From the NCBI GenBank assembly GCA_009841255.1, contig VXMD01000074.1, positions 1 to 64,000 on the forward strand: 64,000 nucleotides of DNA, written 5' to 3'. This DNA comes from Candidatus Poribacteria bacterium (GTDB taxonomy: Bacteria > Poribacteria > WGA-4E > WGA-3G). Shown piece after piece: positions 1 through 64,000 of the stretch (its first letter is position 1; each line of letters starts with the position of its first letter). The translations under genes and the position numbers were made by a program. The notes beneath the pieces are model-generated. The model was not told the origin of the DNA. It saw nothing but the letters and a program-made list of their open reading frames with translations, and searched no databases.

Positions 1-133
1 AAGCTCTTGAAGATATTATACAGATGTATAAGTAATTAATGAATCCACTATATTAGCTTTATTGGTTGACAAGCAAACAAGTCAACCGAGGAAATGGTAT
101 GCTTAGAGAAATATTTATGTGGAGGTCGTAGAC

Positions 134-235
134 TTGAGCACACCCAAAAGCCCTAACAAGGATGATTTGGAAGATGCCGTGGGTAAGGCACTCCGGATAT
201 ATAGGAATTGCATGCGTCCTTTCGTGGAGGAATAA
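134..235 (+). pseudogene. Truncated HEPN/Swt1-type gene start (33 codons)
   Basis: This TTG-started reading frame is preceded by GGAGG (121-125) and closed by TAA directly before the ATG of the next gene. Its peptide begins L-S-T-P-K and continues with R-I-Y-R-N-C-M-R-P-F, which resembles the start of Swt1-type HEPN proteins. The DNA from about 92 to 150 is closely similar to the stretch just upstream of and into the 806-aa HEPN gene at 12508: the same TATGCT box, GTGGAGG ribosome site and TTGAGCAC start. Nothing after codon 33 resembles the longer paralogue. It is therefore most likely the remnant of a duplicated 5' end. It could still act as a short upstream cistron feeding ribosomes to the LRR gene. 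Confidence 0.6.
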
Positions 236-2098
236 ATGAAAAAACGGATAACACTTATTCTGATAATTTTACTCTCTCAAATTTTTGTTTCAGCACTCAC
301 TGCGGAAGATTGGATGCCTGATGAAACCCTCCGGCGCGTGATCTCTGAGACGTTAGGTGTTGACACGCTTACAATTGCAGACCTACAGAAACTTTACGAG
401 CTGATATTTGATGCCCGCGGTGTTAAAAGTCTCAAAGGCTTGGAACACGCTACAAATATTAAGACGTTACTGGTTGCGGATGAAGAGATTAGCGATCTAA
501 CACCACTTTCAGATCTTCGGAACCTAAGAGAACTAAAATTGTTTAGGAATCAGATTGTTGATATTTCACCGCTCTCAAATTTAATTCAATTAGAGGTGCT
601 TGAGTTACAGAACAATCAAATTGCCGATTTCACACCCTTATTGAACCTGACAAATCTGGGGTATCTTGATATTCGGAACAACCCAGATTCAGGTGTAGGT
701 CAGTTTGTATCCGCGCATCCAAGAGTAATAGAAGCATTACGACACTGGATGTGTGATTTTGGGTCGCCACTGTATGTGAAACCTGTAACGGAACGTCTTG
801 ATGCGCGTTCCTATCCTTCGATCGGCGGGTCGAACATGGTGAGAACAAAGTACGCAACAAGTTTAGAAGTTGTGGAGCCGTCTCGATCGGATTTCTTTGG
901 AGATACGTCTGTTTTTTATTCTGGGCTCTGGTTCGATAGGTCGCCTTTCGGCGGTGAGGTGCGTGCTGGTGAGGGGCCTTGGCATATTGAGAGGATAAAA
1001 CAAGATCATGCGAACCTTTTTCATGAGAACCCTAATGTACTGTTACTTGCTGAGATTCGCTACTATGATGGTTATCGCTTCGGGTTCACGGAAGATTCAC
1101 CTTATTGGTTGCGCAACCCTGATGGCACGATTGTAAGGGAGGAGTGGTTTGATGCTGAAGGCAATTTAGGTTATTTTAATGATATGGTTGATTTCACGAA
1201 CCCGGATGTCATTGAAATGATCGTCGCTCAAGCTGTTGCGGTTGCTAACTGCGGTCTCTATGATGGTATCATTCTCAATAATTGGAATGAGTCTGGAGAT
1301 CATCATGGGATTCCACAGGAGGAGGTCCTTCAGGCGCGGTTGCAAATTCTACAGAAGATTCGTGAGGCGGTGCCAGCAGACGATTTTCTGATAGCTGTAA
1401 ATTCAGTATGGCGCAAAATTCCACGCTCAGCTCCGTATATCAATGGGGCACTCATGGAAACTTGGGGGTCAGAGTGGCAAGGAACGGGGGAGGCTGCGTA
1501 TTATACCCGTCAAGACTATCTCAATTATGAGGAGGCACTTCTCTGGAACGAAGCGAACTATAGGGAACCGAACTTTACTTTTTTAGCTGCCAAACTTCCA
1601 ACTTATGCCGATCCACAATCACCTCACAATCTTCAAAACATGCGTGTGTTCACGACACTGAGTCTCACACATTCAGACGGCTACGTAAACGTACATCAGA
1701 GTCTATCGAGTAGTCTCTACTATAATTTCTGGGATGCCGACTTGGGTCGTCCGATCGGAAAGAAGGCAGAGACCTATGAGAATATCGAGGGCCTCTTTAT
1801 CCGGGAATATACCAATGGCTGGGCTGTCTATAATCGGAGCGGTAAGGAGCAAATTATCCGTTTGCCGGTAGAAACGACAGGTGTCAGCAATCAGCAATCA
1901 GCTAGCGTGCATGTGATTCCTGACCTCGATGGCGAAATGTATCTTAAATCACCCAGTGGAGACTTGAACGGTGACGGCGTTGTGAACGTTCTGGATTTAG
2001 TGATTGCCGCAAACGCTTTCGGGACAGCAGCACCTGACCTGAACGGTGACGGCGTTGTGAACGTTCTGGATCTCGTGCTTGTTGCGAATGAATTTTAG
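236..2098 (+). CDS. Secreted leucine-rich-repeat / putative glycosidase / dockerin protein
   Basis: This is a 620-aa exported protein. Residues 1-23 form a signal peptide with a basic start and a hydrophobic core ending near A-L-T-A. Residues about 55-150 hold four leucine-rich repeats of the internalin-like L-x-x-L-x-x-L type. Residues about 170-560 resemble a TIM-barrel putative glycoside hydrolase (GHL type), with segments such as D-F-T-N-P-D-V and Y-D-G-I-I-L-N-N-W. The last ~45 residues are two dockerin type I calcium loops (D-L-N-G-D-G-V-V-N-V-L-D-L). A good ribosome site (GGAGG at 226-230) supports the start. No cohesin is visible in the window, so the dockerin partner is unknown. The substrate cannot be named from sequence alone. 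Confidence 0.75.
   Translation: MKKRITLILIILLSQIFVSALTAEDWMPDETLRRVISETLGVDTLTIADLQKLYELIFDARGVKSLKGLEHATNIKTLLVADEEISDLTPLSDLRNLRELKLFRNQIVDISPLSNLIQLEVLELQNNQIADFTPLLNLTNLGYLDIRNNPDSGVGQFVSAHPRVIEALRHWMCDFGSPLYVKPVTERLDARSYPSIGGSNMVRTKYATSLEVVEPSRSDFFGDTSVFYSGLWFDRSPFGGEVRAGEGPWHIERIKQDHANLFHENPNVLLLAEIRYYDGYRFGFTEDSPYWLRNPDGTIVREEWFDAEGNLGYFNDMVDFTNPDVIEMIVAQAVAVANCGLYDGIILNNWNESGDHHGIPQEEVLQARLQILQKIREAVPADDFLIAVNSVWRKIPRSAPYINGALMETWGSEWQGTGEAAYYTRQDYLNYEEALLWNEANYREPNFTFLAAKLPTYADPQSPHNLQNMRVFTTLSLTHSDGYVNVHQSLSSSLYYNFWDADLGRPIGKKAETYENIEGLFIREYTNGWAVYNRSGKEQIIRLPVETTGVSNQQSASVHVIPDLDGEMYLKSPSGDLNGDGVVNVLDLVIAANAFGTAAPDLNGDGVVNVLDLVLVANEF
1965..2071 (+). repeat. Near-identical dockerin repeats (2 x 32 bp, period 75)
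   Basis: A 32-nt stretch at 1965-1996 recurs exactly at 2040-2071, 75 nt (25 codons) later. It encodes the N-G-D-G-V-V-N-V-L-D core of each dockerin half. Identity extending to synonymous positions points to recent duplication or gene conversion. Confidence 0.85.
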
Positions 2099-2300
2099 AG
2101 AGGGCAAACGAATGACATTCTTGAAACGGAAAAATAAGAAGCGTCGCGGATTAAGGCTTAGGTTGTCTAACGTGAGTTTGAAAAAAGTGAGTTGTTGGTC
2201 GGAAACCTATGTAAATCGTTGGTTTGCTGAAGTTCATCGAAGTTCAGAGAGGGTTTGTTCTCCGAGATAGGTCTGTGGATGCGGTTTCTGGAGAAAATAC

Positions 2301-2334
2301 CAGCAAAAACAACGCGCCCTTTATGAAGGGCGCG
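2301..2334 (-). terminator. Rho-independent terminator of the 51-aa peptide gene
   Basis: A perfect 9-bp inverted repeat, CGCGCCCTT (2313-2321) and AAGGGCGCG (2326-2334), has a 4-nt loop. Read on the minus strand it is followed by a T-rich tract (complement of 2301-2312). It lies 19 bp beyond the stop of the minus-strand peptide gene. The plus strand lacks a T tract after the stem, so the direction is clear. Confidence 0.85.
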
Positions 2335-2352
2335 CTCTTGGGCAAATCTTAC

Positions 2353-2508
2353 CTATTTGCCAGCAGGTTTTTTGGGGGGTGGGGAAGGTTGTGCCGGCCT
2401 ATTCCCAGCAGGTTTAGCTGGAGAAGAAGGAGACAGGGGTTTTCCTGGTGGTTTGCGAAGCGGTCTTCGAGGACCAGCAGCCTCATGAATGGGTTTTCTA
2501 TTTTTCAT
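2353..2508 (-). CDS. 51-aa proline/lysine-rich basic peptide, unknown function
   Basis: This short minus-strand gene encodes a peptide starting M-K-N-R-K-P-I-H and dominated by Pro, Lys, Arg and Ser, ending P-P-K-K-P-A-G-K. It has no predicted signal or membrane segment and is likely disordered. Three things support it as real: a strong GGAGGA ribosome site 9 nt before the ATG, a perfect terminator just downstream, and its position 57 bp after a membrane-protein gene on the same strand. An ATG 45 nt further upstream is in frame, but the ribosome site favours the start used here. I recognise no family. A small nucleic-acid-binding or assembly role is only a guess from composition. Confidence 0.55.
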   Translation of the reverse strand: MKNRKPIHEAAGPRRPLRKPPGKPLSPSSPAKPAGNRPAQPSPPPKKPAGK

Positions 2509-2565
2509 AACAATAGTTCCTCCAATGTTTATAGTCAGTAAAACGCACGGCACTGCTCATGCAGT

Positions 2566-3045
2566 TTATCCGCTTGCGTGGATGTTTTCTAAATTCAACC
2601 CAATGAATAGAGCCGTGCAAGAAACAGCAGCAATATAGGTAAAGACAGAAACATAACTCAGGATACGCGTTATCTGTGATGCCCGGGATATCTTTTCTCC
2701 GGCATTTTCGTCGCCCTCTAAATAGTACTTTTCATTGAACTCGCGTTGTTTGTTTAATGCGCGTTGACCGAAAAGGTATGATAACAGAGTGGAGGTAATC
2801 GCAAGGACAAACATCAGCCAAGAGCCATACAGACCCCATAGATGATCGGCTTTTGACAGTTCAACTACGTTTTTTATCAAAACCAATGATAGCCCTAAAC
2901 CTGCACTTGATAAAGAGAGAATTGCTTTGTCCAGATTTTCAACGTTTGACAGATCACGCTTAGAGAGATCTTCTTCCTCTTTAACGTATAACTCATAGAG
3001 TTTTTCTGAGTCATCATGTGAATTTTGGCGTTCTTCGTCCATCAT
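2566..3045 (-). CDS. Small three-helix membrane protein, unknown
   Basis: This 159-aa protein has a hydrophilic, acidic N-terminus (residues 1-40) and three hydrophobic segments: about 45-62 (S-A-G-L-G-L-S-L-V-L-I), 75-93 (W-L-M-F-V-L-A-I) and 130-150 (Y-V-S-V-F-T-Y-I-A-A). Between the second and third lies a polar, charged stretch. It starts M-M-D-E; either ATG fits the AGGGA ribosome site. It is the first gene of a minus-strand unit with the 51-aa peptide and has a good promoter upstream (3102-3131). I recognise no family. The layout of an acidic tail followed by three helices resembles small accessory membrane proteins found beside defence genes, but that is an impression only. Confidence 0.7.
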   Translation of the reverse strand: MMDEERQNSHDDSEKLYELYVKEEEDLSKRDLSNVENLDKAILSLSSAGLGLSLVLIKNVVELSKADHLWGLYGSWLMFVLAITSTLLSYLFGQRALNKQREFNEKYYLEGDENAGEKISRASQITRILSYVSVFTYIAAVSCTALFIGLNLENIHASG

Positions 3046-3101
3046 GTTCCCTGCCCGGAAGTTGGATTAAACAATATTATGACGTTCCTATGGATACTTT
3101 A

Positions 3102-3131
3102 AGTATATCATAATCCAAAACGCCCTGTCAA
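3102..3131 (-). promoter_or_regulatory. Sigma70-type promoter for the membrane-protein unit
   Basis: On the minus strand TTGACA (3131-3126) and TATACT (3107-3102) are separated by 18 nt. They lie about 57 nt upstream of the start at 3045. Both hexamers are close to consensus. Confidence 0.65.
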
Positions 3132-3308
3132 ATTCTTTATCTGTTAATTTGGAATTGGAGGCACCGTTTTTTATACACCTTTCGCCACGCTGGGCTAAAA
3201 CTGGCAATGCAAACAACGAGTGCGGTTTACAATCCGCGTTCATCCGTGTCATCCGCGATTCAGACAATTAACACATATCACCCCGCCGGGAAAATCACAG
3301 CCCTGTTT

Positions 3309-3373
3309 GTAGTAGTGCGATTCATCGCACGTTCTCATCCATTAGCGGACAATACACGGCGTGTACCTACTAC
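3309..3373. repeat. 65-bp palindrome-bounded intergenic element
   Basis: GTAGTAG (3309-3315) and CTACTAC (3367-3373) form terminal inverted repeats. An inner perfect stem, GTGCGA-ttca-TCGCAC, lies at 3315-3330. The element sits between the membrane-protein promoter and the end of the methyltransferase gene. The rest of 3132-3375 holds no gene I can support. Confidence 0.5.
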
Positions 3374-3375
3374 TT

Positions 3376-4599
3376 TTAATACCGCTGCTCTCCCAACTTA
3401 TGCACCAACATCACCTCATTCCCACGTGGGTCAATGACTTTGACAGCAACTTGTCCATGCTCACCGACGGGAAATGGAAGGGATTCTGTGCCGCTGAACT
3501 TCTCAAACTGTTCTTCGTCGATGACACCTTTGAGGGCGCGGGCGATTTTGTCCCACGCTTTTTTGTCGGGAAAGAAGGCTTGCGTGATGCAGAAGGTTCG
3601 ACCGTCGTAGTCGGAATCAACGAACCACGCCGCGACTTTGTCCGCGCCTGCGGAATTCACTGTGTTGTCTACAGGGTTGTAGACATCCACACCCTCCATC
3701 TTGACGATGTATTCCCCGTTATCTGTCTCTTGAATCTCTGTGCGTGGCATTCCGAACACCGTGAATAATTGTGTCGAAGGTGTTTCCTTGAGCAGCCCAC
3801 CCATTGCGACATCTGGGTTGATATGGGCGATATGGATACGAACCCTCGGATTCGGATCTTCTTGGATGATGGCTTGCGCGGCACCATCAAAACTGAAACC
3901 CGCAAAAACCAATTCATCGTAGCCACGACGGGACGCAATGCGGAGGCAATCCTCGACTTGCAGTGCCGTTACGGGCCCGTGTTGGGGACCGAATACGACT
4001 GCAACGAGGCGTTCCGTCTCGTCCCCTTCCCAACTCCCTTCGGCGTGGAGGACATCCCCCTCAAGTGGATCGAGCGTGGCAAATTTCAAGGTTCGGTTAT
4101 CGGGAAACTGCACACCGTCATTTCGGAGGAGTCGGATCATCTGGTCGAGATGTGCCTCGGCATTGACAGCGTTTTGTCCGTCTGTTTCGGCATCATAAGT
4201 GTCTAGCGGTGCATCGGGTTCGCCGCCGATAGGTGATTCGAGGTCAAGGGATTCTTCGGCGGGTTGCACTGCCTCTACGGTGAAGGGACCGCTCACCCGT
4301 ATCCGTTTTGTGTCAATGTTTGGCTGATCGACTAACTCTTCGCCTTCAGAAGATTTAGCGATACAGTCGTTCACTTCGTCCATCTTTGCGCGCCACGCCT
4401 TGCGGTAATCCATGAGAGCCTCTTGCAACGGTTGGGGCCAGTCGGGATCGGTATCAAATGGGACCTCCCACTCCTGCCAGCCTGTTTCTGGGAGTTGCCA
4501 GCGTCGCCGATCTGCCTCTGTGATAGATCTTTTTCCTTCCCGCCTCTCTTTTTCAGCAAGTTTAGAAAGCAATTTGGCGCGAATTTTGCGGGGGGGGGG
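3376..4599 (-). CDS. C-terminal part of adenine DNA methyltransferase, out of frame
   Basis: About 407 codons continue the methyltransferase gene in the next reading frame after a run of ten C on the coding strand. There is no start codon or ribosome site at the junction. The segment begins with a basic stretch (K-L-L-S-K-L-A-E-K-E-R-R-E-G) and ends with a compact domain whose visible segments include V-A-V-V-F-G-P-Q-H-G-P-V-T and R-R-G-Y-D-E-L-V-F-A-G-F. I do not know a precise name for this domain. In beta-class (type III Mod-like) enzymes such tails can contact partner subunits. With nine C instead of ten, the two parts would form one protein of about 990 residues. Treat it as one gene with 4562-6346, split by slippage, mutation or sequence error. 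Confidence 0.75.
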   Translation of the reverse strand, partial: PPPRKIRAKLLSKLAEKERREGKRSITEADRRRWQLPETGWQEWEVPFDTDPDWPQPLQEALMDYRKAWRAKMDEVNDCIAKSSEGEELVDQPNIDTKRIRVSGPFTVEAVQPAEESLDLESPIGGEPDAPLDTYDAETDGQNAVNAEAHLDQMIRLLRNDGVQFPDNRTLKFATLDPLEGDVLHAEGSWEGDETERLVAVVFGPQHGPVTALQVEDCLRIASRRGYDELVFAGFSFDGAAQAIIQEDPNPRVRIHIAHINPDVAMGGLLKETPSTQLFTVFGMPRTEIQETDNGEYIVKMEGVDVYNPVDNTVNSAGADKVAAWFVDSDYDGRTFCITQAFFPDKKAWDKIARALKGVIDEEQFEKFSGTESLPFPVGEHGQVAVKVIDPRGNEVMLVHKLGEQRY

Positions 4600-6346
4600 T
4601 AATTTGTGATAAGGTGTGATTGAGAGTTTCCAACCTCTCCTTGAGAATCGGTTCATGCTTTGCGAAAATAGGATCAAGCGCGGTGTTTTGGGCGATACTC
4701 CTAAGTGTAATATGTGGAACTGTTTTGTTGATGAAACTACCCGCGATACCCTTGGATTCGTCCTTGAGTTTGTAGTAGTCAAAATTCCCTGTTAAGAGAC
4801 GTTGGCGTGCTAAAGCGACCGCGACACGGCTCGTATCTATGGTTACCCATCGTCTGCCCCACTGCTCCGCAACATAAGCGGTTGTGCCACCCCCACAGGT
4901 GGGATCAAGAACAAGGTCGCCGGGCCTTGTTGTCATTAGAACACAACGCTCTATGACTTTATCTTGGGTTTGAACAACATAAAATCTCTCGTTTGCTTTA
5001 CCTGATGTATCAATCCAAGCATTCGTCAAACGTTTTACGGGAAAGTCTTGGTGATATTTTTTAAACCATGGTTTTTTCCCTCTGCTTTCCAATCTTCCAG
5101 CCGAATTAAGTCTTTGTAACCCTTCTATACTTGTTTTCCAATGGCTCTTTGAATCTGTAAGATGTGTATTTCCCTCAAAGCTAAAAGAAGGTCTATTAGA
5201 ACCGGCTCCAGCGGAAGTTAATCCCGAAAGTTGATATACTTTAGCTTCCGATGGTAGTAGATTTGTATTTGCTTTCTCTTCTGGAGTTAAAGGACGGTCC
5301 TTCATATCGATAGTAACGCCCCAAGAACCTCCCTTAGTTTCACGTGCCCATTCATCACAAGGCTTATCTATAAAAATCTGATGATATGCGAGGTTTTCTA
5401 TATTCCTCGCGTACCAGAGTAAATAAAACAAGTTGTTGTCTAATAACTTTCTTGGTGTTGTTGTCTTAAATACTGATATTTGAGAAACGAAGTTATTCGG
5501 TCTAAACACCTCGTCCATTAAATTGCGTGCAAGATGAACATTTTCATCACCAATCTGCACAAAGATGCTCCCACTATCTGTCAACAACTCTTTGGCAACA
5601 ATCAGGCGTTCACGCAAATAGGCAAGATAAGAGTGGATCCCGAGCGTCCACGTATCGCGGTAGGCTTTAATCTGTTCACGTTCGCGGGTTAAATCTTGAT
5701 CTCTGTCCTTTACATCGCGCTGAAAGACGGTGGGTTGGAAGTTGGAGGCGAACTTGATGCCGTAAGGCGGATCGATATAGATCATCTGCACCTTACCGGC
5801 GAGGTCTTCTCGGTGCGCAAGCGAACTCATCACGGTGAGGCTGTCACCCAAAATGAGGCGGTTCGCCCAATCCACATCGTGTTGGTAAAAATCGACTGCT
5901 TTGCTATAATCCTGCTGCGGATCGGCGAAGAGTTCACGCTGGACGTTCTGGCGTTCTGCGACTTTCAAGATGGCTTTGGCACTCACACGCTCGTGGATAT
6001 GCAGTGCGACGGGATCCACAGTGAAAGATTTCGTTTCTTGTTTGCCTGCCCATTCCAGCCATGGACTGTGGTGCTGGAGGGCATCGGCGAGGGTTTTCGC
6101 TTCTTCGGTGCTGAGGGGTCGCTGTTGTGCTGTTTGTAGAAGTTCGGGGAGCTTGTCTGCGTCTCCGTTTGGGTCGGATCGGAGGTTGGGCGGTAGATGC
6201 GGATTGTAGGTGTATTCCTGTTTTGGGGTTTCTTGGATTCTGCCTTGTGCGGCGATACCTGCAGGTGGGTTGTTTTTTCGGGTAGCAGTGTCGTGTCGAT
6301 AGTCTTGGACATCTTTTCGTTGGGTGGTGCGTTTTCTCCTCGCCAT
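4562..6346 (-). CDS. Beta-class N6-adenine DNA methyltransferase (N-terminal part)
   Basis: The frame is 594 aa, of which about 583 precede the frameshift. It transfers methyl from S-adenosylmethionine to adenine in DNA. Motif IV is D-P-P-Y-G at residues 192-196, and motif I is L-D-P-T-C-G-G-G near residue 480. The order IV then I is that of beta-class enzymes, which include type III Mod subunits. The ~240 residues between them would carry target recognition. The start has an ideal AAGGAGG site 7 nt upstream. No Res-type helicase-nuclease gene adjoins it, so it is orphan or works with the divergent operon at 6543. The frame runs into a C10 tract and stops about ten codons later, losing the C-terminal ~400 residues. 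Confidence 0.85.
   Translation of the reverse strand: MARRKRTTQRKDVQDYRHDTATRKNNPPAGIAAQGRIQETPKQEYTYNPHLPPNLRSDPNGDADKLPELLQTAQQRPLSTEEAKTLADALQHHSPWLEWAGKQETKSFTVDPVALHIHERVSAKAILKVAERQNVQRELFADPQQDYSKAVDFYQHDVDWANRLILGDSLTVMSSLAHREDLAGKVQMIYIDPPYGIKFASNFQPTVFQRDVKDRDQDLTREREQIKAYRDTWTLGIHSYLAYLRERLIVAKELLTDSGSIFVQIGDENVHLARNLMDEVFRPNNFVSQISVFKTTTPRKLLDNNLFYLLWYARNIENLAYHQIFIDKPCDEWARETKGGSWGVTIDMKDRPLTPEEKANTNLLPSEAKVYQLSGLTSAGAGSNRPSFSFEGNTHLTDSKSHWKTSIEGLQRLNSAGRLESRGKKPWFKKYHQDFPVKRLTNAWIDTSGKANERFYVVQTQDKVIERCVLMTTRPGDLVLDPTCGGGTTAYVAEQWGRRWVTIDTSRVAVALARQRLLTGNFDYYKLKDESKGIAGSFINKTVPHITLRSIAQNTALDPIFAKHEPILKERLETLNHTLSQITPPPQNSRQIAF
4590..4599. repeat. Ten-base G/C homopolymer inside the methyltransferase gene
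   Basis: Ten consecutive G on the plus strand (C on the coding strand) sit exactly at the boundary between the two methyltransferase reading frames. Nine C would join them. Such tracts are known slip sites in phase-variable methyltransferase genes and are also frequent sites of sequencing error. Confidence 0.9.
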
Positions 6347-6426
6347 TCTGTATCCTCCTTGTTTATTATCAGCGATAATACCTTAAATTTATGGTTGGTG
6401 TCAAGTTCTTTTTGTAAAAATATTAC

Positions 6427-6458
6427 TTGACCTCTCGAGAAAGTTTATGGTAAACTTT
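6427..6458 (+). promoter_or_regulatory. Promoter with embedded operator-like palindrome
   Basis: TTGACC (6427-6432) and TAAACT (6451-6456) are spaced by 18 nt. A perfect inverted repeat, AAAGTTTA-tgg-TAAACTTT (6440-6458), covers the spacer and the -10 box. It lies about 85 nt before the first ORF of the plus-strand operon and about 80 nt upstream of the divergent methyltransferase start. A dimeric repressor bound here would block transcription. No regulator gene is recognisable in the operon. Confidence 0.5.
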
Positions 6459-6542
6459 AAGATAATCCCTTGGGAAGAACAGGTTCGACTCAAAATCGGA
6501 CGTTACGGAAACACACAGGCAAATTGACTGAAAGAGATCTTC

Positions 6543-6967
6543 ATGAAATTGGAAGTCATTAAAAACTGCACAACAGAAAAAATAATTAAGGTTACTCCGT
6601 ACCAGATTTAGCCATGCGTGATTTTCAGGAATGGCATGGAAAGAATGAAGATGTAATCAAGTTGAATCACCTATCATATACTATTGCAAATCTGAACTCA
6701 ACGGACTCGGAGATTAACGAGCCTATATCAAATCTATGGGAAGTTGACTTCTATCTACCCAATCCGATAAAAAATCGAGCACTTTCTCAATTCACGAAAT
6801 CACAAACAATTACACAAGAGTTATCAGATCAGATTCCTGATGAAGTCACCGATGAAGCCTCCATGGCGGTTTTGAAATCAAACATTGTGTTATCTGCTGT
6901 CGGAACGGAAATTTTACAGAATCATCATCCGCATTCTGACTACAAAGTGAGAATTTCCGATGGATAG
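6543..6967 (+). pseudogene. First ORF of the defence-like operon, probably frameshifted
   Basis: An ATG at 6543 opens a 22-codon frame (M-K-L-E-V-I-K-N...P-Y-Q-I) that stops at TAG 6609-6611. A second frame opens at ATG 6614 and gives 117 aa (M-R-D-F-Q-E-W-H-G...V-R-I-S-D-G), overlapping the next ORF by 8 bp. Adding one base near 6609 would fuse the two into a protein of about 140 residues. I infer one gene with a single-base lesion, though the 117-aa frame alone may be translated. No family is recognised; the product is soluble and rich in Asn, Ser and acidic residues. It is the first gene after the palindrome promoter, so an adaptor or regulator for the downstream genes is possible. Confidence 0.45.
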
Positions 6968-8117
6968 ACAATCAGTTACACTGTCAGTTACACTGGATGA
7001 GTTTATTGCTTCATACTCATTCTGGGGTGAATGGGAGGTTTCCTATACAGACGGGACTCATCTGCCTAAAGATGAATATGTGAAACTTGGTGCCATCACA
7101 ATTGACGGATCCGAGGAGATAGCACAACACTATCCAATTCTGCCTTTTACTTTTCAGTTCGCGACAGATCGAGAGTTTGAAGAACGCTTTTCTGAGTTAT
7201 TTTGCCGTTTTCCTGAATTACTGCAGACCAAGAAACAAAATGACAAAATAGAAAAGCAACAAAACAGCTCAGAAGACCAAAAGGCACAAGTAAATCGAAC
7301 GAAAAAAATCATACGTAACGAACTTGCAGACAGTATAGTCAGAACGGGGTTGTTGCGTCCAGAGTTTTGCTTAATGAAAGAACAAACTGTTGAAATGAGG
7401 TTCCTTGATGTGATGGAACAACTTTCAAAATCAAAAGATGGTTACCTAATCTTTGTTACTGATACGAGTGCGCTGCGTCGAGGAGCCATTTCTTTTTTGC
7501 ACAAAACTCTATCTAAGGTGCTAATTTGGACAATTGTTCCTGTTTTTGTGATGACTGAAGTCCAACGACAGATAAATGAATTGAACAAAATCTGGACCCA
7601 AAGTGATAAACCGCACCTCGGTAGGTGCAGTGTCCTGAGACAGCGACCACAGGTTTCGTGTATTAGCTGAGAGTTGAACTACATTCGCCAATGGAGACCG
7701 CTAGAAATACTAACAACGCTCTCTGAGCATTTAGGTTAGTCGAACGGTACCTCAAAAGTTGACCGACTTATTATTGAATGTGTTAAAAATCTTAAGCGGG
7801 ATCGTGGGCTTCACCGAGGGGTTTACCTTATCACTGGAGACAAAGATATGGCTTCGCTTGCGGCTTTAGAGAATCAAGGAAGTCTCTATATTGGTGCACC
7901 TCCTTTACCATCAAAGATCAACTCTGTTCAATACAACTCTCATAATCGAAGGTTGGTACTAACGCCTATTCACTATCTACTATGGGATTTAGCACAGGTT
8001 TTTAGTACGATTCGCGTTGAGAACAAAGAACATTCATGCAAATATGACCTTGTTTATTACTCACAAGCGCGTGGAGGCTTCTTTGCTAACGACGTAATGG
8101 AAATTCGGGAGGTGTGA
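6960..8117 (+). pseudogene. PIN-like nuclease gene interrupted by two in-frame stops
   Basis: One frame spans 385 codons but carries TGA at 7668-7670 and TAG at 7737-7739. Open parts are 6960-7667 and 7740-8117. The first ~150 residues match nothing I know. The later part looks PIN-like: V-T-D-T-S-A-L-R-R-G gives the first acidic residue at a strand end, followed by V-D-R-L-I-I-E-C and L-I-T-G-D-K-D-M-A. These are typical places for PIN acidic residues in metal-dependent RNases. CGA to TGA and CAG to TAG are single transitions that would explain both stops. The upstream ORF overlaps by 8 bp and the next gene starts 3 bp after the end. An ATG at 7848 could restart only the last 89 codons, without the first PIN acid. 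Confidence 0.6.
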
Positions 8118-8120
8118 CAG

Positions 8121-9038
8121 TTGGACCCGATTACCATAAGCAAATTACTTTCCGTTGCGGATGCCCTTGAGATACATCGTGCTGCAGGTGAACTTTCAAT
8201 GGATGCCTTTTATGAAATTGTTGAGAGTCAAGGAAAGATAAAAAATCTTGCCCGAAGATCAGGTGATATCTTGAGAGTTTTTGAAGCATCTCACTGGATT
8301 GTCCGGAGTGCTCAAGATCGGAATATCTTGTGTCTAACCAAAAATTACAATAGGCTTATTCATGCTTGGAACTCTGGAGACTGCTTGTTGCCGATGAGTC
8401 AAGGACTGATAAATTATCCACCTTACTCGGATTTCCTTGAATGCCTGAAACAGGAACAGGAGATTAAGATTCCGCAACGTCAAGATAAGGAATCTCGCAG
8501 GGATTTAGGGCGTAAATTAAAGCCTAAATACGGTATTACCTTCGTTGCTTTTGATATATTTCAAACATGGGCAGTATCCTTAGGGCATGCCTACCGTTCT
8601 CCCTTTAAAGCCATTCTTTATTGGGGTGGAGAGTGGGATGCCCAGCGACCTTCATTAGAACACTTTAAAACGGTCTGCCAAGCACATTATAACTGGGCGG
8701 AAAAAACGTCCGGTTACGCGAACCTTGGGCGTTTGGCACATCAGGTTTGCCGAGAATTACGCATCTCCTTTCAAGCTTTTGAAATGAAAATGCAGCAATT
8801 TATAGAAAGGTTCCCCGGCGAAATTACACTCGCTCCAGCAACAATCCGCCGAGAAATTTCTGGCCATCTCCAGATCACTTCAATACGATCGAGAAAGGAG
8901 ATTCGCAGGGAAAAACTTTCGGCAAAATTGCTGCCAGGCAGTAAGAGATCTCCTATACAGTGGATAGAACGTCGGTATCTGGAGGATGGAGTGCACATCA
9001 ATGGCAAATTGGTTAAACTAATTCGGTGGGAGGATTAA
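8121..9038 (+). CDS. Unknown 305-aa operon protein
   Basis: The gene starts at TTG with a GGGAGG site at 8107-8112, 8 nt upstream, and ends one base before the next gene. The product is soluble. The N-terminal ~60 residues (L-L-S-V-A-D-A-L-E-I-H-R-A-A-G) look helical and could be a winged-helix-like module (A-F-Y-E-I-V-E-S-Q-G). A basic region follows (R-Q-D-K-E-S-R-R-D-L-G-R-K-L). A further module holds Y-G-I-T-F-V-A-F-D-I-F-Q-T-W-A and the C-terminus is strongly basic (I-R-S-R-K-E-I-R-R-E-K-L). These traits suit a DNA- or RNA-binding subunit. I recognise no family and cannot assign a catalytic role. Tight packing with the ATPase and TGT-fold genes says they act together. Confidence 0.8.
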   Translation: MDPITISKLLSVADALEIHRAAGELSMDAFYEIVESQGKIKNLARRSGDILRVFEASHWIVRSAQDRNILCLTKNYNRLIHAWNSGDCLLPMSQGLINYPPYSDFLECLKQEQEIKIPQRQDKESRRDLGRKLKPKYGITFVAFDIFQTWAVSLGHAYRSPFKAILYWGGEWDAQRPSLEHFKTVCQAHYNWAEKTSGYANLGRLAHQVCRELRISFQAFEMKMQQFIERFPGEITLAPATIRREISGHLQITSIRSRKEIRREKLSAKLLPGSKRSPIQWIERRYLEDGVHINGKLVKLIRWED

Positions 9039-9039
9039 A

Positions 9040-10194
9040 TTGGCATTGGAAAAAGATCTTTCTCTATTTGAAGCAAGATCTGAAGAACTCAACCCTTATG
9101 AGGAAGTATTTCTTCTTGAAAACCCCTTCCCAGAGAGGGGTGAACCTAAGTCAGATGTCTGCACTGACCAGGACGCTATAAAGAAGAAGTTTGTCTACAC
9201 CCTACAGAATTTTTCCTCAACTTCAAAACGGTTACGTATTAACGGAAGAACCGGGGCAGGAAAGACAAACATCTTGCAGTACTTTGAGCGGTTGACTAAT
9301 GAGGCGAGGCGGAGTAAACTTATCAAAAACCTTCATCCGATCTATGTCTCGGCACCTGGCGAGAGTTATTTCAACGTTCACGGACAAATTGTTGATAAAC
9401 TTACTGGATCCTTCTTGACCGATTTAGTCAGTAAACTACAAGTGAACAAGAATTTAATTAGCGAACTTTTACAAACAGTTAAAACAGCAAGCGAATTTTT
9501 GAAAGTCATTAAAGCTATTGCCCAACCTACCCAAACCTCACTTGCGGGTTGGGAAGAACGCCAGAAAGATGCCTTCGTTCGGTGGCTAAAAGGGCAAAAA
9601 CTCACAGCAGCAGACAAAAAACTCTTAACTGACGATGGCGTGTCCCCTGTTGACATCACGAATTCTTCACTCGCTATGCGGTTTCTGTATGGATTTCTTG
9701 AGATCTTAAAGGAACTTAATATGTGCAACGGTATTGTCTTGTTATTCGACGAATTCGAGGAGATCTTTGAAAAGTTAACCCGATCGCACCAAGCCCGATA
9801 CGCCCAAGACTTGCGGCATCTTTTTGATATATTAAACGAGTCTGTTTTCTTTGTAATTGCAACCACACCAGAACCAGGAGACCTTGAACAGTATCCCGCA
9901 ATTGACCGCCGCTTAGGCGAACCAGTGGAGCTCCAACCCATAGACAGTCTTGAACTCGCTACTGGCTACGTGACTGACTACCTCAATAGTGGTCGTGACA
10001 AGTTTGAGGCAGATAAAAAACGTCCTGAGTCTAACCGACCCAGCGGGTTGGAACCTCTAACACGAGAGATTGTTGAGGAAGAGTACCTTTCGTTAAAACA
10101 ACAAGTTGAAGCCACTGGAGAGAATGTTTTACCAGGGTATTTTTTACCAAAAATACGCGAACGGATGAGACAGATTGTGGAAAACGGTGATTGA
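9040..10194 (+). CDS. P-loop ATPase of the TGT-fold operon
   Basis: This 384-aa protein has a Walker A motif G-R-T-G-A-G-K-T at residues 69-76 and a Walker B motif L-L-F-D-E-F-E-E with D237-E238. Sensor-like I-A-T-T-P-E-P and R-R-L-G-E-P-V-E-L follow. This is an AAA/STAND-like core of the type found in ATPases of BREX and other defence systems, but I cannot place it in a named family. The TTG start has GGGAGG at 9028-9033, 6 nt upstream. The stop overlaps the next start by one base (TGATG), so translation is coupled to the TGT-fold protein. Dpd DNA-modification systems include ATPase partners, which fits the context. Its role is inferred to be energy coupling or DNA remodelling. Confidence 0.8.
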   Translation: MALEKDLSLFEARSEELNPYEEVFLLENPFPERGEPKSDVCTDQDAIKKKFVYTLQNFSSTSKRLRINGRTGAGKTNILQYFERLTNEARRSKLIKNLHPIYVSAPGESYFNVHGQIVDKLTGSFLTDLVSKLQVNKNLISELLQTVKTASEFLKVIKAIAQPTQTSLAGWEERQKDAFVRWLKGQKLTAADKKLLTDDGVSPVDITNSSLAMRFLYGFLEILKELNMCNGIVLLFDEFEEIFEKLTRSHQARYAQDLRHLFDILNESVFFVIATTPEPGDLEQYPAIDRRLGEPVELQPIDSLELATGYVTDYLNSGRDKFEADKKRPESNRPSGLEPLTREIVEEEYLSLKQQVEATGENVLPGYFLPKIRERMRQIVENGD

Positions 10195-11384
10195 TGGATC
10201 AAGATGCAACATGCGCCTCTGTTTTCTCAAGGGTTCATTTGGACACCCCCAATCTTTTCGCCAGTTATCGCATAGGTGATTGTCCGCATGCGGGACTTCT
10301 TCGTCCCCCTTGGAAAATGACTGGCACTCAGGCGGTTCTGGTTAATGCCTTTGATCTGTTAGGGAATTACCGAACGCGAAGATTTACTTCAGAGATCAGA
10401 GAAGCGGAAAACACACTTCGCGAGTATATCCACTTTGACGGTCCCTTGATGCTCGATTCCGGTGGTTTTAACTTCCAAAAACAGGATGAAATCAGTATTG
10501 CCTCGCTTGATGTTCTCGAAATCGGGATTGAGTTCGCCGTGGATGTTTCTGTTGTACTTGATCATCCCTTCCTACCTACCTCCACACCTGAAGAAAGGGA
10601 AACTCGTTGGGAAAACACCGTAACAAACACCGAGGAAATGTTTGAAAAACTAAAAGATAGGGACTTACCAGATTACTTCCAGTTGATGCCGGTGCTGCAT
10701 GGACATGATCCAGAGACCCTCAAGCAATCTCTTGCTCGTATTGTCGAGATTTGGGGAGAGAATCCTCCAATAGTTGGGATAGGGAGTTTAGCACCATTGG
10801 CACTCAATGGAAATAAGCGCACAGCGATTGACATTATCTGCACAGTCAGACGGCTTCTGCCAAATGCTCACATCCACTGCTTTTCATTGGGATCCGCGTT
10901 GCTAATGCTATTCGCTTTTTATTGTGGTGCTGACACAGTTGATTCACAAAGTTGGATGATTAGTGCAGCATTCAAAAATGTGCAATTGCCTGGCTTTCCT
11001 TGGACACGATTTTCTTCTCGTGAGAGAGATAAAGATTCTGATAAATATGAAGAGAAGCGTAATGCCTTTGCCGATCGTTTATTGGAATTAATAGAACAAG
11101 AGGGATTTGCTGTCAAAGACTGGGATGAAGAAAAAGATTGGAAAATTGAAAATAAAAGTGACGCACTTTTTTACTTAGACTACCTTGAGCATAAAGATGG
11201 CGAGCAACATATTCATCGCCGTGCTTGTCATAATCTATACGCTTTCAACTTTGAGGCGAAGCGAGTCCGTGAAGAAAAGGAAAAAGGGGTAAGAGCCCTC
11301 GAAACTTTCATTGAGGGACGAATGAAAAGTCCTGTCTATCGGAAAACTTTTGAGTACGCTATCCAGAAGATTAGTTCCAAGTAG
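10194..11384 (+). CDS. TGT-fold (DpdA-like) base-exchange enzyme
   Basis: This 396-aa protein resembles tRNA-guanine transglycosylases and DpdA, the paralogue that swaps guanine for preQ0 in DNA. L-D-S-G-G-F lies at residues 87-92 with D88 matching the general acid/base Asp. Q-L-M-P-V-L-H-G and V-G-I-G-S-L-A-P-L match the base pocket. G-A-D-T-V-D-S-Q-S-W places D247 and D250 at the nucleophile Asp region. C-H-N-L-Y-A-F near the C-terminus recalls the TGT tail motif. The zinc motif C-x-C-x-x-C of tRNA enzymes is absent, which favours a DpdA-like role. The ATG at 10194 overlaps the ATPase stop; a TTG one codon upstream is possible. No preQ0 genes (folE, queD, queE, queC) are in the window, so precursor would come from elsewhere. 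Confidence 0.7.
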   Translation: MDQDATCASVFSRVHLDTPNLFASYRIGDCPHAGLLRPPWKMTGTQAVLVNAFDLLGNYRTRRFTSEIREAENTLREYIHFDGPLMLDSGGFNFQKQDEISIASLDVLEIGIEFAVDVSVVLDHPFLPTSTPEERETRWENTVTNTEEMFEKLKDRDLPDYFQLMPVLHGHDPETLKQSLARIVEIWGENPPIVGIGSLAPLALNGNKRTAIDIICTVRRLLPNAHIHCFSLGSALLMLFAFYCGADTVDSQSWMISAAFKNVQLPGFPWTRFSSRERDKDSDKYEEKRNAFADRLLELIEQEGFAVKDWDEEKDWKIENKSDALFYLDYLEHKDGEQHIHRRACHNLYAFNFEAKRVREEKEKGVRALETFIEGRMKSPVYRKTFEYAIQKISSK

Positions 11385-11440
11385 TAAAAAACGTGCATAC
11401 AACACAAACGTGTAGCGACAGAAGCCATTAGTTGCCTCAA

Positions 11441-11899
11441 TCAGTTAACGAAGGTTTCCCACAACCATTTCTTCAGTTGAGCCTGTTTTTTTCCTATCGG
11501 ACCGTAAGCGACGATTGATTCTGTAAGTGCAGGGACCAACTGTCGCAAATCCTTAAATGCCTTGAGATAAGTCTTTCCAAGTACAAAACAAATTGAGGTG
11601 TATTTGTTTTGTAGAATATTTGAAAACTCAGTATTAACTTGGGGCTGCAACTCTACAACCCGTGATGTGTTCATCTTTCGATCGTACAATGGAGTAGGAA
11701 AATCCCACGGAATAAGCCCATAGGCGGCGGACAAGATATACACATCTAAGTGCTTGGTTTGACGCGGACATTCACGAATAAAACGACGTAAGACAAAGAA
11801 TAATGGACCGTTGTATCTCTCAATTGCAGGTAAAGGCTCTGGAGAAGTGGATTTGCGTTGTGAACATGATAGAATAAGTAACCGTTTTTTGCAGTTCAT
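11441..11899 (-). CDS. DUF6884 / archaeosine-synthase-like small protein
   Basis: This 152-aa protein runs convergently, ending 57 bp from the TGT-fold gene. The N-terminus L-L-I-L-S-C-S-Q-R-K-S, then Y-N-G-P-L-F-F and V-Y-I-L-S-A-A-Y-G-L-I-P-W, match the pattern of DUF6884-type proteins. Those resemble the C-S-x-x-K core domain of archaeosine synthase, which acts on preQ0-modified nucleotides. In Dpd systems a separate protein, DpdC, converts inserted preQ0 to the amide form; whether this gene is its equivalent is inference. An alternative is the YaaA-like or nucleoside-hydrolase-like branch of the same broad group. Its neighbour being a TGT-fold enzyme strengthens the 7-deazaguanine interpretation. 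Confidence 0.6.
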   Translation of the reverse strand: MNCKKRLLILSCSQRKSTSPEPLPAIERYNGPLFFVLRRFIRECPRQTKHLDVYILSAAYGLIPWDFPTPLYDRKMNTSRVVELQPQVNTEFSNILQNKYTSICFVLGKTYLKAFKDLRQLVPALTESIVAYGPIGKKQAQLKKWLWETFVN

Positions 11900-12448
11900 A
11901 GTATGGCTGCCTAAAAGTAAAGGGCTGAATTAGCAGCATCTATTCGGGGACTCCATTGGTGGCATTGCGTCCATCCGCATTGACGCACGGGCTGTTCAAA
12001 TGCTCTAAATTGCAACCTATTTGGATTTCACCGTGCTTTGATAAACAAAGTGTATCTTCGCTCACGCTATAATGCTAACCGTTTACGTAACAAAAATCAA
12101 CCAAATTATCCATTAGAGATGTGTAAAGTTTTTGTTATTCTCCGTAGTGGATTTCATGAGTGTATGGATAATTGTAGGCTTTACGCGCAACCGTCGTGAA
12201 ATTTTCATAGCAACTTTCATAGTGACTCCTAATGCCATCTTCTAAAACCCAATATCCATCAGCGTTTATCACCTCTCACGACACCTATTGATTTTTCGGT
12301 TTGCTATGAAAACTATGAAAATATCTTCAAATTTGCGAAACCTGTTAACGTGTGCCGTATCCTTCCGAAATCCTAAAAATCCTATCTCTGACAACCTACT
12401 GTCAAAATATTTACAGACCCCTTTGCCTCTTGCCTCTTTGCCTTCTGA
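11900..12448. other. Long intergenic region with inverted CTATGAAA pairs
   Basis: No gene could be supported here. The only clear structure is the paired CTATGAAA motifs at 12202-12320. Just before the promoter at 12449 is a short pyrimidine-rich tract of repeated TTGCCTCTTGCC type. Confidence 0.5.
12202..12320. repeat. Two inverted pairs of CTATGAAA
   Basis: TTTCATAG occurs twice at 12203-12222 and its reverse complement CTATGAAA twice at 12304-12320. The two tandem pairs face each other about 80 bp apart, some 130-250 bp upstream of the HEPN gene promoter. This could be a cooperative protein-binding site or the ends of a small lost element. Confidence 0.45.
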
Positions 12449-12477
12449 TTGACAAACAATTCTCAAAATGGTATGCT
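12449..12477 (+). promoter_or_regulatory. Sigma70 promoter of the HEPN gene
   Basis: TTGACA (12449-12454) and TATGCT (12472-12477) are spaced by exactly 17 nt. GGAGG (12495-12499) then lies 8 nt before the TTG start at 12508. The related copy at 66-103 keeps both boxes, but with a 26-nt spacer. Confidence 0.75.
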
Positions 12478-12507
12478 AAAGGAAATATTTACGTGGAGGT
12501 TTTAGAC

Positions 12508-14928
12508 TTGAGCACGCCGAAATACCCCAACCGAGATGCACTCCGTGAAGCAAACGATATATACTTGGATGTCATGTACCAATTTGTTAGCAAATGTTTA
12601 GATAAAGTTCAAGGTACAACAGCGGGGAAATTAATTAGAGATGCCTTAAGGTGGTCGTCCCACGATGCCATTGAAGAAAAGATAGAAATTAGTGACATTG
12701 CCCATCTTGTTAGAACATACTGGTACGATTCATTTGAGGAACAATTTGAAGTTATTGATCGCTATTACGAAGCTCGGAGTGTGGTAGGTCTGATAGTGGA
12801 GGGACGAAATCGAGCCTCACATCGACCATGGGATTTGGACCCCGAGTTCACCCGGACACAGTTATTTCTCATTGCCGAATTACTCGGTAAAATTAATAAA
12901 CCGAACGAACAGCGTCAAGTTGAAGCTATCCGAGACAAACTCTTTTCTGATGACGCGAAGGAACGTCTCGCGGAAACAAAAGAACGCTTAAAGGAGATGG
13001 AAACAGAAAATGCTAAATATAAACAATCTCTCTTGGAAACAAAGGAACGCTTGACAGACGCGGAGTCAAAGAATAGCAAATACGAAAAAGACACCGCAGA
13101 ACTCTCAAAACAGGTCGATGAGAAAGAAAATCGCATCAAAAAATTACTAAAGCAGCAGAAGGAGGCAAAAGCACAAAATGAGAAATCTAAAAAGGACTTG
13201 GCACGCACAAAGCGAGGTTTAGAAAAATCCGAAGAGGCACAAACGGACTATAAGCAACGTCTCGAAACTATATCAAAGGAACTGAAAGCGACAGAAAAGG
13301 AAGCGCGCACAGCTGAGGAAAATCTTAAGACGACCTCTAATCAATTAGAGGAGGCAGTGGATGAGTGGGGCACATCTGTAGAACGCCTCATGGCTACGCG
13401 AAAACTATTTACGACAGCGACGATCGGCAGCCAAGAAATTCAAAAGATATTCCCTTCCTTTGAAACTGATTCTGCTGTCCGAATACTTGACCGGCGAGGC
13501 ACAGACAAACGCAACTATCTTGTAAAGCTCATGGAGCAAAAACAGTCTACTCTCATCTACGTCCAAAGTGAAGAGAAAATTAATGAGTTGTTGACCCATG
13601 TCGTGCCGGAGAAAGCAGAGGTTATTGGAAGGCATAATGAGCGAACGTCTAAGGCTGAGGAAACGGAAATTTTGGAAAAACTTGAGAATCGCGAATTAAT
13701 TGCTGTTGTTTCCAATACTACGTTTTCTACATTGGCATCGTCGCACTGCGTTGAGCATTTTGTTTTCTGCCACCTTACCCCAGGTTTAGATGAATTTTTC
13801 AAACGATGTGAACCAGTTTTTGCATCAGCGAAAAGTGCTTATCTGCATCTCATATACAATGACGAACAAGATGCTAAAAACTTGAATGAGTGGTTAACTC
13901 AAAAATATCCAGATAGGAAAACGTTGAATAGCCTCTATAGAGCATTAAGGGAGTGTGTCGGAATAAATGGAGATTTTATCAACACTCAAAAAGTCTATAA
14001 CGGATTGGATATAGCGGGACTGGGGATAACGGAACTGGGGATTGAAACGGGTCTTGCTATCTTTGAGGAAGTAGGGGCACTTGAACGAAGTAAGGATAGC
14101 ATAAAACTCTTACCTTTCTCCGGAAGGAAATCGAAGATTCATCATAGAGGTGAAGAACTGAAAGGCGAAATAGAGGAAATTCGATCATTTCAACTTAAAC
14201 AACCAATTGAAAAAATTTGGGAAGAAATATTGGGAGCACTGGATATAGATTTGGAGAGATATCTCTTGAAATCCAATGTAGCATCTGGTGAAGCAGAAGT
14301 GGATGCCGAAACCGTGTTGGAAGAAGAGGAGACCAGTTCTTATGACGCTAGTTCAATAGATTCAGAAGTGAACAATCCTAATGATATAGATGATAAGCAA
14401 TCGGTAACAAAACAACCTGTGACTCCTTCCAAATTTAGTGGGAAATGGACAATGGAGGAAGTTAGAAATTCATTATCTGAGGAAATTAGAGATTATCATC
14501 GAAAGAATTATCCTGAGGAAAGATGCAATATATTTTACAGAAGAGTTGTAGAGATACAGAATTTGATTGAGGCAGAAGGCTGGAGGTTAAAACCGCCAAA
14601 ACTCAATAAAGAGAGTTGCAGTTTTCAGTTAATGGATAAGGGAATTACAAGGGTTAGAATAGTATTTGGTGTACTTCTTGACACTTTCCTACCGCATGCC
14701 AATCTGGTAGATCGAAACGGCGAGAAAATTCCAGATCTTTCTATAAAGTCTAATCCGCCTCGGATCTTTGCACCCATAACGGAAGAAGAAGCAAAGCAAT
14801 TGGAGCGTCAGCATGGATGTGAATTTTGGGGAATTACAGAAAGGAAGATCTACTACAATATCCCTGATGATATTACAGAACTTAGACCTGTTCTTGAATT
14901 TGCCTATAACAAACATCGCGGGCAGTAA
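12508..14928 (+). CDS. HEPN (Swt1-type) / coiled-coil / helicase-like protein
   Basis: This 806-aa protein starts at TTG, chosen for the GGAGG site and promoter; a GTG 52 codons upstream precedes the promoter and is unlikely. Residues 1-130 look like a Swt1-type HEPN domain with R100-N-R-A-S-H105, matching the HEPN RNase motif R-x4-H. Residues 132-294 are a long charged coiled coil. Residues about 298-535 recall the second helicase lobe plus a winged helix of RecQ-like proteins (S-T-L-I-Y-V-Q-S-E, then V-F-C-H-L-T-P-G-L-D), but no Walker A is present. An acidic linker (588-644) leads to a ~160-residue C-terminal domain of unknown type. A HEPN toxin tied to a DNA- or RNA-sensing scaffold is the likely reading. 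It is monocistronic and convergent with the efflux gene, 11 bp apart. Confidence 0.65.
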   Translation: MSTPKYPNRDALREANDIYLDVMYQFVSKCLDKVQGTTAGKLIRDALRWSSHDAIEEKIEISDIAHLVRTYWYDSFEEQFEVIDRYYEARSVVGLIVEGRNRASHRPWDLDPEFTRTQLFLIAELLGKINKPNEQRQVEAIRDKLFSDDAKERLAETKERLKEMETENAKYKQSLLETKERLTDAESKNSKYEKDTAELSKQVDEKENRIKKLLKQQKEAKAQNEKSKKDLARTKRGLEKSEEAQTDYKQRLETISKELKATEKEARTAEENLKTTSNQLEEAVDEWGTSVERLMATRKLFTTATIGSQEIQKIFPSFETDSAVRILDRRGTDKRNYLVKLMEQKQSTLIYVQSEEKINELLTHVVPEKAEVIGRHNERTSKAEETEILEKLENRELIAVVSNTTFSTLASSHCVEHFVFCHLTPGLDEFFKRCEPVFASAKSAYLHLIYNDEQDAKNLNEWLTQKYPDRKTLNSLYRALRECVGINGDFINTQKVYNGLDIAGLGITELGIETGLAIFEEVGALERSKDSIKLLPFSGRKSKIHHRGEELKGEIEEIRSFQLKQPIEKIWEEILGALDIDLERYLLKSNVASGEAEVDAETVLEEEETSSYDASSIDSEVNNPNDIDDKQSVTKQPVTPSKFSGKWTMEEVRNSLSEEIRDYHRKNYPEERCNIFYRRVVEIQNLIEAEGWRLKPPKLNKESCSFQLMDKGITRVRIVFGVLLDTFLPHANLVDRNGEKIPDLSIKSNPPRIFAPITEEEAKQLERQHGCEFWGITERKIYYNIPDDITELRPVLEFAYNKHRGQ

Positions 14929-14939
14929 TTCCATAAAAC

Positions 14940-16577
14940 TTAATCCCGAACGATAGATACCGGTGTTCCATCCTGTAACTGGTGTTGTTTATCAACAATT
15001 ATCAGCGTCCCCTTCGTAAGTTTCGAGGTAATTTCTATTTCGCCACCGTAAACGGTGCCGACGCTTACCTGTTCTCGGCGTGCTGCGTTCCCCTCAACGG
15101 TAAAGAGAGTTCCGCTCCCGTTCTGAATGTGCAAGACTGCGTGCAACGGAAGAAGTTGGACATTTTTCCGTTCACCCGTTTTGATGGAAACCGTGATGGT
15201 GCCACCCGGTCTGAGACCGTCAGTGTGAGAGAGTGTCCCGACAGAATTGGAGACACTGGCATGGACAAGCACTGTATTGTTTTCACCGTTGACCGTGGGA
15301 CTGATAAAATCGATCGTGCCGACGATATTCCGAATGCCGGCATCCGTAGAAATCAAGACGAGTTCGCCGCTGTGGATACGACGCGCCTCGGCGACAGGCA
15401 TGTTCCAAATTGCTTTGAGCGCATCAACACCGATGACCGTAAATACAGGCTTCCCTGTAGGTGAGGTGGCGGATCCCGCATAATCTCCCATGTTCAAGTG
15501 GCGTTCGGCAACGATGCCATCAATCGGGGACTTAAGAGTGGCAGCACTCGCCTGTTCTTGGGCGAGTTTGCGTTGTTCTTCGGCTTGACTCACCGCCGCT
15601 CTCGCAATTTCAATTTCTTGTTCCCAGGACTTTGCGTCCACGAGTTTCTGCGCGGCGTTAAGATCGGCTTGTGCTTGGGTAACCTTTGATTCCGCCAAAG
15701 CGATCTCGCGTTCCCAGCTGCGGATCTCCACTAACTTCTGAGCAACGGCTAATTCCGCTTTCGCTTTCTCCACGGAAGGGTATGTTGAGCCGTCCTCAAA
15801 CTGTCGTGCTGTAACTTGTGCTTCCTCTAAACGGGTTTCTGCCAATCTTAAACGCTTTTCTACGGATTCAAAATTGCTATCACTGATGAGCTGCTTCTCG
15901 TGGAGCGATTTGTTTCGATCATAATCCGCTTTAGCGTCATCGCGCTCCACCCTGGCGCGTTCCAAACCCTGCTCTGCATTCGTTTTCGACTTTTCAATTG
16001 TCTCCACGGCGGCTTTGTACCCTACTTCTGCCTGCACGAGTTGGTTACGGACACGCATCTCAGCGAGCGATTGCGTCTCCACGAGGTTCGACTGCGCTGT
16101 CATTACCGTCTCCTGTGCAACCGCCAACTGAGATTCAATATCCGCTTGGGCATTTGCTTCCGTTGAGGTGAGTCGGGATTTCGCACTGCTGAATGCCGAT
16201 TCTGCCCGTATCACGGCAAGTATGGCTTCTCTTGAATCCGTTTCTGCAAGCACATCATCTTTCGTCACATGTTGTCCAACGGTCGCGTTCAGGGCAACAA
16301 TCTTCCCAGGAACATTGGCAAACACTTGCACTTCAGTGTGTGGTTCTAAGTGCCCGGTGTACTGCTTCGTGGAAACAATCGTCCCGCGTCTTGCTGTCGT
16401 AACCGGCACAGCAATCGGTGCTGCTGCCTCTTGGGCAATTACACTCCCAATACTGAAAGAAAAGATCATCGCGAGAACGCTGAGCAGAAGCGGTTGTCGG
16501 GGGTTGTTTGTAAGCTTTTGCATTAATACTTTCGCATAAATTGCGGCGTACGCTTTTAAAACATGTCTATTAATCAT
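14940..16577 (-). CDS. RND/HlyD-type efflux periplasmic adaptor
   Basis: This 545-aa membrane-fusion protein has an N-terminal signal or anchor (residues about 28-48, L-L-L-S-V-L-A-M-I-F-S) and a lipoyl-like half (V-P-G-K-I-V-A-L-N-A-T-V-G-Q-H-V). Residues about 110-340 form a long alpha-helical hairpin rich in Ala, Glu and Gln. The second lipoyl half (L-K-S-P-I-D-G-I-V) and beta-barrel domains follow. The hairpin is longer than in standard AcrA-type adaptors, and it repeats the K-L-V-E-I-R-S-W-E / K-L-V-D-A-K-S-W-E pattern, suggesting internal duplication. It overlaps msrA by 4 bp (ATGA), so the two are co-translated. No inner-membrane pump or TolC gene is in the window, so the transported substrate is unknown. 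Confidence 0.8.
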   Translation of the reverse strand: MINRHVLKAYAAIYAKVLMQKLTNNPRQPLLLSVLAMIFSFSIGSVIAQEAAAPIAVPVTTARRGTIVSTKQYTGHLEPHTEVQVFANVPGKIVALNATVGQHVTKDDVLAETDSREAILAVIRAESAFSSAKSRLTSTEANAQADIESQLAVAQETVMTAQSNLVETQSLAEMRVRNQLVQAEVGYKAAVETIEKSKTNAEQGLERARVERDDAKADYDRNKSLHEKQLISDSNFESVEKRLRLAETRLEEAQVTARQFEDGSTYPSVEKAKAELAVAQKLVEIRSWEREIALAESKVTQAQADLNAAQKLVDAKSWEQEIEIARAAVSQAEEQRKLAQEQASAATLKSPIDGIVAERHLNMGDYAGSATSPTGKPVFTVIGVDALKAIWNMPVAEARRIHSGELVLISTDAGIRNIVGTIDFISPTVNGENNTVLVHASVSNSVGTLSHTDGLRPGGTITVSIKTGERKNVQLLPLHAVLHIQNGSGTLFTVEGNAARREQVSVGTVYGGEIEITSKLTKGTLIIVDKQHQLQDGTPVSIVRD

Positions 16578-17110
16578 TTTTTAAGTTTATCCTTAAAATC
16601 CTTTGTGAACTTTTGCATCTTGGGGTGAATCACAAATTGGCAGTAGGGTTGATTTGGATTCAGCTGAAAAAAGTTTTGGTGGTAATCCTCGGCAGGATAA
16701 AAGACATCGAGTGGGGTAATCTCTGTCACAATTGGAGCGTCCCATGTATCCGATGCGTCCATTTCGGTTTTAGATTTTTCTGCGGTCTGTTGTTGGGCTT
16801 CCGTGTGATAGAAAATCGCTGAACGGTATTGCGTCCCTACATCAGCACCCTGCCGATTTAAGGTTGTTGGATCATGTGTGTGCCAAAAGACTTCCAATAC
16901 CTCTTCATAAGAAATAACGTCCGGATCGAACGCAATCTGAGCCACTTCGGCGTGTCCCGTCATTCCCATACACACCGCTTCATACGTTGGATTGACGGTA
17001 GTGCCGCCGGTGTACCCGGAGACGACCGTGTGAACACCTTCCACTTGCAGAAAAACTGCCTCAACACACCAAAAACATCCTGCTCCTAACGTCGCTGTCT
17101 CTAATTTCAT
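16574..17110 (-). CDS. msrA: Peptide methionine sulfoxide reductase A
   Basis: This 178-aa enzyme reduces methionine-S-sulfoxide in proteins. The catalytic G-A-G-C-F-W-C is at residues 9-15, with the nucleophile Cys at 12. V-V-S-G-Y-T-G-G, G-H-A-E-V, H-D-P-T-T-L-N-R-Q-G-A-D-V-G-T-Q-Y-R-S and Y-H-Q-N-F are all family signatures. Length is normal for MsrA alone, without an MsrB fusion. It is the first gene of a pair with the efflux adaptor (4-bp overlap). The two may share a response to oxidative or toxic stress; that link is inferred from linkage only. It is divergent from the HEAT lipoprotein gene, with about 105 bp between starts. Confidence 0.93.
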   Translation of the reverse strand: MKLETATLGAGCFWCVEAVFLQVEGVHTVVSGYTGGTTVNPTYEAVCMGMTGHAEVAQIAFDPDVISYEEVLEVFWHTHDPTTLNRQGADVGTQYRSAIFYHTEAQQQTAEKSKTEMDASDTWDAPIVTEITPLDVFYPAEDYHQNFFQLNPNQPYCQFVIHPKMQKFTKDFKDKLKK

Positions 17111-17215
17111 CTCTTTATTGACGGTTCTCGCACTGTGGCGACCCCCGTGACTCTCCTTTGACGGTTGTCAGATCGGACTTGCAAAAAGCCGAAAACTATG
17201 CTACACTCATCGTCT

Positions 17216-17887
17216 ATGAAACGCTTCTTTTTCTTTTCCATCTTCCTGTGTCTGATGGCGTGCCAATCGCAGGAACAACAGATAAAAACGCTTGTCGACC
17301 AGCTCGGTGACAGAGCGGCTGTGCGTCGTACCCAAGCCGCCGAAGCCTTAGTCAAAATGGGACCTAAGGCGGTTGATGCCCTCATCCACGGGTTATCCGA
17401 TGAAAATTCGCAGATTCGTGAGATGTCGGCGTGGACGCTCAGCGAAATCAGAACCCCTGCCGCCCGCGTTGTACCTGCACTCATCTCTGTGCTTACAGAT
17501 CCCGATGAAAACATCCGGGTTGTCGGTTCTGTTGCGCTCCAAAATGTAGGGGAACCTGCTGTGCCGTATCTCATTGATGCTTTAACGGCAGACGCCGCGG
17601 AGATTCGGTTGAATGCCGCTTATGCGTTAGGTGAAATAGGGACACCGCTTGACGCAATTTTGCCTGCGCTCATCAATACACTGACAGATCCAGAATGGAA
17701 CGTCCGTCGTCTTGTTGTGCGCGCTTTAGCGACAATCGGTACGCCTGCGGTTGACCCGCTCACTGTGGCACTGAATTCGGCGAACTCTGACCTCCGTCGT
17801 ATGGCAGAACGCGCCTTGAATGACATCGGTACCCCACAAGCCCGCAAGGCAATTACGGATGCAAAGAAAGGATTGGCAGATCGCTGA
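17216..17887 (+). CDS. HEAT-repeat lipoprotein
   Basis: The start is set at the M-K-R-F-F-F-F Met because it begins a lipoprotein signal with lipobox L-M-A-C (Cys16); 17 upstream codons would spoil it. The mature part (~207 aa) is about six HEAT/PBS-lyase-type repeats of ~31 residues (for example A-A-E-A-L-V-K-M-G-P-K-A-V and A-A-Y-A-L-G-E-I-G-T-P). These form a superhelical protein-binding surface. It should sit lipid-anchored in the cell envelope. No clear ribosome site precedes the ATG. It is a single gene between divergent msrA and convergent DUF6178 genes, only 2 bp from the latter. The partner protein is unknown. Confidence 0.8.
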   Translation: MKRFFFFSIFLCLMACQSQEQQIKTLVDQLGDRAAVRRTQAAEALVKMGPKAVDALIHGLSDENSQIREMSAWTLSEIRTPAARVVPALISVLTDPDENIRVVGSVALQNVGEPAVPYLIDALTADAAEIRLNAAYALGEIGTPLDAILPALINTLTDPEWNVRRLVVRALATIGTPAVDPLTVALNSANSDLRRMAERALNDIGTPQARKAITDAKKGLADR

Positions 17888-17889
17888 GA

Positions 17890-18852
17890 CTACTCAGCGG
17901 GAACTTTCTGCCCTTCCATTCGGAGACACTCATCCCAATAAGAGACAGCATACGTCTTCACAGGTTCAGGTTGGTGCGCGTGTTCGAGATATTGCGCGAT
18001 CCAGTCAAGTAGTTGTTGCCGGAGCGATTGCCGAATCTCGCCATCTACATAAGCCAACTGGTAGAAATCCTGCCGTGTGTCGTCATCTAACTGAAAATCA
18101 GCTTGGCGATAGAGTACGAGATTGACGATCAATCCGAGTGTGAGGTGTTCAATAGGGTTGGGGAAGATACTGAGCGGCGGATCCAGTGCGAACAGATTCT
18201 CCAGTGGCAAGGCTTTTACATAATGGCAACGATTCTCGATGCATGCCAACTGCTGGTCAATCATATTAACTTCAGCCAAATGGATGAGTGCTCTTGGAAC
18301 ATCTGCATCTCTGATAGTGATTTGAAGTGCCCGGATCGTGGTTCTGTACGTCAGTAACGCCTTTAAGAATTCAAGTTCCGCTTGCGTATAAATCTGGATA
18401 CCTTCTGTTTCAAGGTCGGTATGGGTAGCCCCGAGGGCATGTTCCTCATCCGTCCCTGGCGGTAGGATCACACCGTGTTTTAGAAGCCAGCGCGCTCTAT
18501 CTAACAACTTTTCTGTCAGCGTGTTCCCGATTTGGAAAAATTTGACGACTCGGTTTTTACAGAGGAGTCGAACCGCTTTGTCAAACTCACCCTTACTGCC
18601 GTACTCCAATCCGAGACTGGTGAGCGTGAACGCCGTCTGAATCTGCGTCCGCAGTCCGGATTGATCGGAGAGGTCTGTCGTTTTCATTGTAATGAGTTTG
18701 TGGGCAATAGCGGCTATATTCTGATAGAGCGTATCCGCCTGTTCACGCGAAATACCACCGAAGGTATCTCCATGTGTTAAGGCTTGCGCGAGGAAGAGTC
18801 GTCCGTCAAGCTGCGCCTCAGCAACGAGAGAAAACCTATTCGTCTGTGTCAT
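17890..18852 (-). CDS. DUF6178-like C-terminal half protein
   Basis: This 320-aa protein is predicted helical and soluble. It starts at the ATG reading M-T-Q-T-N-R-F-S, which lies inside the end of the upstream gene (17-bp overlap). Visible traits include L-A-Q-A-L-T-H-G-D-T-F-G-G-I and a C-terminal W-D-E-C-L-R-M-E-G. DUF6178 proteins are usually one chain of about 550 residues, and the upstream gene resembles their N-terminal half. I read the pair as a split DUF6178 unit, with this as the second half. The function of the family is not established. The overlap implies coupled translation and a likely 1:1 complex. Confidence 0.6.
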   Translation of the reverse strand: MTQTNRFSLVAEAQLDGRLFLAQALTHGDTFGGISREQADTLYQNIAAIAHKLITMKTTDLSDQSGLRTQIQTAFTLTSLGLEYGSKGEFDKAVRLLCKNRVVKFFQIGNTLTEKLLDRARWLLKHGVILPPGTDEEHALGATHTDLETEGIQIYTQAELEFLKALLTYRTTIRALQITIRDADVPRALIHLAEVNMIDQQLACIENRCHYVKALPLENLFALDPPLSIFPNPIEHLTLGLIVNLVLYRQADFQLDDDTRQDFYQLAYVDGEIRQSLRQQLLDWIAQYLEHAHQPEPVKTYAVSYWDECLRMEGQKVPAE

Positions 18853-19642
18853 TGTCGTCCTCATCGTCATCCAATGTAAGCGACTCTAAGTCGACCTTCT
18901 CTATGAGATCGGCTTCAGTAACATCAATACCGGCTTCTTTATCACGCGCGGCGACCCGCTCGGCTCTGTCAGCCTGTACAGCGTCGAAGACGGCGGCGAG
19001 TTCAGCGTCAACGTCACCCTCTGTATCAATTGCGAAGAGTTCCTTGATAAGGATCACGAAAACTTCGCCATCTGCTTCCCAGATAGCATTACAAATCGCC
19101 CGGGCGCGTTCATCGGCATAATCGATCGCTGGGGAACTTGGATCGAGATACCCGGCTTCAAGTAGCATGCCACTATGGAGATCCTGAAGTGTGATCCGCC
19201 CGTGGAGAAGTGCTGCCAACAAACGAATGTCAAGTTCCCTGAGGAACCGTCCAAGATCGTCCCGTTCACATTCAGAGAGTTCAAAAAGCCAGAGGTCCAA
19301 TGACTCTTCATCGAGTTTACCATCGCGCCAGACGGCGATGTCCAGCAGTTCCTCAAATTGCTCGTTTGAGAGACTGGGCAATAGGACTGAGGCGAGTCCT
19401 GTACCGAGCATTGTGTCCAAGACTTGGAGTACATCTTCGGTAGGACTTGCTTGGATAAGCTCGGTGCAATCGGGTACGAGATAATAGAGTTTCTCTCGAG
19501 ATTTCGGATTACGCGTTGCGCTGAGGATATCCAACTGCTGTTGCGTCTCGTAACTTTGAAAGAGTTGCTCCGCTTGCCGCGTCGGTAGAGACAGTAACTT
19601 CTTACTTTCGGAACGTGGGGCTATTGTTTTTGGGCTGTTCAT
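18836..19642 (-). CDS. DUF6178 family protein, N-terminal half
   Basis: This 268-aa protein has features of DUF6178: S-R-E-K-L-Y-Y-L-V-P-D near residue 50, then E-L-I-Q-A-S-P-T-E-D-V-L-Q-V-L, and D-L-W-L-F-E-L-S-E-C-E-R-D-D-L. It ends in a strongly acidic tail (L-D-D-D-E-D-D-N-D-T-D-E) that reads through the start of the next gene. A GGAGGAG ribosome site supports the start. Standard family members are about twice as long, so this gene and 17890-18852 look like fission products. It may be in one transcript with the isomerase gene upstream (gap 80 bp). Confidence 0.65.
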   Translation of the reverse strand: MNSPKTIAPRSESKKLLSLPTRQAEQLFQSYETQQQLDILSATRNPKSREKLYYLVPDCTELIQASPTEDVLQVLDTMLGTGLASVLLPSLSNEQFEELLDIAVWRDGKLDEESLDLWLFELSECERDDLGRFLRELDIRLLAALLHGRITLQDLHSGMLLEAGYLDPSSPAIDYADERARAICNAIWEADGEVFVILIKELFAIDTEGDVDAELAAVFDAVQADRAERVAARDKEAGIDVTEADLIEKVDLESLTLDDDEDDNDTDE

Positions 19643-19722
19643 GCCGACTCCTCCATCATGAAACGGGTTCCAGTATTGAAGTGCATAAAATTCTGATAAT
19701 GAATGTCACCTCTATCCCTGCC

Positions 19723-20487
19723 TCAAAAACTATTTTTTACAAAATCGAGATTTTTTGCGGCGGACGCAACAGGATCATCTTTACCGGGTGTTTCAAGGAC
19801 GAACCAACTATCGTATCCAACGGCATGGACAGCATCAAAGACGGCAGGAAAGTCAACATCGCCTTCACCGGCGTGATTGCCGCCAGTGTCCTTGATATGC
19901 ATCTGTGTGATTGCCCCGCCCAAACTCCGAATTTCAGAGGGTGAGTCGTAACCGAATCCTGTGGCGTTCCCCATATCGTAATAAACGCCAACGGCTGACG
20001 AACCGACGTTATCAATAATCTGTTGATGTTGTTCGGCACTTAACGTGGATTCAATCGCGAGGAAAACACCGTGTTTCTCAGCGGTTTCAGCGGCGGCTTT
20101 CAATCCATCAAGGAACCGTGCTGCGCTGATGTGTTCATCCTCGATCTGACCATTCCCAAAAAACGGGACCAGAATCACCTTGGCGCCGAGTTGCGGACAT
20201 GTCTCTGCCAGATATTGCAATTTTGCGATTCCCTCGGTCCGCGTGCTATCGGTCGGATGCATAAAGGAATATGCGGTGAAGCCCCCTGGAGAAAGTGAAG
20301 ACACTTCGATACCAGCGGCTTCTGCTAAACCGTTCACCTTATCAATCCCACCATCTTGCCAGAGCAGGTGTTCACGGTAGTCAACGCCCATGCAAATTTC
20401 GACACCATCAAATCCGATCTCTTTCGCTTTCTGAAACGATTCTTCAAAAGAAACGGGCAACATCCCGTCCCGAATACCTACCTTCAT
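19723..20487 (-). CDS. Sugar phosphate isomerase/epimerase (TIM barrel)
   Basis: This 254-aa protein is of the xylose-isomerase-like / AP-endonuclease-2 fold. It begins M-K-V-G-I-R-D-G and has K-E-I-G-F-D-G-V-E-I-C (strand 2), A-K-V-I-L-V-P-F-F-G (strand 4), F-L-A-I-E-S-T (metal Glu on strand 5), G-V-Y-Y-D-M-G-N-A (metal Asp), M-H-I-K-D-T-G-G (His and Asp) and W-F-V-L-E-T-P. These are the usual divalent-metal ligands. No signal peptide, so it is cytosolic. Such enzymes isomerise or epimerise keto-sugars; the substrate cannot be told. AGGAGAT precedes the ATG. It heads a minus-strand group with the DUF6178 genes. A second family member is at 31212. Confidence 0.85.
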   Translation of the reverse strand: MKVGIRDGMLPVSFEESFQKAKEIGFDGVEICMGVDYREHLLWQDGGIDKVNGLAEAAGIEVSSLSPGGFTAYSFMHPTDSTRTEGIAKLQYLAETCPQLGAKVILVPFFGNGQIEDEHISAARFLDGLKAAAETAEKHGVFLAIESTLSAEQHQQIIDNVGSSAVGVYYDMGNATGFGYDSPSEIRSLGGAITQMHIKDTGGNHAGEGDVDFPAVFDAVHAVGYDSWFVLETPGKDDPVASAAKNLDFVKNSF

Positions 20488-20766
20488 AGACTATCTCCTA
20501 CAGGTCATAATTTGTAATTCAGCGTGCATTTCACATCAATTCTGCATTTTAACATAGTCTGAGCATGAATTGCAAGGAGATCTGCTTTTTCACAATATGT
20601 TAATTACGAAACTGCCCGAAAAAAGTTGCTTTTTTTCCAATCGATGTGTTAATATATTTTAGATAAATCATCTGTACGGACGACTGAAAAGACATCTGAG
20701 GACAAAGGCGCCTCATTGGCTACCGAAAAGTGTCGTCCTGTACGAAAAAATAGAAAGGATATTTTG

Positions 20767-21546
20767 ATGAAACAGATTACTTGTATAACTACCATTTTGT
20801 TTCTGTCCGTATGTCTCATCCCTGGCGTCTTCGCACAAACATTGATGAGCGATGAGTTCCATGGAACCGGTCAAGACCTCCAATCATTTTGGCAGGTCAA
20901 GGATGGCGATAAGAGTCCTTGGGAACTGAAAGATGGACTTCTCGTTTCCGAGGCGGGCTTCGACCAGAATTTGTGGGGAGATGATACCACCACACGTTTC
21001 TATCAGGTCACGGATCAGGACCAATTCGACATAGAGACATCAATGGTTGTCGATTATGCGGATGCTTGCACTGTCGCTGGTATCGTTGTGTATTCCGCAA
21101 CGACGAAGGATCACCAGAACCGCGATGGCCAATGGGTGACCTTGAAGTTGTGGGGGCGTGGTGCGGCACAAAATAACAACGCCGTGCTCCAGTATCAGCG
21201 TCGTCAAAACGACGATTCCGCTTTGGGATACGTTGGCACACAACCCGACTATATGCCCGATCAAGGTGTTATTCCTGTTGAGTTGCGTGTCAAGCGCGAT
21301 GGCGACGAATATGAGTCATGGTTCAAGCCGAATGCGGAAGGCGATTGGGTCTCGGTCGGTAAAGCGACCAACGAACTCGAAGAACCGCTTGAAGTCGGCA
21401 TCTACGTCGGTATTTGTGAAGGGCAAGGTGCCGGTAAGATGACCGTCACTTTTGACTACTTCCGGGAAGCTTCAAGTCCGGCAACCCCCGTTGATCCGCG
21501 CGGTCGACTCGCCGTTACGTGGGGTGACCTGAAAGGACAACAGTAG
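20767..21546 (+). CDS. Secreted lectin-fold protein with conserved C-terminal tail (copy 1)
   Basis: This 259-aa protein has a signal peptide of about 20 residues (start at M-K-Q-I-T-C, with AAAGGAT upstream). The mature part resembles DUF1349-type concanavalin-like domains: L-W-G-D-D-T-T-T-R-F-Y-Q, F-D-I-E-T-S-M-V-V-D-Y, W-V-T-L-K-L-W-G-R-G and L-E-V-G-I-Y-V-G-I. It ends with P-R-G-R-L-A-V-T-W-G-D-L-K, the tail motif also found at 21621-22424 and 28053-28823. It is clearly paralogous over its whole length with the next gene. Carbohydrate binding in the envelope is the likely role, but there is no sign of catalysis. An ATG-less extension upstream (to 20716) is not supported. Confidence 0.75.
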   Translation: MKQITCITTILFLSVCLIPGVFAQTLMSDEFHGTGQDLQSFWQVKDGDKSPWELKDGLLVSEAGFDQNLWGDDTTTRFYQVTDQDQFDIETSMVVDYADACTVAGIVVYSATTKDHQNRDGQWVTLKLWGRGAAQNNNAVLQYQRRQNDDSALGYVGTQPDYMPDQGVIPVELRVKRDGDEYESWFKPNAEGDWVSVGKATNELEEPLEVGIYVGICEGQGAGKMTVTFDYFREASSPATPVDPRGRLAVTWGDLKGQQ

Positions 21547-21578
21547 TCGCAAGTGATACTTGAAACTACTCCGAATTG

Positions 21579-21600
21579 CTGGCGGCTCTAATGCCGCCAG
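21579..21600 (+). terminator. Intergenic hairpin between the paralogues
   Basis: CTGGCGGC-tctaat-GCCGCCAG is a perfect 8-bp stem with a 6-nt loop, followed by TTCCTTT. The T tract is modest, so it may act as a leaky terminator lowering expression of the second copy. Confidence 0.6.
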
Positions 21601-21620
21601 TTCCTTTATGGAGACCAAAT

Positions 21621-22424
21621 TTGAAACAAGCGATTATTTTATTCTGTATCGGCTTCGCGGTGCTTTACGGCATAACTTCCGTACAAGCCGCGGACTCTCT
21701 CGGGGACCCGTTCGACGGAAACGCCTTGAAGAACCCGAATTGGAAATGGAAGACTTCCGACGAAGCAGGCGTTGAACCGAAAGAGTGGGATATGGGCAAA
21801 ACGAAAGCCGGATGGCTTCACATCACAGGTGAATTGAACCGGAATCTCTGGCCCGACGACACGACGAATCGGCTCTATCAGGAGCACGAAGGCGACTTCG
21901 ATATAGAAACGCATCTCTTTATGGACTACGAAGATGCCTGCGTCGTCGCGGGTGTTGTTGCCTACTCGCCGACGACAAAGGATCATCAAGGACGTGAAGG
22001 CGAATGGGTGACGATTAAACTCTGGGGTCGAGGTCCGGCGCAAAACAACAATGCTGTCATCCAATACCAGAAACGTCAATTCGACGGCGGTGAAGGGCTT
22101 GTCGGTGTTGTTCCCGGTTTCCAAGACCCAGTGGGTGAAATGGCGCTTTACATGCGACTCCGCCGTGAGAAAGATACCTTTACGGCGTGGTGGAAACGGA
22201 AAGCCAAGGACGCATGGATCGACATCGGCGAAACCGAACAGGAGTTCGATGAACCGCTGGAAGTCGGTATCTACGCCGGTATCTGTGATGGAAAAGGTAA
22301 ACAGATCGCACAGTTCGAGTACTTTGAAGATCTTCTCGTGCCATTTGATGTCTCACCTCGTGCAAAATTGCCGGTTGCTTGGGGTGACTTGAAACGCAGG
22401 CATAGCATACCGGAGCCTCGTTAG
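21621..22424 (+). CDS. Secreted lectin-fold protein (copy 2)
   Basis: This 267-aa paralogue of the preceding protein starts at TTG 21621, chosen because GGAG lies 7 nt upstream and the peptide becomes a normal signal (L-K-Q-A-I-I-L-F-C-I-G-F-A, then V-Q-A). Shared blocks include L-W-P-D-D-T-T-N-R-L-Y-Q, F-D-I-E-T-H-L-F-M-D-Y-E-D-A-C, W-V-T-I-K-L-W-G-R-G-P-A-Q-N-N-N-A-V and L-E-V-G-I-Y-A-G-I. The tail is P-R-A-K-L-P-V-A-W-G-D-L-K and then extends by eight residues, unlike copy 1. It ends 2 bp before pheT, so the two may be on one transcript. Function is inferred as for copy 1. Confidence 0.75.
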   Translation: MKQAIILFCIGFAVLYGITSVQAADSLGDPFDGNALKNPNWKWKTSDEAGVEPKEWDMGKTKAGWLHITGELNRNLWPDDTTNRLYQEHEGDFDIETHLFMDYEDACVVAGVVAYSPTTKDHQGREGEWVTIKLWGRGPAQNNNAVIQYQKRQFDGGEGLVGVVPGFQDPVGEMALYMRLRREKDTFTAWWKRKAKDAWIDIGETEQEFDEPLEVGIYAGICDGKGKQIAQFEYFEDLLVPFDVSPRAKLPVAWGDLKRRHSIPEPR

Positions 22425-22426
22425 TT

Positions 22427-24850
22427 ATGAACGTGACCTTAAATTGGCTTAAAACCTACATCGATTTTGAGTTTTCTCCAAGCGAGTTTGCTGATCGGTT
22501 GACGATGCTGGGTGTTGAGGTTGAATCGATCAAGGAACTCGGTGCCGAGCTCGAGGGTGTAATTGTGGGGGGGGTTACCGCAATCCGACCGCACCCAAAT
22601 GCCGATAAACTCGTTCTGTGTCAGGTAGATACGGGTGGGACGGATGCACTTCAGATTGTCTGCGGTGCCCCGAATGCCCAAGAGGGGATGCTTGCCCCTG
22701 TTGCGATAATCGGTGCGACACTGCCTGTCGGTTTGACAATCAAACGCGCGAAGTTGCGTGGCGAGACGTCGGAAGGGATGCTCTGCTCTGAAAAGGAATT
22801 AGGTCTCTCTGACGATGCCGCCGGTTTGATGGAATTACCGACGGATATACCCGTTGGGACACCCCTTTCAGAGGCGCTCGGATTGGACGATGTCGTGTTT
22901 GAACTCGAGATTACACCCAACCGTCCGGATTGCCTCAGCCTGATCGGTATTGCTCGCGAAATCCGAGCAGAAACCGGGAATCCTTTAAAACTACCGACTG
23001 TTGACCTACAAGAAAGCAGCATCAACGTCCGGGACTTAACGTCTGTTACGATTGACGTGCCAGATCTTTGTCCGCGTTACGCCGCACGCGTCATTCAAGG
23101 TGTAAAAGTGGGAGAATCCCCAGCATGGTTGCAACAGCGACTTGCGTCTGTCGGTATAGGCGTTATTAACAACATTGTCGATATCACGAACTTCGTCTTA
23201 ATGGAATACGGACAACCGCTCCATGCCTTTGATTATCACAAGCTCACAGAGAACCGTATTGTTGTTCGCCGCGCGACAGAGGGTGAACGCATAACAACGC
23301 TTGACGAAGTTGCGCGTGACCTCACACCCGATATGCTCGTTATCGCTGATGCTGAGAAACCTGTTGCCCTCGCTGGAATTATGGGGGGCTACGATTCGGA
23401 AATCACGGAAACGACCTGCGATGTGCTGCTGGAGAGTGCTTATTTCAATCCATCGAGTGTTCGTGCGACTGCAAAGACGTTGGCAATCAGCACGGAAGCC
23501 TCCTACAGATTTGAGCGCGGTGCTGACCCCGGTGTGGTCCTCGCTGCCCTTGACCGGGCTGCACAACTCATTGCCGAGTTAGCGGGTGGGACTGTCTGTG
23601 AAGGCGTCGTCGATGTCTATCCGGGACAGCAGCCCTTGGCCGAAATTCAACTCCGTCCCGAACGCGTTAATTTCGTATTAGGGACGACGCTCGAAGCGGC
23701 GGAAATGGTACAGATTTTGAACCGGCTCGGTTTTGACGTGGACACTACCGGAGAAGTCTATCACGTCACTGTGCCGACGTTCAGGGCTGATGTTACCCGA
23801 GAAGTCGACCTTATCGAGGAAATCGCCCGGGTCTACGGCTACGATAATATTCCGACAACATTGCCCAAAGGCGATATTCCCGTACCGGCACCGAACCCAA
23901 AAACGGAGGTCCGCAGGCGTATCAAGCATTTTCTCCTCGCGGCTGGAATGATGGAAGCGGTGAACTATAGTTTTTGCGACCCTAATTGTTTTGATAAGAT
24001 CCGATTGAAGGCAGATGATCCGCTGCGTAACACCTTGCAACTCCGTAACCCGTTGAGTCCAGAGATGTCGGTGCTACGTACAACGCTAACGCCGGGGGTG
24101 CTCGAAAACGCACAGCGTAACCGTAATCACCAGATAGACACGATTGCGCTCTTTGAAATCGGAGGTGTATTCCTCCACAATGGCGAAGGCGATAGGAGCG
24201 ATCTCGGAATCGCGACACTTGAGCCGGAACGCGTTACGGGTATTCTCGCTGGGCAGGTTGGGGAAGGCGTCTATAGCGATCCGTACCGACCTCCAGATTT
24301 CTTTGACATCAAAGGACTGGTAGAGGGGATGCTTGAGGTATGCGGCGTTGTTGATTGGACACTACAGAAGACGGACGTTCCGACCTTCCATCCGGGCAGG
24401 AATGCAGAAGTGGTGTTGGATGATAGACGGATCGGTGTCTTCGGAGAGGTACATCCGGAGGTGCTCGAAAATTACGATCTACCGTATAAGGCGTATCTCT
24501 TTGAGTTTGACCTTGAAGGCTTAGCGGAGGCTACTACATTTGCCAAACGTTTTGAACCGATTTCCATCTATCCAAAGGTCGCCCGCGACCTTGCGATCGT
24601 CGTGGATACGGAGATCCTGTCGGATATGCCGACGGAACTGATCTATACGACGGGTGGAGACGCTGTAGACTCGGTGCGTCTGTTTGATGTCTATGAGGGT
24701 GAGCAGGTTCCAGAAGGGAAGAAGAGTCTCGCCTATACCATTACCTATCATTCTGCGACCGAAACGTTGACAGATAAAGCCGTCAATGCTCTTCACGACG
24801 AGGTTGTGCAACGTCTCAATCGGGAGTTGGGTGCCGAATTGCGAATGTAG
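22427..24850 (+). CDS. pheT: Phenylalanyl-tRNA synthetase beta subunit
   Basis: This 807-aa subunit of the alpha2-beta2 PheRS charges tRNA-Phe. Domain order is normal: an N-terminal tRNA-binding OB fold (M-N-V-T-L-N-W-L-K-T-Y-I, then V-G-G-V and P-H-P-N-A-D-K-L), the B3/B4 editing core (E-I-T-P-N-R-P-D-C-L-S-L, H-A-F-D-Y, L-A-G-I-M-G-G), the B5 domain (R-V-Y-G-Y-D-N-I-P), the catalytic-like domain (F-D-I-K-G) and a C-terminal anticodon-binding domain (P-K-V-A-R-D-L-A-I-V-V-D). Full length is typical (~800). The partner pheS is normally just upstream, but here the upstream gene is a lectin-fold protein; pheS must be elsewhere. No T-box or Phe-rich leader is seen. Confidence 0.95.
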   Translation: MNVTLNWLKTYIDFEFSPSEFADRLTMLGVEVESIKELGAELEGVIVGGVTAIRPHPNADKLVLCQVDTGGTDALQIVCGAPNAQEGMLAPVAIIGATLPVGLTIKRAKLRGETSEGMLCSEKELGLSDDAAGLMELPTDIPVGTPLSEALGLDDVVFELEITPNRPDCLSLIGIAREIRAETGNPLKLPTVDLQESSINVRDLTSVTIDVPDLCPRYAARVIQGVKVGESPAWLQQRLASVGIGVINNIVDITNFVLMEYGQPLHAFDYHKLTENRIVVRRATEGERITTLDEVARDLTPDMLVIADAEKPVALAGIMGGYDSEITETTCDVLLESAYFNPSSVRATAKTLAISTEASYRFERGADPGVVLAALDRAAQLIAELAGGTVCEGVVDVYPGQQPLAEIQLRPERVNFVLGTTLEAAEMVQILNRLGFDVDTTGEVYHVTVPTFRADVTREVDLIEEIARVYGYDNIPTTLPKGDIPVPAPNPKTEVRRRIKHFLLAAGMMEAVNYSFCDPNCFDKIRLKADDPLRNTLQLRNPLSPEMSVLRTTLTPGVLENAQRNRNHQIDTIALFEIGGVFLHNGEGDRSDLGIATLEPERVTGILAGQVGEGVYSDPYRPPDFFDIKGLVEGMLEVCGVVDWTLQKTDVPTFHPGRNAEVVLDDRRIGVFGEVHPEVLENYDLPYKAYLFEFDLEGLAEATTFAKRFEPISIYPKVARDLAIVVDTEILSDMPTELIYTTGGDAVDSVRLFDVYEGEQVPEGKKSLAYTITYHSATETLTDKAVNALHDEVVQRLNRELGAELRM

Positions 24851-24852
24851 CT

Positions 24853-25566
24853 ATGCATGCCCATCGAATAAAGAATCTGTTTTCAGTCATTGCGCGCCAC
24901 TACGATTTTCTCAACTCGTTGTTGAGTCTCAGACGCGATAGAAGTTGGCGGCGCGAAACGGTCAAGGCAAGCGGTGTTGATTTAAGCAGTAAGGTGCTAG
25001 ATGTCTGCACCGGCACGGGTGAACTCGCCCTTGCGTATGCGGATAAAATTGGGGCGGAAGGTTTTGTGATCGCTTCAGACTTCTGCTTTGAAATGCTGGT
25101 TATCGGTGATGAGAAAATGGACCGGAGGGACCAAGGAACAGGCACCAGTTTTTTGGCAGCGGATACCCTGATCCTACCGTTTTTGGACAATACTTTTGAC
25201 GTTGTCTCTGTGGGTTTCGGTATTCGGAACGTCTCAGATTTGGAGATGGGGATTCGTGAGATGGCGCGGGTTGCGGCACCGGGCGGTAGGGTCGTTATTT
25301 TGGAGTTTACGCAGCCCGTGAATCCGCTATTTCGGAGTCTCTACTATTTCTATTTCACCAAAATCCTACCTTTTGTTGGAAACCTTGTCTCTCGGAGCAA
25401 GGACGACGCGTATGGGTATCTCCCGCGTTCGGTCATGAAGTTCCCGAATTGCGATGCCTTGAAAGCGGTTATGGAGCAGTGTGGACTGATAGAGGTCCAG
25501 TTCTATCGGAAAACATTCGGTATCGTTTCGATTCATGTTGGAAAGAAACCTATACACTATTCTTAG
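24853..25566 (+). CDS. UbiE/MenG-type quinone C-methyltransferase
   Basis: This 237-aa class I SAM methyltransferase belongs to the UbiE/MenG family, which C-methylates demethylmenaquinone or the ubiquinone precursor. Visible motifs are I-A-R-H-Y-D-F-L-N near the start, V-L-D-V-C-T-G-T-G-E-L-A (SAM motif I), L-P-F-L-D-N-T-F-D-V-V-S-V-G-F-G-I-R-N-V (family signature), G-G-R-V-V-I-L-E-F-T-Q-P, Y-F-T-K-I-L-P and Y-L-P-R-S-V. It begins 2 bp after the pheT stop without a clear ribosome site, so translation is likely coupled. A quinone gene behind pheT is a chance neighbour as far as I can tell. Confidence 0.88.
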   Translation: MHAHRIKNLFSVIARHYDFLNSLLSLRRDRSWRRETVKASGVDLSSKVLDVCTGTGELALAYADKIGAEGFVIASDFCFEMLVIGDEKMDRRDQGTGTSFLAADTLILPFLDNTFDVVSVGFGIRNVSDLEMGIREMARVAAPGGRVVILEFTQPVNPLFRSLYYFYFTKILPFVGNLVSRSKDDAYGYLPRSVMKFPNCDALKAVMEQCGLIEVQFYRKTFGIVSIHVGKKPIHYS

Positions 25567-26497
25567 CCAGCCGTTCTACATGCGCCACAACGGATTCAGA
25601 TATCCCCTCCAAACTATAACCGCCCTCTAACGCAGAAACGACGCGCCCCGATGCGGTCTCCTCGGCAAGTTCAAGAATTAGATCCGTCAATGTGGAAAAT
25701 CCGTCTGCCGTGAGTTCAGTCCCGGCGAGCGGGTCGAGGTAATGTGCGTCGAATCCGGCTGAAATTAATACGATCTCAGGTGAAAAATCTCTTAAAGCGG
25801 GGATAAGCACATCCGTAAAGACTGAGACGTATTCTTGATCACCGCTTCCCGCGAGCATCGGCACGTTCAGGGTTGTACCACGTGCTTTTCCGCTGCCCTG
25901 CTCGTAGCTTGAACCTGTGCCGGGATAGAGCGGCGATTGGTGGATAGAAAAAAAGAAGACCGTTTCATCTTCATAGAAAATGTCTTGTGTGCCGTTTCCG
26001 TGGTGGACATCCCAGTCGACAATCGCGACCTTTCCAACCCCGTGTTCGCGCTGAAGATAACGAGCGGCAATTGCGATATTGTTGAACAAGCAAAACCCCA
26101 TGCTCCGGTTCTGTGAGGCATGGTGTCCGGGGGGACGGACCATGGCAAAACCGTTTTTCACGGTTCCCGTTGCGACGGCGTCTGCGACACGTAGCACTCC
26201 ACCTGTAGAGAGTTTTGCTATATCGAACGAAGCCTTCACGACGGGTGTATCGTAGGTGAGCGGAGCTTCGTGTTCGCAGTAGTACCGAATGTGTTCAGGG
26301 TAGGTTGGTTCGTGTGCGTAGCAGAGTTGCGTGACACTTGCGGGTGTCGGTTCGATGGAGTGCAACTGTTCCCAGACATCGCTTCCCTGAAGTGCGGATA
26401 GACTGACGCGTAATCGATCGGGTCGTTCCGGGTGATTTGGACCGGTGTCGTGATTAAGGTAGTCTGGATGATAGGCGAACCCTGTTTTTTCTGTCAT
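25550..26497 (-). CDS. Histone-deacetylase-fold amidohydrolase
   Basis: This 315-aa member of the HDAC/acetoin-utilisation/acetylpolyamine amidohydrolase family begins T-G-F-A-Y-H-P-D-Y-L-N-H-D. It has R-P-P-G-H-H-A (catalytic His pair), G-F-C-L-F-N-N-I-A-I-A-A, I-V-D-W-D-V-H-H-G-N-G-T (zinc Asp and His) and I-S-A-G-F-D-A-H (zinc Asp). The usual metal site is complete. It removes acetyl groups from polyamines or lysines; which one is unknown. The start overlaps the stop of the upstream DNA methyltransferase by 4 bp and has no ribosome site of its own, so it is translationally coupled. The gene end overlaps the convergent ubiE-like gene by 17 bp. Confidence 0.88.
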   Translation of the reverse strand: MTEKTGFAYHPDYLNHDTGPNHPERPDRLRVSLSALQGSDVWEQLHSIEPTPASVTQLCYAHEPTYPEHIRYYCEHEAPLTYDTPVVKASFDIAKLSTGGVLRVADAVATGTVKNGFAMVRPPGHHASQNRSMGFCLFNNIAIAARYLQREHGVGKVAIVDWDVHHGNGTQDIFYEDETVFFFSIHQSPLYPGTGSSYEQGSGKARGTTLNVPMLAGSGDQEYVSVFTDVLIPALRDFSPEIVLISAGFDAHYLDPLAGTELTADGFSTLTDLILELAEETASGRVVSALEGGYSLEGISESVVAHVERLAKNSV

Positions 26498-28002
26498 GTA
26501 TATGCTTGGTCCTTTTGAGTGTCATGTGATTCTCTAAACGATAGAATCTTTTTGATTTTCCCCGGCTGTGCCCAATTGCATTTGCCTGCACCATTGAGCT
26601 GCCGCAACAATTTCGGGATTTCGGGGTTCTCAAGCGCACGCTTAATCTCGTGTGCGGTATCTTCAGACCAGCACGGGATGAACGCATGCATCGATTGGTT
26701 CCCTTGCCATGCTTGTCCATCTACACAGCTCAGGACAACTGGGTTAAACCGACTTCTCCCGTACGCCTCCCACATCACTTTGAACGGTGCAAACGAATAG
26801 GAACCAACACCGAACAGTGCCCACCAATACCCTCTGTCAATCGTTGAACGAAGAAGCGTTCCCCGTCGGGATCGTAGTGTTTCTTGAGCGTTGTGGAGGT
26901 GTTCTTTCAAGGGGACATGCTGTTCAATCTGATGCCGCGTGAGAGGTTTTCCGGTTTGCTGATGATACGGTAGAAGTATCCATCTGTGAGGGAACAATAC
27001 ATCTTGTCGCCAGACCTCCTTTGTCGCGAGTGGATATAGAAATGCTTCAGGGAGGTGCAAGGGCTTGTCTTGAAAAATAAAAACGCTGTTGGCACCGCAT
27101 GTATTCACACCCTGTCGCGGTATTTGTGCCGAGGACACGTTGAGGTCAACGGTTATCCCTGTATTCAGTTCGTTGAGGTCCCGCACGACCCGCCATGGGT
27201 CTGCAGCGTTTTTGAGTGGTAAAGCCTTATGTTCAGTCCATTTTCCATCCACTTCCTTGAAATACGTAACCGGGAAAGTCTGACGCGTATCGCACCGAAA
27301 TTTCGCGCAACCGTATGACGTGCCGACCCCTTCAAATACGCGTGTCGACGTGAATTCATAGACCGTGTCTACGGCGAAATCGCGCTGATTTGCGCGGTAA
27401 TTTCTAAAACCGTTATGGGCGCCATCACCGAAAAAGAGGGAAAGTGGGAGATAGAAACACCCAACGCCGTTCTTTTTTAGCAACTGACCGAGAGCGATCT
27501 TTAAAACGAGTGCGGCGAGGTCGATACGAGAGGAACCTAAGAGCAATTGCTGTCTGTCTGGCACTAACCCTTCTGTGAGAAAAAAAGGTTTCACACGCGC
27601 TTTGTAATCCGAGGGCATATCCGCAAAATTCATCCACGGCGGGTTCCCGATAAGTAGGTCATATTTTCCCGCGTGCGGTTCCATAATCACATCTTGGCAG
27701 AAGAGTTGGGATACTGGGAAATCAACCTCGAATTCTTGTTTGGCGTTCTTTCTAAACCACGCCAGATGGGCAGCGTTCATCTCGATGAGCGTTAGGCGTG
27801 ATAAGCGTTCAGAGGTGATAGGGACACCTCTACGACGTGCGAGGTCCAGAAGTGCGAGAATGAATGCCCCTTTCCCTGCTGTGGGGTCACAGATGTGTGC
27901 CCCGTCAATCCATGCGTCGAAGATATCCCATTTGTTGATGAGCCATTTTGCCCATTTCAGTGGGGTAAAGACCTCTCCAATGGTCGTTGATTTATCCAAC
28001 AT
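26494..28002 (-). CDS. N6-adenine DNA methyltransferase (gamma type, N-P-P-W)
   Basis: This 502-aa enzyme has D-P-T-A-G-K-G-A-F-I-L (SAM motif I) near residue 40 and L-I-G-N-P-P-W-M-N-F (motif IV catalytic N-P-P-W) near residue 118. The order I then IV matches gamma-class enzymes of the Eco57I/TaqI type. The C-terminal ~300 residues are probably target recognition. The start is placed at M-L-D-K-S-T-T-I-G-E-V-F-T-P since the V-F-T-P motif normally lies close to the N-terminus; an upstream ATG at 28080 would overlap the LamG gene and is less likely. No ribosome site is evident. It overlaps the HDAC-fold gene by 4 bp. No endonuclease domain is visible, though a type IIG arrangement with a degraded nuclease cannot be excluded. 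Confidence 0.8.
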   Translation of the reverse strand: MLDKSTTIGEVFTPLKWAKWLINKWDIFDAWIDGAHICDPTAGKGAFILALLDLARRRGVPITSERLSRLTLIEMNAAHLAWFRKNAKQEFEVDFPVSQLFCQDVIMEPHAGKYDLLIGNPPWMNFADMPSDYKARVKPFFLTEGLVPDRQQLLLGSSRIDLAALVLKIALGQLLKKNGVGCFYLPLSLFFGDGAHNGFRNYRANQRDFAVDTVYEFTSTRVFEGVGTSYGCAKFRCDTRQTFPVTYFKEVDGKWTEHKALPLKNAADPWRVVRDLNELNTGITVDLNVSSAQIPRQGVNTCGANSVFIFQDKPLHLPEAFLYPLATKEVWRQDVLFPHRWILLPYHQQTGKPLTRHQIEQHVPLKEHLHNAQETLRSRRGTLLRSTIDRGYWWALFGVGSYSFAPFKVMWEAYGRSRFNPVVLSCVDGQAWQGNQSMHAFIPCWSEDTAHEIKRALENPEIPKLLRQLNGAGKCNWAQPGKIKKILSFRESHDTQKDQAYT

Positions 28003-28052
28003 AGAGTTGTAAATTGGGGTTGTAGGTGTCCCGTAATATCGCGAGTTTCCGT

Positions 28053-28823
28053 TTATCGAGCGGTCTTCACTCTTGCCCATGTCGTTGCTAATTTGTCTTC
28101 TGGCTCGACAGCGAAAGCCTCGTCCCATCCGTTCAGTAGTTGCTGGATCTCATCTGCCTCAAGTGCACGGCTGAGAAGAACAATCTCGTCAATGCCGCCG
28201 GTGAATGACTCTGGACCGAATTTAAGTTGCAATACCTGCCCCACGGCGACCTTGCCACCCCACTCTGGTTTCCAATCTGTCTTATCGGCTGCCAATGCGC
28301 CCTTTTTGCTCTCAGGTTCGCCGTCAACATACATCTCAACGTTTGTGCCGTCGTAAGTTCCTGCAACATGGTGCCACTTTCCCTGTTCCAGTTCTGTTTT
28401 GCCGTAGAATCCGGGTGTAATCCCATTGGCTGTCCAGACTCTGAAAGAGAAACCGTCAGGTATCGGTTCACCACCAGACTGGTCTTCTAACAGATAGGCA
28501 CCGTTTTTTCTGACACCGGTATCTGAATCGGCATCGACTCGGAACCAAGCAGCCACGGTCAATTCAGCTGATATGCTCTGAAGGCTTTTTGAATCTGACA
28601 CATCAATGCTACCACCGCCACCCGCGACGACGGCTTTACCAAATTTACCGTTCTCAAATTTAAAATTCCCGACAATCTTTCCGTCGTTGCCGTTGCCAGA
28701 TGCGTCTTTAACATCGCCTTCAAAGAGCCATACGCCAACGATTGCCGGATCGTCCTCTTCCAATGCCCATGAAACGGCGCAAAGGCATAAAAGCAATGCG
28801 ACACCTATATATAATAGTTTCAT
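28053..28823 (-). CDS. Secreted LamG-domain protein with conserved tail
   Basis: This 256-aa protein has a 17-residue signal peptide (M-K-L-L-Y-I-G-V-A-L-L-L-C-L-C), with the start fixed by GGAGG 8 nt upstream. The mature part is a LamG/concanavalin-like domain: G-V-W-L-F-E-G-D-V-K-D-A-S-G-N-G-N-D-G, V-A-A-W-F-R-V-D-A-D, W-H-H-V-A-G-T-Y-D-G-T and F-T-G-G-I-D-E-I-V-L-L-S-R-A-L. It ends E-D-K-L-A-T-T-W-A-R-V-K, sharing the tail motif of the two proteins at 20.8-22.4 kb. Such domains bind carbohydrate or protein ligands; no catalytic part is present. It is located 50 bp upstream of the DNA methyltransferase on the same strand and may share a transcript. Confidence 0.85.
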   Translation of the reverse strand: MKLLYIGVALLLCLCAVSWALEEDDPAIVGVWLFEGDVKDASGNGNDGKIVGNFKFENGKFGKAVVAGGGGSIDVSDSKSLQSISAELTVAAWFRVDADSDTGVRKNGAYLLEDQSGGEPIPDGFSFRVWTANGITPGFYGKTELEQGKWHHVAGTYDGTNVEMYVDGEPESKKGALAADKTDWKPEWGGKVAVGQVLQLKFGPESFTGGIDEIVLLSRALEADEIQQLLNGWDEAFAVEPEDKLATTWARVKTAR

Positions 28824-28999
28824 TTGAAATCCTCCATGAAATACGAAATCCCAAAATCTTAATGTGAGCATCAAATAAACAGGTTTTCCTGTATTCGTTC
28901 TGTATAAGATATTATATCACACTTCCCTATTTTTAGCAGACGCTTTTTCTACGGGAAAGCGGAGAGCAACACACCTAAATTCAGGGGCGACAAATTTTC

Positions 29000-29028
29000 T
29001 TGCGGATTCACGTGAAATGTGCTAAACT
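29000..29028 (+). promoter_or_regulatory. Possible promoter for the radical SAM gene group
   Basis: TTGCGG (29000-29005) and TAAACT (29023-29028) are spaced by 17 nt, about 55 nt before the start at 29084. A TTCACGTGAA palindrome (29007-29016) lies in the spacer. The match to consensus is moderate. Confidence 0.4.
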
Positions 29029-29083
29029 TTAAGACATCTCTGAAGACTATGCTACGAGGTTAAGGTAACAAGAGGGTAATTTG

Positions 29084-30373
29084 ATGGTTCAACAGAATAC
29101 ACCGCGCGCATTTCATGTGATGACAAAGCCGATCGGGCCGATATGCAATTTGGATTGCGAGTACTGCTTCTATCTCGATAAAGAGGAACTCTATCCCGAA
29201 ACGCGTTCCTTCCGCATGACTGACGAAATTTTGGAAAACTACGTCAAGCAATATATAGAGGCACAGGAGACCAACGAAGTCACATTCGCATGGCAAGGTG
29301 GAGAACCCACGTTGATGGGGGTGGACTTCTTCCGACAGGCAGTCAGATACCAGCAGAAGTATAGACGTCCGGGTATGCAGATCCAAAATACGTTTCAGAC
29401 GAATGCGACGCTCCTCGACGATGAATGGGCGGAGTTGTTCAAGCGGAACAAATTTTTGATCGGGGTCAGTATCGACGGACCTCCGGAAATTCACGATAAA
29501 TATCGGTATGACAAACGCGGTCGCCCCTCCTCTGAACAGGTAATTCGCGGGTTGCGTGTCTTGCAGCAGCATCGGGTCGATTACAATATACTTTGTGTCG
29601 TCAATAATCACAACGCTGAGTATCCGCTGGAGGTCTACAACTACTTCAAAGAACTCGGTGCAGAGTTTATGCAGTTTATTCCAGCAGTCGAGCATTTCGG
29701 TGGCAAGAATGTGTCCCCGCGTTCCGTCACGGCGCGCCAGTACGGCAAATTCCTTTGTGCTATTTTCGATGAATGGGTCGTAAACGACATCGGAAGGATT
29801 TTCGTCCAGATTTTTGATATCGCACTCGAGGCATGGTTGGGCTATAATCCGAGCCTCTGCGTTTTCAATGAAACCTGTGGGAATGCCCTCGCAATTGAGC
29901 ATAACGGCGATCTCTACTCCTGTGACCATTATGTCACACCCCACTATCACGTCGGAAACATTGCGGACAACACGATTGCTGAGATGGTGGATTCAACGTT
30001 TCAACGCAAATTCGGGACCGATAAACGCGATACGCTGCCCGAATACTGTCGGAGTTGCGAAGTGAAGTTTGTCTGTAACGGCGGCTGTCCAAAGAACCGA
30101 TTCATCAAAACGCCTACGGGTGAAGATGGCTTGAACTACCTCTGCGCTGGCTATAAGCAGTTTTTCAATCACATTGACGAACCGATGAAGATGATGGCGT
30201 CCGCACTTCAGGCGGGACGCCCTGCGAATAGTATCATACCGATCCTGCGTCAACGTCAGCAGGAGAAAACCCGAGCCACGGCTTCAATCAGCTCACAGAA
30301 AGTCGGACGAAACTCGCCGTGTCCGTGCGGTAGCGGTCGAAAGTATAAGCAGTGTTGCTTGAATAAGAAGTAA
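29084..30373 (+). CDS. Radical SAM/SPASM maturase (anSME-like) with SEC-C tail
   Basis: This 429-aa enzyme resembles anaerobic sulfatase-maturating enzymes. C-N-L-D-C-E-Y-C-F-Y near residue 25 is the radical SAM C-x3-C-x2-C cluster site. W-Q-G-G-E-P-T binds SAM. Q-T-N-A-T-L-L and G-V-S-I-D-G-P are family blocks, and C-terminal Cys clusters (C-D-H-Y, C-R-S-C-E-V-K-F-V-C-N-G-G-C-P) form the SPASM auxiliary cluster sites. The last ~22 residues, with S-P-C-P-C-G-S-G and Y-K-Q-C-C, are a SEC-C zinc motif, not part of usual anSME. ATG 29084 follows AGAGGG; a TTG one codon earlier is possible. anSMEs convert Cys or Ser to formylglycine in sulfatases, but no sulfatase is in the window, so the substrate is elsewhere or different. 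Confidence 0.85.
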   Translation: MVQQNTPRAFHVMTKPIGPICNLDCEYCFYLDKEELYPETRSFRMTDEILENYVKQYIEAQETNEVTFAWQGGEPTLMGVDFFRQAVRYQQKYRRPGMQIQNTFQTNATLLDDEWAELFKRNKFLIGVSIDGPPEIHDKYRYDKRGRPSSEQVIRGLRVLQQHRVDYNILCVVNNHNAEYPLEVYNYFKELGAEFMQFIPAVEHFGGKNVSPRSVTARQYGKFLCAIFDEWVVNDIGRIFVQIFDIALEAWLGYNPSLCVFNETCGNALAIEHNGDLYSCDHYVTPHYHVGNIADNTIAEMVDSTFQRKFGTDKRDTLPEYCRSCEVKFVCNGGCPKNRFIKTPTGEDGLNYLCAGYKQFFNHIDEPMKMMASALQAGRPANSIIPILRQRQQEKTRATASISSQKVGRNSPCPCGSGRKYKQCCLNKK

Positions 30374-30403
30374 CAGAGCATCCAGAGTTAAAGGGATAAA
30401 ATC

Positions 30404-30991
30404 TTGTCGAAAAACGTAATCGTCGTAGCGGGTCCAAACGGCTCTGGCAAAACGACATTCGCTCGTGAATATCTTCTCGATTCAGAGGTTTCCGAATACA
30501 TCAGTGCCGACGCAATCGCGGAAAGGCTGGTATCCAGGCCAGAGGAAATGGACAGGGTCAAGATTCAAGCGGGTCGACTCTTCATACAAGAAATCCGAGA
30601 ACTCATTGAAGCGGAGAAAGATTTTGCCGTGGAAGTGACGCTTGCCGGGAAAGGCTTTGCAAGAATTATCTCTCGACTAAAGCGTGCTGGCTATACAGTC
30701 GCGATCGTCTTTATTTTCCTCAAATCTGCTGAGACATGTGTCGCGCGGGTACGGAATCGGGTGAGCGCGGGTGGGCACCATGTGCCGACAGAAGATGTCG
30801 TGCGTCGTTTTTATCGGAGCAAGCACAACTTTTGGTATACCTATAGAAATCTGGTAGATCGGTGGAGCCTTTTCTATAACTCTGTGGAACACTTTCAGGA
30901 AGTCGCTTCTGGTGAAGGTAACAGTGTTACGGTAACAAACGAAACTTTCTTTGAATTGTTTATACGAGACATTGACAATGGAGGTTCATAA
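30404..30991 (+). CDS. Zeta-toxin-like P-loop kinase
   Basis: This 195-aa protein has Walker A G-P-N-G-S-G-K-T-T-F (residues 10-19), an I-S-A-D-A-I-A-E-R-L segment, F-A-V-E-V-T-L-A-G-K-G (Walker-B-like) and R-V-R-N-R-V-S-A-G-G-H-H-V-P as lid. This matches the zeta-toxin/AAA kinase family; zeta toxins phosphorylate UDP-N-acetylglucosamine and block peptidoglycan synthesis. It starts at TTG, with AAGGG 9 nt upstream. The next small gene begins on its final base. Small chromosomal family members often occur with a short helical partner, and whether this pair is a toxin-antitoxin or a housekeeping kinase pair is not shown by sequence. Confidence 0.75.
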   Translation: MSKNVIVVAGPNGSGKTTFAREYLLDSEVSEYISADAIAERLVSRPEEMDRVKIQAGRLFIQEIRELIEAEKDFAVEVTLAGKGFARIISRLKRAGYTVAIVFIFLKSAETCVARVRNRVSAGGHHVPTEDVVRRFYRSKHNFWYTYRNLVDRWSLFYNSVEHFQEVASGEGNSVTVTNETFFELFIRDIDNGGS

Positions 30992-31218
30992 TGTGTCAAG
31001 ATGAACTCAGCCTTGAAACCCATAAATGGTCACGTGAGATGCTGCGGATCGGCAATCGCGCCGTCAAAAAAGCGCAGGAAGAAAACCGCAAAAAAGGGAT
31101 TCCGAATGTGTATGATTTCAATGGGCATCGTTACTATGAACTCCCGAATGGTGAACTGACGAAAGAAGATCCATATCCCTTAGGAAAAGAAAGGGACGCG
31201 AAAGAGGAAAAATGTTAA
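30991..31218 (+). CDS. Small partner of the zeta-like kinase
   Basis: This 75-aa hydrophilic protein begins M-C-Q-D-E-L-S-L-E-T-H-K-W-S-R-E-M and is helical and charged in its first half (A-V-K-K-A-Q-E-E-N-R-K-K). A segment Y-D-F-N-G-H-R-Y-Y-E-L-P-N-G-E-L follows. GGAGG lies just before the ATG, and the gene overlaps the kinase stop by one base and the isomerase start by 7 bp. Its position and size suit an antitoxin-like partner. I recognise no named antitoxin family, and the kinase-first order differs from classical epsilon-zeta operons. Confidence 0.65.
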   Translation: MCQDELSLETHKWSREMLRIGNRAVKKAQEENRKKGIPNVYDFNGHRYYELPNGELTKEDPYPLGKERDAKEEKC

Positions 31219-31985
31219 CTATCTGTTACGATCCGTACTCTGGCACATTGGGTAGATTCACGCGTGCCGAGATTTTTGATCTCGTCGCTGATGCAGGCTA
31301 CGAGGGTATCAATATCCCCGTGAATTCCGGTTTTCTCGGTGAACTCTCGACTGCGGAGATAGATGACGCGGTTAACCTTGCCGAGAAGCACAATCTCGTT
31401 GCCCCAACGATCGGCTTCGGCAATCATATTTTGACAACGCCTGCCCGACAAACGGAAGCATTGCAGCACTTTGAGATCGTCCTTGAGGTCGCACGCCGAT
31501 TCGATGCTGAGGTTATTGGGGTGTGGGTGAATCCGTCCGAAGGTGTGTCGCGAGAGGAATCTCTGGACGCACTTGCCGATAGTCTGGCGCAGATGATACC
31601 CGCTTGCAACGAAAATGGAATGAAAATTGCGCTTGAATTTGAGAAGGGGTGTCCGCTGGATAACTATCGCGAGGGTGTGGCATTCGTTGAGGATACGGGT
31701 CTGCAGGTCTATCTGACGTGTGATACGTATCATCTTTTCAATGATGGAGCTGAACCGCACACGGCGGTGCACGCCATGAAGACGTGCCTTGGTGATGTCC
31801 ATGTATCAGGGAGTAACCGGGGTGAACCGGGGGGCGGCGTTTTCGATTTTGAAACGTTTGCGCAAGGTTTGAAGGAGATCGGTTTTTCAGGTCCGCTGGT
31901 TGTCCAGTACAAGATGGAAGGGGTCGCGAGTATTGCACGCAGCTGTGAGTTTACCAAAAAGTTTCGAGCGATGATACAAGCATAG
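31212..31985 (+). CDS. Sugar phosphate isomerase/epimerase (second copy)
   Basis: This 257-aa TIM-barrel protein belongs to the xylose-isomerase-like family. Y-E-G-I-N-I-P-V, V-I-G-V-W-V-N-P, I-A-L-E-F-E-K-G-C, V-Y-L-T-C-D-T-Y-H-L-F and V-H-V-S-G-S-N-R-G-E-P-G are at the expected barrel strands, giving the Glu, Asp-His and His metal ligands. It is cytosolic. The start overlaps the small partner gene by 7 bp (ATGTTAA), with GAGGAAA upstream, so it belongs to the same transcript as the kinase pair and radical SAM gene. It is only distantly related to the 19723 protein. Substrate unknown. Confidence 0.82.
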   Translation: MLTICYDPYSGTLGRFTRAEIFDLVADAGYEGINIPVNSGFLGELSTAEIDDAVNLAEKHNLVAPTIGFGNHILTTPARQTEALQHFEIVLEVARRFDAEVIGVWVNPSEGVSREESLDALADSLAQMIPACNENGMKIALEFEKGCPLDNYREGVAFVEDTGLQVYLTCDTYHLFNDGAEPHTAVHAMKTCLGDVHVSGSNRGEPGGGVFDFETFAQGLKEIGFSGPLVVQYKMEGVASIARSCEFTKKFRAMIQA

Positions 31986-31999
31986 AGAGGAGATTTTAG

Positions 32000-33124
32000 A
32001 TGGAACGGGTTGTCGTTTTAATGTTCGCCTTTACCTTTATAATCGGGTATACCCACGCACACGTGACGGAGCATCCGTCGGTGGAAACAGACATCGGGGT
32101 TACAAACCCCTCCTACACTTTCATTGCGCATCATGAAGCCCCTGACATGAAACTTACCAGTGGGCAGGGCGCGCTGAAGTTCAAGGTGCTCTATACACGC
32201 GATCATTTCCCGCCAGAGGTCGTCTCCGCAATTGATAAAGCACACGGTGGGTTTGATGTGGACCGACGGGAAGGGAAAGGTGAAACCTATTTCGCACTGC
32301 CCGGCGTCGGCATCATCCAGATCAGTGCGGACCTGAAGACCACGCGACTCATTGAGACACCTCCCGCACTGAAAGACGCCAACGCACACTACACAACCGT
32401 CTGGGCAACCTCTACTGGGACACCTTACCTCTCTTTTCCCGCAAACGATGTCGGGAAGATTTTCACGACGACGATGGATGGTAAACTCGTTCATACACTG
32501 GAAGCTCCGAACGCAATGACTGATTTCGAGCATCAGGCGGTTAACACCTATTTCAGCGAGGGTGGGAAGTTTGTGCCGACCGGTATCACGCATATCGATG
32601 GAATGCTTTACGTTACGACGGGTTACTCCGATTTGGATTATATTCTCGGTGCGAAACTCACGAGTCTTGAACCGCTTGAGGCGAGTTGGTATCCGTTGGC
32701 ATTCGGCGGTAAAGGTGATGAACCCGGGCAATTCGGTACAGGACATCACATCACCGTGCCTTACGGCACAAATCGCTTGGATGCTTCCGATCGGGCGAAT
32801 GCGGAAATTGAACGTTACTCCCCAGATGGCACCTACTTGGAAACACTTCCGCTTATTAAAGGGTCATTTCCGTGTAGTATTGACTACGAAGCGGGATACG
32901 CTGTCGTGGCGTGTCTCTTCGGACCGAATAAAGAGAAAGGCGCGCCGCTCTATATCTTGGAGGGCAACAACCTTGTCTCAACGGTTATGTTAAAAGAAGA
33001 GTTGGGAGTGGAGACCTTCCAGCATCTGCATGGCGCGGTAATCCGTAAGATTGACGGCAAACTTTACATCATTGCGCAATCGTGGAACCCTGGGGATATT
33101 GTCGTTTTGGAACAGGTAATGTAG
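32000..33124 (+). CDS. Secreted beta-propeller protein
   Basis: This 374-aa protein has a signal peptide (M-E-R-V-V-V-L-M-F-A-F-T-F-I-I-G, cut near T-H-A-H) followed by repeats typical of NHL or six-bladed propeller proteins: G-V-G-I-I-Q-I-S-A-D-L, T-P-Y-L-S-F-P-A-N-D, V-P-T-G-I-T-H-I-D-G-M-L-Y-V-T-T-G-Y and H-H-I-T-V-P-Y-G. A His-rich stretch sits near the mature N-terminus. No catalytic residues can be named. GAGGAG precedes the ATG and the gene follows the isomerase by 14 bp, so both are probably co-transcribed. A periplasmic sensor or binding role is possible. Confidence 0.7.
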   Translation: MERVVVLMFAFTFIIGYTHAHVTEHPSVETDIGVTNPSYTFIAHHEAPDMKLTSGQGALKFKVLYTRDHFPPEVVSAIDKAHGGFDVDRREGKGETYFALPGVGIIQISADLKTTRLIETPPALKDANAHYTTVWATSTGTPYLSFPANDVGKIFTTTMDGKLVHTLEAPNAMTDFEHQAVNTYFSEGGKFVPTGITHIDGMLYVTTGYSDLDYILGAKLTSLEPLEASWYPLAFGGKGDEPGQFGTGHHITVPYGTNRLDASDRANAEIERYSPDGTYLETLPLIKGSFPCSIDYEAGYAVVACLFGPNKEKGAPLYILEGNNLVSTVMLKEELGVETFQHLHGAVIRKIDGKLYIIAQSWNPGDIVVLEQVM

Positions 33125-33139
33125 GTTCTCGCTCTGTAG

Positions 33140-33167
33140 GCGTAGACGCAGGGATTACGCTTATTTT
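33140..33167. terminator. Hairpin between convergent genes
   Basis: GCGTA (33140-33144) and TACGC (33156-33160) form a short stem followed by TTATTTT. It lies between the ends of the propeller and glycosyltransferase genes. It also resembles the hairpins seen upstream of thrC (49816-50026). Confidence 0.4.
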
Positions 33168-34792
33168 AGTTGCGTAAGGCTGTTCTCACGGGGGACATAC
33201 AGGTAGGCGTTCCGACCCGTGAAATACTGGGCGTAGACGTTTTGCCAATCACTGTTTGTCAATTTCCATCGTGGTAAGGGACCGAGTTTAAAATAGACAA
33301 TATCCGCGTCTTCCAGACGCTGAAACGGATAATCCCCAATCGGTGCATCGCGGCGCTGAGGTACAAAAATAACAGCGTTATGAATGTTCTGCTCCGCTAC
33401 CATCGGCGGCAATTTTTGATAGACAGGGTCCCAATTCTGATACACCTCTCCGATGCGGACATAACTCCACACGATGTTGACGCTGAGCAACAGAAAACAG
33501 ATCCGGACCCCAATTGCAAGCCCGCGTCTTTGGAACGGTCTGAACCGTTCATTAAGGATACATATTCCGCGCGCTGCTAACGGGATGAACCCAAGAAATG
33601 TTGACTCGGTGTAATAACGAGCGTTTACAGGCGTGAATCCCCAGGTCGACCCCTCAAAGTAGAAGACGGCGTAAAGCAGCAAATTGGCGACGAGTAGGGA
33701 CAGACAGAACACATCGTATCTGTTGCGCGAGCGGTGGAAGAAGGGTATAAACACCAGACACCACGGCAGGATTAACGGCACAAAGGCAATGAACCACGTC
33801 GCTGAGAGTTCTATCTCCTTCAATAAATTGTGGTGATAACTCCCCCAACCGAGGGCGTTGAAACTGATGCTTGGAAGGATGTGTCGCCATGTCCTTTCGA
33901 TCGCCCATGCCGGTGTAAAGATAAACCCCTGTTCAAGATTCGGTTCGTAGCCTTCCATGCGAACCCCGAAACCGATTTTGTCGTAAGGCTGCGCGACTGT
34001 GTGCGTGAACATGAAGGGATCTTCCGTGAAATGTGCGTTCCATGACATACACACACCAAGCATCACAACGAATGGAATAAAGAAGAACCCTAAGCGTTTG
34101 AGTGTGGGGAGCAACGCTTGCGCCGTTTCGTGGTAATGTTGCCATTGGGTGAACAGATGGTAAAGTGTTAACCCCGCGCCGACAACGCCGAAAACTACAG
34201 CCGAGAGCGGACGTGTATTGAAGGCGTACCCCAACGAAAATCCTGCGAGCAGTGGGTAGCCGATCCGCGCGAGGAGAGGGGCATCCGCTTTGCAATTCAG
34301 CGTCTTGAGGAGCATAAGGAGATAGAGTGAAAGGTAGAAACGACTCACCGGCTCGCTGAACCATGTCGAACCCATTCCGAGTGTTGCGGGCGAAATGAGC
34401 GCGAGCACCGCGGCGATGAGTGCAATTCCGTTATGGATATCCCCATATATCTCTTTGACAAAAAGGTAGAGAAGCAGCAGCGCACCGCCTGTCGCGAGCG
34501 CAGGAATCAGCCACGGGGCGTTGATAAATACGCCGAACATCAGCATCAAGGCATTTCCGAATGGGTATTTTGAATACCACTTCCCGTTTAGTACATTGAT
34601 ATGCGGAGAAGAGGAGAAGCCGTGTTCTGGGGGTGCTGGTACTGAGAGTTTGCCCTCGGCGAACAGTTTTGCTTGGAATAGATACGAGACGGTGTCCGGT
34701 TCAAAGTAGGAGAATTGAAAGTAGATACCGCATAGGAGTACTGATAGCAGGAAACCGAGGATAGAGATGATGTAAATAGGTTTAATTTGCAT
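33161..34792 (-). CDS. Membrane glycosyltransferase-like protein (ArnT/PMT type)
   Basis: This 543-aa protein has about ten hydrophobic segments, starting at residues 7-27 (I-I-S-I-L-G-F-L-L-S-V-L-L-C-G). Others lie around L-I-P-A-L-A-T-G-G-A-L-L-L-L-Y-L and G-V-V-G-A-G-L-T-L. An acidic pair after the first helix (Y-F-E-P-D-T-V-S-Y-L-F) sits where GT39/GT83 enzymes have their catalytic Asp, and the C-terminal part is soluble. It likely transfers a sugar from a polyprenyl-phosphate donor on the outer face of the membrane. The acceptor is unknown. It is monocistronic, convergent with the propeller gene, and starts close to the his promoter on the opposite strand. Confidence 0.7.
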   Translation of the reverse strand: MQIKPIYIISILGFLLSVLLCGIYFQFSYFEPDTVSYLFQAKLFAEGKLSVPAPPEHGFSSSPHINVLNGKWYSKYPFGNALMLMFGVFINAPWLIPALATGGALLLLYLFVKEIYGDIHNGIALIAAVLALISPATLGMGSTWFSEPVSRFYLSLYLLMLLKTLNCKADAPLLARIGYPLLAGFSLGYAFNTRPLSAVVFGVVGAGLTLYHLFTQWQHYHETAQALLPTLKRLGFFFIPFVVMLGVCMSWNAHFTEDPFMFTHTVAQPYDKIGFGVRMEGYEPNLEQGFIFTPAWAIERTWRHILPSISFNALGWGSYHHNLLKEIELSATWFIAFVPLILPWCLVFIPFFHRSRNRYDVFCLSLLVANLLLYAVFYFEGSTWGFTPVNARYYTESTFLGFIPLAARGICILNERFRPFQRRGLAIGVRICFLLLSVNIVWSYVRIGEVYQNWDPVYQKLPPMVAEQNIHNAVIFVPQRRDAPIGDYPFQRLEDADIVYFKLGPLPRWKLTNSDWQNVYAQYFTGRNAYLYVPRENSLTQLK

Positions 34793-34819
34793 TGGGTTGT
34801 TCGGTCGTCTCTAAAAAAT

Positions 34820-34848
34820 TTGACTTTTGCCTCTCAATGAGGTATAAT
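34820..34848 (+). promoter_or_regulatory. Consensus promoter of the his operon
   Basis: TTGACT (34820-34825) and TATAAT (34843-34848) are separated by 17 nt. The leader from here to the hisZ start is about 430 nt long and carries the attenuator. Confidence 0.85.
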
Positions 34849-34916
34849 ATCATTAAATTGAATTAAAATCACTGATTTTTTAATAGCAGGTTACAACTTG
34901 CGGGCAACATCGGAAA

Positions 34917-34970
34917 ATGTGTAACATTAATACATTTAATATTCATCACCATCATTCGGTCGATTTCTGA
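34917..34970 (+). CDS. His leader peptide with four consecutive His codons
   Basis: ATG at 34917 opens a 17-codon frame: M-C-N-I-N-T-F-N-I-H-H-H-H-S-V-D-F, stop TGA (34968-34970). The codons CAT CAC CAT CAT lie at 34944-34955. It begins 69 nt after the -10 box. The ribosome site is weak (CGGA only), and no other start is in frame before a stop at 34884. In enteric his operons a His-rich leader peptide senses charged tRNA-His; here the downstream genes are hisZ, hisG and hisS. The stop codon lies 2 nt before the proposed antiterminator strand, as attenuation requires. I consider it a leader peptide with no function as a protein. Confidence 0.7.
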   Translation: MCNINTFNIHHHHSVDF

Positions 34971-34972
34971 GT

Positions 34973-35118
34973 AGAGCGGATGAAGGGAAATGAATAAATA
35001 TCTTTAGATACGAAGCAAGTTTAACTTGTTTGGACCCTGGTAAACGAGCCGCTCTCCTCCGTGCCGCGTTGTCGGTGCACGTGAGAAAAAGAGCAAATTG
35101 TTTACTGGGTTTTTTTTT
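34973..35118 (+). promoter_or_regulatory. Histidine transcription attenuator
   Basis: AGAGCGG (34973-34979) can pair with CCGCTCT (35049-35055), giving an antiterminator that also encloses GTTTA/TAAAC (35019-35023 with 35041-35045). Alternatively, CCTGGTAAAC (35036-35045) pairs with GTTTACTGGG (35100-35109) and GCTCT (35051-35055) with AGAGC (35090-35094). That long stem ends exactly before T9 (35110-35118), an intrinsic terminator. The two forms exclude each other. A ribosome at the leader stop would cover 34973-34979 and favour the terminator, while one stalled on the His codons would free it. No T-box consensus was found. Pairings were found by eye and not folded by program. Confidence 0.65.
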
Positions 35119-35289
35119 GATTTTTTTAATCTATAAAGTTTTCGATCCGTTTTTTCCGTTGTCAAAAACGGGTTTCTGCTGAGATCGTGGCAGGATTAAA
35201 AAATTTTAAGTTCTTCGCCTCAAAAATTGAAACTGGCGTTTTACATAACAATAGATGGAGGGTGTATCTTTGGATACATAAATAAAAAA

Positions 35290-36729
35290 ATGGAAACGTT
35301 TGAGAAACCTGCTGGGACGAACGATTTTTTACCTGAGCAGATGGTTCAGCGGAATTTCGTTGAAAATATCGTCCGTGAAACCTTTGAAACCTACGGATAT
35401 GCACAGGTTCAGACCCCCCTGTTTGAATCCTTTGCCCTATTATCGGCACAATCTGGCGAAGAGATCCGGCACAAGATGTTCACGTTCGTCGGTTCGGATC
35501 GGGTGGATTATGCCTTGAGACCTGAGTTGACTGCCCCTGTTTGCAGACTCATCGCCAATGGGGAACTAAAATGCCTTCCTTATCCGCATAAACTCTACTA
35601 CATCGGGCAATGTGTCCGACAGGAACCGATTACCGACGGTGTCGAAGTCCAGCGGGAATTCCGACAGGCTGGTGTTGAACTCATTGGACCGGCTTCCGCC
35701 CAGGCAGACGCTGAAATTATTACGATTCCGATCCGAGTCCTTGAGAAACTCAACGTGTCACATACAAAGTTAAGAATTGGCAATACAGGCGTTTTCCGCG
35801 AGATTTTCAAACAGGGTGCCCTTGATCCGAAAGACCAAGCAGAAATGATCTGGGATATCGACCATCTCGTAAGTCTCCGTAACGAAAGTGAACTGTGGAA
35901 TCTGGAAACGCTGCGAGATGCGCTCAATATGCTGCGTCGTTTGCAAGGACCTGACTATCAAGGTAATCACAAGATTGAAACGACCGCGATTCAGGAATTA
36001 ACCGAGAGCACCGCCTCCGCTTTTGCGGAGAAGTTACCGACGATTGCCGAAGAGACTTACAAGGCGAGATGGCACCGTTATTTCAATGTTTCTGAAGAGA
36101 CAGCGCGGTGTTGTATAGAGGTTTCAAAGGTGTGTGGCGATAAGCACACCGTGATGACAGCATGGGAGGCGCGGCTTGGCGATACTGCACAATCAGCACG
36201 TCAAGAACTGCTTGCCCTCTGTGACTGTTTGGAAAACTACGATATTACAGATTTTGAAATCAATTTGGGTATTACGCGCGGGTTCGATTTCTACACCGGT
36301 ACGGTTTTTCAGATCGAATTACCTGAAAAACATCTACCACTCTGTGGCGGTGGAAGATACGACAACTTGATCGCTTCCTTCGGCGGTCCTTCGATACCCG
36401 GTGCAGGATTTGCGTTTCAATTTGACGCACTTGTAGAAGTCTTTACCGACACGAACAAGGCAACCCCTGTTAATGGGAGAAAAGACTACTTCATTGCAGC
36501 AGAAACCGCTGATGGCATTGCAGAAGCACAACGACTGGCTGAAACGCTGCGGAAAACAGGTAAAAACGTTGAGATAGACTTGATGGAACGGGATCTACAG
36601 GCACAGCAAGATTACGCCATCCAAGCGAACTATGCGTATCTGCTCCGTTTGGTCCCCAATGAACCGATGTATAGAATTCAGATCGAGACGGGTGATACAC
36701 AAATGGTTGCTGTTGAAGATCTTCTGTAA
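35290..36729 (+). CDS. hisZ: ATP phosphoribosyltransferase regulatory subunit (HisZ-type)
   Basis: This 479-aa HisRS paralogue forms the regulatory half of HisG-HisZ. L-R-P-E-L-T-A-P-V-C-R (R77-P78-E79), R110-Q-E-P, R-E-F-R-Q-A-G-V-E-L-I-G, R330-G-F-D-F-Y-T-G and G-G-G-R-Y-D-N-L-I are shared with class II HisRS; the Q-A-G-V-E form is more HisZ-like. Unlike many HisZ, it keeps a C-terminal ~90-residue anticodon-binding-like domain. The position directly before a short-form hisG and a second, canonical hisS argues for HisZ. ATG 35290 is used although a strong GGAGGG at 35257 lies too far away; an in-frame TTG at 35227 has no ribosome site. A second, divergent HisRS is the alternative. Confidence 0.75.
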   Translation: METFEKPAGTNDFLPEQMVQRNFVENIVRETFETYGYAQVQTPLFESFALLSAQSGEEIRHKMFTFVGSDRVDYALRPELTAPVCRLIANGELKCLPYPHKLYYIGQCVRQEPITDGVEVQREFRQAGVELIGPASAQADAEIITIPIRVLEKLNVSHTKLRIGNTGVFREIFKQGALDPKDQAEMIWDIDHLVSLRNESELWNLETLRDALNMLRRLQGPDYQGNHKIETTAIQELTESTASAFAEKLPTIAEETYKARWHRYFNVSEETARCCIEVSKVCGDKHTVMTAWEARLGDTAQSARQELLALCDCLENYDITDFEINLGITRGFDFYTGTVFQIELPEKHLPLCGGGRYDNLIASFGGPSIPGAGFAFQFDALVEVFTDTNKATPVNGRKDYFIAAETADGIAEAQRLAETLRKTGKNVEIDLMERDLQAQQDYAIQANYAYLLRLVPNEPMYRIQIETGDTQMVAVEDLL

Positions 36730-36777
36730 ATATTTTCAGTCCTTTATAAGGGAAGTATAGGAGAAGGAGAATTTACA

Positions 36778-37557
36778 ATGCAAACGGAATCACAAAGGAC
36801 GCTGAAACTACTTTTACCGAAAGGGAGTCTACAGACGGATACGCTTGAAATGTTTCAGCGCGCCGGTTACGAGCTTAATGGTTATACCGAAACGGATAGA
36901 TCGTATCGGGCAACTTTCCGTAACGATAGCGAATTTCAGATCAAGGTCTCGCGTCCCCAAGAGATACCGGTCTATGTCGGCATGGACGATTTCTACGATG
37001 TGGGAATTACCGGTCAAGATTGGGTCGAGGAAACTGACGCGAATGTTGAAGAGGTCCTACCTTTGGACTACGGGCACATGGATATCCTTCTTGCTGTCCG
37101 CGAAGAAAGAGACGACATCAATACGTTCGAGGATTTGGTGAATTTCTCCGATAGAGATATCCGCATATCTACCGAATATTTGAACATCGCCGAGAAATAT
37201 ATCCTGAAAAAAACGGAGAATAGGGTCGCACCTGCAATTTTAACACCGTGGAAGCGACTCAATACCCTTGGCAGTTACCAATCGCCTATTACGCTGATGC
37301 TGTCTTTCGGTGCCACTGAAGGGAAACCCCCAGAAGAAGCCGATGCCATCATTGACAATTCGACAGCATCTCGGCGGACAATCAGGGCGAATAACCTCAA
37401 AGTGGTTGAACTATTACGCGAGACTGAATCTTCTCTCATCGCGAATCCGAAGGCACTCAGGGATTCATGGAAACAGGAGAAGATTGAAGAACTGAAGCAG
37501 ACCCTCCAAAAAGGTTTGCGAAGACGGCGGAGTCAAGCACTCCCCGGTCACATCTAA
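36778..37557 (+). CDS. hisG: ATP phosphoribosyltransferase catalytic subunit
   Basis: This 259-aa enzyme catalyses the first step of histidine synthesis, joining ATP and PRPP. L-L-L-P-K-G-S-L, S-R-P-Q-E-I-P-V-Y-V, V-G-I-T-G-Q-D-W-V and A-D-A-I-I-D-N-S-T-A-S-R-R-T are HisG motifs. Long HisG forms (~290-300) carry a C-terminal ACT-like feedback domain, which is missing here. The chain is nevertheless longer than the usual short form (~210), with extra residues in the middle and a basic tail ending R-R-R-R. Lack of the ACT domain predicts dependence on HisZ, encoded 48 bp upstream. AAGGAG precedes the ATG. hisS follows after 12 bp. Expression should be under the attenuator at 34973-35118. Confidence 0.88.
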   Translation: MQTESQRTLKLLLPKGSLQTDTLEMFQRAGYELNGYTETDRSYRATFRNDSEFQIKVSRPQEIPVYVGMDDFYDVGITGQDWVEETDANVEEVLPLDYGHMDILLAVREERDDINTFEDLVNFSDRDIRISTEYLNIAEKYILKKTENRVAPAILTPWKRLNTLGSYQSPITLMLSFGATEGKPPEEADAIIDNSTASRRTIRANNLKVVELLRETESSLIANPKALRDSWKQEKIEELKQTLQKGLRRRRSQALPGHI

Positions 37558-37569
37558 GGAGCGGAACTT

Positions 37570-38904
37570 ATGGCAACCCCTTTTATCAAACCGCGCGTTC
37601 CGCGCGGGATGCGAGATATTTTACCGGAGCAGATGATTCGCAGGCAGTATGTTATAGATGTGGTTCGGGACGTGTTCGAGGAATTTGGGTTTGAACCGTT
37701 GCAAACCCCTGCGCTTGAATTGTCTGAAGTACTCACAGGTAAATACGGACCGGATGCTGAGAAACTCATCTATCAGGCGGGGCACGTGGGCGGAAAAGAG
37801 GACATCTCCCTGCGTTACGACCTATCAGTACCGCTTTGCCGGGTTGTTGCTATGCATCCGCAACTTCCGAAACCGTTTAAGCGATACCAAATTGATCCTG
37901 TCTGGCGCGCAGAACGCCCGCAAAAAGGACGTTACCGTCAATTTTTCCAGTGCGATGCGGATACGGTGGGAACGGAGAGTATGCTCGCGGATGCTGAAAA
38001 TGTGAATCTCATCTATCAGGTACTCACTCGGCTCGGTTTCGAGCAGTTCGAGATTAATATCAACGATCGAAAATTAATCACTGGGATCGGGCAATTCGCT
38101 GGCGTGCCAGATGAACAACTCGGTGGACTCTATCGATCCATTGATAAGTTGGATAAAATTGGACTTTCAGGCGTCAGAGACGAATTAGCGGAAAATCAGA
38201 TTCCGGAACCCGTTATTGAGAAGTTGCTTGCGCTGCTACAAATTGAAGGTGGGACAACGACAGTGCTGAACGCGCTCACTGAACAACTCGGTGCCTCCGA
38301 AGTGGCGAGAGAAGGTATCACGGAATTAGAAGAACTGAATGGCTATCTCGAAACGCTTGGGGTGCCGGACGAATTCTATCGGATTAACGTTTCGATGGTA
38401 CGCGGCTTGGAATACTATACCGGTCCTATCTATGAAACCGTTGTTGAGGAACCGAAAATTGGGAGTATCACCGGCGGCGGGAGATACGATGAACTCATCG
38501 GAAGTTTCAGTAGACAGGGTTACCCAGCAACTGGAACCAGTTTCGGCATTGAACGGATTATTGACGTAATGGAAGAATTTGATATGTTCCCGGCGACTGT
38601 AGGTAAAACGGTGACACAGGTCTTAGTTACTGTTTTCGATGCTGAACTCGCCCAAGAATCCTTGAAATTGGCGACACTTCTGCGTCAAGACGGTATCCGA
38701 ACAGAGGTCTATTGCCGTCCGACGCGTCTCAGCGCACAGATAAAATATGCGGATACGAAAGGTATTCCGTATGCTGTCATCCTGGGTTCTGATGAATTAG
38801 AGGCAGGTAAAGTGGCGATTCGGAATCTCGCAAGCCGAGAGCAACAGATCGTCCCGAGAGCGGAATTTGTTGAACACATCCAAGAATGGATAAATAGGGG
38901 ATGA
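37570..38904 (+). CDS. hisS: Histidyl-tRNA synthetase
   Basis: This 444-aa class II synthetase charges tRNA-His. P-R-V-P-R-G-M-R-D-I-L-P-E-Q starts the catalytic domain. R-Y-D-L-S-V-P-L-C-R, R-Y-Q-I-D-P-V-W-R-A-E-R-P-Q-K-G-R-Y-R-Q-F (motif 2), R-G-L-E-Y-Y-T-G-P (HisA) and G-G-G-R-Y-D-E-L-I-G (HisB) are complete. An anticodon-binding domain closes the chain (V-L-V-T-V-F-D-A, then I-K-Y-A-D). The R-Y-D-L-S/T-V-P form is typical of the archaeal/eukaryotic-like HisRS branch also found in some bacteria. GGAGCGG precedes the ATG. Placing hisS in a his operon under a His leader would let charging levels control synthetase and synthesis together. Confidence 0.93.
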   Translation: MATPFIKPRVPRGMRDILPEQMIRRQYVIDVVRDVFEEFGFEPLQTPALELSEVLTGKYGPDAEKLIYQAGHVGGKEDISLRYDLSVPLCRVVAMHPQLPKPFKRYQIDPVWRAERPQKGRYRQFFQCDADTVGTESMLADAENVNLIYQVLTRLGFEQFEININDRKLITGIGQFAGVPDEQLGGLYRSIDKLDKIGLSGVRDELAENQIPEPVIEKLLALLQIEGGTTTVLNALTEQLGASEVAREGITELEELNGYLETLGVPDEFYRINVSMVRGLEYYTGPIYETVVEEPKIGSITGGGRYDELIGSFSRQGYPATGTSFGIERIIDVMEEFDMFPATVGKTVTQVLVTVFDAELAQESLKLATLLRQDGIRTEVYCRPTRLSAQIKYADTKGIPYAVILGSDELEAGKVAIRNLASREQQIVPRAEFVEHIQEWINRG

Positions 38905-40091
38905 AACAATTTTATCAACGACCTAACTTCACGCGCTACATTGTCCTTCTTTGTTGCATTGTTCAAGCGGTACAACTCACAATCGCGGGGTGTAGTCACA
39001 CAAAGCCGTATTACCATCCTGATATACCCGACAGCGCGAAACATGAAAATAAAATAGAGGGGACGCTCCGGTACCGTCTATTATTACTGGGTGATGGTGG
39101 AGAACCGACATCGGATGAACCTGTCCTAAAAACGCTCACGGAATGGGGGGAGAAGGATGCTTCCAGCACGAGTATTGTTTTTTTAGGGGACAACATGTAT
39201 CCTGAAGGGATGACGGAACGGAAAAAACATGAAGCATCGGCTCGACTTACACCACAACTCGCTGTTGCTAAATCTACGGGTGCCCATGGACTCTTTATAC
39301 CTGGTAACCATGATTGGGCGAGTGGGGGCGCGGAAGGATATAGCGCGTTGCGGGCGCAGGAAGAATTTATTAACAACGCTCTCGTAGGTGAATCGAATTT
39401 TCTGCCATCTGGTGGCTCACCGGGTCCTGTTGCACTTGAACTCCCGAAGACGGATCCGGTTCTACGGCTTATTGTGTTGGATACGCAGTGGTGGCTCCAC
39501 CAACATGAAAAACCGAAAAAAGCCCCTGAACAGGTGATAGAGGAACTCGTCGCACTCTTAGATACGCAATTGCCGGTGATTGTTATCGGACACCATCCGT
39601 TGGAAACGTATGGTGAACATGGTGGTGCCTACGATTGGAAGGCACACCTCTTTCCTTTCAGATCTTGGAAAAAATGGCTCTGGATTCCGGTGCCGATTGT
39701 GGGTTCTGTGTATCCTTGCGGACGATGGTACTTCAGCAGGTCTGACCAGGATCTGAATGGCGCACGCAACAAAAATATGGTAGCGGAGCTAAACCGAGCG
39801 TTTGCTATGCGAAAAATGCCACCGCAAGGTCCACCGCTCTTCGTCTATGTTGCCGGGCATGAACATTCCTTGCAGGTTTTGAAAGGCGGAGTTACCGATT
39901 ATCTTCTCGTGAGTGGGGCGGCGGCGAGCCGAAAAGTGACGGAAGTGATGTCTGGAGACAGTACCTTGTTCGCGCATCAACATACCGGTTTCATGGCGAT
40001 AGATTTTCTCAACGATGGGAAGGTGTTGTTACAAGTGGTCGAACCTGGAGGGAAAGGTGTCCTATTTCACCGATGGTTGACTGTTGACTGA
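38901..40091 (+). CDS. Calcineurin-like metallophosphatase lipoprotein
   Basis: This 396-aa protein overlaps hisS by 4 bp (ATGA). A lipoprotein signal ends in L-T-I-A-G-C (Cys31). The metallophosphatase signature is complete: L-L-G-D-G-G, F-L-G-D-N-M-Y-P-E-G, P-G-N-H-D-W, I-G-H-H-P and A-G-H-E-H. These bind two metals and hydrolyse phosphoesters, probably on the envelope's periplasmic side. The overlap with hisS makes it the fourth gene of the his transcript, which is an unexpected neighbour for histidine enzymes. The substrate is unknown; acid-phosphatase-like activity is likely. Confidence 0.88.
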   Translation: MKQFYQRPNFTRYIVLLCCIVQAVQLTIAGCSHTKPYYHPDIPDSAKHENKIEGTLRYRLLLLGDGGEPTSDEPVLKTLTEWGEKDASSTSIVFLGDNMYPEGMTERKKHEASARLTPQLAVAKSTGAHGLFIPGNHDWASGGAEGYSALRAQEEFINNALVGESNFLPSGGSPGPVALELPKTDPVLRLIVLDTQWWLHQHEKPKKAPEQVIEELVALLDTQLPVIVIGHHPLETYGEHGGAYDWKAHLFPFRSWKKWLWIPVPIVGSVYPCGRWYFSRSDQDLNGARNKNMVAELNRAFAMRKMPPQGPPLFVYVAGHEHSLQVLKGGVTDYLLVSGAAASRKVTEVMSGDSTLFAHQHTGFMAIDFLNDGKVLLQVVEPGGKGVLFHRWLTVD

Positions 40092-40167
40092 ATTTTGCCA
40101 ATTTTTATCGGAAATCACAACTAAAAAAACTTTCGAGAATGCCCTACAAGCCCCCTGCAAAAGATGC

Positions 40168-40214
40168 CCCGCTACAGTAACCCTACCCGATAAATACAGG
40201 GGCGTTGTAGCGGG
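40168..40214. repeat. Intergenic inverted repeat (CCCGCTACA / TGTAGCGGG)
   Basis: CCCGCTACA (40168-40176) and TGTAGCGGG (40206-40214) are perfect 9-bp inverted repeats around 29 nt. The design, with a GTAG-type core at both ends, recalls the elements at 3309-3373 and 52464-52491. Confidence 0.5.
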
Positions 40215-40264
40215 TCAATTCGTAACACTTTAGGTTACTTCACGATATATTTCTGTACAAGCGA

Positions 40265-40307
40265 TAGGCAGGACATATCTTTATCCTGCCTACCTTAACC
40301 TTTTTTT
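40265..40307. terminator. Probable terminator between convergent genes
   Basis: TAGGCAGGA (40265-40273) and TCCTGCCTA (40284-40292) form a 9-bp stem. A T7 run follows at 40301-40307 on the plus strand, 8 nt past the stem. It could end the his-metallophosphatase transcript. On the minus strand no T run follows. Confidence 0.5.
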
Positions 40308-40318
40308 AGTTTAGGACG

Positions 40319-40648
40319 TTAATTCTCCGCTTTGCGATTCTGGCGGGCGTATCTTAAAAATTCCATATCGCGCAAGTAGGGTGCGACTTCATTTAATTGC
40401 AAGCGAATATCGACTAAATCGCCTGCGATCTGATTCAACCCTGATTCAACTTCTTGGTAGGCTTGCTTAGAATTGTAGCGATGATAGCCAGACTCGTGTA
40501 AAGAATACGAGGTTCCCATCCAAACACATGCAAGTGTAATAACTGTTATCCCGCTGATAATAATTGCTGTTACAGTGGCAATCACAGCTATATATTTGAT
40601 GATAAGGAAGAGTCCGCCTCCTATTAAAAGCAGTAGTAGTAATGGCAT
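40319..40648 (-). CDS. Small membrane protein, paralogue of the upstream gene
   Basis: This 109-aa protein has two hydrophobic stretches at residues 2-24 and 25-47 (the second I-S-G-I-T-V-I-T-L-A-C-V-W-M-G-T-S-Y-S), followed by a polar helix (Y-Q-E-V-E-S-G-L-N-Q-I-A-G-D-L). AGGAGG precedes the ATG. The second segment is clearly related to the single membrane helix of the 74-aa protein encoded 12 bp upstream, and both are followed by amphipathic helices. Tandem duplication is likely. Function unknown; a short anchor plus coiled-coil tail could bind a soluble partner. Confidence 0.65.
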   Translation of the reverse strand: MPLLLLLLIGGGLFLIIKYIAVIATVTAIIISGITVITLACVWMGTSYSLHESGYHRYNSKQAYQEVESGLNQIAGDLVDIRLQLNEVAPYLRDMEFLRYARQNRKAEN

Positions 40649-40660
40649 ATTTTTCCTCCT

Positions 40661-40885
40661 TTATTCATCAATACCTTTAGCAACCTCGATGAGTCGTTTG
40701 ACTTCCTTCTTGAGGGAAACCATTTCTTCTTGAATACGGCTTACTTGCTGCTGTAATGCCTCTATATCACGTTGCGACGCCCCCTTTTCCAAACCGTTTA
40801 CTTTTTTAGAATAGGATATGCCCATCGCCACACACCCAAGCGTTGTAACTGTAATACCGAGCACAATAATAAGTACGGATTCCAT
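40661..40885 (-). CDS. 74-aa membrane-anchored coiled-coil protein
   Basis: A single N-terminal helix (I-I-V-L-G-I-T-V-T-T-L-G-C-V-A-M-G-I-S-Y-S) is followed by a ~45-residue coiled coil (I-E-A-L-Q-Q-Q-V-S-R-I-Q-E-E-M-V-S-L-K-K-E-V). GGGAGG lies 8 nt upstream of the ATG. The topology is like that of PspB/PspC-type small envelope proteins, but sequence similarity is not evident. It forms a two-gene unit with its paralogue. Confidence 0.65.
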   Translation of the reverse strand: MESVLIIVLGITVTTLGCVAMGISYSKKVNGLEKGASQRDIEALQQQVSRIQEEMVSLKKEVKRLIEVAKGIDE

Positions 40886-41024
40886 TTCAAGTTCCTCCCA
40901 TTTTTATGTTGTGTTACAGGATAGAGTCTGCAAAACTGGAAAGGATAGTAAAAAATGAAAAATTGTCCGAAACTCCGCGAACAAAAGTGCTCCGTATAAA
41001 TGGATCGTACTACGGTTTTCAAGA

Positions 41025-41795
41025 TCAGGCGGAAATTGTCGACGAGGAATCTTCCGTAGGCAGTTGAAAAGGTTGCTGTGTATTGCTTTTCTCAAGCATT
41101 CGAGCGATGTCATACCCTCTCCGGAGCAATTCGATTAAAAGCACGTCATCCGCGGCATCATCGACCGAACTTAACGTTTTCGTACTTATGTTAAGTTCGG
41201 CATAGATCGACATCGCCTCCGAGGCATCCCGGACACTCGCGTAGTTTACCCCCAAATATCGCTGAGTTGTTACGACGCTTTTATGCCCTAACATTTCTTG
41301 TACAGCGTAAATATCGTTTGTCTGTTCATAAAGGCGTTGCGCGTATGATTTGCGTAGAGAATGCGTGCCGAGTTTCCCGTTGAGTCCCGCCGTCTCAAAC
41401 GCCTCCTTGAGCGCATTGTGTGCTGCTATTCTCGACATTGCTTGTAAGCCTTGCCCTTTTCGGGACGGGAACAATGGGCGGGTAGGCTCGACATCTCTAT
41501 ATAAACCGATATGCCAAGCGATGAGATCATCTATTGCCTGCCTGCCATCTACGTTCACAGGGACTGCTCTTGAGACTTCACCGCCTTTTACAATCTTCCG
41601 ATCAAACAGCAAATCGGCGACCGGTTTACCGTTCTGCCACACGTCATTCACTTTCAGGGCGATCAGTTCGCTAATCCGTCCACCGACGGAGACACCGAGC
41701 ATAAATAAACTCCTATTCCGAATAGCGAAGGTCCCGTCAAAAGCTTCTGATATTTTTCGAATCTCAGCGTTATCTAAAGGTCTTGTGCCTTTCAA
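41025..41795 (-). CDS. Tyrosine recombinase (catalytic domain only)
   Basis: This 256-aa integrase-family enzyme is complete for catalysis: Arg in S-V-G-G-R-I-S-E-L-I, Lys in the beta-hairpin (V-K-G-G-E-V), H-S-L-R-K, L-G-H-K-S-V and Tyr in T-Q-R-Y-L-G-V. There is no N-terminal SAM-like core-binding domain. It starts at TTG, with AAGGAG 8 nt upstream. The C-terminal ~60 residues extend past the catalytic Tyr and are Asp/Ser-rich. It is not next to a cargo or excisionase, and no att site or tRNA was found. The region 41796-42322 upstream holds 23-bp direct repeats. It may be a relic integrase or a chromosomal inversion enzyme. Confidence 0.87.
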   Translation of the reverse strand: MKGTRPLDNAEIRKISEAFDGTFAIRNRSLFMLGVSVGGRISELIALKVNDVWQNGKPVADLLFDRKIVKGGEVSRAVPVNVDGRQAIDDLIAWHIGLYRDVEPTRPLFPSRKGQGLQAMSRIAAHNALKEAFETAGLNGKLGTHSLRKSYAQRLYEQTNDIYAVQEMLGHKSVVTTQRYLGVNYASVRDASEAMSIYAELNISTKTLSSVDDAADDVLLIELLRRGYDIARMLEKSNTQQPFQLPTEDSSSTISA

Positions 41796-42322
41796 ATTAA
41801 AAACTCCTTGTGCCTAATATAAAGTTGGTAAAGTAGAAACTAACTTACGTTCCCTGTGATTTAAGCAAGTTCTATGCCAATGCACTTTATGAAACGCAAT
41901 AATTACCTCAAACCAATACTGAGATTCCAACCATCTTTTCATTAAATACCTCTGGAACACAGGCAGATATTAGATTTATCAAAATGAATCAAAGCGTTAT
42001 CTTCCGTAAAAAAAATATTCTTATCGAGGTCGTAGAATTCATTTGCAACCCTCCTGTTATTACCAACACACAAAAAATGTAGTATAAGGCACAAAAGGTG
42101 ATGCATTCAGGGATTTTGTGCGTCAGCATTTTTTGATGCATTCAGGGATTTTGTGCATCGGAATTTCTTCTGATCTGAGCGTTGGAAATTTGAAATCAGA
42201 GGGTATTCAGACAATCTTTACATCGAACTCACATTATTAGTGCTATAGTATTTAAAACGAAGCCAAATCCTGATGGTTTCTTAATCGCTCCCAAGTATCA
42301 CACCAGAAAGAAGCGATCTACG
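41796..42322. other. Gene-free region upstream of the recombinase
   Basis: No ORF could be supported. The region is AT-rich, with the direct repeats at 42099-42156 as the only clear structure. It ends at the stop of holA. Confidence 0.6.
42099..42156. repeat. 23-bp direct repeat, two copies, spacing 35
   Basis: The 23-nt unit from TGATGCATTC to TTTTGTGC occurs at 42099-42121 and again exactly at 42134-42156, with 12 nt between. The second copy is also enclosed by GATGCA/TGCATC (42135-42140 and 42154-42159). It lies 300 nt upstream of the recombinase start and could be recombinase arm or core sites. Confidence 0.75.
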
Positions 42323-43783
42323 CTATCTCGGCGGGGTACACAGTTCGCACACCAATTGCTCCAGAACGCCTGTTGCATTTAATGCCTTTGTTTTTACGGG
42401 GGAAAAAATACGCAAGCGATCCCGTTTCAATATGTATGTTGGATCAAATGGGCCCGTTTTCAATTCAACTTCCGCCTCCAAGGTTTTCTCAAGTGCCCTT
42501 ACTAAATCCGCAACCGTGAAAGTATTGAGGGCTCGAAATATTTTGAAGGCGACATAAGGATTTTGTTTCAGTATGTTGTCACTTGGTGATTTAGGTAAAA
42601 GGTTCCGCATTTCCTCAGCGAGGGGTTGAAAGATATTCTGCGTAAATTCCGGGAACCGTGTCCCACTGTGGAGGGGTCGAAGCCCTTTTCTTTCCGCGAT
42701 AAGCTTGGCTTGGAGCGTAAATCGGAGCTGACGCATGATCATTGAGTTAATGGGAATAGGGTCTCTTCCACTCGCCAACACCTCGTGGAGACTTTTCAGT
42801 GCGTGTCCGGTTGAACGCCTTCCAATAGCATCGGTGAGGTCGAAAATGCTGTCAAATGTGTTCTGCGTCACAATGTTCTGGACATCTTGCTCGTCAATTT
42901 GACGTTTGTCGCCCACGAAATCGACAAGTTTATTGATTGCTTCGGCAATTGTGTGCATATCCCCACCCGTGCGAGTCCTGAGCTGCGAGAAAGCACGAGG
43001 GGTTATCTGTTTATTGAATTCACTGAACTTTTCTGAAACCTTTTTATATAACGGGTCTCGGTTCAGCGATGGACCGGCCGCCACCGGATTAAAGGACTGA
43101 TAGCGTCCCACGGCATCAATGGCTTTAAGGACCCTATTACGTTCATTCACGGGTCCGCGCACTGTAAAGATCAGAACACTGTTTTTCGGCAGGTCGGCTT
43201 GGAGCCATTCAAGCAGTAAGTCGATGTCATCAGCGGCACCGGCTTCAGTGGTATGCGTATCCAGTTGTTGAGCGATTTCCGGTAAACGTTCTAAGAAACC
43301 GCGCTCCTCATCGGTCAATTTTGTGCTTAACTCATTAATGAGTGTTTCAACGGCATTTGTGAAGTCGAAATGCCGTTCGGCGATCTGCTGGGGACTTACC
43401 TCTAAAAGTTTTTCCATTGTAGAGATAGATTTCTGTGGATCTGTGATTTCAATTTTGAATGCGTTTCGGAGGAGCGTTATCGGTACTGTCCGTTGTTGGG
43501 CTTTAAAGAAGGGGGCATCGCGGACAACCACGACTCGCCATTTTGACATGACTGGATAGAGGTCAACTTGACTGAGAATTTCTCGAATTGTGATATCGGC
43601 ACCTTCGAGAAAGGTGAGGTTAAAATCACGTATTTCAGGGGGGAGCAGAGCGTCAAGTATCTGTTTGAGGGTCCCTTCAATGAGGAAACTCTCCTCGCCA
43701 CAGAGCAGATATACCGGTAGGACTTTATCCGCTTGGATTTCGCGAAGGATATTTGGTGAGGGCTTTGTCGATTTTTGTCTCAT
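42323..43783 (-). CDS. holA: DNA polymerase III delta subunit (HolA-like)
   Basis: This 486-aa clamp-loader subunit starts at M-R-Q-K-S-T-K-P-S (the 42 upstream codons overlap the FmdB gene). V-L-P-V-Y-L-L-C-G-E-E-S-F-L, G-A-D-I-T-I-R-E-I, R-V-V-V-V-R-D-A-P-F-F and L-I-F-T-V-R-G-P-V-N are typical of the delta AAA-like domain. Delta proteins are usually about 340 residues. The excess is an insertion of roughly 90 residues around 105-200 (E-K-L-L-E-V-S-P-Q-Q). Delta opens the beta clamp for loading by the clamp-loader complex. No strong ribosome site was found. It follows the FmdB gene on the same strand, 29 bp apart. Confidence 0.8.
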   Translation of the reverse strand: MRQKSTKPSPNILREIQADKVLPVYLLCGEESFLIEGTLKQILDALLPPEIRDFNLTFLEGADITIREILSQVDLYPVMSKWRVVVVRDAPFFKAQQRTVPITLLRNAFKIEITDPQKSISTMEKLLEVSPQQIAERHFDFTNAVETLINELSTKLTDEERGFLERLPEIAQQLDTHTTEAGAADDIDLLLEWLQADLPKNSVLIFTVRGPVNERNRVLKAIDAVGRYQSFNPVAAGPSLNRDPLYKKVSEKFSEFNKQITPRAFSQLRTRTGGDMHTIAEAINKLVDFVGDKRQIDEQDVQNIVTQNTFDSIFDLTDAIGRRSTGHALKSLHEVLASGRDPIPINSMIMRQLRFTLQAKLIAERKGLRPLHSGTRFPEFTQNIFQPLAEEMRNLLPKSPSDNILKQNPYVAFKIFRALNTFTVADLVRALEKTLEAEVELKTGPFDPTYILKRDRLRIFSPVKTKALNATGVLEQLVCELCTPPR

Positions 43784-43812
43784 TGGAGCAAACTGCCGCC
43801 AGCTGGAATCGC

Positions 43813-43995
43813 TCAGGTAGCGTTGTCGCTGGTAGTCTCCTTCTGCGTCCCTGTGGTAGCGAACGCAGAGAAGCGTTTCTTTGGATCTAATGCGCCACAA
43901 TTTGGACATTTCGGAGGTGTGTCGGCATCACTGACGCGTTGAAGGACCTCAAATTCAGTTGTACAGTCATCGCAGTGATATTCAAAAATTGGCAT
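43813..43995 (-). CDS. FmdB-type zinc-ribbon protein
   Basis: This 60-aa protein begins M-P-I-F-E-Y-H-C-D-D-C and has a second knuckle C-P-N-C-G, the four Cys of a zinc ribbon in the FmdB/CxxC_CXXC_SSSS family. The tail is Ser/Thr-rich, as is normal. AAAGGA lies 7 nt before this ATG; another ATG one codon upstream is less well spaced. It lies between the toroid fusion gene and holA. Members are thought to be regulatory, but the partner is not known. Confidence 0.85.
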   Translation of the reverse strand: MPIFEYHCDDCTTEFEVLQRVSDADTPPKCPNCGALDPKKRFSAFATTGTQKETTSDNAT

Positions 43996-44005
43996 CATTT
44001 TTCCT

Positions 44006-46441
44006 TTAAGCTGTGGTAGGTCGGATGATGAGTTTTACCTTTGTGCCTTTCGGTGGAATTACATCGGTATTCACACGGTACGTCCGATCATCTGTGCCGG
44101 TAGGTAGGGGATGGTTGAAAATCGAATCTGGATCGCGATAGACGGCGATAATGTTATGGAAAAGTTGGGCAGTGAGCTGCTCGTTCTTAAGTCTTCCACC
44201 TGTGAAGACCCATGGGGTTTCCTGCATCGGCTGCTCGGTAAAGGCATTCCAGACTAATTCTCTCGCTCGACGTGAGACGACTTCTTCACCTTGATTCCAT
44301 TCCACCCAGATGTCAACAGGTGCGCCTATCGGGGTTCGCGGATCACCTTCGACGGTGAGATTCATACCGGGCTCAAAATCCAAGGCTCCGAGTACTGCGA
44401 GTATATAAATCGGCTCTGCATCAAGAATTAAAATGCTCTCGTGTGTTTTGCCGAGTTTGCCGCAGGCAAAGAATTCAATATAGGCATCCCCACTGACGAT
44501 GTTAATTTCACCCGGTACTGTTACTTCACGTTTACTGGTATCGAAAACGACGTTGCCGAGTTGATAAATATTTTCACTAATTTGCGTCGGTTTTGCCAAC
44601 TGAACGTCTGCTGCTGCTGTGGATTGTGGAAATACAGTGAGTTTTTCCGAAGCACTATTATCACTGTCGTCTGCATCCGAGAGGTCTATGCGTGCTACAA
44701 ACTCTATCTGACCTTCTATCGCAGGCACCCAATCGGTAGAAATGACAGTCTCTGTGAGTTTCGGTGTCCAAAGCACTTCGGTTGTGGCAACCTTCTCATC
44801 ATTGACATAGAACCCGACATTAAGAATCTTGTCAAGCGGGGTTCCCGTATTCCGTAGGGTGGCACTCAGTCGTACGACTTCGCCGACGCGTGGCGTAGGT
44901 GGTGAAAATCGGAGGCTTCGTGGAACAATCCCGATATTCGGTTCTGTTGGACCTACCAAAGCGTGACTCAGAGACATCACGGTGAAACAGGTCGACAAAA
45001 AATCGCTCTCAGATCCGCGCCATCTCCCATCAGATTCTTGTTGGGCAACCATCATCCGTGAGATTTCATCGTACCAATCGTAGCCCGCGAGCGTGTCCAT
45101 GGTTGGGGGAATATCACAGAACCGTTGCAGCGAAAGTAGATAGTAGTAAAGCCACGAATTAGAACCCGGATTACGGGTTAAACTCCAGTGCTTTTTGACC
45201 CATTGGGTGCCTTTTTGAATCTGTGGATCGTCGACCGGAACGCCACACGCCCGAAGTGCCCACAACCCGGTTGCAGTCATGCTTCCGTAGACCCCTATTG
45301 CCCACGGTGAACCGGCATCAACTAAATTGTAGAGCCATCCGCCTGTTTCAGTCTGGTTCCGGCGAATCCATTGCTGGGCACGTGCCCATGTATCAGGCGG
45401 AATATCAAGCCCCCACTGCTTTGCGGCATAGAGGGCGTAGATAACCATATTCATGTGCGCGCCATCAGCGCTATAACCGTATCCCCACCCGCCATCATCA
45501 CGCTCGTCTGTGAACTCACTACCCTTAATAGGGAGTTGCTTTTTAACTAACTGATTCACAGCAAATTGGGCGCGCTCTCTATAGACGGCATCTTGCGTCG
45601 CGACTAAGGCTGGAATAATCACAGCAGATTGATAAACGGCGAATTCGTTCCAGTTCTGTGCCAAGAGGAACTCTAATCCTTTTTGCACGGGTGAATCCGA
45701 AGGCGTGCGTCCCGTTGCGAACAATGCTTGTAAAGCCAATGCTGTCTCTTGGGTTTGGTCTTCACCAAAATTCCACGCCTTGCCTGGAATAAAGTTTTCA
45801 GCGAGCCCTTTTAGGCTTGCCCCACAGATAATACAGGTTAAGACGACTTGGTTTTCAGTCCCACACTGTAGGCAGGTGCGGCTATGTTTTCCTTGTTGCG
45901 CTTCTATCCAAGCAACGCCTTTCGTTATAGCGTTCTGTATCTGTTCGGGGGTGACAGGTGGAAACGTTCGCGACTCGGCAACGATCGTTGCGTGGGTAAG
46001 GTTGTTTCCTATGTCCTGTTCTTCAATGTGTTTTGCACCGGTCGGGTTGACGACGGCGTAGATTTCGGTTTTACCGGGAGGGGGTTGCCACTGGGTTTTG
46101 ACGCGCTTGCTCTTTCCCGGTTTCAGCTCCAAGATCACATCCTTGCAGAGGATTTGGAGCGGTTGTGTCGCTGGATCCGCCTCGTAAAGGTCAACAACCA
46201 GATCTTGGTTCATCGTTTGTGTTTTTTCACCAACGTTCTTCACTTCAACTGAGATGGTAATCTCCTCACCTTCAACAGGTGTTGGATTGGAAAAGGAGAT
46301 ACTATCAGCGTCAACGCGGAAATCTGGCAGTTGTGCGAATCCATTCGTGGTGAGGGAGGCAATAACAAATATTCCGATTGCCAATCTTAATGGTAGATTT
46401 CGGAAACCTACGTCCTGTGTGAAACGAGGATACCTAACCAT
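44006..46441 (-). CDS. Secreted CARDB / prenyltransferase-toroid / YdjY fusion protein
   Basis: This 811-aa exported protein starts at M-V-R-Y-P-R-F-T with GAGGTG upstream. A signal (residues about 17-37) is followed by a CARDB-like beta sandwich (F-S-N-P-T-P-V-E-G-E-E-I-T-I). Residues about 180-520 are an alpha/alpha toroid of the squalene-cyclase/prenyltransferase type (Q-E-T-A-L-A-L-Q-A-L and G-G-W-G-Y-G-Y). A Cys4 zinc ribbon (C-L-Q-C-G...C-I-I-C-G) is inserted before it. A second CARDB and a C-terminal YdjY-like domain (G-D-A-Y-I-E-F-F-A-C-G-K-L-G-K-T-H-E-S) follow. The D-x-D-D-T-A motif of true cyclases is absent, so it is probably a binding scaffold. It may be co-transcribed with the propeller gene upstream. 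Confidence 0.75.
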   Translation of the reverse strand: MVRYPRFTQDVGFRNLPLRLAIGIFVIASLTTNGFAQLPDFRVDADSISFSNPTPVEGEEITISVEVKNVGEKTQTMNQDLVVDLYEADPATQPLQILCKDVILELKPGKSKRVKTQWQPPPGKTEIYAVVNPTGAKHIEEQDIGNNLTHATIVAESRTFPPVTPEQIQNAITKGVAWIEAQQGKHSRTCLQCGTENQVVLTCIICGASLKGLAENFIPGKAWNFGEDQTQETALALQALFATGRTPSDSPVQKGLEFLLAQNWNEFAVYQSAVIIPALVATQDAVYRERAQFAVNQLVKKQLPIKGSEFTDERDDGGWGYGYSADGAHMNMVIYALYAAKQWGLDIPPDTWARAQQWIRRNQTETGGWLYNLVDAGSPWAIGVYGSMTATGLWALRACGVPVDDPQIQKGTQWVKKHWSLTRNPGSNSWLYYYLLSLQRFCDIPPTMDTLAGYDWYDEISRMMVAQQESDGRWRGSESDFLSTCFTVMSLSHALVGPTEPNIGIVPRSLRFSPPTPRVGEVVRLSATLRNTGTPLDKILNVGFYVNDEKVATTEVLWTPKLTETVISTDWVPAIEGQIEFVARIDLSDADDSDNSASEKLTVFPQSTAAADVQLAKPTQISENIYQLGNVVFDTSKREVTVPGEINIVSGDAYIEFFACGKLGKTHESILILDAEPIYILAVLGALDFEPGMNLTVEGDPRTPIGAPVDIWVEWNQGEEVVSRRARELVWNAFTEQPMQETPWVFTGGRLKNEQLTAQLFHNIIAVYRDPDSIFNHPLPTGTDDRTYRVNTDVIPPKGTKVKLIIRPTTA

Positions 46442-46631
46442 GATGCACCTCACATCTGTCAAAGAAGTCGTTATTATTCCAGCAAGTACCACAACCCAAT
46501 TTTGGTTTATCAATCAACAAGACGAGCGTGGCAACGCAATTCCTACCGATTTTAATGGCTGTCGGCTAAGCGGTTTTCGTTTAACAGAAGTTTTCTCTTG
46601 TTACTGACGGCTGACCGCTGGTGGCTGTTTT

Positions 46632-47564
46632 TTAGTTTCCTGCCCAGTACCCGACGGAGACCGAGGAGGGTTGCGGAATAGGATTTTTGAACAACGCCTG
46701 CCCGCCTGAGGTCCATTTACTAATTTCGCCTTGAAATGTCTCACCGAGTAGGTCCGCTATCCAAATACCACCGTCTGTCGGTGAAACACTAATTGCGACG
46801 ATTGCCATCCCAGCAAGAAATTCAGCTCTCTTGCCTCCATCTGGTCCCAGGTTCATCAACATTGACTGTTGTGAAACGACCCAGACACTTCCATCGGTGA
46901 CATTGATACGAGGAGACGTAGGATTCGGGATATCGGTAATTTCCACCAATTTTTGTCCGTTCGCTGAAACCCGCATCAGAACACTGAATTGACTGTCGGC
47001 GATCCAAGCATTTCCATCGTAGTCAACGGTTACACCTTTAGGTTCACGCATCGGTGGCGCGTCGGCTACTTTCGTTCCTGCGGCGTCATAGCGTGCGATA
47101 GGACCGCGTGCATTTGTTATCCATGCTGACCCGTCTCTGGGATTTACCGCCACGGCGGGTTCATGGGCGGGTATTGTCGCGACAACTTGGGTGCCATCAC
47201 CGGATACCTTTTTAACGGAATCAAGCCCTGCGATCCATGCGGAACCATCGGCGGGGTTAATAGCGATCTGGTTCGGACGATTAATATCGGAAATCTGTGT
47301 GAAATCGCCAGTGTTTGGATTGTAACGATAGACAGTATTTGCGGCTGAAACGGCTATCCAGACAACGCCGTCTGCTGGATTCACCTCGGCGGCGGTTGCT
47401 TGCGGTAAATTCGGAATAACCTGTGGATCAGCGTTTCCATCGGCATATAATTTATAAACTGTATCTCCTTTGCTTACGACCCAGCATTCTCCATTATATT
47501 GTCCATAACTGATGGTAACGCAGAGAACCGACAGCACTATTGCCCAAAACATCTTCTTCATCAT
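46632..47564 (-). CDS. Secreted NHL/virginiamycin-B-lyase-like beta-propeller
   Basis: This 310-aa protein has a signal peptide (M-M-K-K-M-F-W-A-I-V-L-S-V-L-C-V) and about six repeats with the core N-P-A-D-G-x-x-W-I-A (V-N-P-A-D-G-V-V-W-I-A, I-N-P-A-D-G-S-A-W-I-A, V-N-P-R-D-G-S-A-W-I-T). GAGGAG precedes the start. Each repeat is one propeller blade. No catalytic residues can be named with confidence. The gene is 190 bp upstream of the toroid fusion on the same strand; the two may form a secreted pair. Confidence 0.8.
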   Translation of the reverse strand: MMKKMFWAIVLSVLCVTISYGQYNGECWVVSKGDTVYKLYADGNADPQVIPNLPQATAAEVNPADGVVWIAVSAANTVYRYNPNTGDFTQISDINRPNQIAINPADGSAWIAGLDSVKKVSGDGTQVVATIPAHEPAVAVNPRDGSAWITNARGPIARYDAAGTKVADAPPMREPKGVTVDYDGNAWIADSQFSVLMRVSANGQKLVEITDIPNPTSPRINVTDGSVWVVSQQSMLMNLGPDGGKRAEFLAGMAIVAISVSPTDGGIWIADLLGETFQGEISKWTSGGQALFKNPIPQPSSVSVGYWAGN

Positions 47565-47917
47565 TTATCTCCTCATCAAAATCTTTGGGGTGGAAACCTC
47601 ATGCTTTAGCGCGGGGAGGAAATCCTGTTCCTGTAGTTGAAATTAAGGCGTGTTAGCACCTTTTTTAATCCTAACATAGTTTCCGTTAATTTTGCAAGGA
47701 ATTTTGCATACCTGTACGATATAACTATCGTGCTTAGGGCATTCTCGAAGTCGAAGGATTCCGAAAATTATGCGTCTCCATGTAAACTTTTTTGGGTGTT
47801 GATTGTTTAACTTCCTAAGTGAAGCAATCTTTCATTGATAATTTTTTTTGAAACTTTTTTAGTCGAAAGGTGTCTAATAAGTATAAGAACGAAAACTAAT
47901 GAATTAGGAGAAGCAGA
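47565..47917. other. Intergenic region with dispersed 15-bp repeat
   Basis: Divergent promoters must lie here, but none matches consensus well. The sequence TAGGGCATTCTCGAA (47735-47749) occurs in reverse complement at 40132-40146. No gene was found. Confidence 0.5.
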
Positions 47918-48643
47918 ATGAAACGCGTACATTTCTATTGCCTAACTGTAGTGGTGGTCCTTCTGTTTGTTGGAATTAGTATGGTAAGCATGGCTGAAGT
48001 GGCTGTTTTGAAGTTGGAGATTTCCGATGTGGTTAATAACGCCGATGCGAGGCAAATTCGACGGTTACTGGAACCTTGGGCGGACCCAAAGGACATCACA
48101 TTCCACACACCTGTTGACAAGAACGGTAGAAAACGGCTTTTCACGACAGTGGTGGAAGTCAAACCGAGACAGGGTCCCTCTAAATACAGCGAAACGCACA
48201 CGTTTGATGTCTATGACATCATGCGTCAGCTTAACGATTCGCGTTTCCGGGGTCGACACGGCATTGGACACTCCCGTGTCCTTAAGACCGAGGCTACCAT
48301 TCGCGGCGACCTGTTTGCGCATCCCGGCTTTGCCCGGAGTTACCTCCGAAACGTTCCAGCATGGCGACGTTGGCGCCCTGATACCTCCAACATCCATCAT
48401 GCAATGACTGCGGGACATGAGGAGCAGAAGTTTGTCTTCAGTGCGAATCCTGAGTTTGATCAGTTGCGGATAGATACGGCAAACAACAATAAACCGGTCG
48501 AGGTGAAGGGGATCATCGCAGGATTTGACGGTCCGTATCCAATTGTATCGGTTCGCGAGTACGAGGTAGGTTATCATCTCAAGACGAAGGCATCTGAAGC
48601 GGAAACAGTGGGACGACCGACCTACGACTACCTTGAGAAATAG
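47918..48643 (+). CDS. Secreted protein, unknown
   Basis: This 241-aa protein has a signal peptide (T-V-V-V-V-L-L-F-V-G-I-S-M-V, cut after S-M-A) with AGGAG upstream. Residues about 30-95 (V-A-V-L-K-L-E-I-S-D-V-V-N-N-A-D-A-R) might form a ferredoxin-like, heavy-metal-associated-type fold but lack the C-x-x-C, so this is weak. The middle part is Arg/His-rich (R-F-R-G-R-H-G-I-G-H and W-R-R-W-R-P-D). It is monocistronic. I recognise no family. Confidence 0.7.
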   Translation: MKRVHFYCLTVVVVLLFVGISMVSMAEVAVLKLEISDVVNNADARQIRRLLEPWADPKDITFHTPVDKNGRKRLFTTVVEVKPRQGPSKYSETHTFDVYDIMRQLNDSRFRGRHGIGHSRVLKTEATIRGDLFAHPGFARSYLRNVPAWRRWRPDTSNIHHAMTAGHEEQKFVFSANPEFDQLRIDTANNNKPVEVKGIIAGFDGPYPIVSVREYEVGYHLKTKASEAETVGRPTYDYLEK

Positions 48644-48672
48644 AGGAACGATCTGTAATTGTGGCTTTCTAC

Positions 48673-49851
48673 CTATGACTGGTAGCCGCCTGTATTAAAA
48701 AGCACAACACGCTCGGAGTCTTGAATCATTCCATTCGCGACGAGTTGTTTGAGTGCCGCGACAGTTGCGGCTCCTTCGGGGCATGTCAAAAGGCCTTCGG
48801 TTGTAGGGAGCAGTTGCATCGCTTCACGGATGGCATCGTCCGTGACAGCAATCGCGGCGCCGTTGCTTTTACGAATCGCCTCTAAAATGAGGAAATCTCC
48901 GATTGCTTGTGGTACGCGCAAACCGCTCGCAACGGTATGTGCATCACGCCACGGTGTTGCTTCGGTAGCCCCTTCTTCCCACGCTCTAACAATCGGTGCA
49001 CATCCTGCTGACTGGACAGAGATGAACCGTGGTCTTTTCTTGCCGATCCAACCGATTGTTTCTAATTCCGCGAAACCTTTCCACATTCCGACGATACCTG
49101 TGCCACCGCCGGTGGGATAGATGATAACATCTGGTAATTCCCATCCGCACTGCTCGGCGAGTTCAAATCCCATCGTTTTTTTTCCCTCCACGCGGTAGGG
49201 TTCTTTAAGCGTTGACACATCAAACCATCCTTCCTGTTCTTTCCGTTCTGCGACAATTCTGCCTGCGTCTGTGATGAGACCGTCAATCAGTGTGACGTTT
49301 GCACCGGCGAGTTGACACGTCTCCTTATTGAAAGGAGGGGTATCCTGTGGCATGAAGATGTGTGCTGATATACCTGCGGCAGCGGCGTAAACTGAGAGGG
49401 CAGTCGCGGCGTTACCAGCGGAAGGGATCGCTAATTGCGTCAATCCGAGTGCCTTTGCCTTGGAGACTGCCATTGCCAAACCACGCGCCTTGAAGCTTCC
49501 AGTAGGTAACCGAGATTCGTCCTTCACCCATACCTGTGTGAGTCCGAACGTGGTTCCCAACCTTTTTGCATGGACGAGGGGTGTCATCGTTTCGCCAAGG
49601 GTTACGATGTCGGCTGGGTTAGAGATAGGTAGGAGTTCCGAATAACGCCAGAGTGAGGCAGGTCTCGACTGGAGCGTGTCACGCGTCCATGTTTCCGCTA
49701 CCTGTTCAAGAGCGTAGCGGGCAAGTAGCGGTTTTCCACAACTGGTACAGACGTTCTGCGGTGTGAGGTGGTCATAGGTTTCACTACATTTACTGCATTC
49801 AAGTTTTTTTAACGTTCCTTGCGGTTCGGTCAGGTGGGTTTGAACTTTCAT
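48673..49851 (-). CDS. thrC: Threonine synthase
   Basis: This 392-aa PLP enzyme converts O-phosphohomoserine to threonine. An N-terminal zinc-ribbon-like segment (L-E-C-S-K-C-S-E, C-T-S-C-G-K) precedes the PLP fold. T-G-S-F-K-A-R-G (PLP Lys), P-S-A-G-N-A-A-T-A-L, Y-P-T-G-G-G-T-G-I-V-G-M (phosphate loop), T-C-P-E-G-A-A-T and F-N-T-G-G-Y complete it. GGAGAGG precedes the ATG. The start region and its upstream hairpin are duplicated at 49946-50026. The next gene upstream is an ornithine-carbamoyltransferase-family gene on the same strand. The end is about 30 bp from the convergent unknown secreted gene. Confidence 0.9.
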   Translation of the reverse strand: MKVQTHLTEPQGTLKKLECSKCSETYDHLTPQNVCTSCGKPLLARYALEQVAETWTRDTLQSRPASLWRYSELLPISNPADIVTLGETMTPLVHAKRLGTTFGLTQVWVKDESRLPTGSFKARGLAMAVSKAKALGLTQLAIPSAGNAATALSVYAAAAGISAHIFMPQDTPPFNKETCQLAGANVTLIDGLITDAGRIVAERKEQEGWFDVSTLKEPYRVEGKKTMGFELAEQCGWELPDVIIYPTGGGTGIVGMWKGFAELETIGWIGKKRPRFISVQSAGCAPIVRAWEEGATEATPWRDAHTVASGLRVPQAIGDFLILEAIRKSNGAAIAVTDDAIREAMQLLPTTEGLLTCPEGAATVAALKQLVANGMIQDSERVVLFNTGGYQS

Positions 49852-50026
49852 CTGCCTCTCCGTAGACTCGCCTGCGCCGATGTTGCAGGCTACGCGATTT
49901 GGATTTAACGAAAACCTCTGGACTGACGACTGATAACTCTAATTGTCCTTGCGGTTCGGTCAGGTGGGTTCGAGTTTTCATGTCTCTTTCCGTAGACTCG
50001 CCCGGCGCGATGCTTGGGCTTACGCG
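49816..50026. repeat. Duplicated thrC 5' end with hairpin leader (2 x 81 bp)
   Basis: Positions 49816-49896 and 49946-50026 are imperfect direct repeats of 81 nt. Read on the minus strand each holds a hairpin (GCCTGC/GCAGGC in one, GCCC/GGGC in the other), a ribosome site, an ATG and codons for M-K-x-x-T-H-L-T-E-P-Q-G. The copy nearer argF opens a 60-codon frame (49981 to 49799) that is out of phase with thrC. It looks like a partial tandem duplication. Confidence 0.8.
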
Positions 50027-50042
50027 CTCTGAAGGCTGTGGC

Positions 50043-50981
50043 TTAGGCGTGCGCGAGCAGTTTAAGAAGGATCGCTTTCATACTATAGAGGCGATTGTCC
50101 GATTGCTGAAAAATAATTGAGCGTTCATCGTTAACGAGTTCACCCGAAATTTCATACCCGTGGTGTGCGGGGAGACAATGCATAATCCGGCAGTCGTGCG
50201 TCTTCAGCAGTTCCGTATTCAATTGATACGGCATCATCTTCTCTAACCGACGTTTCCGTTCTTTTGCAAAAGCCGGATCCGTGAAGAACTCCATATCCAC
50301 CCATGTATCTGTGTAGACGACATCACTTTCAGCGATTACTTTCTCGAGTGAACTCTCCACTGCTTTGGTATCTGTATCAATCGTTTTATAGAGACCCTTG
50401 CGAGCGGCTTCTTCCCAGAGTTCTTTGTCGATAGCGGCAGGGTTCACCTCCGGTGCGACGACCGTGACTTCGACACCTACTTTCATACCGGCAGCAATCA
50501 GCGAATTACAGACGTTGTTATGCACACCGATAAAGCACAATTTGACCCCTTCCAGCCTACCGAGGTGCTCCCGTATCGTCATGAGATCACCGAGTGCCTG
50601 TGTTGGATGGTATCTGTCACAACAGCCGTTAATTACCGGGACGGTTGCGGCGGCTGCTGCCTCAACGAGCTCGGCGTGTTTCAAGAAGCGTGCTAAGATA
50701 ATATCAACATACCCCGAGAGGACCCGCATTTCGTCGCCGAGATCGGCTAACGCAAAGTTTGTGGTGCGCCAATCGAGGTAATGTGCATGACCACCGAGTT
50801 GTGTTATACCGACTTCACCTGCGCAGCGCGTTCGCGTAGAGGTCTTTTGGAACAGCAGACAGAGGCTCTTCCCACCGACAGCGTGTCTGTATTTTTCGGG
50901 ATGGTTTTTGATGTTCAAGCCGTTTTCAACTGTTTCAAGAATGTCTTTTTCTGACCATGGGCTTAGTGTAATTAGGTGCAT
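50043..50981 (-). CDS. argF: Ornithine carbamoyltransferase family protein
   Basis: This 312-aa enzyme has S-T-R-T-R (carbamoyl-phosphate loop), Q-L-G-G-H-A-H-Y-L, H-P-T-Q-A-L-G-D and H-C-L-P-A-H-H, all of the OTCase family. It makes citrulline from ornithine and carbamoyl phosphate in arginine synthesis. After S-T-R-T-R it reads C-A-G-E-V-G where most have C-S/A-F-E-V; the Phe to Gly change and the H-H-G-Y-E-I-S tail are unusual, so a variant acceptor cannot be excluded. The start is fixed by GGAGG 5 nt upstream; the 19 upstream codons are discarded. It is the upstream neighbour of thrC and its duplicated leader. Confidence 0.85.
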   Translation of the reverse strand: MHLITLSPWSEKDILETVENGLNIKNHPEKYRHAVGGKSLCLLFQKTSTRTRCAGEVGITQLGGHAHYLDWRTTNFALADLGDEMRVLSGYVDIILARFLKHAELVEAAAAATVPVINGCCDRYHPTQALGDLMTIREHLGRLEGVKLCFIGVHNNVCNSLIAAGMKVGVEVTVVAPEVNPAAIDKELWEEAARKGLYKTIDTDTKAVESSLEKVIAESDVVYTDTWVDMEFFTDPAFAKERKRRLEKMMPYQLNTELLKTHDCRIMHCLPAHHGYEISGELVNDERSIIFQQSDNRLYSMKAILLKLLAHA

Positions 50982-51327
50982 AATTACCTCCACAGTGGGA
51001 TGCTTAGGAACCGATGGACGGTTTCCATCTTTTGACAATCGGTGATAAATAAGAAAGCATAATTATATCCGATTTTCTAACGAATGTCAAATCTTTTTCT
51101 GTAGGTTAGATCTAATATCTTAAATCAGGATTATAAACCGCTTCCACAAGACACTTGATTGCGACTGATCCCACGAACGCATCAAAAAACGAAATAGGAA
51201 GTTAATTTATACTTAACGAATTATATTTTAAATAATAGCATCCGCATGATGGATTGGTTCTGTTTGCGGATACGCCTTATGGGTCCATCTACGGTGCAGG
51301 CTGAACTGTTACACTCCCCACCCCTAA
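50982..51327. other. Intergenic region, no gene found
   Basis: This AT-rich stretch between the argF-like start and the end of the LDH2-type gene holds no supported ORF or clear terminator. Confidence 0.6.
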
Positions 51328-52398
51328 TTACACCCGATCCCACGGAATTTCAACACGCAATTCGTTGGCAAGCTGCTCAAGTTCCCGCACCGGTTCTCGA
51401 TGAAGTGGAATCCCATTTGCGAGGCGTTCCTGTGTCAATTCCGACTCAATCTCGCCGGGTAGGGTGACACGCGTAAATCCACTGCGTGGGGTGGCTTGAC
51501 GCGTCATCCGAATTTGTTGGTCGATTTCGGCTTTGAATTCTGCGATAGCAGTGAAACTAGCGATGTTAATCGCGAGGAAAAAGTGTGCGGATACGCGTTT
51601 CTCTCGTGGCGCATCTCCAGGCTGATAATGCTTGTTGATACCCATCAGCCCACCGCTTAGCGGACCGCACAGGACATCCATCACGATCGCAAGGGCGGAA
51701 CCTTTGGGACCTGCGGCAGGTAAGATCGCGGCAACCTTACTTGGATCGTCGGTTTCATTTCCATCTGAATCCAGTGCCCATCCCAATGGGATTTTTTCTT
51801 TGTATAACCCTGCGGTCCCGATCCGTCCAGCGGCGGCAGCACCGCACGCCATATCCAATACGATCGGAGGCTCTTCACCAGCAGGGATAGCAAAGGAGAA
51901 CGCATTGTTTCCGATCGAAGTGCTTCTTGCGCCGAAAACTGCGACGTTTACACCGAGTCCGTTAGTGGTCGCAAAACCGATCATATCGTGTTCCGTGGCT
52001 CGCATCGCATGGCTCGAAGCAGCTCCGAAGTGGTTGCTATTCCGAACGATCGCCACACCGATCGAAGTGGACTTCGCTTTTTCAACGGCGATGTTCATTG
52101 CCCGGACACCGACGAGATGTCCCAATCCGCGGTCCCCGTCTAACAAAACAGAAGCGGCGTTGTCTTCAAGTGTTTGAAGTGCTGGTGTAGGATTTATATC
52201 ACCGTTGATGATGCCGCGGACATAACGTGGCACGGCGCGAGTCGCGTGCGAATGGACACCCCGTAGATCCATCAGGACTTGCATTTCTGCGACGGTATCT
52301 GCATCCGATTCGGCAACCCCTACTTCTTGGTAAAGCTGGCTACAGAGGGTTTGTAACGCTTCTGCATTCACAATTACTTCTTGTTCGTGTCGATTCAT
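51328..52398 (-). CDS. Malate/L-lactate dehydrogenase family (LDH2) oxidoreductase
   Basis: This 356-aa NAD(P)H-dependent dehydrogenase belongs to the LDH2/MDG2 family. Early D-L-R-G-V-H-S-H-A-T (active-site His), G-L-G-H-L-V-G, N-S-N-H-F-G-A-A-S (catalytic His), F-A-T-T-N-G-L-G-V-N-V-A-V-F-G-A-R and A-A-A-G-R-I are signatures. The substrate may be malate, lactate, sulfolactate or ureidoglycolate; sequence does not decide. AGGAG lies 9 nt before the ATG. The gene is monocistronic and divergent from the DUF1592 gene. Confidence 0.9.
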   Translation of the reverse strand: MNRHEQEVIVNAEALQTLCSQLYQEVGVAESDADTVAEMQVLMDLRGVHSHATRAVPRYVRGIINGDINPTPALQTLEDNAASVLLDGDRGLGHLVGVRAMNIAVEKAKSTSIGVAIVRNSNHFGAASSHAMRATEHDMIGFATTNGLGVNVAVFGARSTSIGNNAFSFAIPAGEEPPIVLDMACGAAAAGRIGTAGLYKEKIPLGWALDSDGNETDDPSKVAAILPAAGPKGSALAIVMDVLCGPLSGGLMGINKHYQPGDAPREKRVSAHFFLAINIASFTAIAEFKAEIDQQIRMTRQATPRSGFTRVTLPGEIESELTQERLANGIPLHREPVRELEQLANELRVEIPWDRV

Positions 52399-52463
52399 GG
52401 CTATGGGCTCCTATGGTGTTTTCAACACATGTGGATGCGTTGGGTGAGAAGGACACGTGTACA

Positions 52464-52491
52464 GTAGGGCACCCACGAGGGATGCCCCTAC
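52464..52491. repeat. Palindromic GTAGGG element
   Basis: GTAGGG (52464-52469) and CCCTAC (52486-52491) enclose further complementary CCC/GGG pairs. It lies in the intergenic region 52399-52709, where no gene was found, and looks like a small dispersed palindrome. Confidence 0.5.
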
Positions 52492-52709
52492 AAAATATCT
52501 ATTTCTAATACCGCTATTTTAACAGAATTAACTGTAAAGCGCAAATTTTGTTGCCGTAAACTCAGTAATCCCGTATTTAGTGGTTTTTATTTGCCTTTAG
52601 GTTTCATACTGAGATATAATTACTGCATATTGGCGTAAACTCATAGTCAAACGCAAACGTTGTTACTAAAGAAGCAACACTCCGGTTCCACAATTCGGGA
52701 AGCATACTC

Positions 52710-55196
52710 ATGATTTCGCTCAATTATGTCTCATACAGTTTTTGTCTGATCTTGGTACTACTGCTCGTTGCACTTGCTGCCAACCCGGGGGAGAAGGACA
52801 CTTCTCCGAAGTCACCCGACACAGTCGCTGTGTGGGGTGCTTCCGACGACTTTTCGCAAAATGGTGCTTTGTTCTTGGAACAGTACTGTTTGAGTTGCCA
52901 CGCCGGTGACCAACCCGCTGCCGAACTTTCCTTGGATTCATTCACGGACAATCGCTCGTTAATTGAGAATCGCGACATCTGGGAACGTATACTGGATATG
53001 GTTACGACAGGACAAATGCCACCCTCAGAGAGCGATCGATTTCCGCCATTAGAAGTCTCAGAATCATTTGTTGAACACATTGATGCCATTTTTGAAGACG
53101 CTGACCGCACGGCTAAACTGGACCCGGGACGTGTTACCGTCCGAAGACTCAATCGAGTCGAGTATAAAAATACAGTCCGCGACCTCCTCGGTGTTGATTT
53201 CAATCCGACCGAAAATTTTCCCGCAGATGATGTCGGACACGGGTTTGACAATATTGGCGATGTGCTCACAATGTCACCACTTCTCATGGAGCGTTACCTT
53301 GAAGCCGCGGAGGCGATCGCTACGCGTGTTATCTTGTTGGATCCACCTCCACCCTCTAAACGTTACCAAGGGGGTAATCGTCTGGAACCGCGCCACGATG
53401 ATGTCCCTGACGAACGTTACCGCTTGCTCGATCCGATCGCCACGGAACCGTGGAAATCTGGTCCTTTTACAACGGGCGCGACATATTTCAAGATAGCTTC
53501 CGATACAGAAATCGTCTATCGTGCAACACTTTATGCCGAAACAGACAGCGAAGCACCCGTGGAGGTCGTTCTATTCATTCAGGGTGAAAATTTGGAGGTG
53601 ACGACCCCACCGGAGAAACTCGCGCGCTTGGTTGGCGTAGATCCTACGGCAGACAATAATATCAAGGTTTTGAAGGCTTTTAAGATTACCGCCCGCGAAG
53701 AAAAGAAGAGACAGACCATTGGAGTCCTTCTTACGGGTATTCCTAACATTGAAAAAGTCGGCATTGCGATGCTGAAGCCCGTAGAAGGTGAACTGCACGG
53801 GAAACTCCAGATTCGCACGCTCTGGGCAGAAGGACCCTTAGAAACTCGACCCGATTCTCATTTTGAAATTCTGGCGTGCACGCCTGATATTTCGCAGGCA
53901 GACCAGACCCGTGAAGTGCTAACGCGTTTACTGCGGCGCGGCTATCGGCGTCCACCGACCGAAAACGAAGTAGAACAACTCACACAGTTTGTAGCCTCAG
54001 TTCAAGCGGAGGGTGCCTCGTGGGAAGCGGGGGTTCAAGAGGCGATTAAAGTTATCCTCTGTTCACCCAAATTCCTATTTCGGTTAGAGTTAGATGACCG
54101 TCCCCAGCGTTCGGAACCCTATCCAATCAATGAATTTCAACTCGCCTCACGGCTCTCCTACTTCTTGTGGAGTAGCATACCGGATGATGAACTCCTTGAA
54201 CTCGCTGAGAAAAAGCAACTCACTGCGAATCTGGAATCCCAAGTTAAACGAATGTTATCAGCCCCGAAAGCATCCGAATTGGGGCGTAATTTCGGAACCC
54301 AATGGCTTCAAATTCAACGATTGACAACAGTTGCGCCTGATCTCGAACGATTTCCATATTTCACGGGCAGCTTGCGCCTCGCTATGCTAAAGGAGACGGA
54401 ACTTTTTGTCGAATCCATCTTTCGCGAAGATCGGAGCGTCCTGGATCTGATTGATGCCGATTACACTTTCCTCAATCAACCTTTAGCAAACCACTACGGT
54501 ATTATGGATACGCAGGGAAACTGGAGAGGACAAAAGAACCCTATACCGGGCGGTGAAAAAATTGAGGGGAGATCGTTTCGCCGCGTTAAGATACAAGGAA
54601 ACTCACGCGGGGGAGTCCTGAGTCACGCCAGTGTTTTGACGGTGACCTCTAACCCGACGCGTACCTCTCCCGTCAAAAGGGGACGCTGGGTTCTCGAACA
54701 GATACTCGGTACACCGCCACCACCGCCGCCACCGGATGTCCCGGAATTGGAAGAAGAGGGTGAGGCGGTTCACGGGAGTACGCTCCGTGAACGGCTGGAA
54801 CAGCATCGAGCGGATCCCGCATGTGCCAACTGCCATGCGAAAATGGATCCCATCGGGTTCGCTCTCGAAAACTACAATGCGATTGGGGCTTTTCGGTGGA
54901 AAGATGGCGAATTGAGTATTGATGCAACCGCGGAATTGCCAGATGGAACAATATTACGCGGCGTTGCAGATCTGAAACAGGTCGTCAAAGACAGAAAACA
55001 GCAATTCCTGCGCTGTTTGACGGAGAAAATGTTAATCTATGCTTTAGGCAGAGGATTGGAATATTACGACCGATCAACTGTTGACAGAATCGTGGCACAA
55101 CTTGAAGCTGGCGGTTATAGAAGTTCTGTGATGATTATGGAGATCGTCAAGAGTGATCCGTTCCGGTTGCGACGTGGCACAAAGGACAATTTATGA
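52710..55196 (+). CDS. DUF1592/DUF1588-type cytochrome-like protein (PSCyt family)
   Basis: This 828-aa exported protein is of the Planctomycetes/Verrucomicrobia-like type. The N-terminal signal helix ([15 protein letters not shown]) is followed by a cytochrome-like site C-L-S-C-H near residue 65. Then come DUF1587 ([16 protein letters not shown]), DUF1595 and DUF1592 ([16 protein letters not shown]), DUF1588 with a second site C-A-N-C-H (P-I-G-F-A-L-E-N-Y), and DUF1585 ([16 protein letters not shown]). It is thought to work with DUF1552 proteins in envelope degradation or electron transfer, but the reaction is unknown. The next gene overlaps by 4 bp. Confidence 0.88.
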
Positions 55197-56254
55197 GGCA
55201 AATTTTTCTAATTTTCCTTTTATTCATCATAATTTTCCAGTCAAGTTGTTATACAACTCCTTATTATGAAACACCAGATAACAATCCCATGTCCCGGTTG
55301 GAGCAAAAATATTCCGTTTACTTAGATGCTACGTGGAGAAAAAAAGATGCCCACGCGCTTTTAAAGGTCTTTGAAGCCATATCCCCGAATCTGAATCTAC
55401 AATTTTCCAGATGGCGTATAACTGACGATGGCTTAGAAAATGATATTAAGATTGAATCCAAAGATAAGTTAAAATTCGTTACAATTAGTAAAGATGTTTT
55501 TCCGGTTGAAGAATCTCAAGAGGTTCTGTCTCCGGGCAAGCATCTCTATTATGCTGTCGTTCAATACGTGACAGAGAATGGAACAAATAGAGCCATCATA
55601 GAATTAATATTGCAAAAAAGGTATGGTATATATGTACCCTCTTATGCTTCATCAACTGATGCTTCATCAACCGATGCCTCGTCAATCAAGGGTGTGCTAA
55701 ACACAACGGCAAAACGCTATTCGAATTTTGAAAACAACGATTTGATGCTCGTTATATCAGTGTTTGAAGCATTCCCTCAGGCACTGCATAAAATACCGCG
55801 ATTAAAGCATATAATTCGTAGAATCGATAAGGATGAAGATGAGGATGAAAAGGGGATCAGTTATGCTCGGACAAGTCGTGGTCACATAGAGTTCGCTGAA
55901 TCCATTTTTCGTCACGGTAATTCGAATAGGGCTCGGCATGTCATTGCCCATGAAAAGGCGCATTTTTTGTGGACGTATGTTTTTAATAGAGAAATTAGAA
56001 CGGATTGGACGAAACTGGGGGGATGGTATACAGATTCAACAAGTGAATCGGGTTGGTCAACAACGAAAGAACGATCAGCGTTTATATCAACTTACGCTTT
56101 TGAAGAGGATCCAAATGAGGATATGGCGGAAAGTATCGCGTCTTATCTGCTATATCCGCATAGACTCCGTTCCTGTTGTCCTGAGAAATATGAATTTATT
56201 CATGAGATTATGCTGACGTATGTCGAACGTTGGGGTACCTCTAATTTTATGTAA
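55193..56254 (+). CDS. Putative lipoprotein metallopeptidase
   Basis: This 353-aa protein has a lipoprotein signal ending in F-Q-S-S-C (Cys19). A-R-H-V-I-A-H-E-K-A-H-F-L-W near residue 250 holds an H-E-x-x-H zinc motif, and E-D-M-A-E-S-I-A-S-Y-L about 60 residues later could give the third ligand. Near residue 150 is an Ala-Ser-Ser-Thr-Asp triplet repeat. Its base use is AT-richer than its neighbours. It overlaps the DUF1592 gene by 4 bp. DUF1592 genes are normally followed directly by a DUF1552 gene, so this and the next gene appear inserted between the pair. The peptidase role rests on the motif and context only. Confidence 0.6.
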   Translation: MRQIFLIFLLFIIIFQSSCYTTPYYETPDNNPMSRLEQKYSVYLDATWRKKDAHALLKVFEAISPNLNLQFSRWRITDDGLENDIKIESKDKLKFVTISKDVFPVEESQEVLSPGKHLYYAVVQYVTENGTNRAIIELILQKRYGIYVPSYASSTDASSTDASSIKGVLNTTAKRYSNFENNDLMLVISVFEAFPQALHKIPRLKHIIRRIDKDEDEDEKGISYARTSRGHIEFAESIFRHGNSNRARHVIAHEKAHFLWTYVFNREIRTDWTKLGGWYTDSTSESGWSTTKERSAFISTYAFEEDPNEDMAESIASYLLYPHRLRSCCPEKYEFIHEIMLTYVERWGTSNFM

Positions 56255-56269
56255 ATCTGGGAGAGGTTT

Positions 56270-57319
56270 ATGAGCACATCAAAACAATTTTCACGTCGAA
56301 CATTTTTACGCGGTTTAGGGGTCAGTGCCGCTTTACCTTGGTTGGAAGCGATACGTCCTTTGACTGCCTGGGCAGATATTCCAACAAAAGAGGGACCGAT
56401 TACCCGTTATCCGGATCCAGCGGTTGAAGTCATTGATCCGCGCTTCGCCACATACAAAATTGGCAACGCCGTTGTGGAACGGTTATGGACGGGATCGCGC
56501 TGGGCAGAGGGACCTGTTTGGTTCGGTGATGGGGGTTACCTCCTCTGGAGTGATATTCCAAACAACTGTATTCTGAAATGGCAGGAAGCCACTGGGGCTG
56601 TGAGTGTCTATCGCAAACCCGCTAACTACACCAATGGACACACGCGCGACCGGCACGGCAGGCTCATCAGTTGTGAACACGGGACCCGGCGTGTCACACG
56701 AACCGAGTATGACGGAACGATTACTATCCTCATAGACAGGTTTGAGGGCAAACGCTTCAACGCACCGAACGATGCCGCTGTCCATCCTGACGGACATATC
56801 TGGTTCACTGACCCGGGATACGGTATCCTTTCCCATTATGAAGGGCATAAAGCAGAATTTGAATTGCCAACTTCCGTTTATCGCCTGAATCCAGACACTG
56901 GCGAAGCAATCGTTGTAACGGAGGAAATCGAAAGACCGAACGGTATCTGTTTTTCACCCGATTACAATAAACTTTACGTTGCGGATACGGGTCCACCGAA
57001 AAACATTGTTGTCTATGATGTCCTTAACAGTGAACGGTTGGCGAACAAACAGGTATTCGCGGATATGGCACCCGGTGCGGCTGATGGTCTGCGGTGTGAT
57101 ACCGATGGGAACCTCTGGGCAGGTGCTGGTTGGGTTGGTGAGGGCTACGACGGTGTGCATATCTTCGCGCCAGATGGGACGCTTATCGGAAAGATTCATC
57201 TTCCGGAAATTTGTGCAAATATCTGTTTCGGCGGCGTGAAACGAAACAGGCTCTTTATGACAGGGAGCCAATCTCTTTATTCAGTTTATGTGAATGCACA
57301 AGGGGTCCCCTACTTTTAA
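56270..57319 (+). CDS. Tat-exported SMP-30/gluconolactonase-like protein
   Basis: This 349-aa protein has a Tat signal S-R-R-T-F-L-R-G-L near residue 8, then a six-bladed SMP-30/gluconolactonase propeller: W-A-E-G-P-V-W-F (metal Glu), N-G-H-T-R-D-R-H-G-R-L, N-A-P-N-D-A-A-V-H-P-D-G-H-I-W-F-T-D and A-D-G-L-R-C-D. These carry the usual metal ligands. It would hydrolyse a lactone in the periplasm. The first ~35 codons are almost the same as those of the DUF1552 gene at 57463 in DNA as well as protein, although the mature domains are unrelated. GGGAGAGG precedes the ATG. Confidence 0.88.
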   Translation: MSTSKQFSRRTFLRGLGVSAALPWLEAIRPLTAWADIPTKEGPITRYPDPAVEVIDPRFATYKIGNAVVERLWTGSRWAEGPVWFGDGGYLLWSDIPNNCILKWQEATGAVSVYRKPANYTNGHTRDRHGRLISCEHGTRRVTRTEYDGTITILIDRFEGKRFNAPNDAAVHPDGHIWFTDPGYGILSHYEGHKAEFELPTSVYRLNPDTGEAIVVTEEIERPNGICFSPDYNKLYVADTGPPKNIVVYDVLNSERLANKQVFADMAPGAADGLRCDTDGNLWAGAGWVGEGYDGVHIFAPDGTLIGKIHLPEICANICFGGVKRNRLFMTGSQSLYSVYVNAQGVPYF

Positions 57320-57336
57320 ACGGGTGCTATAAACAT

Positions 57337-57365
57337 TTGACAAGCCGAAAAAAATAGGGTATAAT
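57337..57365 (+). promoter_or_regulatory. Perfect-consensus sigma70 promoter of the DUF1552 gene
   Basis: TTGACA (57337-57342) and TATAAT (57360-57365) are spaced by 17 nt, the ideal arrangement. It lies about 100 nt before the DUF1552 ATG, giving it independent expression. Confidence 0.9.
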
Positions 57366-57462
57366 TGTGTTATAGGCGTTATGAACGAGAAATCGGACGG
57401 TGACAGCAGAGGCTTTTCGCAAGTTTTCCGCTGCTTTAACTGTAGGGAGTTGACGAAGGATT

Positions 57463-58812
57463 ATGAGCACTTCAAAACAACTTTCACGTCGAACATTTTT
57501 ACGCGGTTTGGGAGTGAGTGTCGCACTACCGTGGCTGGAAGTGATGGGACCCCTTACATCGTGGGCAAACGCTCCCGCGAGTGGGGTGGCACACCAGACG
57601 GCTCCGAATCGGATGGCGTTCCTTTACGTGCCTAACGGAAAGATTATGGAGGACTGGATACCAAGTCAAATAGGTGCTGACTACGGACTCCCAGAAATCC
57701 TGAAACCGTTAGAAAGTGTAAAGGACAAAATGTTGGTACTAAGCGGTCTAACGGCTGATAAAGCGCGCCACAACGGCGATGGCGGTGGCGATCACGCGCG
57801 GGCAATGTCGGCGTTCCTCACTGGCGCCCAACCCCGTAAGACGGATGGCGCCAACATTCAGGCGGGAATTTCAGTCGATCAGGCAGCCGCTATGCGTATC
57901 GGAAACCGAACCCGCTTGCCTTCCTTAGAACTCGGAATTGATCCGGGGAGAAGGTCCGGAAATTGCGACTCCGGTTACAGCTGTGTCTATTCATCATCTC
58001 TCTCGTGGCGTTCTGCTACACAGCCGCTTCCCAATGAAATCAACCCAAAAGCCGCTTTTGAACGACTGTTCTCCTCTTTACCCGACACACAACGAGAAGC
58101 ACGCGATCAACAACGAAAAAGTATTCTCGATTTTGTAAGACAGGACTCAAAAGATTTACTTCATCGGGTCAGCGGGAACGATGTCCGGAAACTCGATGAG
58201 TATTTCTCCTCTATCCGTGATATTGAAGTGAGAATCGCATCGGCTGAAAAGTTTCCACCGATCGAGAGCCCGGACTATACCGTGCCCGAGGAAATTCCAG
58301 CAGACTACCAAGAACATCTGCGTCTGATGATGGACCTCATGGTACTCGCATTCCAGGCGGATGTAACCCGCGTTACGACCTTCGTCCTCGCAAATGAAGG
58401 AAGCAATAAACCCTATCCCTTCGTTGATGTTCCAGATGGACACCACTACCTGTCACATCACGGGGGTGATGAAGAGAAGATAGAAAAAATCAAACGCATT
58501 GATATTTTTCATTCTCAACAGTTGGCATACTTCTTGGAAAAATTCGACGCTACCCCTGAAGGAGAGGGTTCGCTCTTGGAGCATTCGATGATTCTGTACG
58601 GTAGCGGGAATGCAGATGGCAACCGACACAGTCACCACGATCTCCCGATTCTACTCGCTGGAAACGGTTGTGGCACGATCAAAAGTGGTCGTCATATCCG
58701 TTATCCGAAAGAGACGCCGCTTAACAATCTCTGGCTATCCATGCTCAATCGGATGGATGTGGATCTTGCCCAATTAGGCGATAGTACTGGTAGTTTACAG
58801 GGACTCGCTTAG
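57463..58812 (+). CDS. DUF1552 Tat-exported protein
   Basis: This 449-aa protein has a Tat leader (S-R-R-T-F-L-R-G-L-G-V-S-V-A-L-P-W-L-E) and family blocks R-M-A-F-L-Y-V-P-N-G, L-S-G-L-T-A-D-K-A-R, G-D-G-G-G-D-H-A-R-A-M-S-A-F-L-T-G, S-V-D-Q-A-A-A, S-L-E-L-G-I-D and C-D-S-G-Y-S-C-V-Y-S. DUF1552 proteins of Planctomycetes and relatives are usually encoded next to DUF1592 proteins and may act with them in the periplasm; the reaction is not known. Its own promoter is upstream, and a strong terminator-like stem lies downstream. GAAGGA precedes the ATG. Confidence 0.92.
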   Translation: MSTSKQLSRRTFLRGLGVSVALPWLEVMGPLTSWANAPASGVAHQTAPNRMAFLYVPNGKIMEDWIPSQIGADYGLPEILKPLESVKDKMLVLSGLTADKARHNGDGGGDHARAMSAFLTGAQPRKTDGANIQAGISVDQAAAMRIGNRTRLPSLELGIDPGRRSGNCDSGYSCVYSSSLSWRSATQPLPNEINPKAAFERLFSSLPDTQREARDQQRKSILDFVRQDSKDLLHRVSGNDVRKLDEYFSSIRDIEVRIASAEKFPPIESPDYTVPEEIPADYQEHLRLMMDLMVLAFQADVTRVTTFVLANEGSNKPYPFVDVPDGHHYLSHHGGDEEKIEKIKRIDIFHSQQLAYFLEKFDATPEGEGSLLEHSMILYGSGNADGNRHSHHDLPILLAGNGCGTIKSGRHIRYPKETPLNNLWLSMLNRMDVDLAQLGDSTGSLQGLA

Positions 58813-58823
58813 CTCGAAAATAT

Positions 58824-58846
58824 AGGCGCGCTCCGTAAGCGCGCCT
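58824..58846. terminator. Bidirectional terminator hairpin
   Basis: AGGCGCGCT-ccgta-AGCGCGCCT is a perfect 9-bp stem. On the plus strand CTTTCC follows, and on the minus strand ATATTTTC follows. It lies between the ends of the DUF1552 gene and the convergent VOC gene. Confidence 0.8.
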
Positions 58847-58885
58847 CTTTCCAACTCCCCCATAATCCTCACTGTTCATCCCATA

Positions 58886-59368
58886 CTAATCGGTATCTTC
58901 AGCAGGCGATCCAGTCTCAGCAATCCGCATCAATTCTTCATCGTCCAAGTCAAGGTCTACGTCCTCAGAGAAGGGCTGTGGAACCTTGTATGGCGTCTTT
59001 GCGTATACCTCAACGACATTCTCGTCGGGGTCGTAAAAGTAAATTGCCAGGGAAATTCCGTGATTCACCACACTCCGAATTCTTACTTCCTCCGACTTCA
59101 GAAGCGCGTAGAACTGTTTTAAATCCGCGATATCTTCAACAATGAAAGAGACCTGTTGCACAACTTTTGCACCTGGTGCGACATCCCTGCCGGGACACAA
59201 GGCGAGTTCATGGTGTTCCGACTCTGGTTGCGCACTGAGAAAAATAATATGTCCTTCTGGATGTGCGTCGGTAACGGTGAGACCAAGAATGCGGGTATAG
59301 AAATCTTGGGACTTTTGGACATCCGTGCAGTAGAGTCCGACATGACCAAGTTCCTTAACGGCTAACAT
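58886..59368 (-). CDS. VOC-superfamily (glyoxalase-like) protein
   Basis: This 160-aa protein has two beta-alpha-beta-beta-beta modules of the vicinal-oxygen-chelate fold. G-H-V-G-L-Y-C-T-D-V-Q-K-S-Q-D-F-Y-T-R-I-L-G starts the first, and Y-F-Y-D-P-D-E-N-V-V-E-V-Y closes the second. Likely metal ligands are His in the first strand and Glu in the last. The C-terminal ~25 residues are acidic and extra to the fold. GGGAGGG-like GGAGGG precedes the ATG. Dioxygenase, glyoxalase and resistance roles are all possible. Confidence 0.85.
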   Translation of the reverse strand: MLAVKELGHVGLYCTDVQKSQDFYTRILGLTVTDAHPEGHIIFLSAQPESEHHELALCPGRDVAPGAKVVQQVSFIVEDIADLKQFYALLKSEEVRIRSVVNHGISLAIYFYDPDENVVEVYAKTPYKVPQPFSEDVDLDLDDEELMRIAETGSPAEDTD

Positions 59369-59519
59369 TTTTTACCCTCCTGTGGTATCGAAATTAGTAA
59401 TCTCAGTTTATCACGAAACTGGAAGATAGATCAAGTAGATGTGCCGATTTAAACATTCACATCTTTTGATCGTCTTAAAATTGCAGATACACGTAAGATA
59501 CACAAGGAGGAACAGAAAT

Positions 59520-59747
59520 TTGCACTCCAAAAAACCGATTTCTCATCAAAAGAGCAGACTGAACGACCTCGACATCGCCGACTGCATCAACAAGACCTGC
59601 CCTTGGTCGGGTGAGCCAGTACAAGCCGATTCGCTGACCGAGTACGACGGCCACGTCGTTGGATTCTGCAACCCCGGATGCCGCGATCAGTTTGAAACGG
59701 CGGTCCGCCATTTCGAGGAAGCAAAGTCGGCGAAAGCGAGCCGATAG
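59520..59747 (+). CDS. Small YHS/TRASH-like metal-binding protein
   Basis: This 75-aa protein starts at TTG, chosen because AAGGAGG lies 9 nt upstream (59504-59510). N-K-T-C-P-W-S-G-E-P-V, then V-V-G-F-C-N-P-G-C-R-D-Q-F, fit the YHS/TRASH pattern in which Cys residues bind metal. The upstream ATG at 59439 has no ribosome site. It is monocistronic. The role is likely metal sensing or handling, but this is inferred from the Cys pattern. Confidence 0.7.
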   Translation: MHSKKPISHQKSRLNDLDIADCINKTCPWSGEPVQADSLTEYDGHVVGFCNPGCRDQFETAVRHFEEAKSAKASR

Positions 59748-59812
59748 CCTTCCGCAGAACATGCGATGAATCTCACGACGACAAACGCATTCGCTTAAAA
59801 TGTGTTAAAATG

Positions 59813-59839
59813 GATATCCGACTTTAACAGTCGGATATC
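59813..59839 (+). terminator. 11-bp perfect hairpin, probable terminator
   Basis: GATATCCGACT-ttaac-AGTCGGATATC (59813-59839) is a perfect stem, with A-rich sequence before it and TTGTAAAG after. It lies 65 nt past the small YHS-like gene. The T tract is short. Confidence 0.55.
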
Positions 59840-60162
59840 TTGTAAAGATCCGTTTCAATTCCATATTAATATTACTATGAGTAATATTAAACGATCACCC
59901 TCAATCGCTCCCCCGACATTTTCTCAGGAACACATTCGAAGAATAGGGAGAAAATCCCTCGAAATTATCTGGTATTCTGTTGTAAAATGACGGGCACCTT
60001 CTGATTAGACATCTGCAGCACAATTTCGCGGTATTAAGCACACGAACCCAGTTGTTGTGTGGGTTTATAGCAAAATATCATTACTTTGGAAAAATATATT
60101 TTTGAGAATGGGTTTCATTATCAAAAATCACAATCGCAATTTGAGATGTTTTCGGAGGTGTT
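59840..60162. other. Intergenic region, no gene found
   Basis: No supported ORF or further structure was seen between the hairpin and the end of the Uma2 gene. A short frame at 59802-59990 lacks a ribosome site. Confidence 0.55.
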
Positions 60163-60948
60163 CTATCGGGGACCGAGTTGTGCCCGAAGGCGCTCTAACT
60201 CAGCCTCTAAAGCCTTCCGTCGTTCCGTTTCTTCTGCAGCACGCGCTTCGGCTTCCGTTCTCAGACGCTGCTCCTCGATTCTTAGATGTTCCTCTTCCAT
60301 AGAAGTCGTGATCGGGGTGTCGTCCGGCAGATACGGGCGTAAAAGTCGCACCTCGTTAGGCAGGAGATTTTCCCAGCGAAACAAGAGGTTTAACGTCTCG
60401 CTGAACAAACCCCCTTGCACGTCCGGTAGGATTTCGCTAATGCCACCCAATGGACTTCGCCGCCACCCTCGGAACTCCGCGGGCTTCTTCATTTCAGGCT
60501 GATGGATGAAGTATTCTGGAACGCCCATATCCATCAAATACAGTTGCACTTTCTCGTTCCGGTCTTGATTCGCAGTTGAATCCGAAAGGAATTCGAAAAC
60601 CGCGGCGGGAACAGCACCTTCGGACCAAGTGTAAAAACTACGCCGTTGCGGAAATTTATCAACCCCTAAAACAACATAAACATCTGGAGCGACGAATTTT
60701 GTCAGGTCGCCTTCACGGTAGTAGATGAAATTGTCAATGCCAACATAGATGTGCGGATTGATTGCAAAATATCGGTAGAGTTGGTCAAAAAAGTTAGAAA
60801 TCTGTTCCGCGTGGAATCCCGTGGCAGCCATAGGTTCATCGTCCTCGCAGGGGTATCCTTCAATGTAGATAGTCGGTTTCCCACTCGCTTTTGGAAAGAC
60901 AGGCATATACTTTCTTTGCTTGAATTCAAAGTCTTTTAGAGTCTCCAT
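60163..60948 (-). CDS. Uma2-family (DUF820) restriction-endonuclease-like protein
   Basis: This 261-aa protein has the PD-(D/E)XK-like Uma2 core: I-Y-V-G-I-D-N-F-I-Y-Y, F-V-A-P-D-V-Y-V-V (catalytic Asp), A-V-F-E-F-L-S-D-S-T (Glu) and N-E-K-V-Q-L-Y (Lys), then G-V-P-E-Y-F-I-H. The C-terminal ~45 residues are a charged coiled coil (E-E-E-H-L-R-I-E-E-Q-R-L-R-T-E-A-E-A). AAGGAAG precedes the ATG. These genes are multi-copy in cyanobacteria and Poribacteria-like genomes. The biological role is unknown; no partner is linked. Confidence 0.88.
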   Translation of the reverse strand: METLKDFEFKQRKYMPVFPKASGKPTIYIEGYPCEDDEPMAATGFHAEQISNFFDQLYRYFAINPHIYVGIDNFIYYREGDLTKFVAPDVYVVLGVDKFPQRRSFYTWSEGAVPAAVFEFLSDSTANQDRNEKVQLYLMDMGVPEYFIHQPEMKKPAEFRGWRRSPLGGISEILPDVQGGLFSETLNLLFRWENLLPNEVRLLRPYLPDDTPITTSMEEEHLRIEEQRLRTEAEARAAEETERRKALEAELERLRAQLGPR

Positions 60949-61135
60949 AATTTTCTTCCTTGTGGGGAACTGTGGGAGCCTAATAGGTTAAAGTGTTGGA
61001 TTTCGCTGGTATTTGGGGTATGTTCGAGTTCGATGTTTCGCGCACGGTAACTGCCATGCTATTTTCATATAATTTTAGCAAAATGCGTATGGTTTGTCAA
61101 GTCAAAACCGATAGGACAAAGCAGCTGGAGATAGG

Positions 61136-63046
61136 TTACCAGTCTTTAAAGGGAAATATGCGGGTTTCTGTCGCCATTCCGTAGAAGCTCCATAGACTGC
61201 CAGCGACGAACTCACCGAGAATTAAACCGAGGAAGAACGGTGCCGCCTTTCGATGCAATTGCAAGCCGCCCTGTTTGATGATCAGCCATTTTGCGGTCGT
61301 ACTAATCACAAGTGAGATCCAGAGCCAGTTCATACACCAATCCGCTGCCCCGGAGACGGCATAACCAACGGCATGGAAGGGCCACCAAAAGAAACGCATC
61401 CGTAAAAACATCAACAGAAATGTGAATCCCATTCCGAGGCCCATGGACGTCACCTCTGGAATATTCGGTCCTGTTGGAAAATTGAGTTGTTGTTGCAACC
61501 GATTGAACGGATGGCGTGCAAAACCACCATGCGTCCCAAAATGATAGACATCGTGTAGATATGCCCAGAAAGAACCGATCGAACCGACGAGTGCTGCAAG
61601 GAGCATCACCCACACCAAGGGTTTCGGATTAAACCGCGCCCGTGAGGCAAGTTGGAACCCTTCTAACTGATGTGGCATTGGATGACTGCGGTGCGCACGA
61701 TTAAAGAAAAATAGGAAAGAAAGTGCTGTCAGGTTTGGACCTCCCATGCCCCGCGAACCCAGAATCGTCGGTAAAGCGTAATCGGGACCCATGTAATGGA
61801 GATCGTGGGCAGGGGCACCGGATTCTACCCGCATGCGTGTAATTCCGGTTGACAAGGCGAAATACATCGCAAAGAAAGCGATACCGAGCGAAATACTGAT
61901 ACCTATCTTCACAGAAAACGCGATGAGATAGATGCATCCCAGCACAATGCCTACAACGGCAGTCCGATACCGCATCGGTTCAACGGATTCATCGAGGCTT
62001 GAACGACCTGTGGTAATCTGTTTGAAGACCTCAGCGAGGTATTTTCGGCTTGCCCATATCGCGAAAATCGCAAGCCCAAGATACGCGCCCAACGACTGCT
62101 GTCGGTCATAAGGGAATCCCGGTAGTCCTCGAACTCCGATGATGGCGCCAACGACTCGCTGCATTTTACGAAATAGGTAGAAAAACCAGCAGGAGAACGA
62201 TAAATCCAGCGGCATGAAGAATCCGAGTCCGATGACGAACGGATAGATAGAAAACGGGGTCCAACCGATGGCGTTCCACGGTTTTTCTGTGAAAAATTGG
62301 CTGATGTTCCGAAACCGAACGCCAATGATCGGGATCGTTGGGAAGAGGTAGCTGAACCCGTTAATCAGGTTCAGCAACGAAACAAGGATAAACGCCGTCC
62401 AAAAGGGTTTACTTCTAAAGAAGTTCGCGCCACTGTTCCGCGTCATTTCTAACGGCAGTTGGATGATGGGATAGGCGAGTTTCTCACGTTCAGTCCACTG
62501 TTTTCGCAGTACAACATTGATGCACAACATGACAAACACAAGCACGACGATGAAACTCGTCCACCACAAGGTCGGACCGAGCCATGCCTGTAGGACTTCT
62601 GCGCGATAAAGCGTCGTCTGTCCTTCGTAAAACCCTTCTAAAATCCCCTTATCTTGGACTGTCCCCCACGTCGGCATGTATCGGTATAAGAGTTCTCGCC
62701 ATTCGTTTTCAGGCGTATCGAACCAGAAGACGTGCCCGATCATCGGGATGAGCACCTGTGTATGGTCGTGTGAAGCGATCGCACTCGCCATGCAAAGCAT
62801 CACATAGATGACAAGCAGTTCGCCGTGGGTCAATGCCCACTGTCGGTTGACTCGCCGGACAAGTAGATTGAGGAGCGTGATTGTAAAGACGAAGAAAACT
62901 GCGTTGAAAAACAGGGACATTGTTGTCGGAAAAAGCCCCCACCAGACCATCTCCGTGTACATAATCCAGTAGCAGTTGATCGGGATAAGGATGAGGGATA
63001 GTATAACCGATTTGAAGGTGACACCGCGGGTTAAAGCCAAAGGCAT
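61136..63046 (-). CDS. DUF6785/DUF6784-type large membrane protein
   Basis: This 636-aa protein has about 12 hydrophobic helices, for example S-V-I-L-S-L-I-L-I-P-I-N-C-Y near the start and F-I-V-V-L-V-F-V-M-L-C-I-N-V. Family-like blocks are H-D-H-T-Q-V-L-I-P-M-I-G, P-M-R-Y-R-T-A-V, and M-R-V-E-S-G-A-P-A-H-D-L near the middle. It resembles the DUF6785 and DUF6784 (OPT-transporter-like) proteins of Planctomycetes and Poribacteria. A transport function is likely but unproven. AGGAGA precedes the ATG, and the gene follows the ASPIC-ankyrin gene by about 40 bp on the same strand. Confidence 0.85.
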   Translation of the reverse strand: MPLALTRGVTFKSVILSLILIPINCYWIMYTEMVWWGLFPTTMSLFFNAVFFVFTITLLNLLVRRVNRQWALTHGELLVIYVMLCMASAIASHDHTQVLIPMIGHVFWFDTPENEWRELLYRYMPTWGTVQDKGILEGFYEGQTTLYRAEVLQAWLGPTLWWTSFIVVLVFVMLCINVVLRKQWTEREKLAYPIIQLPLEMTRNSGANFFRSKPFWTAFILVSLLNLINGFSYLFPTIPIIGVRFRNISQFFTEKPWNAIGWTPFSIYPFVIGLGFFMPLDLSFSCWFFYLFRKMQRVVGAIIGVRGLPGFPYDRQQSLGAYLGLAIFAIWASRKYLAEVFKQITTGRSSLDESVEPMRYRTAVVGIVLGCIYLIAFSVKIGISISLGIAFFAMYFALSTGITRMRVESGAPAHDLHYMGPDYALPTILGSRGMGGPNLTALSFLFFFNRAHRSHPMPHQLEGFQLASRARFNPKPLVWVMLLAALVGSIGSFWAYLHDVYHFGTHGGFARHPFNRLQQQLNFPTGPNIPEVTSMGLGMGFTFLLMFLRMRFFWWPFHAVGYAVSGAADWCMNWLWISLVISTTAKWLIIKQGGLQLHRKAAPFFLGLILGEFVAGSLWSFYGMATETRIFPFKDW

Positions 63047-63086
63047 GTAATTCTCCTGTAGTTTTCGCAGTCTTTCATAAGTGTGT

Positions 63087-64000
63087 CTATTCTATGGTAG
63101 TTTGGAGCATCTGTACAATATCGAGATGTCCCCTCGATTCCGCCAACGTCAGCGCGGTGTCACCTTTTCTGTTTTTCAGGGTGACATCGGCGCGGTGTTC
63201 AAGTAGAAACTCGACAATCTCTGAATGTCCGCGCCACGCCGCATACATCAACGCCGTTTCACCGGTCCGGTTTTGGGTGTTGATGACCGCACCTTTGGCA
63301 ATCAATCGTTTGGCAATCTCCAGATTTCCTGTCTTGTGGATAATAAAGATGAGCGGTGTATTGCCGTTGGCATCTGTAATATTCACGTCCGCTCCGTTTT
63401 CGACGAGAAACACCGCTACATCTCCGTATCCCTTTTCTGCGGCGATGTGCAACGGCGTCCTGCCGAGTACATCTTTTGTATTCACATCGGCGTTCACCTT
63501 ATGAAGATTCGTCATATCGCCTGTCCACGCCGATTTGAAGAGTTTATCTTCGGGTGTGTCTGAAAACTCGGAGATGACGTGTTCCCGATTCGTGGGGAGG
63601 TCCTCAAAGACTTGTACGACACCCCTCTGCCACCGCACCTCAAGCCTCTCCACAGTCGTGTGTGTTCCCACTCCGAAGTGGAGTCGACCGTCGTGGCTGG
63701 ACAGGTAACTTGCGGCTCGACTGATCTCCCGTGTTTGTGTGTGTCCGCCTGCTGTCAAGATAACGCGCGTCCCTATTCCGTCCCGACTGCTGATAACACC
63801 GCTGGTTTTAATCCGGACCCAATTGTGTTGTGTCTCGGTCTCGTTTCGCAGTAAGGTCACAGGACCGTTAGACTGCGTGACGAGCATATCGACATCGCCA
63901 TCGTTATCATAGTCACCGAAAAGCGCACCGCGGCTTACCGCCGCACTTTGAAAATAGTCCCCCGCGCCCGCAGATACCTCTTGAAACGTGCCATCTCCTC
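63087..64000 (-). CDS. ASPIC/UnbV-ankyrin protein, 5' end outside the window
   Basis: This frame is open to the right edge, so the N-terminus is missing. The visible ~304 residues begin with an FG-GAP/VCBS-like calcium loop (F-G-D-Y-D-N-D-G-D-V-D-M), continue with the ASPIC/UnbV domain (N-W-V-R-I-K-T-S-G, then S-S-H-D-G-R-L-H-F-G-V-G and V-R-W-Q-R-G), and end with four ankyrin repeats (G-R-T-P-L-H-I-A-A-E-K-G, G-N-T-P-L-I-F-I, G-E-T-A-L-M-Y-A-A-W-R-G-H, G-D-T-A-L-T-L-A-E-S-R-G-H). It is probably a secreted CRTAC-like protein. Ankyrin repeats in an extracellular ASPIC protein are unusual. Confidence 0.88.
   Translation of the reverse strand, partial: GDGTFQEVSAGAGDYFQSAAVSRGALFGDYDNDGDVDMLVTQSNGPVTLLRNETETQHNWVRIKTSGVISSRDGIGTRVILTAGGHTQTREISRAASYLSSHDGRLHFGVGTHTTVERLEVRWQRGVVQVFEDLPTNREHVISEFSDTPEDKLFKSAWTGDMTNLHKVNADVNTKDVLGRTPLHIAAEKGYGDVAVFLVENGADVNITDANGNTPLIFIIHKTGNLEIAKRLIAKGAVINTQNRTGETALMYAAWRGHSEIVEFLLEHRADVTLKNRKGDTALTLAESRGHLDIVQMLQTTIE

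Follow-up and report, generated by a model that had tools for sequence, protein, structure and literature searches.

What kind of system is encoded by the compact group of genes at positions 6543 to 11899 of our window, a 64,000-nucleotide stretch of a Candidatus Poribacteria MAG, and is it one of the known systems that use a TGT-fold enzyme on DNA? The region proved to carry a conserved cassette of six genes, in decayed form, with the order [DUF6884/DpdC-like]-o117-PIN nuclease-B305-BrxC/D-like AAA+ ATPase-TGT. We lean towards reading it as a partly decayed, TGT-centred DNA-modification/restriction (defence) cassette. The features of the locus are as follows.

3376 to 6346, minus strand: divergent type III DNA methyltransferase, in two pieces (4562-6346 and 3376-4782) owing to a frameshift
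6543 to 6967, plus strand: o117, a small acidic cassette protein, frameshifted near its start
6960 to 8117, plus strand: PIN-domain nuclease of the PIN_4 type, a single frame with in-frame stops at about 7668 and 7737
8121 to 9038, plus strand: B305, a predicted winged-helix-containing DNA-binding protein of 305 aa (pI 9.5)
9040 to 10194, plus strand: AAA+ ATPase of the BrxC/BrxD/TniB/Orc type (BrxC_BrxD PF10923, E=5e-10)
10191 to 11384, plus strand: TGT-fold base-exchange enzyme, intact (PF01702, E=6e-16)
11441 to 11899, minus strand: DUF6884 (YaaA/DpdC-like) protein, intact (PF21818, E=1.5e-9; CSQRK and LSAAYG)

Every gene that a first-pass annotation had listed for the unit was recovered where it had been placed, with the TGT ORF starting at 10191 and sharing 4 bp with the end of the ATPase gene. 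The tight or overlapping spacing it described was borne out by measured distances of 3, 1 and -4 bp (PIN/B305, B305/ATPase and ATPase/TGT), followed by a 56 bp gap and the convergent DUF6884 gene, which was likewise found at the end of the unit. Two ORFs had been called damaged, the second of them PIN-like, and the comparison with relatives agrees. What remains of o117 (6614-6967) aligns to a protein that is whole in relatives and measures 137-145 aa in most intact ones, and the PIN frame, with its two stops, aligns end to end with intact PIN_4-type proteins of 358-388 aa. The other four genes are intact, and dN/dS for the intact cassette genes is approximately 0.1-0.46. With both the PIN gene and o117 disrupted, this genome could retain at most a working modification half. 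An undamaged type III methyltransferase (983-1001 aa) adjoins the cassette solely in G003 and G012, which makes it an optional neighbour.

Other genomes carry this gene set too, at approximately 27-93% protein identity, so the grouping is not due to chance. The set is conserved in seven other Poribacteria and in two Anaerolineae, its genes overlapping or separated by small gaps wherever spacing was measured; intact copies are present in three of the other Poribacteria and one of the Anaerolineae, and a divergent type in two more Poribacteria. The neighbourhood survey showed that the ATPase and the 305-aa gene are co-conserved with the TGT, as a joint system had been expected to be. Among 85 Poribacteria, the ATPase profile matched exactly the eight TGT-carrying genomes, while the B305 profile matched seven of these and none elsewhere; the contig of the eighth ends within the ATPase gene. 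No full-length relative of the cassette TGT turned up as a lone gene or in a tRNA-related setting. In a survey of 396 genomes from the class of the Anaerolineae host, B305 was present only in the one already known, so the system is rare in that class. Searches of a viral structure library and viral contigs with the TGT, B305, PIN, and haloarchaeal B and ATPase proteins (see below) found no relatives, and tblastn found neither B305 in phage records nor the ATPase in plasmid records. The lack of matches in viral contigs indicates that the cassette is cellular and not a phage anti-restriction gene set.

The TGT has the fold and both catalytic Asp regions and lacks the zinc motif, as had been proposed. 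The catalytic pair Asp 89 and Asp 251, which belong to the DSGxF and xD(S/C) motifs of the TGT barrel, is invariant in the nine cassette TGTs, and a third catalytic residue, Asp 124, is invariant too; the cysteines (C.C..C) of the CxCxxC...H zinc site are present in none of the nine, with the histidine of the HN motif retained. Their loss does not exclude the TGT fold, because zinc-less TGTs also occur in loci resembling the BREX-related capture (BRC) systems. The description of the enzyme as DpdA-like did not survive phylogenetic analysis: it scores 25.5 bits against the DpdA equivalog NF041059 (cut-off 200) and falls outside the DpdA clade (clade support 100/100). Among its nearest relatives in the tree, where deep branching is weak and long branches meet, is the GNAT-TGT found in BRC-like loci (84/68), likewise without zinc cysteines.

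The P-loop ATPase has an intact Walker A (GRTGAGKT) and Walker B (LLFDEFE). B305 is indeed an unknown basic protein, with nothing significant in Pfam, NCBIfam or PADLOC, and a sequence search of solved structures returned nothing significant for B305, the ATPase or the DUF6884 protein. Structural matches of the B305 model are to FokI (E=0.018) and to winged-helix domains, none of them a confident fold match (best TM 0.33); on this basis B305 is a predicted DNA-binding winged-helix protein. Profile comparison did not support B305 as DpdG (prob 0.1; haloarchaeal B versus DpdG, prob 0.3-0.4) or the ATPase, with its weak match, as DpdH (prob 26 versus one DpdH), all with shallow Dpd profiles of one or two sequences. 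The haloarchaeal ATPase matched a two-row DpdH profile at prob 21, confined to the P-loop.

For the PIN proteins of two relatives (L029 and L034), PF13638 scores above its cut-off, and the acidic quartet (D169, E201, D270 and D296/D298 in L029 numbering) is invariant in the intact relatives. The o117 model has a predicted alpha/beta fold, for which a structure search found no match; the protein is possibly a regulator or partner of the PIN nuclease. In G040, PIN, B305 and ATPase are whole and the TGT has lost its catalytic core. A simple protect-or-cut arrangement would be lethal there, so the PIN protein must be inactive, triggered or TGT-dependent.

The DUF6884 protein carries both family motifs, CxxxK and LSAxxG, which together with the PF21818 match place it in the DpdC type, and DpdC models match it weakly. 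Its gene leads the operon in most relatives and is convergent in the window copy, G003 and G012. Poribacterial NurA-HerA-DpdA operons contain a domain homologous to this protein, there fused to genuine DpdA, and DUF6884 has been reported as the Pfam domain of DpdC (PMC11888242). QueC was found in every cassette-bearing Poribacteria genome. Neither Anaerolineae host has a clear QueC, so that preQ0 would need to be salvaged there, or the base is another.

Haloarchaeal plasmids (Haloferax, Halorientalis, Haloarcula and others) carry a triple of overlapping genes, TGT-B-ATPase, in which a protein of approximately 300 aa lies between the TGT and the ATPase. These genes are annotated only as TGT, hypothetical and BREX ATP-binding. 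In hhalign comparisons the cassette proteins matched the haloarchaeal TGT (prob 98.5, E=3e-15), ATPase (prob 98.8, E=1e-16) and, for B305, the B protein (prob 90, E=1.6e-6), with negative controls below prob 0.4. By these profile alignments, the two units share a homologous three-gene core. The haloarchaeal units differ in gene order, in having a TGT with zinc cysteines, in lacking PIN and o117, and in having DpdA/DpdC alongside, usually with preQ0 or transport genes: que genes (up to queC-folE-queE-queD) or a queuosine-precursor transporter were present in six of the eight stretches viewed. Since the triple accompanies DpdA in haloarchaea and the cassette locus has no DpdA, the TGT of the triple may be accessory there.

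Not all parts of the cassette have diverged alike. Between G016/G040 and the other Poribacteria, the TGT and DUF6884 proteins are 60-74% identical, whereas o117, PIN, B305 and ATPase are only 23-38% identical. Judged from these identities, the chemistry genes and the o117-PIN-B305-ATPase block evolve and are exchanged separately.

Several other readings of the locus were weighed. The window's genome has two further TGT genes, one of them a canonical Tgt, and the cassette TGT might be a housekeeping tRNA-modification paralogue beside unrelated genes; the strict multi-gene co-conservation contradicts this, and with the tight overlaps, the defence-island contexts and the patchy presence (8/85 Poribacteria) we regard it as barely credible. 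An RNA-directed system, in which the TGT modifies tRNA or another RNA, the PIN RNase cuts unmodified RNA in a toxin-antitoxin or abortive-infection manner, and the ATPase and B305 sense invasion, is the main rival, though unlikely. PIN domains, including most PIN_4/VapC-like proteins, are mostly RNases, the TGT is ancestrally a tRNA enzyme, and the best sequence scores of the cassette TGT are to the archaeosine tRNA enzyme (TIGR00432, E=4e-19; PDB 1iq8, E=1e-10). Against it stand the DNA-type (BREX/TniB/Orc) ATPase, the basic B305 with its winged-helix matches, the DUF6884 domain, which Poribacteria join to DpdA and which has been equated with DpdC, the haloarchaeal triples adjoining DpdA/DpdC, and NurA-HerA directly 3' of the TGT in both Anaerolineae.

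That the locus is a degenerate or diverged form of the known Dpd (DpdA-DpdK) system is improbable. The cassette shares with Dpd islands a TGT paralogue paired with a DUF6884/DpdC-type protein, ATPases, a likely division into modification and restriction, a TGT C-terminal motif (HRRA.HN) resembling the NRRRGFHN of DpdA and, in G071, a RecQ/DpdF-like helicase directly 3' of the TGT. However, its TGT stands apart from DpdA in score and tree and lacks the zinc cysteines found in every DpdA examined, and the cassette has a BrxD-like ATPase and B305 instead of DpdB/DpdG/DpdH and a PIN effector instead of DpdK/DpdJ/DpdE. DpdB (NF041060; a DGQHR/ParB-like ATPase) had no match in nine of the ten cassette genomes and a sub-threshold match on another contig in G003, and no match to DpdD, E, G, I, J or K was found in the cassette. 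In BRC systems, a GNAT-TGT is joined to PglZ, DUF6079, DUF4007 and HerA, and there is no DpdC-like gene (PMC12839542). The related zinc-less TGT, the BrxC/D-like ATPase and HerA in the two Anaerolineae would fit a branch of these systems, which is nevertheless very improbable: neither the cassette genes nor the neighbouring ORFs scanned gave a Pfam/PADLOC match to PglZ, DUF6079 or DUF4007, no cassette gene matches GNAT, HerA (a universal BRC part) is missing from the poribacterial cassettes, and DUF6884, PIN, B305 and o117 are present instead. Nor is the locus a BREX system, defined by a BrxC/PglZ pair, as it has only the BrxC/D-like ATPase domain. Poribacterial NurA-HerA-TGT operons (L066-L070, L113-L117) share TGT and DUF6884 with the cassette, and NurA-HerA with its Anaerolineae copies, but lack B305, ATPase and PIN, and their TGT is either a genuine DpdA, in most cases with DUF6884 fused to it, or a different TGT of approximately 350 aa.

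The cassette is thus probably a new TGT-based defence system marking DNA with 7-deazaguanine, functionally Dpd-like but not Dpd. The earlier suggestion of a reduced or distinct system is supported, as a putative DNA-modification system, by the co-occurrence and by the haloarchaeal homologues beside DpdA/DpdC. The analysis also shows operon conservation, family assignments, the preQ0 genes beside the haloarchaeal triple and modular exchange; the DNA substrate, the base made, the PIN target, how the work is divided among the proteins and a role in defence we infer. DNA recognition and the loading or activation of the TGT would fall to the AAA+ ATPase and B305; the TGT would swap guanine for a 7-deazaguanine, most likely preQ0, via the usual Asp nucleophile. 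The DUF6884 protein may then mature the inserted base by turning its nitrile into an amide, in the way of DpdC, while the PIN nuclease, probably controlled by o117, would be the effector against unmarked nucleic acid, and NurA-HerA or a RecQ-like helicase would add DNA processing in some lineages.

A wider reading is more tentative and falls just short of an even chance: a distinct class of TGT-based immunity, with a TGT, winged-helix protein and BrxD-like AAA+ core common to Archaea and Bacteria, in which a zinc-less TGT, loaded on DNA by the ATPase and B305, writes 7-deazaguanine, PIN or NurA-HerA enforces the mark, and writing and enforcing blocks are exchanged like restriction specificity modules. 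In our literature search, TGT chemistry on DNA was described only for Dpd islands, the DpdA enzymes of phages and archaeal viruses and, as a prediction, BRC systems. As the cassette and its haloarchaeal core show, TGT enzymes have been recruited with different ATPase and DNA-binding partners in two domains of life, and haloarchaeal plasmids bearing the core often carry preQ0 genes. The cassette gives a direct way to test for new 7-deazaguanine marks in DNA and to ask how a TGT is brought to act on double-stranded DNA, and the joint exchange of PIN, B305 and ATPase lets targeting be separated from chemistry in natural variants.

The first-pass annotation had noted that no helicase is present, which holds for the window's cassette and fails for its relatives in G071 and the Anaerolineae. 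Defence genes adjoining the cassettes include SspBCD, SspD with HNH, type IIG RM, type III MTase, NurA-HerA and DarTG; the BrxC-like SspC near the G016 cassette belongs to the neighbouring Ssp system.

The cassette in the window, part of a 5.7-Mb Candidatus Poribacteria MAG, spans 6543-11899 and consists of six genes:

6543 (start): o117, a small acidic protein; frameshift near the gene start
6960-8117: PIN nuclease; single frame, two in-frame stops
8121-9038: B305, a basic protein; intact
9040-10194: BrxC/D-like AAA+ ATPase; intact
10191-11384: TGT; intact
11441-11899: DUF6884 gene; convergent, at the cassette end

The two damaged ORFs, the second of them PIN-like, that were reported in the first-pass annotation are thus o117 and PIN, both of which are whole in relatives (PIN, 358-388 aa; o117, 137-145 aa in the main type). 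The window copy is partly dead. Inactivation of its PIN looks recent, since the read-through sequence still gives a dN/dS of 0.16 against the intact PIN of G003, another Poribacteria genome.

The cassette is a real, conserved and rare TGT-based system. Seven further Poribacteria (G040 with just a remnant whose catalytic core is gone) and two Anaerolineae yielded TGT homologues; searches of viral contigs gave no relatives of the cassette. G003 has the complete set, its DUF6884 gene convergent like that of the window, while three Poribacteria genomes (G045, G042 and G016) and the Anaerolineae locus L044 share the one-strand order DUF6884-o117-PIN-B305-ATPase-TGT with short gaps or overlaps. Profile searches of 85 Poribacteria genomes bore out the co-occurrence for which a survey had been proposed: ATPase matches fell in exactly the 8 TGT-bearing genomes and B305 matches in 7 of them, the eighth contig stopping within the ATPase. 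DUF6884 is distributed more widely (26 of the 85), often adjoining other TGT genes.

The TGT had been described as retaining its catalytic Asp residues and lacking a zinc motif, and this holds: D89, D124 and D251 are invariant in the alignment of cassette TGTs, and the zinc cysteines, present in DpdA, haloarchaeal, archaeosine-type and canonical TGTs, are missing in all nine copies. The C-terminal HRRA.HN resembles NRRRGFHN of DpdA. In the TGT tree the cassette sequences cluster together with support and fall within neither the DpdA nor the canonical Tgt group; they associate loosely with BRC GNAT-TGTs and a G083 TGT, and deep nodes are weak. The ATPase, with intact Walker motifs, matches BrxC/D, TniB and AAA_16. 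B305 (AlphaFold model, pLDDT 83) is likely, though not proven, to be a winged-helix DNA binder, because its best PDB match is FokI (E=0.018) and many winged-helix domains match at probability >0.9 with low coverage. The PIN has invariant acidic residues and scores above the PF13638 cut-off in two relatives. The convergent DUF6884 protein, placed correctly at the outset, carries both motifs that Pfam names (PMC11701544); the domain of DpdC is listed as DUF6884 (PMC11888242), and in Poribacteria this domain also occurs fused to genuine DpdA.

The genes appear to have moved in two parts. Between G016/G040 and other Poribacteria, identity is about 60-74% for TGT and DUF6884 but 23-38% for o117, PIN, B305 and ATPase. 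Anaerolineae PIN, B305 and ATPase are 47-63% identical to the main Poribacteria type, and those of the window are nearer to them than to G016, a member of its own genus. Between the window and G012, dS is 0.12-0.13 in B305 and ATPase and 0.56 in TGT. These contrasts suggest that the four-gene block was exchanged independently of the two chemistry genes.

A comparable TGT (344 aa)-B (~300 aa)-'BREX ATP-binding' ATPase unit lies on eight haloarchaeal plasmids, with few-base overlaps in the seven records that annotate the ATPase; that of Natronococcus does not list it. Profile comparison with the cassette gave probabilities of 98.5 for TGT (E=3e-15), 98.8 for ATPase (E=1e-16) and 90 for B against B305 (E=1.6e-6), with all mismatched control pairs below 0.4. 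In the collection searched, the B protein was confined to these plasmids, all eight of which have a DpdA match. Within the stretches viewed, six carry preQ0 genes or a queuosine-precursor transporter: queC, folE, queE and queD in Halorientalis and Salinigranum, queE and queD in Haloarcula, queD in Haloferax, and the transporter in Natronococcus and Natronorubrum. Cassette-bearing Poribacteria encode QueC; both Anaerolineae hosts have weak matches only, which counts against preQ0 as the base unless it is salvaged.

Judged from sequence, the system probably works like Dpd, though it falls outside both Dpd and BRC by their membership tests. Most likely, B305 and the ATPase would guide the TGT onto DNA for it to swap G for preQ0; the DUF6884 protein would finish the base, and PIN, perhaps held by o117, would attack unmarked nucleic acid. 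The main rival is that the substrate is RNA, not DNA. PIN is lost or broken and TGT kept in three cassettes (window, G012 and the Anaerolineae locus L045), as would be the case for a dispensable effector. G040 (L035, 5955-10332) has intact PIN, B305 and ATPase, but of its TGT only 127 aa are left and the catalytic core is missing, a misfit with a simple protect-or-cut (restriction-modification) scheme.

Cassettes in G016, G042 and G045 adjoin SspBCD or SspD-type genes with HNH genes, and that of G040 a type IIG enzyme. A divergent type III MTase, with no restriction subunit seen beside it, flanks those of the window (3376-6346, split by a frameshift), G003 and G012 (both intact). In G071 a DpdF/RecQ-like helicase gene overlaps TGT. 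In L044 (6480-12005) the cassette is continued, across very short intervals, by NurA, HerA, a DarG-like macro protein and DarT; HerA also follows TGT in L045. Adjoining the window cassette, and not found beside others, is a coiled-coil protein of 858 aa (12352-14928) whose helicase C-terminal match is weak.

Further Poribacteria TGT systems were NurA-HerA-DUF6884::DpdA, DUF6884-NurA-HerA-TGT and BRC-like GNAT-TGT loci. Five loci (L066-L070; G060, G027, G012, G031 and G009) place genuine DpdA, mostly fused to DUF6884, in NurA-HerA-DpdA operons with no DpdB seen, an apparently undescribed arrangement. Five others (L113-L117; G011, G065, G068, G046 and G038) have another TGT of ~350 aa with NurA, HerA and mostly DUF6884, and seem to represent an additional TGT-based system. 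On Dpd plasmids of cyanobacteria, a second TGT, small and zinc-less, is flanked on either side by a DEAD/DEAH helicase (L109, 6159-7082; L100, 8794-9741). In G083 (L036, 235-8565), a distant relative of the cassette TGT has a DUF6884 gene, a 1356-aa DEAD helicase and an N6/N4 methyltransferase in its vicinity.

Follow-up and report, generated by a model that had tools for sequence, protein, structure and literature searches.

A probable histidine-codon attenuator preceding hisZ-hisG-hisS in Poribacteria

The window, i.e., the whole stretch of 64,000 nucleotides that was analysed, belongs to a genome (G000) of the Poribacteria, a candidate phylum whose members of this kind are sponge symbionts. 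Its forward strand carries a group of histidine-related genes and, ahead of them, a leader with the following features:

34820 to 34848, + strand: sigma-70-type promoter TTGACT-17-TATAAT (-35 TTGACT, 17-nt spacer, -10 TATAAT), agreeing with the consensus at 11 of 12 positions
34917 to 34970, + strand: leader ORF of 17 codons plus TGA (ATG at 34917, TGA at 34968 to 34970), peptide MCNINTFNIHHHHSVDF
34944 to 34955, + strand: regulatory His codons CAT CAC CAT CAT
34952 to 34958, + strand: 5' strand (UCAUUCG) of the 1:2 (pause) stem, from folding
34977 to 34983, + strand: 3' strand (CGGAUGA) of the 1:2 stem, from folding; longer and covarying in the sister genera
34973 to 34979, + strand: antiterminator 5' strand AGAGCGG (region 2)
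35036 to 35045, + strand: terminator stem 5' strand CCTGGTAAAC
35049 to 35055, + strand: antiterminator 3' strand CCGCTCT (region 3), also within the upper terminator arm
35100 to 35109, + strand: terminator stem 3' strand GTTTACTGGG, from folding and alignment
35110 to 35118, + strand: T9 tract of the intrinsic terminator, directly after GTTTACTGGG
35290 to 36729, + strand: predicted hisZ, ATP phosphoribosyltransferase regulatory subunit (ATG at 35290)
36778 to 37557, + strand: hisG, short form, 259 aa (TIGR00070 above cut-off; PF01634)
37570 to 38904, + strand: hisS, histidyl-tRNA synthetase (HisRS; TIGR00442 with 397.9 bits, cut-off 286.75)
38901 to 40091, + strand: metallophosphoesterase (PF00149), probable lipoprotein (lipobox-like LTIAGC by eye), overlapping hisS by 4 nt

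The product of the first gene is HisRS-like, stays below the cut-off with the TIGR00442 as well as the TIGR00443 model, and matches a mixture of HisRS and HisZ chains in the PDB; an anticodon-binding domain was not matched in this protein. Its neighbourhood to a short-form hisG and the missing anticodon domain suggest its assignment as hisZ. A second hisS is not listed in genome G000, where hisS is the sole HisRS-like place listed besides hisZ. The three genes, whose products make or charge histidine, the amino acid of the leader codons, are contiguous in 52 of the 54 loci that show both hisZ and hisG (33/34 in the genus of the window, 19/20 in the sister genera), the exceptions being L016, with hisS on another contig, and L102, located at a contig end. 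In case of the latter (L102:1137-2399, G060:C68), hisZ was matched in two pieces, leaving query residues 195-254 unmatched in a stop-free open frame, and the encoded HisZ may be either shortened or divergent in its middle part.

The original prediction had included hisS and a phosphatase gene in the unit. This contiguity supports the membership of hisS, but not that of the phosphatase gene, which is located at most 100 nt away from hisS in 26/33 loci of the genus and 3/19 of the sister genera and is a loosely linked passenger, no stable member of the unit. A function as histidinol phosphatase was set aside because of the lipobox-like N-terminus, recognized by eye, and the unstable linkage to hisS.

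In the leader itself, a consensus promoter, a 17-codon ORF with four His codons ending 2 nt before AGAGCGG, the pairing of this strand with CCGCTCT and a competing stem directly against T9 had been proposed, and all of these elements were recovered. AGAGCGG begins 2 nt past the leader stop and is complementary to CCGCTCT, while CCTGGTAAAC is complementary to GTTTACTGGG with two G-U pairs included, placing an intrinsic terminator ahead of hisZ, the first gene of the unit. The window leader folds with -80.6 kcal/mol (z -5.07 versus 200 shuffles) and its terminator segment with -44 kcal/mol (z -3.29). This terminator is absent from the list of a simple scan due to the loop limit of 8 nt used there; folding does find it. 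A clear Shine-Dalgarno sequence ahead of the leader ORF was not apparent by eye. Counting both strands, the 5.73-Mb genome contains 33 runs of four CAY codons, and the chance of finding one in a given 400 nt of one strand is about 0.1 %; a chance origin of the leader is ruled out by its conservation among relatives.

Between terminator and hisZ, a dispersed, MITE- or REP-like repeat of about 50-65 nt is located at 35115-35180, which recurs in many copies with about 75-100 % identity in G000 as well as in other members of the genus. Direct-repeat pairs of 35-111 nt (78-89 % identity) are found in the window at 42099-42168, 49816-50031 and 56264-57567.

At the DNA level, the leader region was matched in 34 of the 60 genomes searched (G000 itself included), all of the same genus; the match in G032 is weak (1.8e-5) and probably represents only the dispersed repeat. 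Protein search detected hisZ in 35 genomes of the genus and in 20 genomes of two sister genera in the family. An ATG-started leader with three to four consecutive His codons is present in 53 of these 55 family genomes with hisZ. In the remaining two (L038 in G029, L086 in G065), contig ends fall between the His codons and AGAGCGG, and the surviving remainder matches the rest of the element. Two further genomes of the genus (G023, G032) have no HisZ or HisRS match whatsoever, suggesting that the region is probably missing from these assemblies. Leader and hisZ are split over two contigs in G026 (L035, L044), and the contig of G024 begins just ahead of hisG. Two different his leaders are present in G025 (L033 on G025:C17, L034 on G025:C200), a genome with 6 % contamination, and probably stem from two strains binned together. 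A scan of named genomes yielded 50 loci, 49 from Poribacteria and one from a deltaproteobacterial MAG.

Leader conservation was assessed with an alignment (A2) of 55 leaders: 53 from genomes with hisZ, L034 as second contig of G025, and the chromosome locus L151. The loci were picked by a pattern containing a His-codon run and a T-run, both features being partly a selection criterion there, and the unbiased measure of leader presence is the above genome tally (53/55). All 55 loci, from three genera, possess an ATG-started counterpart ORF with three to four consecutive His codons, in which changes are confined to third positions and are all synonymous. Five His residues per leader peptide are found in 34 cases, four in 20 and three in one. 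The run is usually followed by S/P-V/I-H; the rest of the peptide, including its 5' part, drifts, and three loci (L022, L040, L103) have a 3-nt deletion in frame. The leaders end with TGA (43), TAA (10) or TAG (2), and 49 of them have 2 nt between stop codon and AGAGCGG, while three have 1 nt; the gap is -2 for two others and -25 for L041. A promoter motif TTGAC(A/T)-16..18-TATAAT precedes 51/55 aligned loci, with L021, L025, L041 (upstream cut by contig end) and L088 as misses. A T-run of at least 5 occurs in all 55 leaders, most of which had been selected with a pattern demanding this feature.

The original prediction had been made dependent on relatives keeping the His codons and the paired strands, and on a terminator stem forming at realistic energies. 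In the relatives, the His codons as well as the two sets of pairing strands are indeed retained, with modest covariation, and each of the 55 leaders folds into a terminator arm with an energy between -24 and -42 kcal/mol. Computed on the 54 distinct sequences of A2, 98.9 % of the terminator cells and 97.6 % of the antiterminator cells are paired, and the whole structure is paired to 92.2 % versus 34-43 % in slid controls. A 3-pair extension of the sister genera reaches only 57.4 % overall, since the window's genus lacks it. Terminator and antiterminator together display 3 cells with double changes (reached by 134/500 shuffles) and 3 pairs with double changes (54/500), whereas their percentage paired was reached by 78/500 and their covariation score by 4/500 shuffles; their covariation is weak. 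RNAalifold unaided draws the terminator, with 2 pairs showing double changes. In the sister genera, the 1:2 stem takes the His codons as its 5' strand and is 96.1 % paired in 20 sequences, with 3 cells with double changes versus 0.4 in shuffles, a covariation score reached by 1/500 and double-change pairs by 25/500 shuffles; a U-A to C-G change at a His-codon wobble base is among these pairs. The 1:2 stem in the register of the window shows zero covariation.

The helix AGAGCGG:CCGCTCT and the base stem of the terminator have no bases in common. In 54/55 leaders, however, most of CCGCTCT takes part in pairs of the upper terminator arm, and therefore the two states compete. According to the folding model, exclusion between antiterminator and terminator would rest on this upper arm together with topology, i.e., be partly topological, and a pseudoknot joining antiterminator and terminator base stem is compatible with the model.

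The effect of ribosome position was modelled with a 31-nt block of assumed size (-15 to +15 around the first base of the P-site), and the antiterminator probability was taken before the last terminator strand is made. When the A-site holds the last His codon, this probability exceeds 0.5 in 48/55 leaders; the corresponding count is 47/55 for the first His codon, 0/55 for the stop codon and 7/55 without ribosome. The terminator exceeds 0.5 in 54/55 leaders, both without ribosome and with the ribosome at the stop. For the window, antiterminator probabilities are 0.99-1.00 for A-site positions 34941-34959, 0.58 at 34962 and 0 from 34965 onwards; the permissive zone therefore includes the four His codons and excludes the stop codon. 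Thus, the geometry of ribosome-position attenuation, which had been read from the letters of the leader, holds in this model for the window and 48/55 leaders, with a mutually exclusive antiterminator predicted to form on stalling and to be blocked at the stop codon. Among the seven exceptions (L014, L018, L027, L036, L089, L092, L095), six do not form the antiterminator on stalling, and L092 forms neither structure. In the full-length window RNA at equilibrium the terminator always wins, even if a ribosome occupies the His codons, and among the full-length RNAs of all leaders, 14/55 reach an antiterminator above 0.5 when the last His codon is in the A-site. Since the terminator is favoured at equilibrium, the switch would have to act mostly by the antiterminator forming first, i.e., kinetically.

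Taken together with this computed dependence on the ribosome footprint, the parts of the leader and their conservation make it very probable that a ribosome-mediated transcription attenuator sensing the charging of tRNA-His controls hisZ-hisG-hisS. RNA polymerase would start at the promoter at 34820-34848, and a ribosome would translate the leader. With ample His-tRNA, the ribosome at the stop codon would cover AGAGCGG and leave CCGCTCT free, such that the terminator arm ending with GTTTACTGGG-T9 could form and transcription would halt before hisZ. If His-tRNA is scarce, owing to little histidine or little HisRS, the ribosome would stall on the four His codons and break the 1:2 stem that would otherwise hold CGGAUGA; AGAGCGG could then pair with CCGCTCT before the last terminator strand exists, and this kinetically trapped antiterminator would let the polymerase read on. 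In case of no translation, the 1:2 stem would leave the terminator on. The preference for the terminator at equilibrium, the seven exceptions to the model, the weak covariation, the lack of bases shared by antiterminator and terminator base stem and the absence of a clear Shine-Dalgarno sequence count against this mechanism, as do two loci: in G006 (L016) hisS stands apart without such a leader, and in L041 the usual stop codon is replaced by TGG.

The leader is a long structured RNA, as would also be expected of a T-box, and T-boxes govern hisS and his genes in Firmicutes (PMC9413887, PMC2965389). Nevertheless, it is very unlikely that the terminator is directly controlled by a T-box or other RNA binding uncharged tRNA-His or a different ligand, with the His codons being incidental. 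Neither a T-box nor another Rfam family matched the window at gathering threshold; up to E 10, only unrelated families far below their gathering scores appeared for 34800-35300, four further loci gave no match of interest, and the His run stays in frame with start and stop codons. The drifting 5' part of the leader peptide, the 170 nt between terminator and hisZ in the window and the basal expression needed for an essential hisS would conform to a His-rich small protein or a simple upstream ORF followed by an ordinary terminator that belongs to another transcript, hisZ being expressed from a different site. An ordinary terminator, however, needs neither the 1-2 nt spacing between stop codon and antiterminator (52/55) nor a near invariant antiterminator strand, and the scan of the window listed no promoter-like site on the + strand from the T-run to hisS, rendering this arrangement slightly more improbable still. 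The least probable explanation is protein-dependent control, in which, e.g., HisZ or HisRS would determine termination by binding to the leader RNA. Both are tRNA-synthetase-like proteins encoded just downstream of the leader, and autogenous control by a synthetase is known from E. coli thrS; such control would make the in-frame His run and the stop-codon spacing unnecessary, and Rfam recognized no described RNA family in the leader.

The attenuator favoured here shares with the his attenuator of E. coli and Salmonella a short leader peptide containing a run of His codons, alternative pairing, a terminator and the proposed control by tRNA-His charging, but would govern hisZ-hisG-hisS instead of a full his operon. 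The his leader of E. coli and Salmonella has seven consecutive His codons, as compared to three to four in this Poribacteria family, and the Rfam His_leader covariance model (RF00514) did not match the window leader. Synthetase genes under ribosome-mediated attenuation by their own amino acid are represented by E. coli pheST, which differs in its Phe codons, its genes (pheS-pheT) and the lack of biosynthetic genes. His-codon leader ORFs are described in attenuators before hisZ and a hisS paralogue of Bacilli (PMC2965389). The Poribacteria leader likewise has a His-codon ORF in a probable attenuator, but belongs to another phylum and precedes hisZ, hisG and the only hisS seen. His-leader attenuators with terminator, antiterminator and three to five consecutive His codons are likewise reported for three Firmicutes lineages (B. 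cereus group, Peptostreptococcaceae and Erysipelotrichales), where they control his operons and transporters; the available text does not mention hisS (PMC9413887).

The unit had been considered notable for its inclusion of hisS and a phosphatase gene in a phylum in which attenuation is little studied. An earlier report for this phylum was not found, but the mechanism itself is of a known kind, including His leaders before hisZ (PMC2965389). The literature search combined Poribacteria with attenuation or leader peptide and gave nothing on the subject by title or beginning of abstract, a statement that extends to this search only. The unit is of interest for its occurrence in a new phylum, for containing the only hisS that was found, and because no such leaders precede hisD, hisA/hisF or the long hisG of other families. 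Leader-peptide attenuation, conserved over three genera, would be extended to this candidate phylum, with biosynthesis and charging of one amino acid placed under one sensor. A covariance model could be built directly from the 55 aligned leaders.

Of 84 Poribacteria genomes, 80 gave a HisG match. Outside the family, its open frames mostly comprise 292-343 aa (long form), with one of 408 aa and contig-end fragments in G048. In 23 scanned loci of other families (one of them, L168, was read in the wrong frame and does not count), no run of at least three His residues was present directly upstream of long-form hisG; isolated HH occur in longer ORFs of L175, L182 and L187. Within 600 nt upstream of hisD and hisA/hisF in six family genomes, no ORF resembling the hisZ leader was detected; short ORFs with HH or H.H.H are located there in L199, L203, L204, L205 and L211, with no longer His run. 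Leaders with Trp or Leu codons before trpE and leuA were searched as well, none being convincing.

One may speculate, at somewhat less than an even chance, that the switch primarily serves as a homeostat for tRNA-His charging. One leader would govern both the HisG-HisZ committed step and the only HisRS, shortage of either histidine or HisRS would raise both, and the other his genes are without such a leader. According to the same proposal, the family would have acquired the unit and short-form HisG jointly, given that a long HisG lacking a His leader is found in the other Poribacteria tested. In the deltaproteobacterial MAG (L165), which encodes HisZ and HisG with 39 and 44 % identity, respectively, a His-rich short ORF (MVGLKLHGHVHHGYITAGP, start codon guessed) followed by a hairpin and T6 precedes hisZ-hisG at L165:2848-3000 as a single case.
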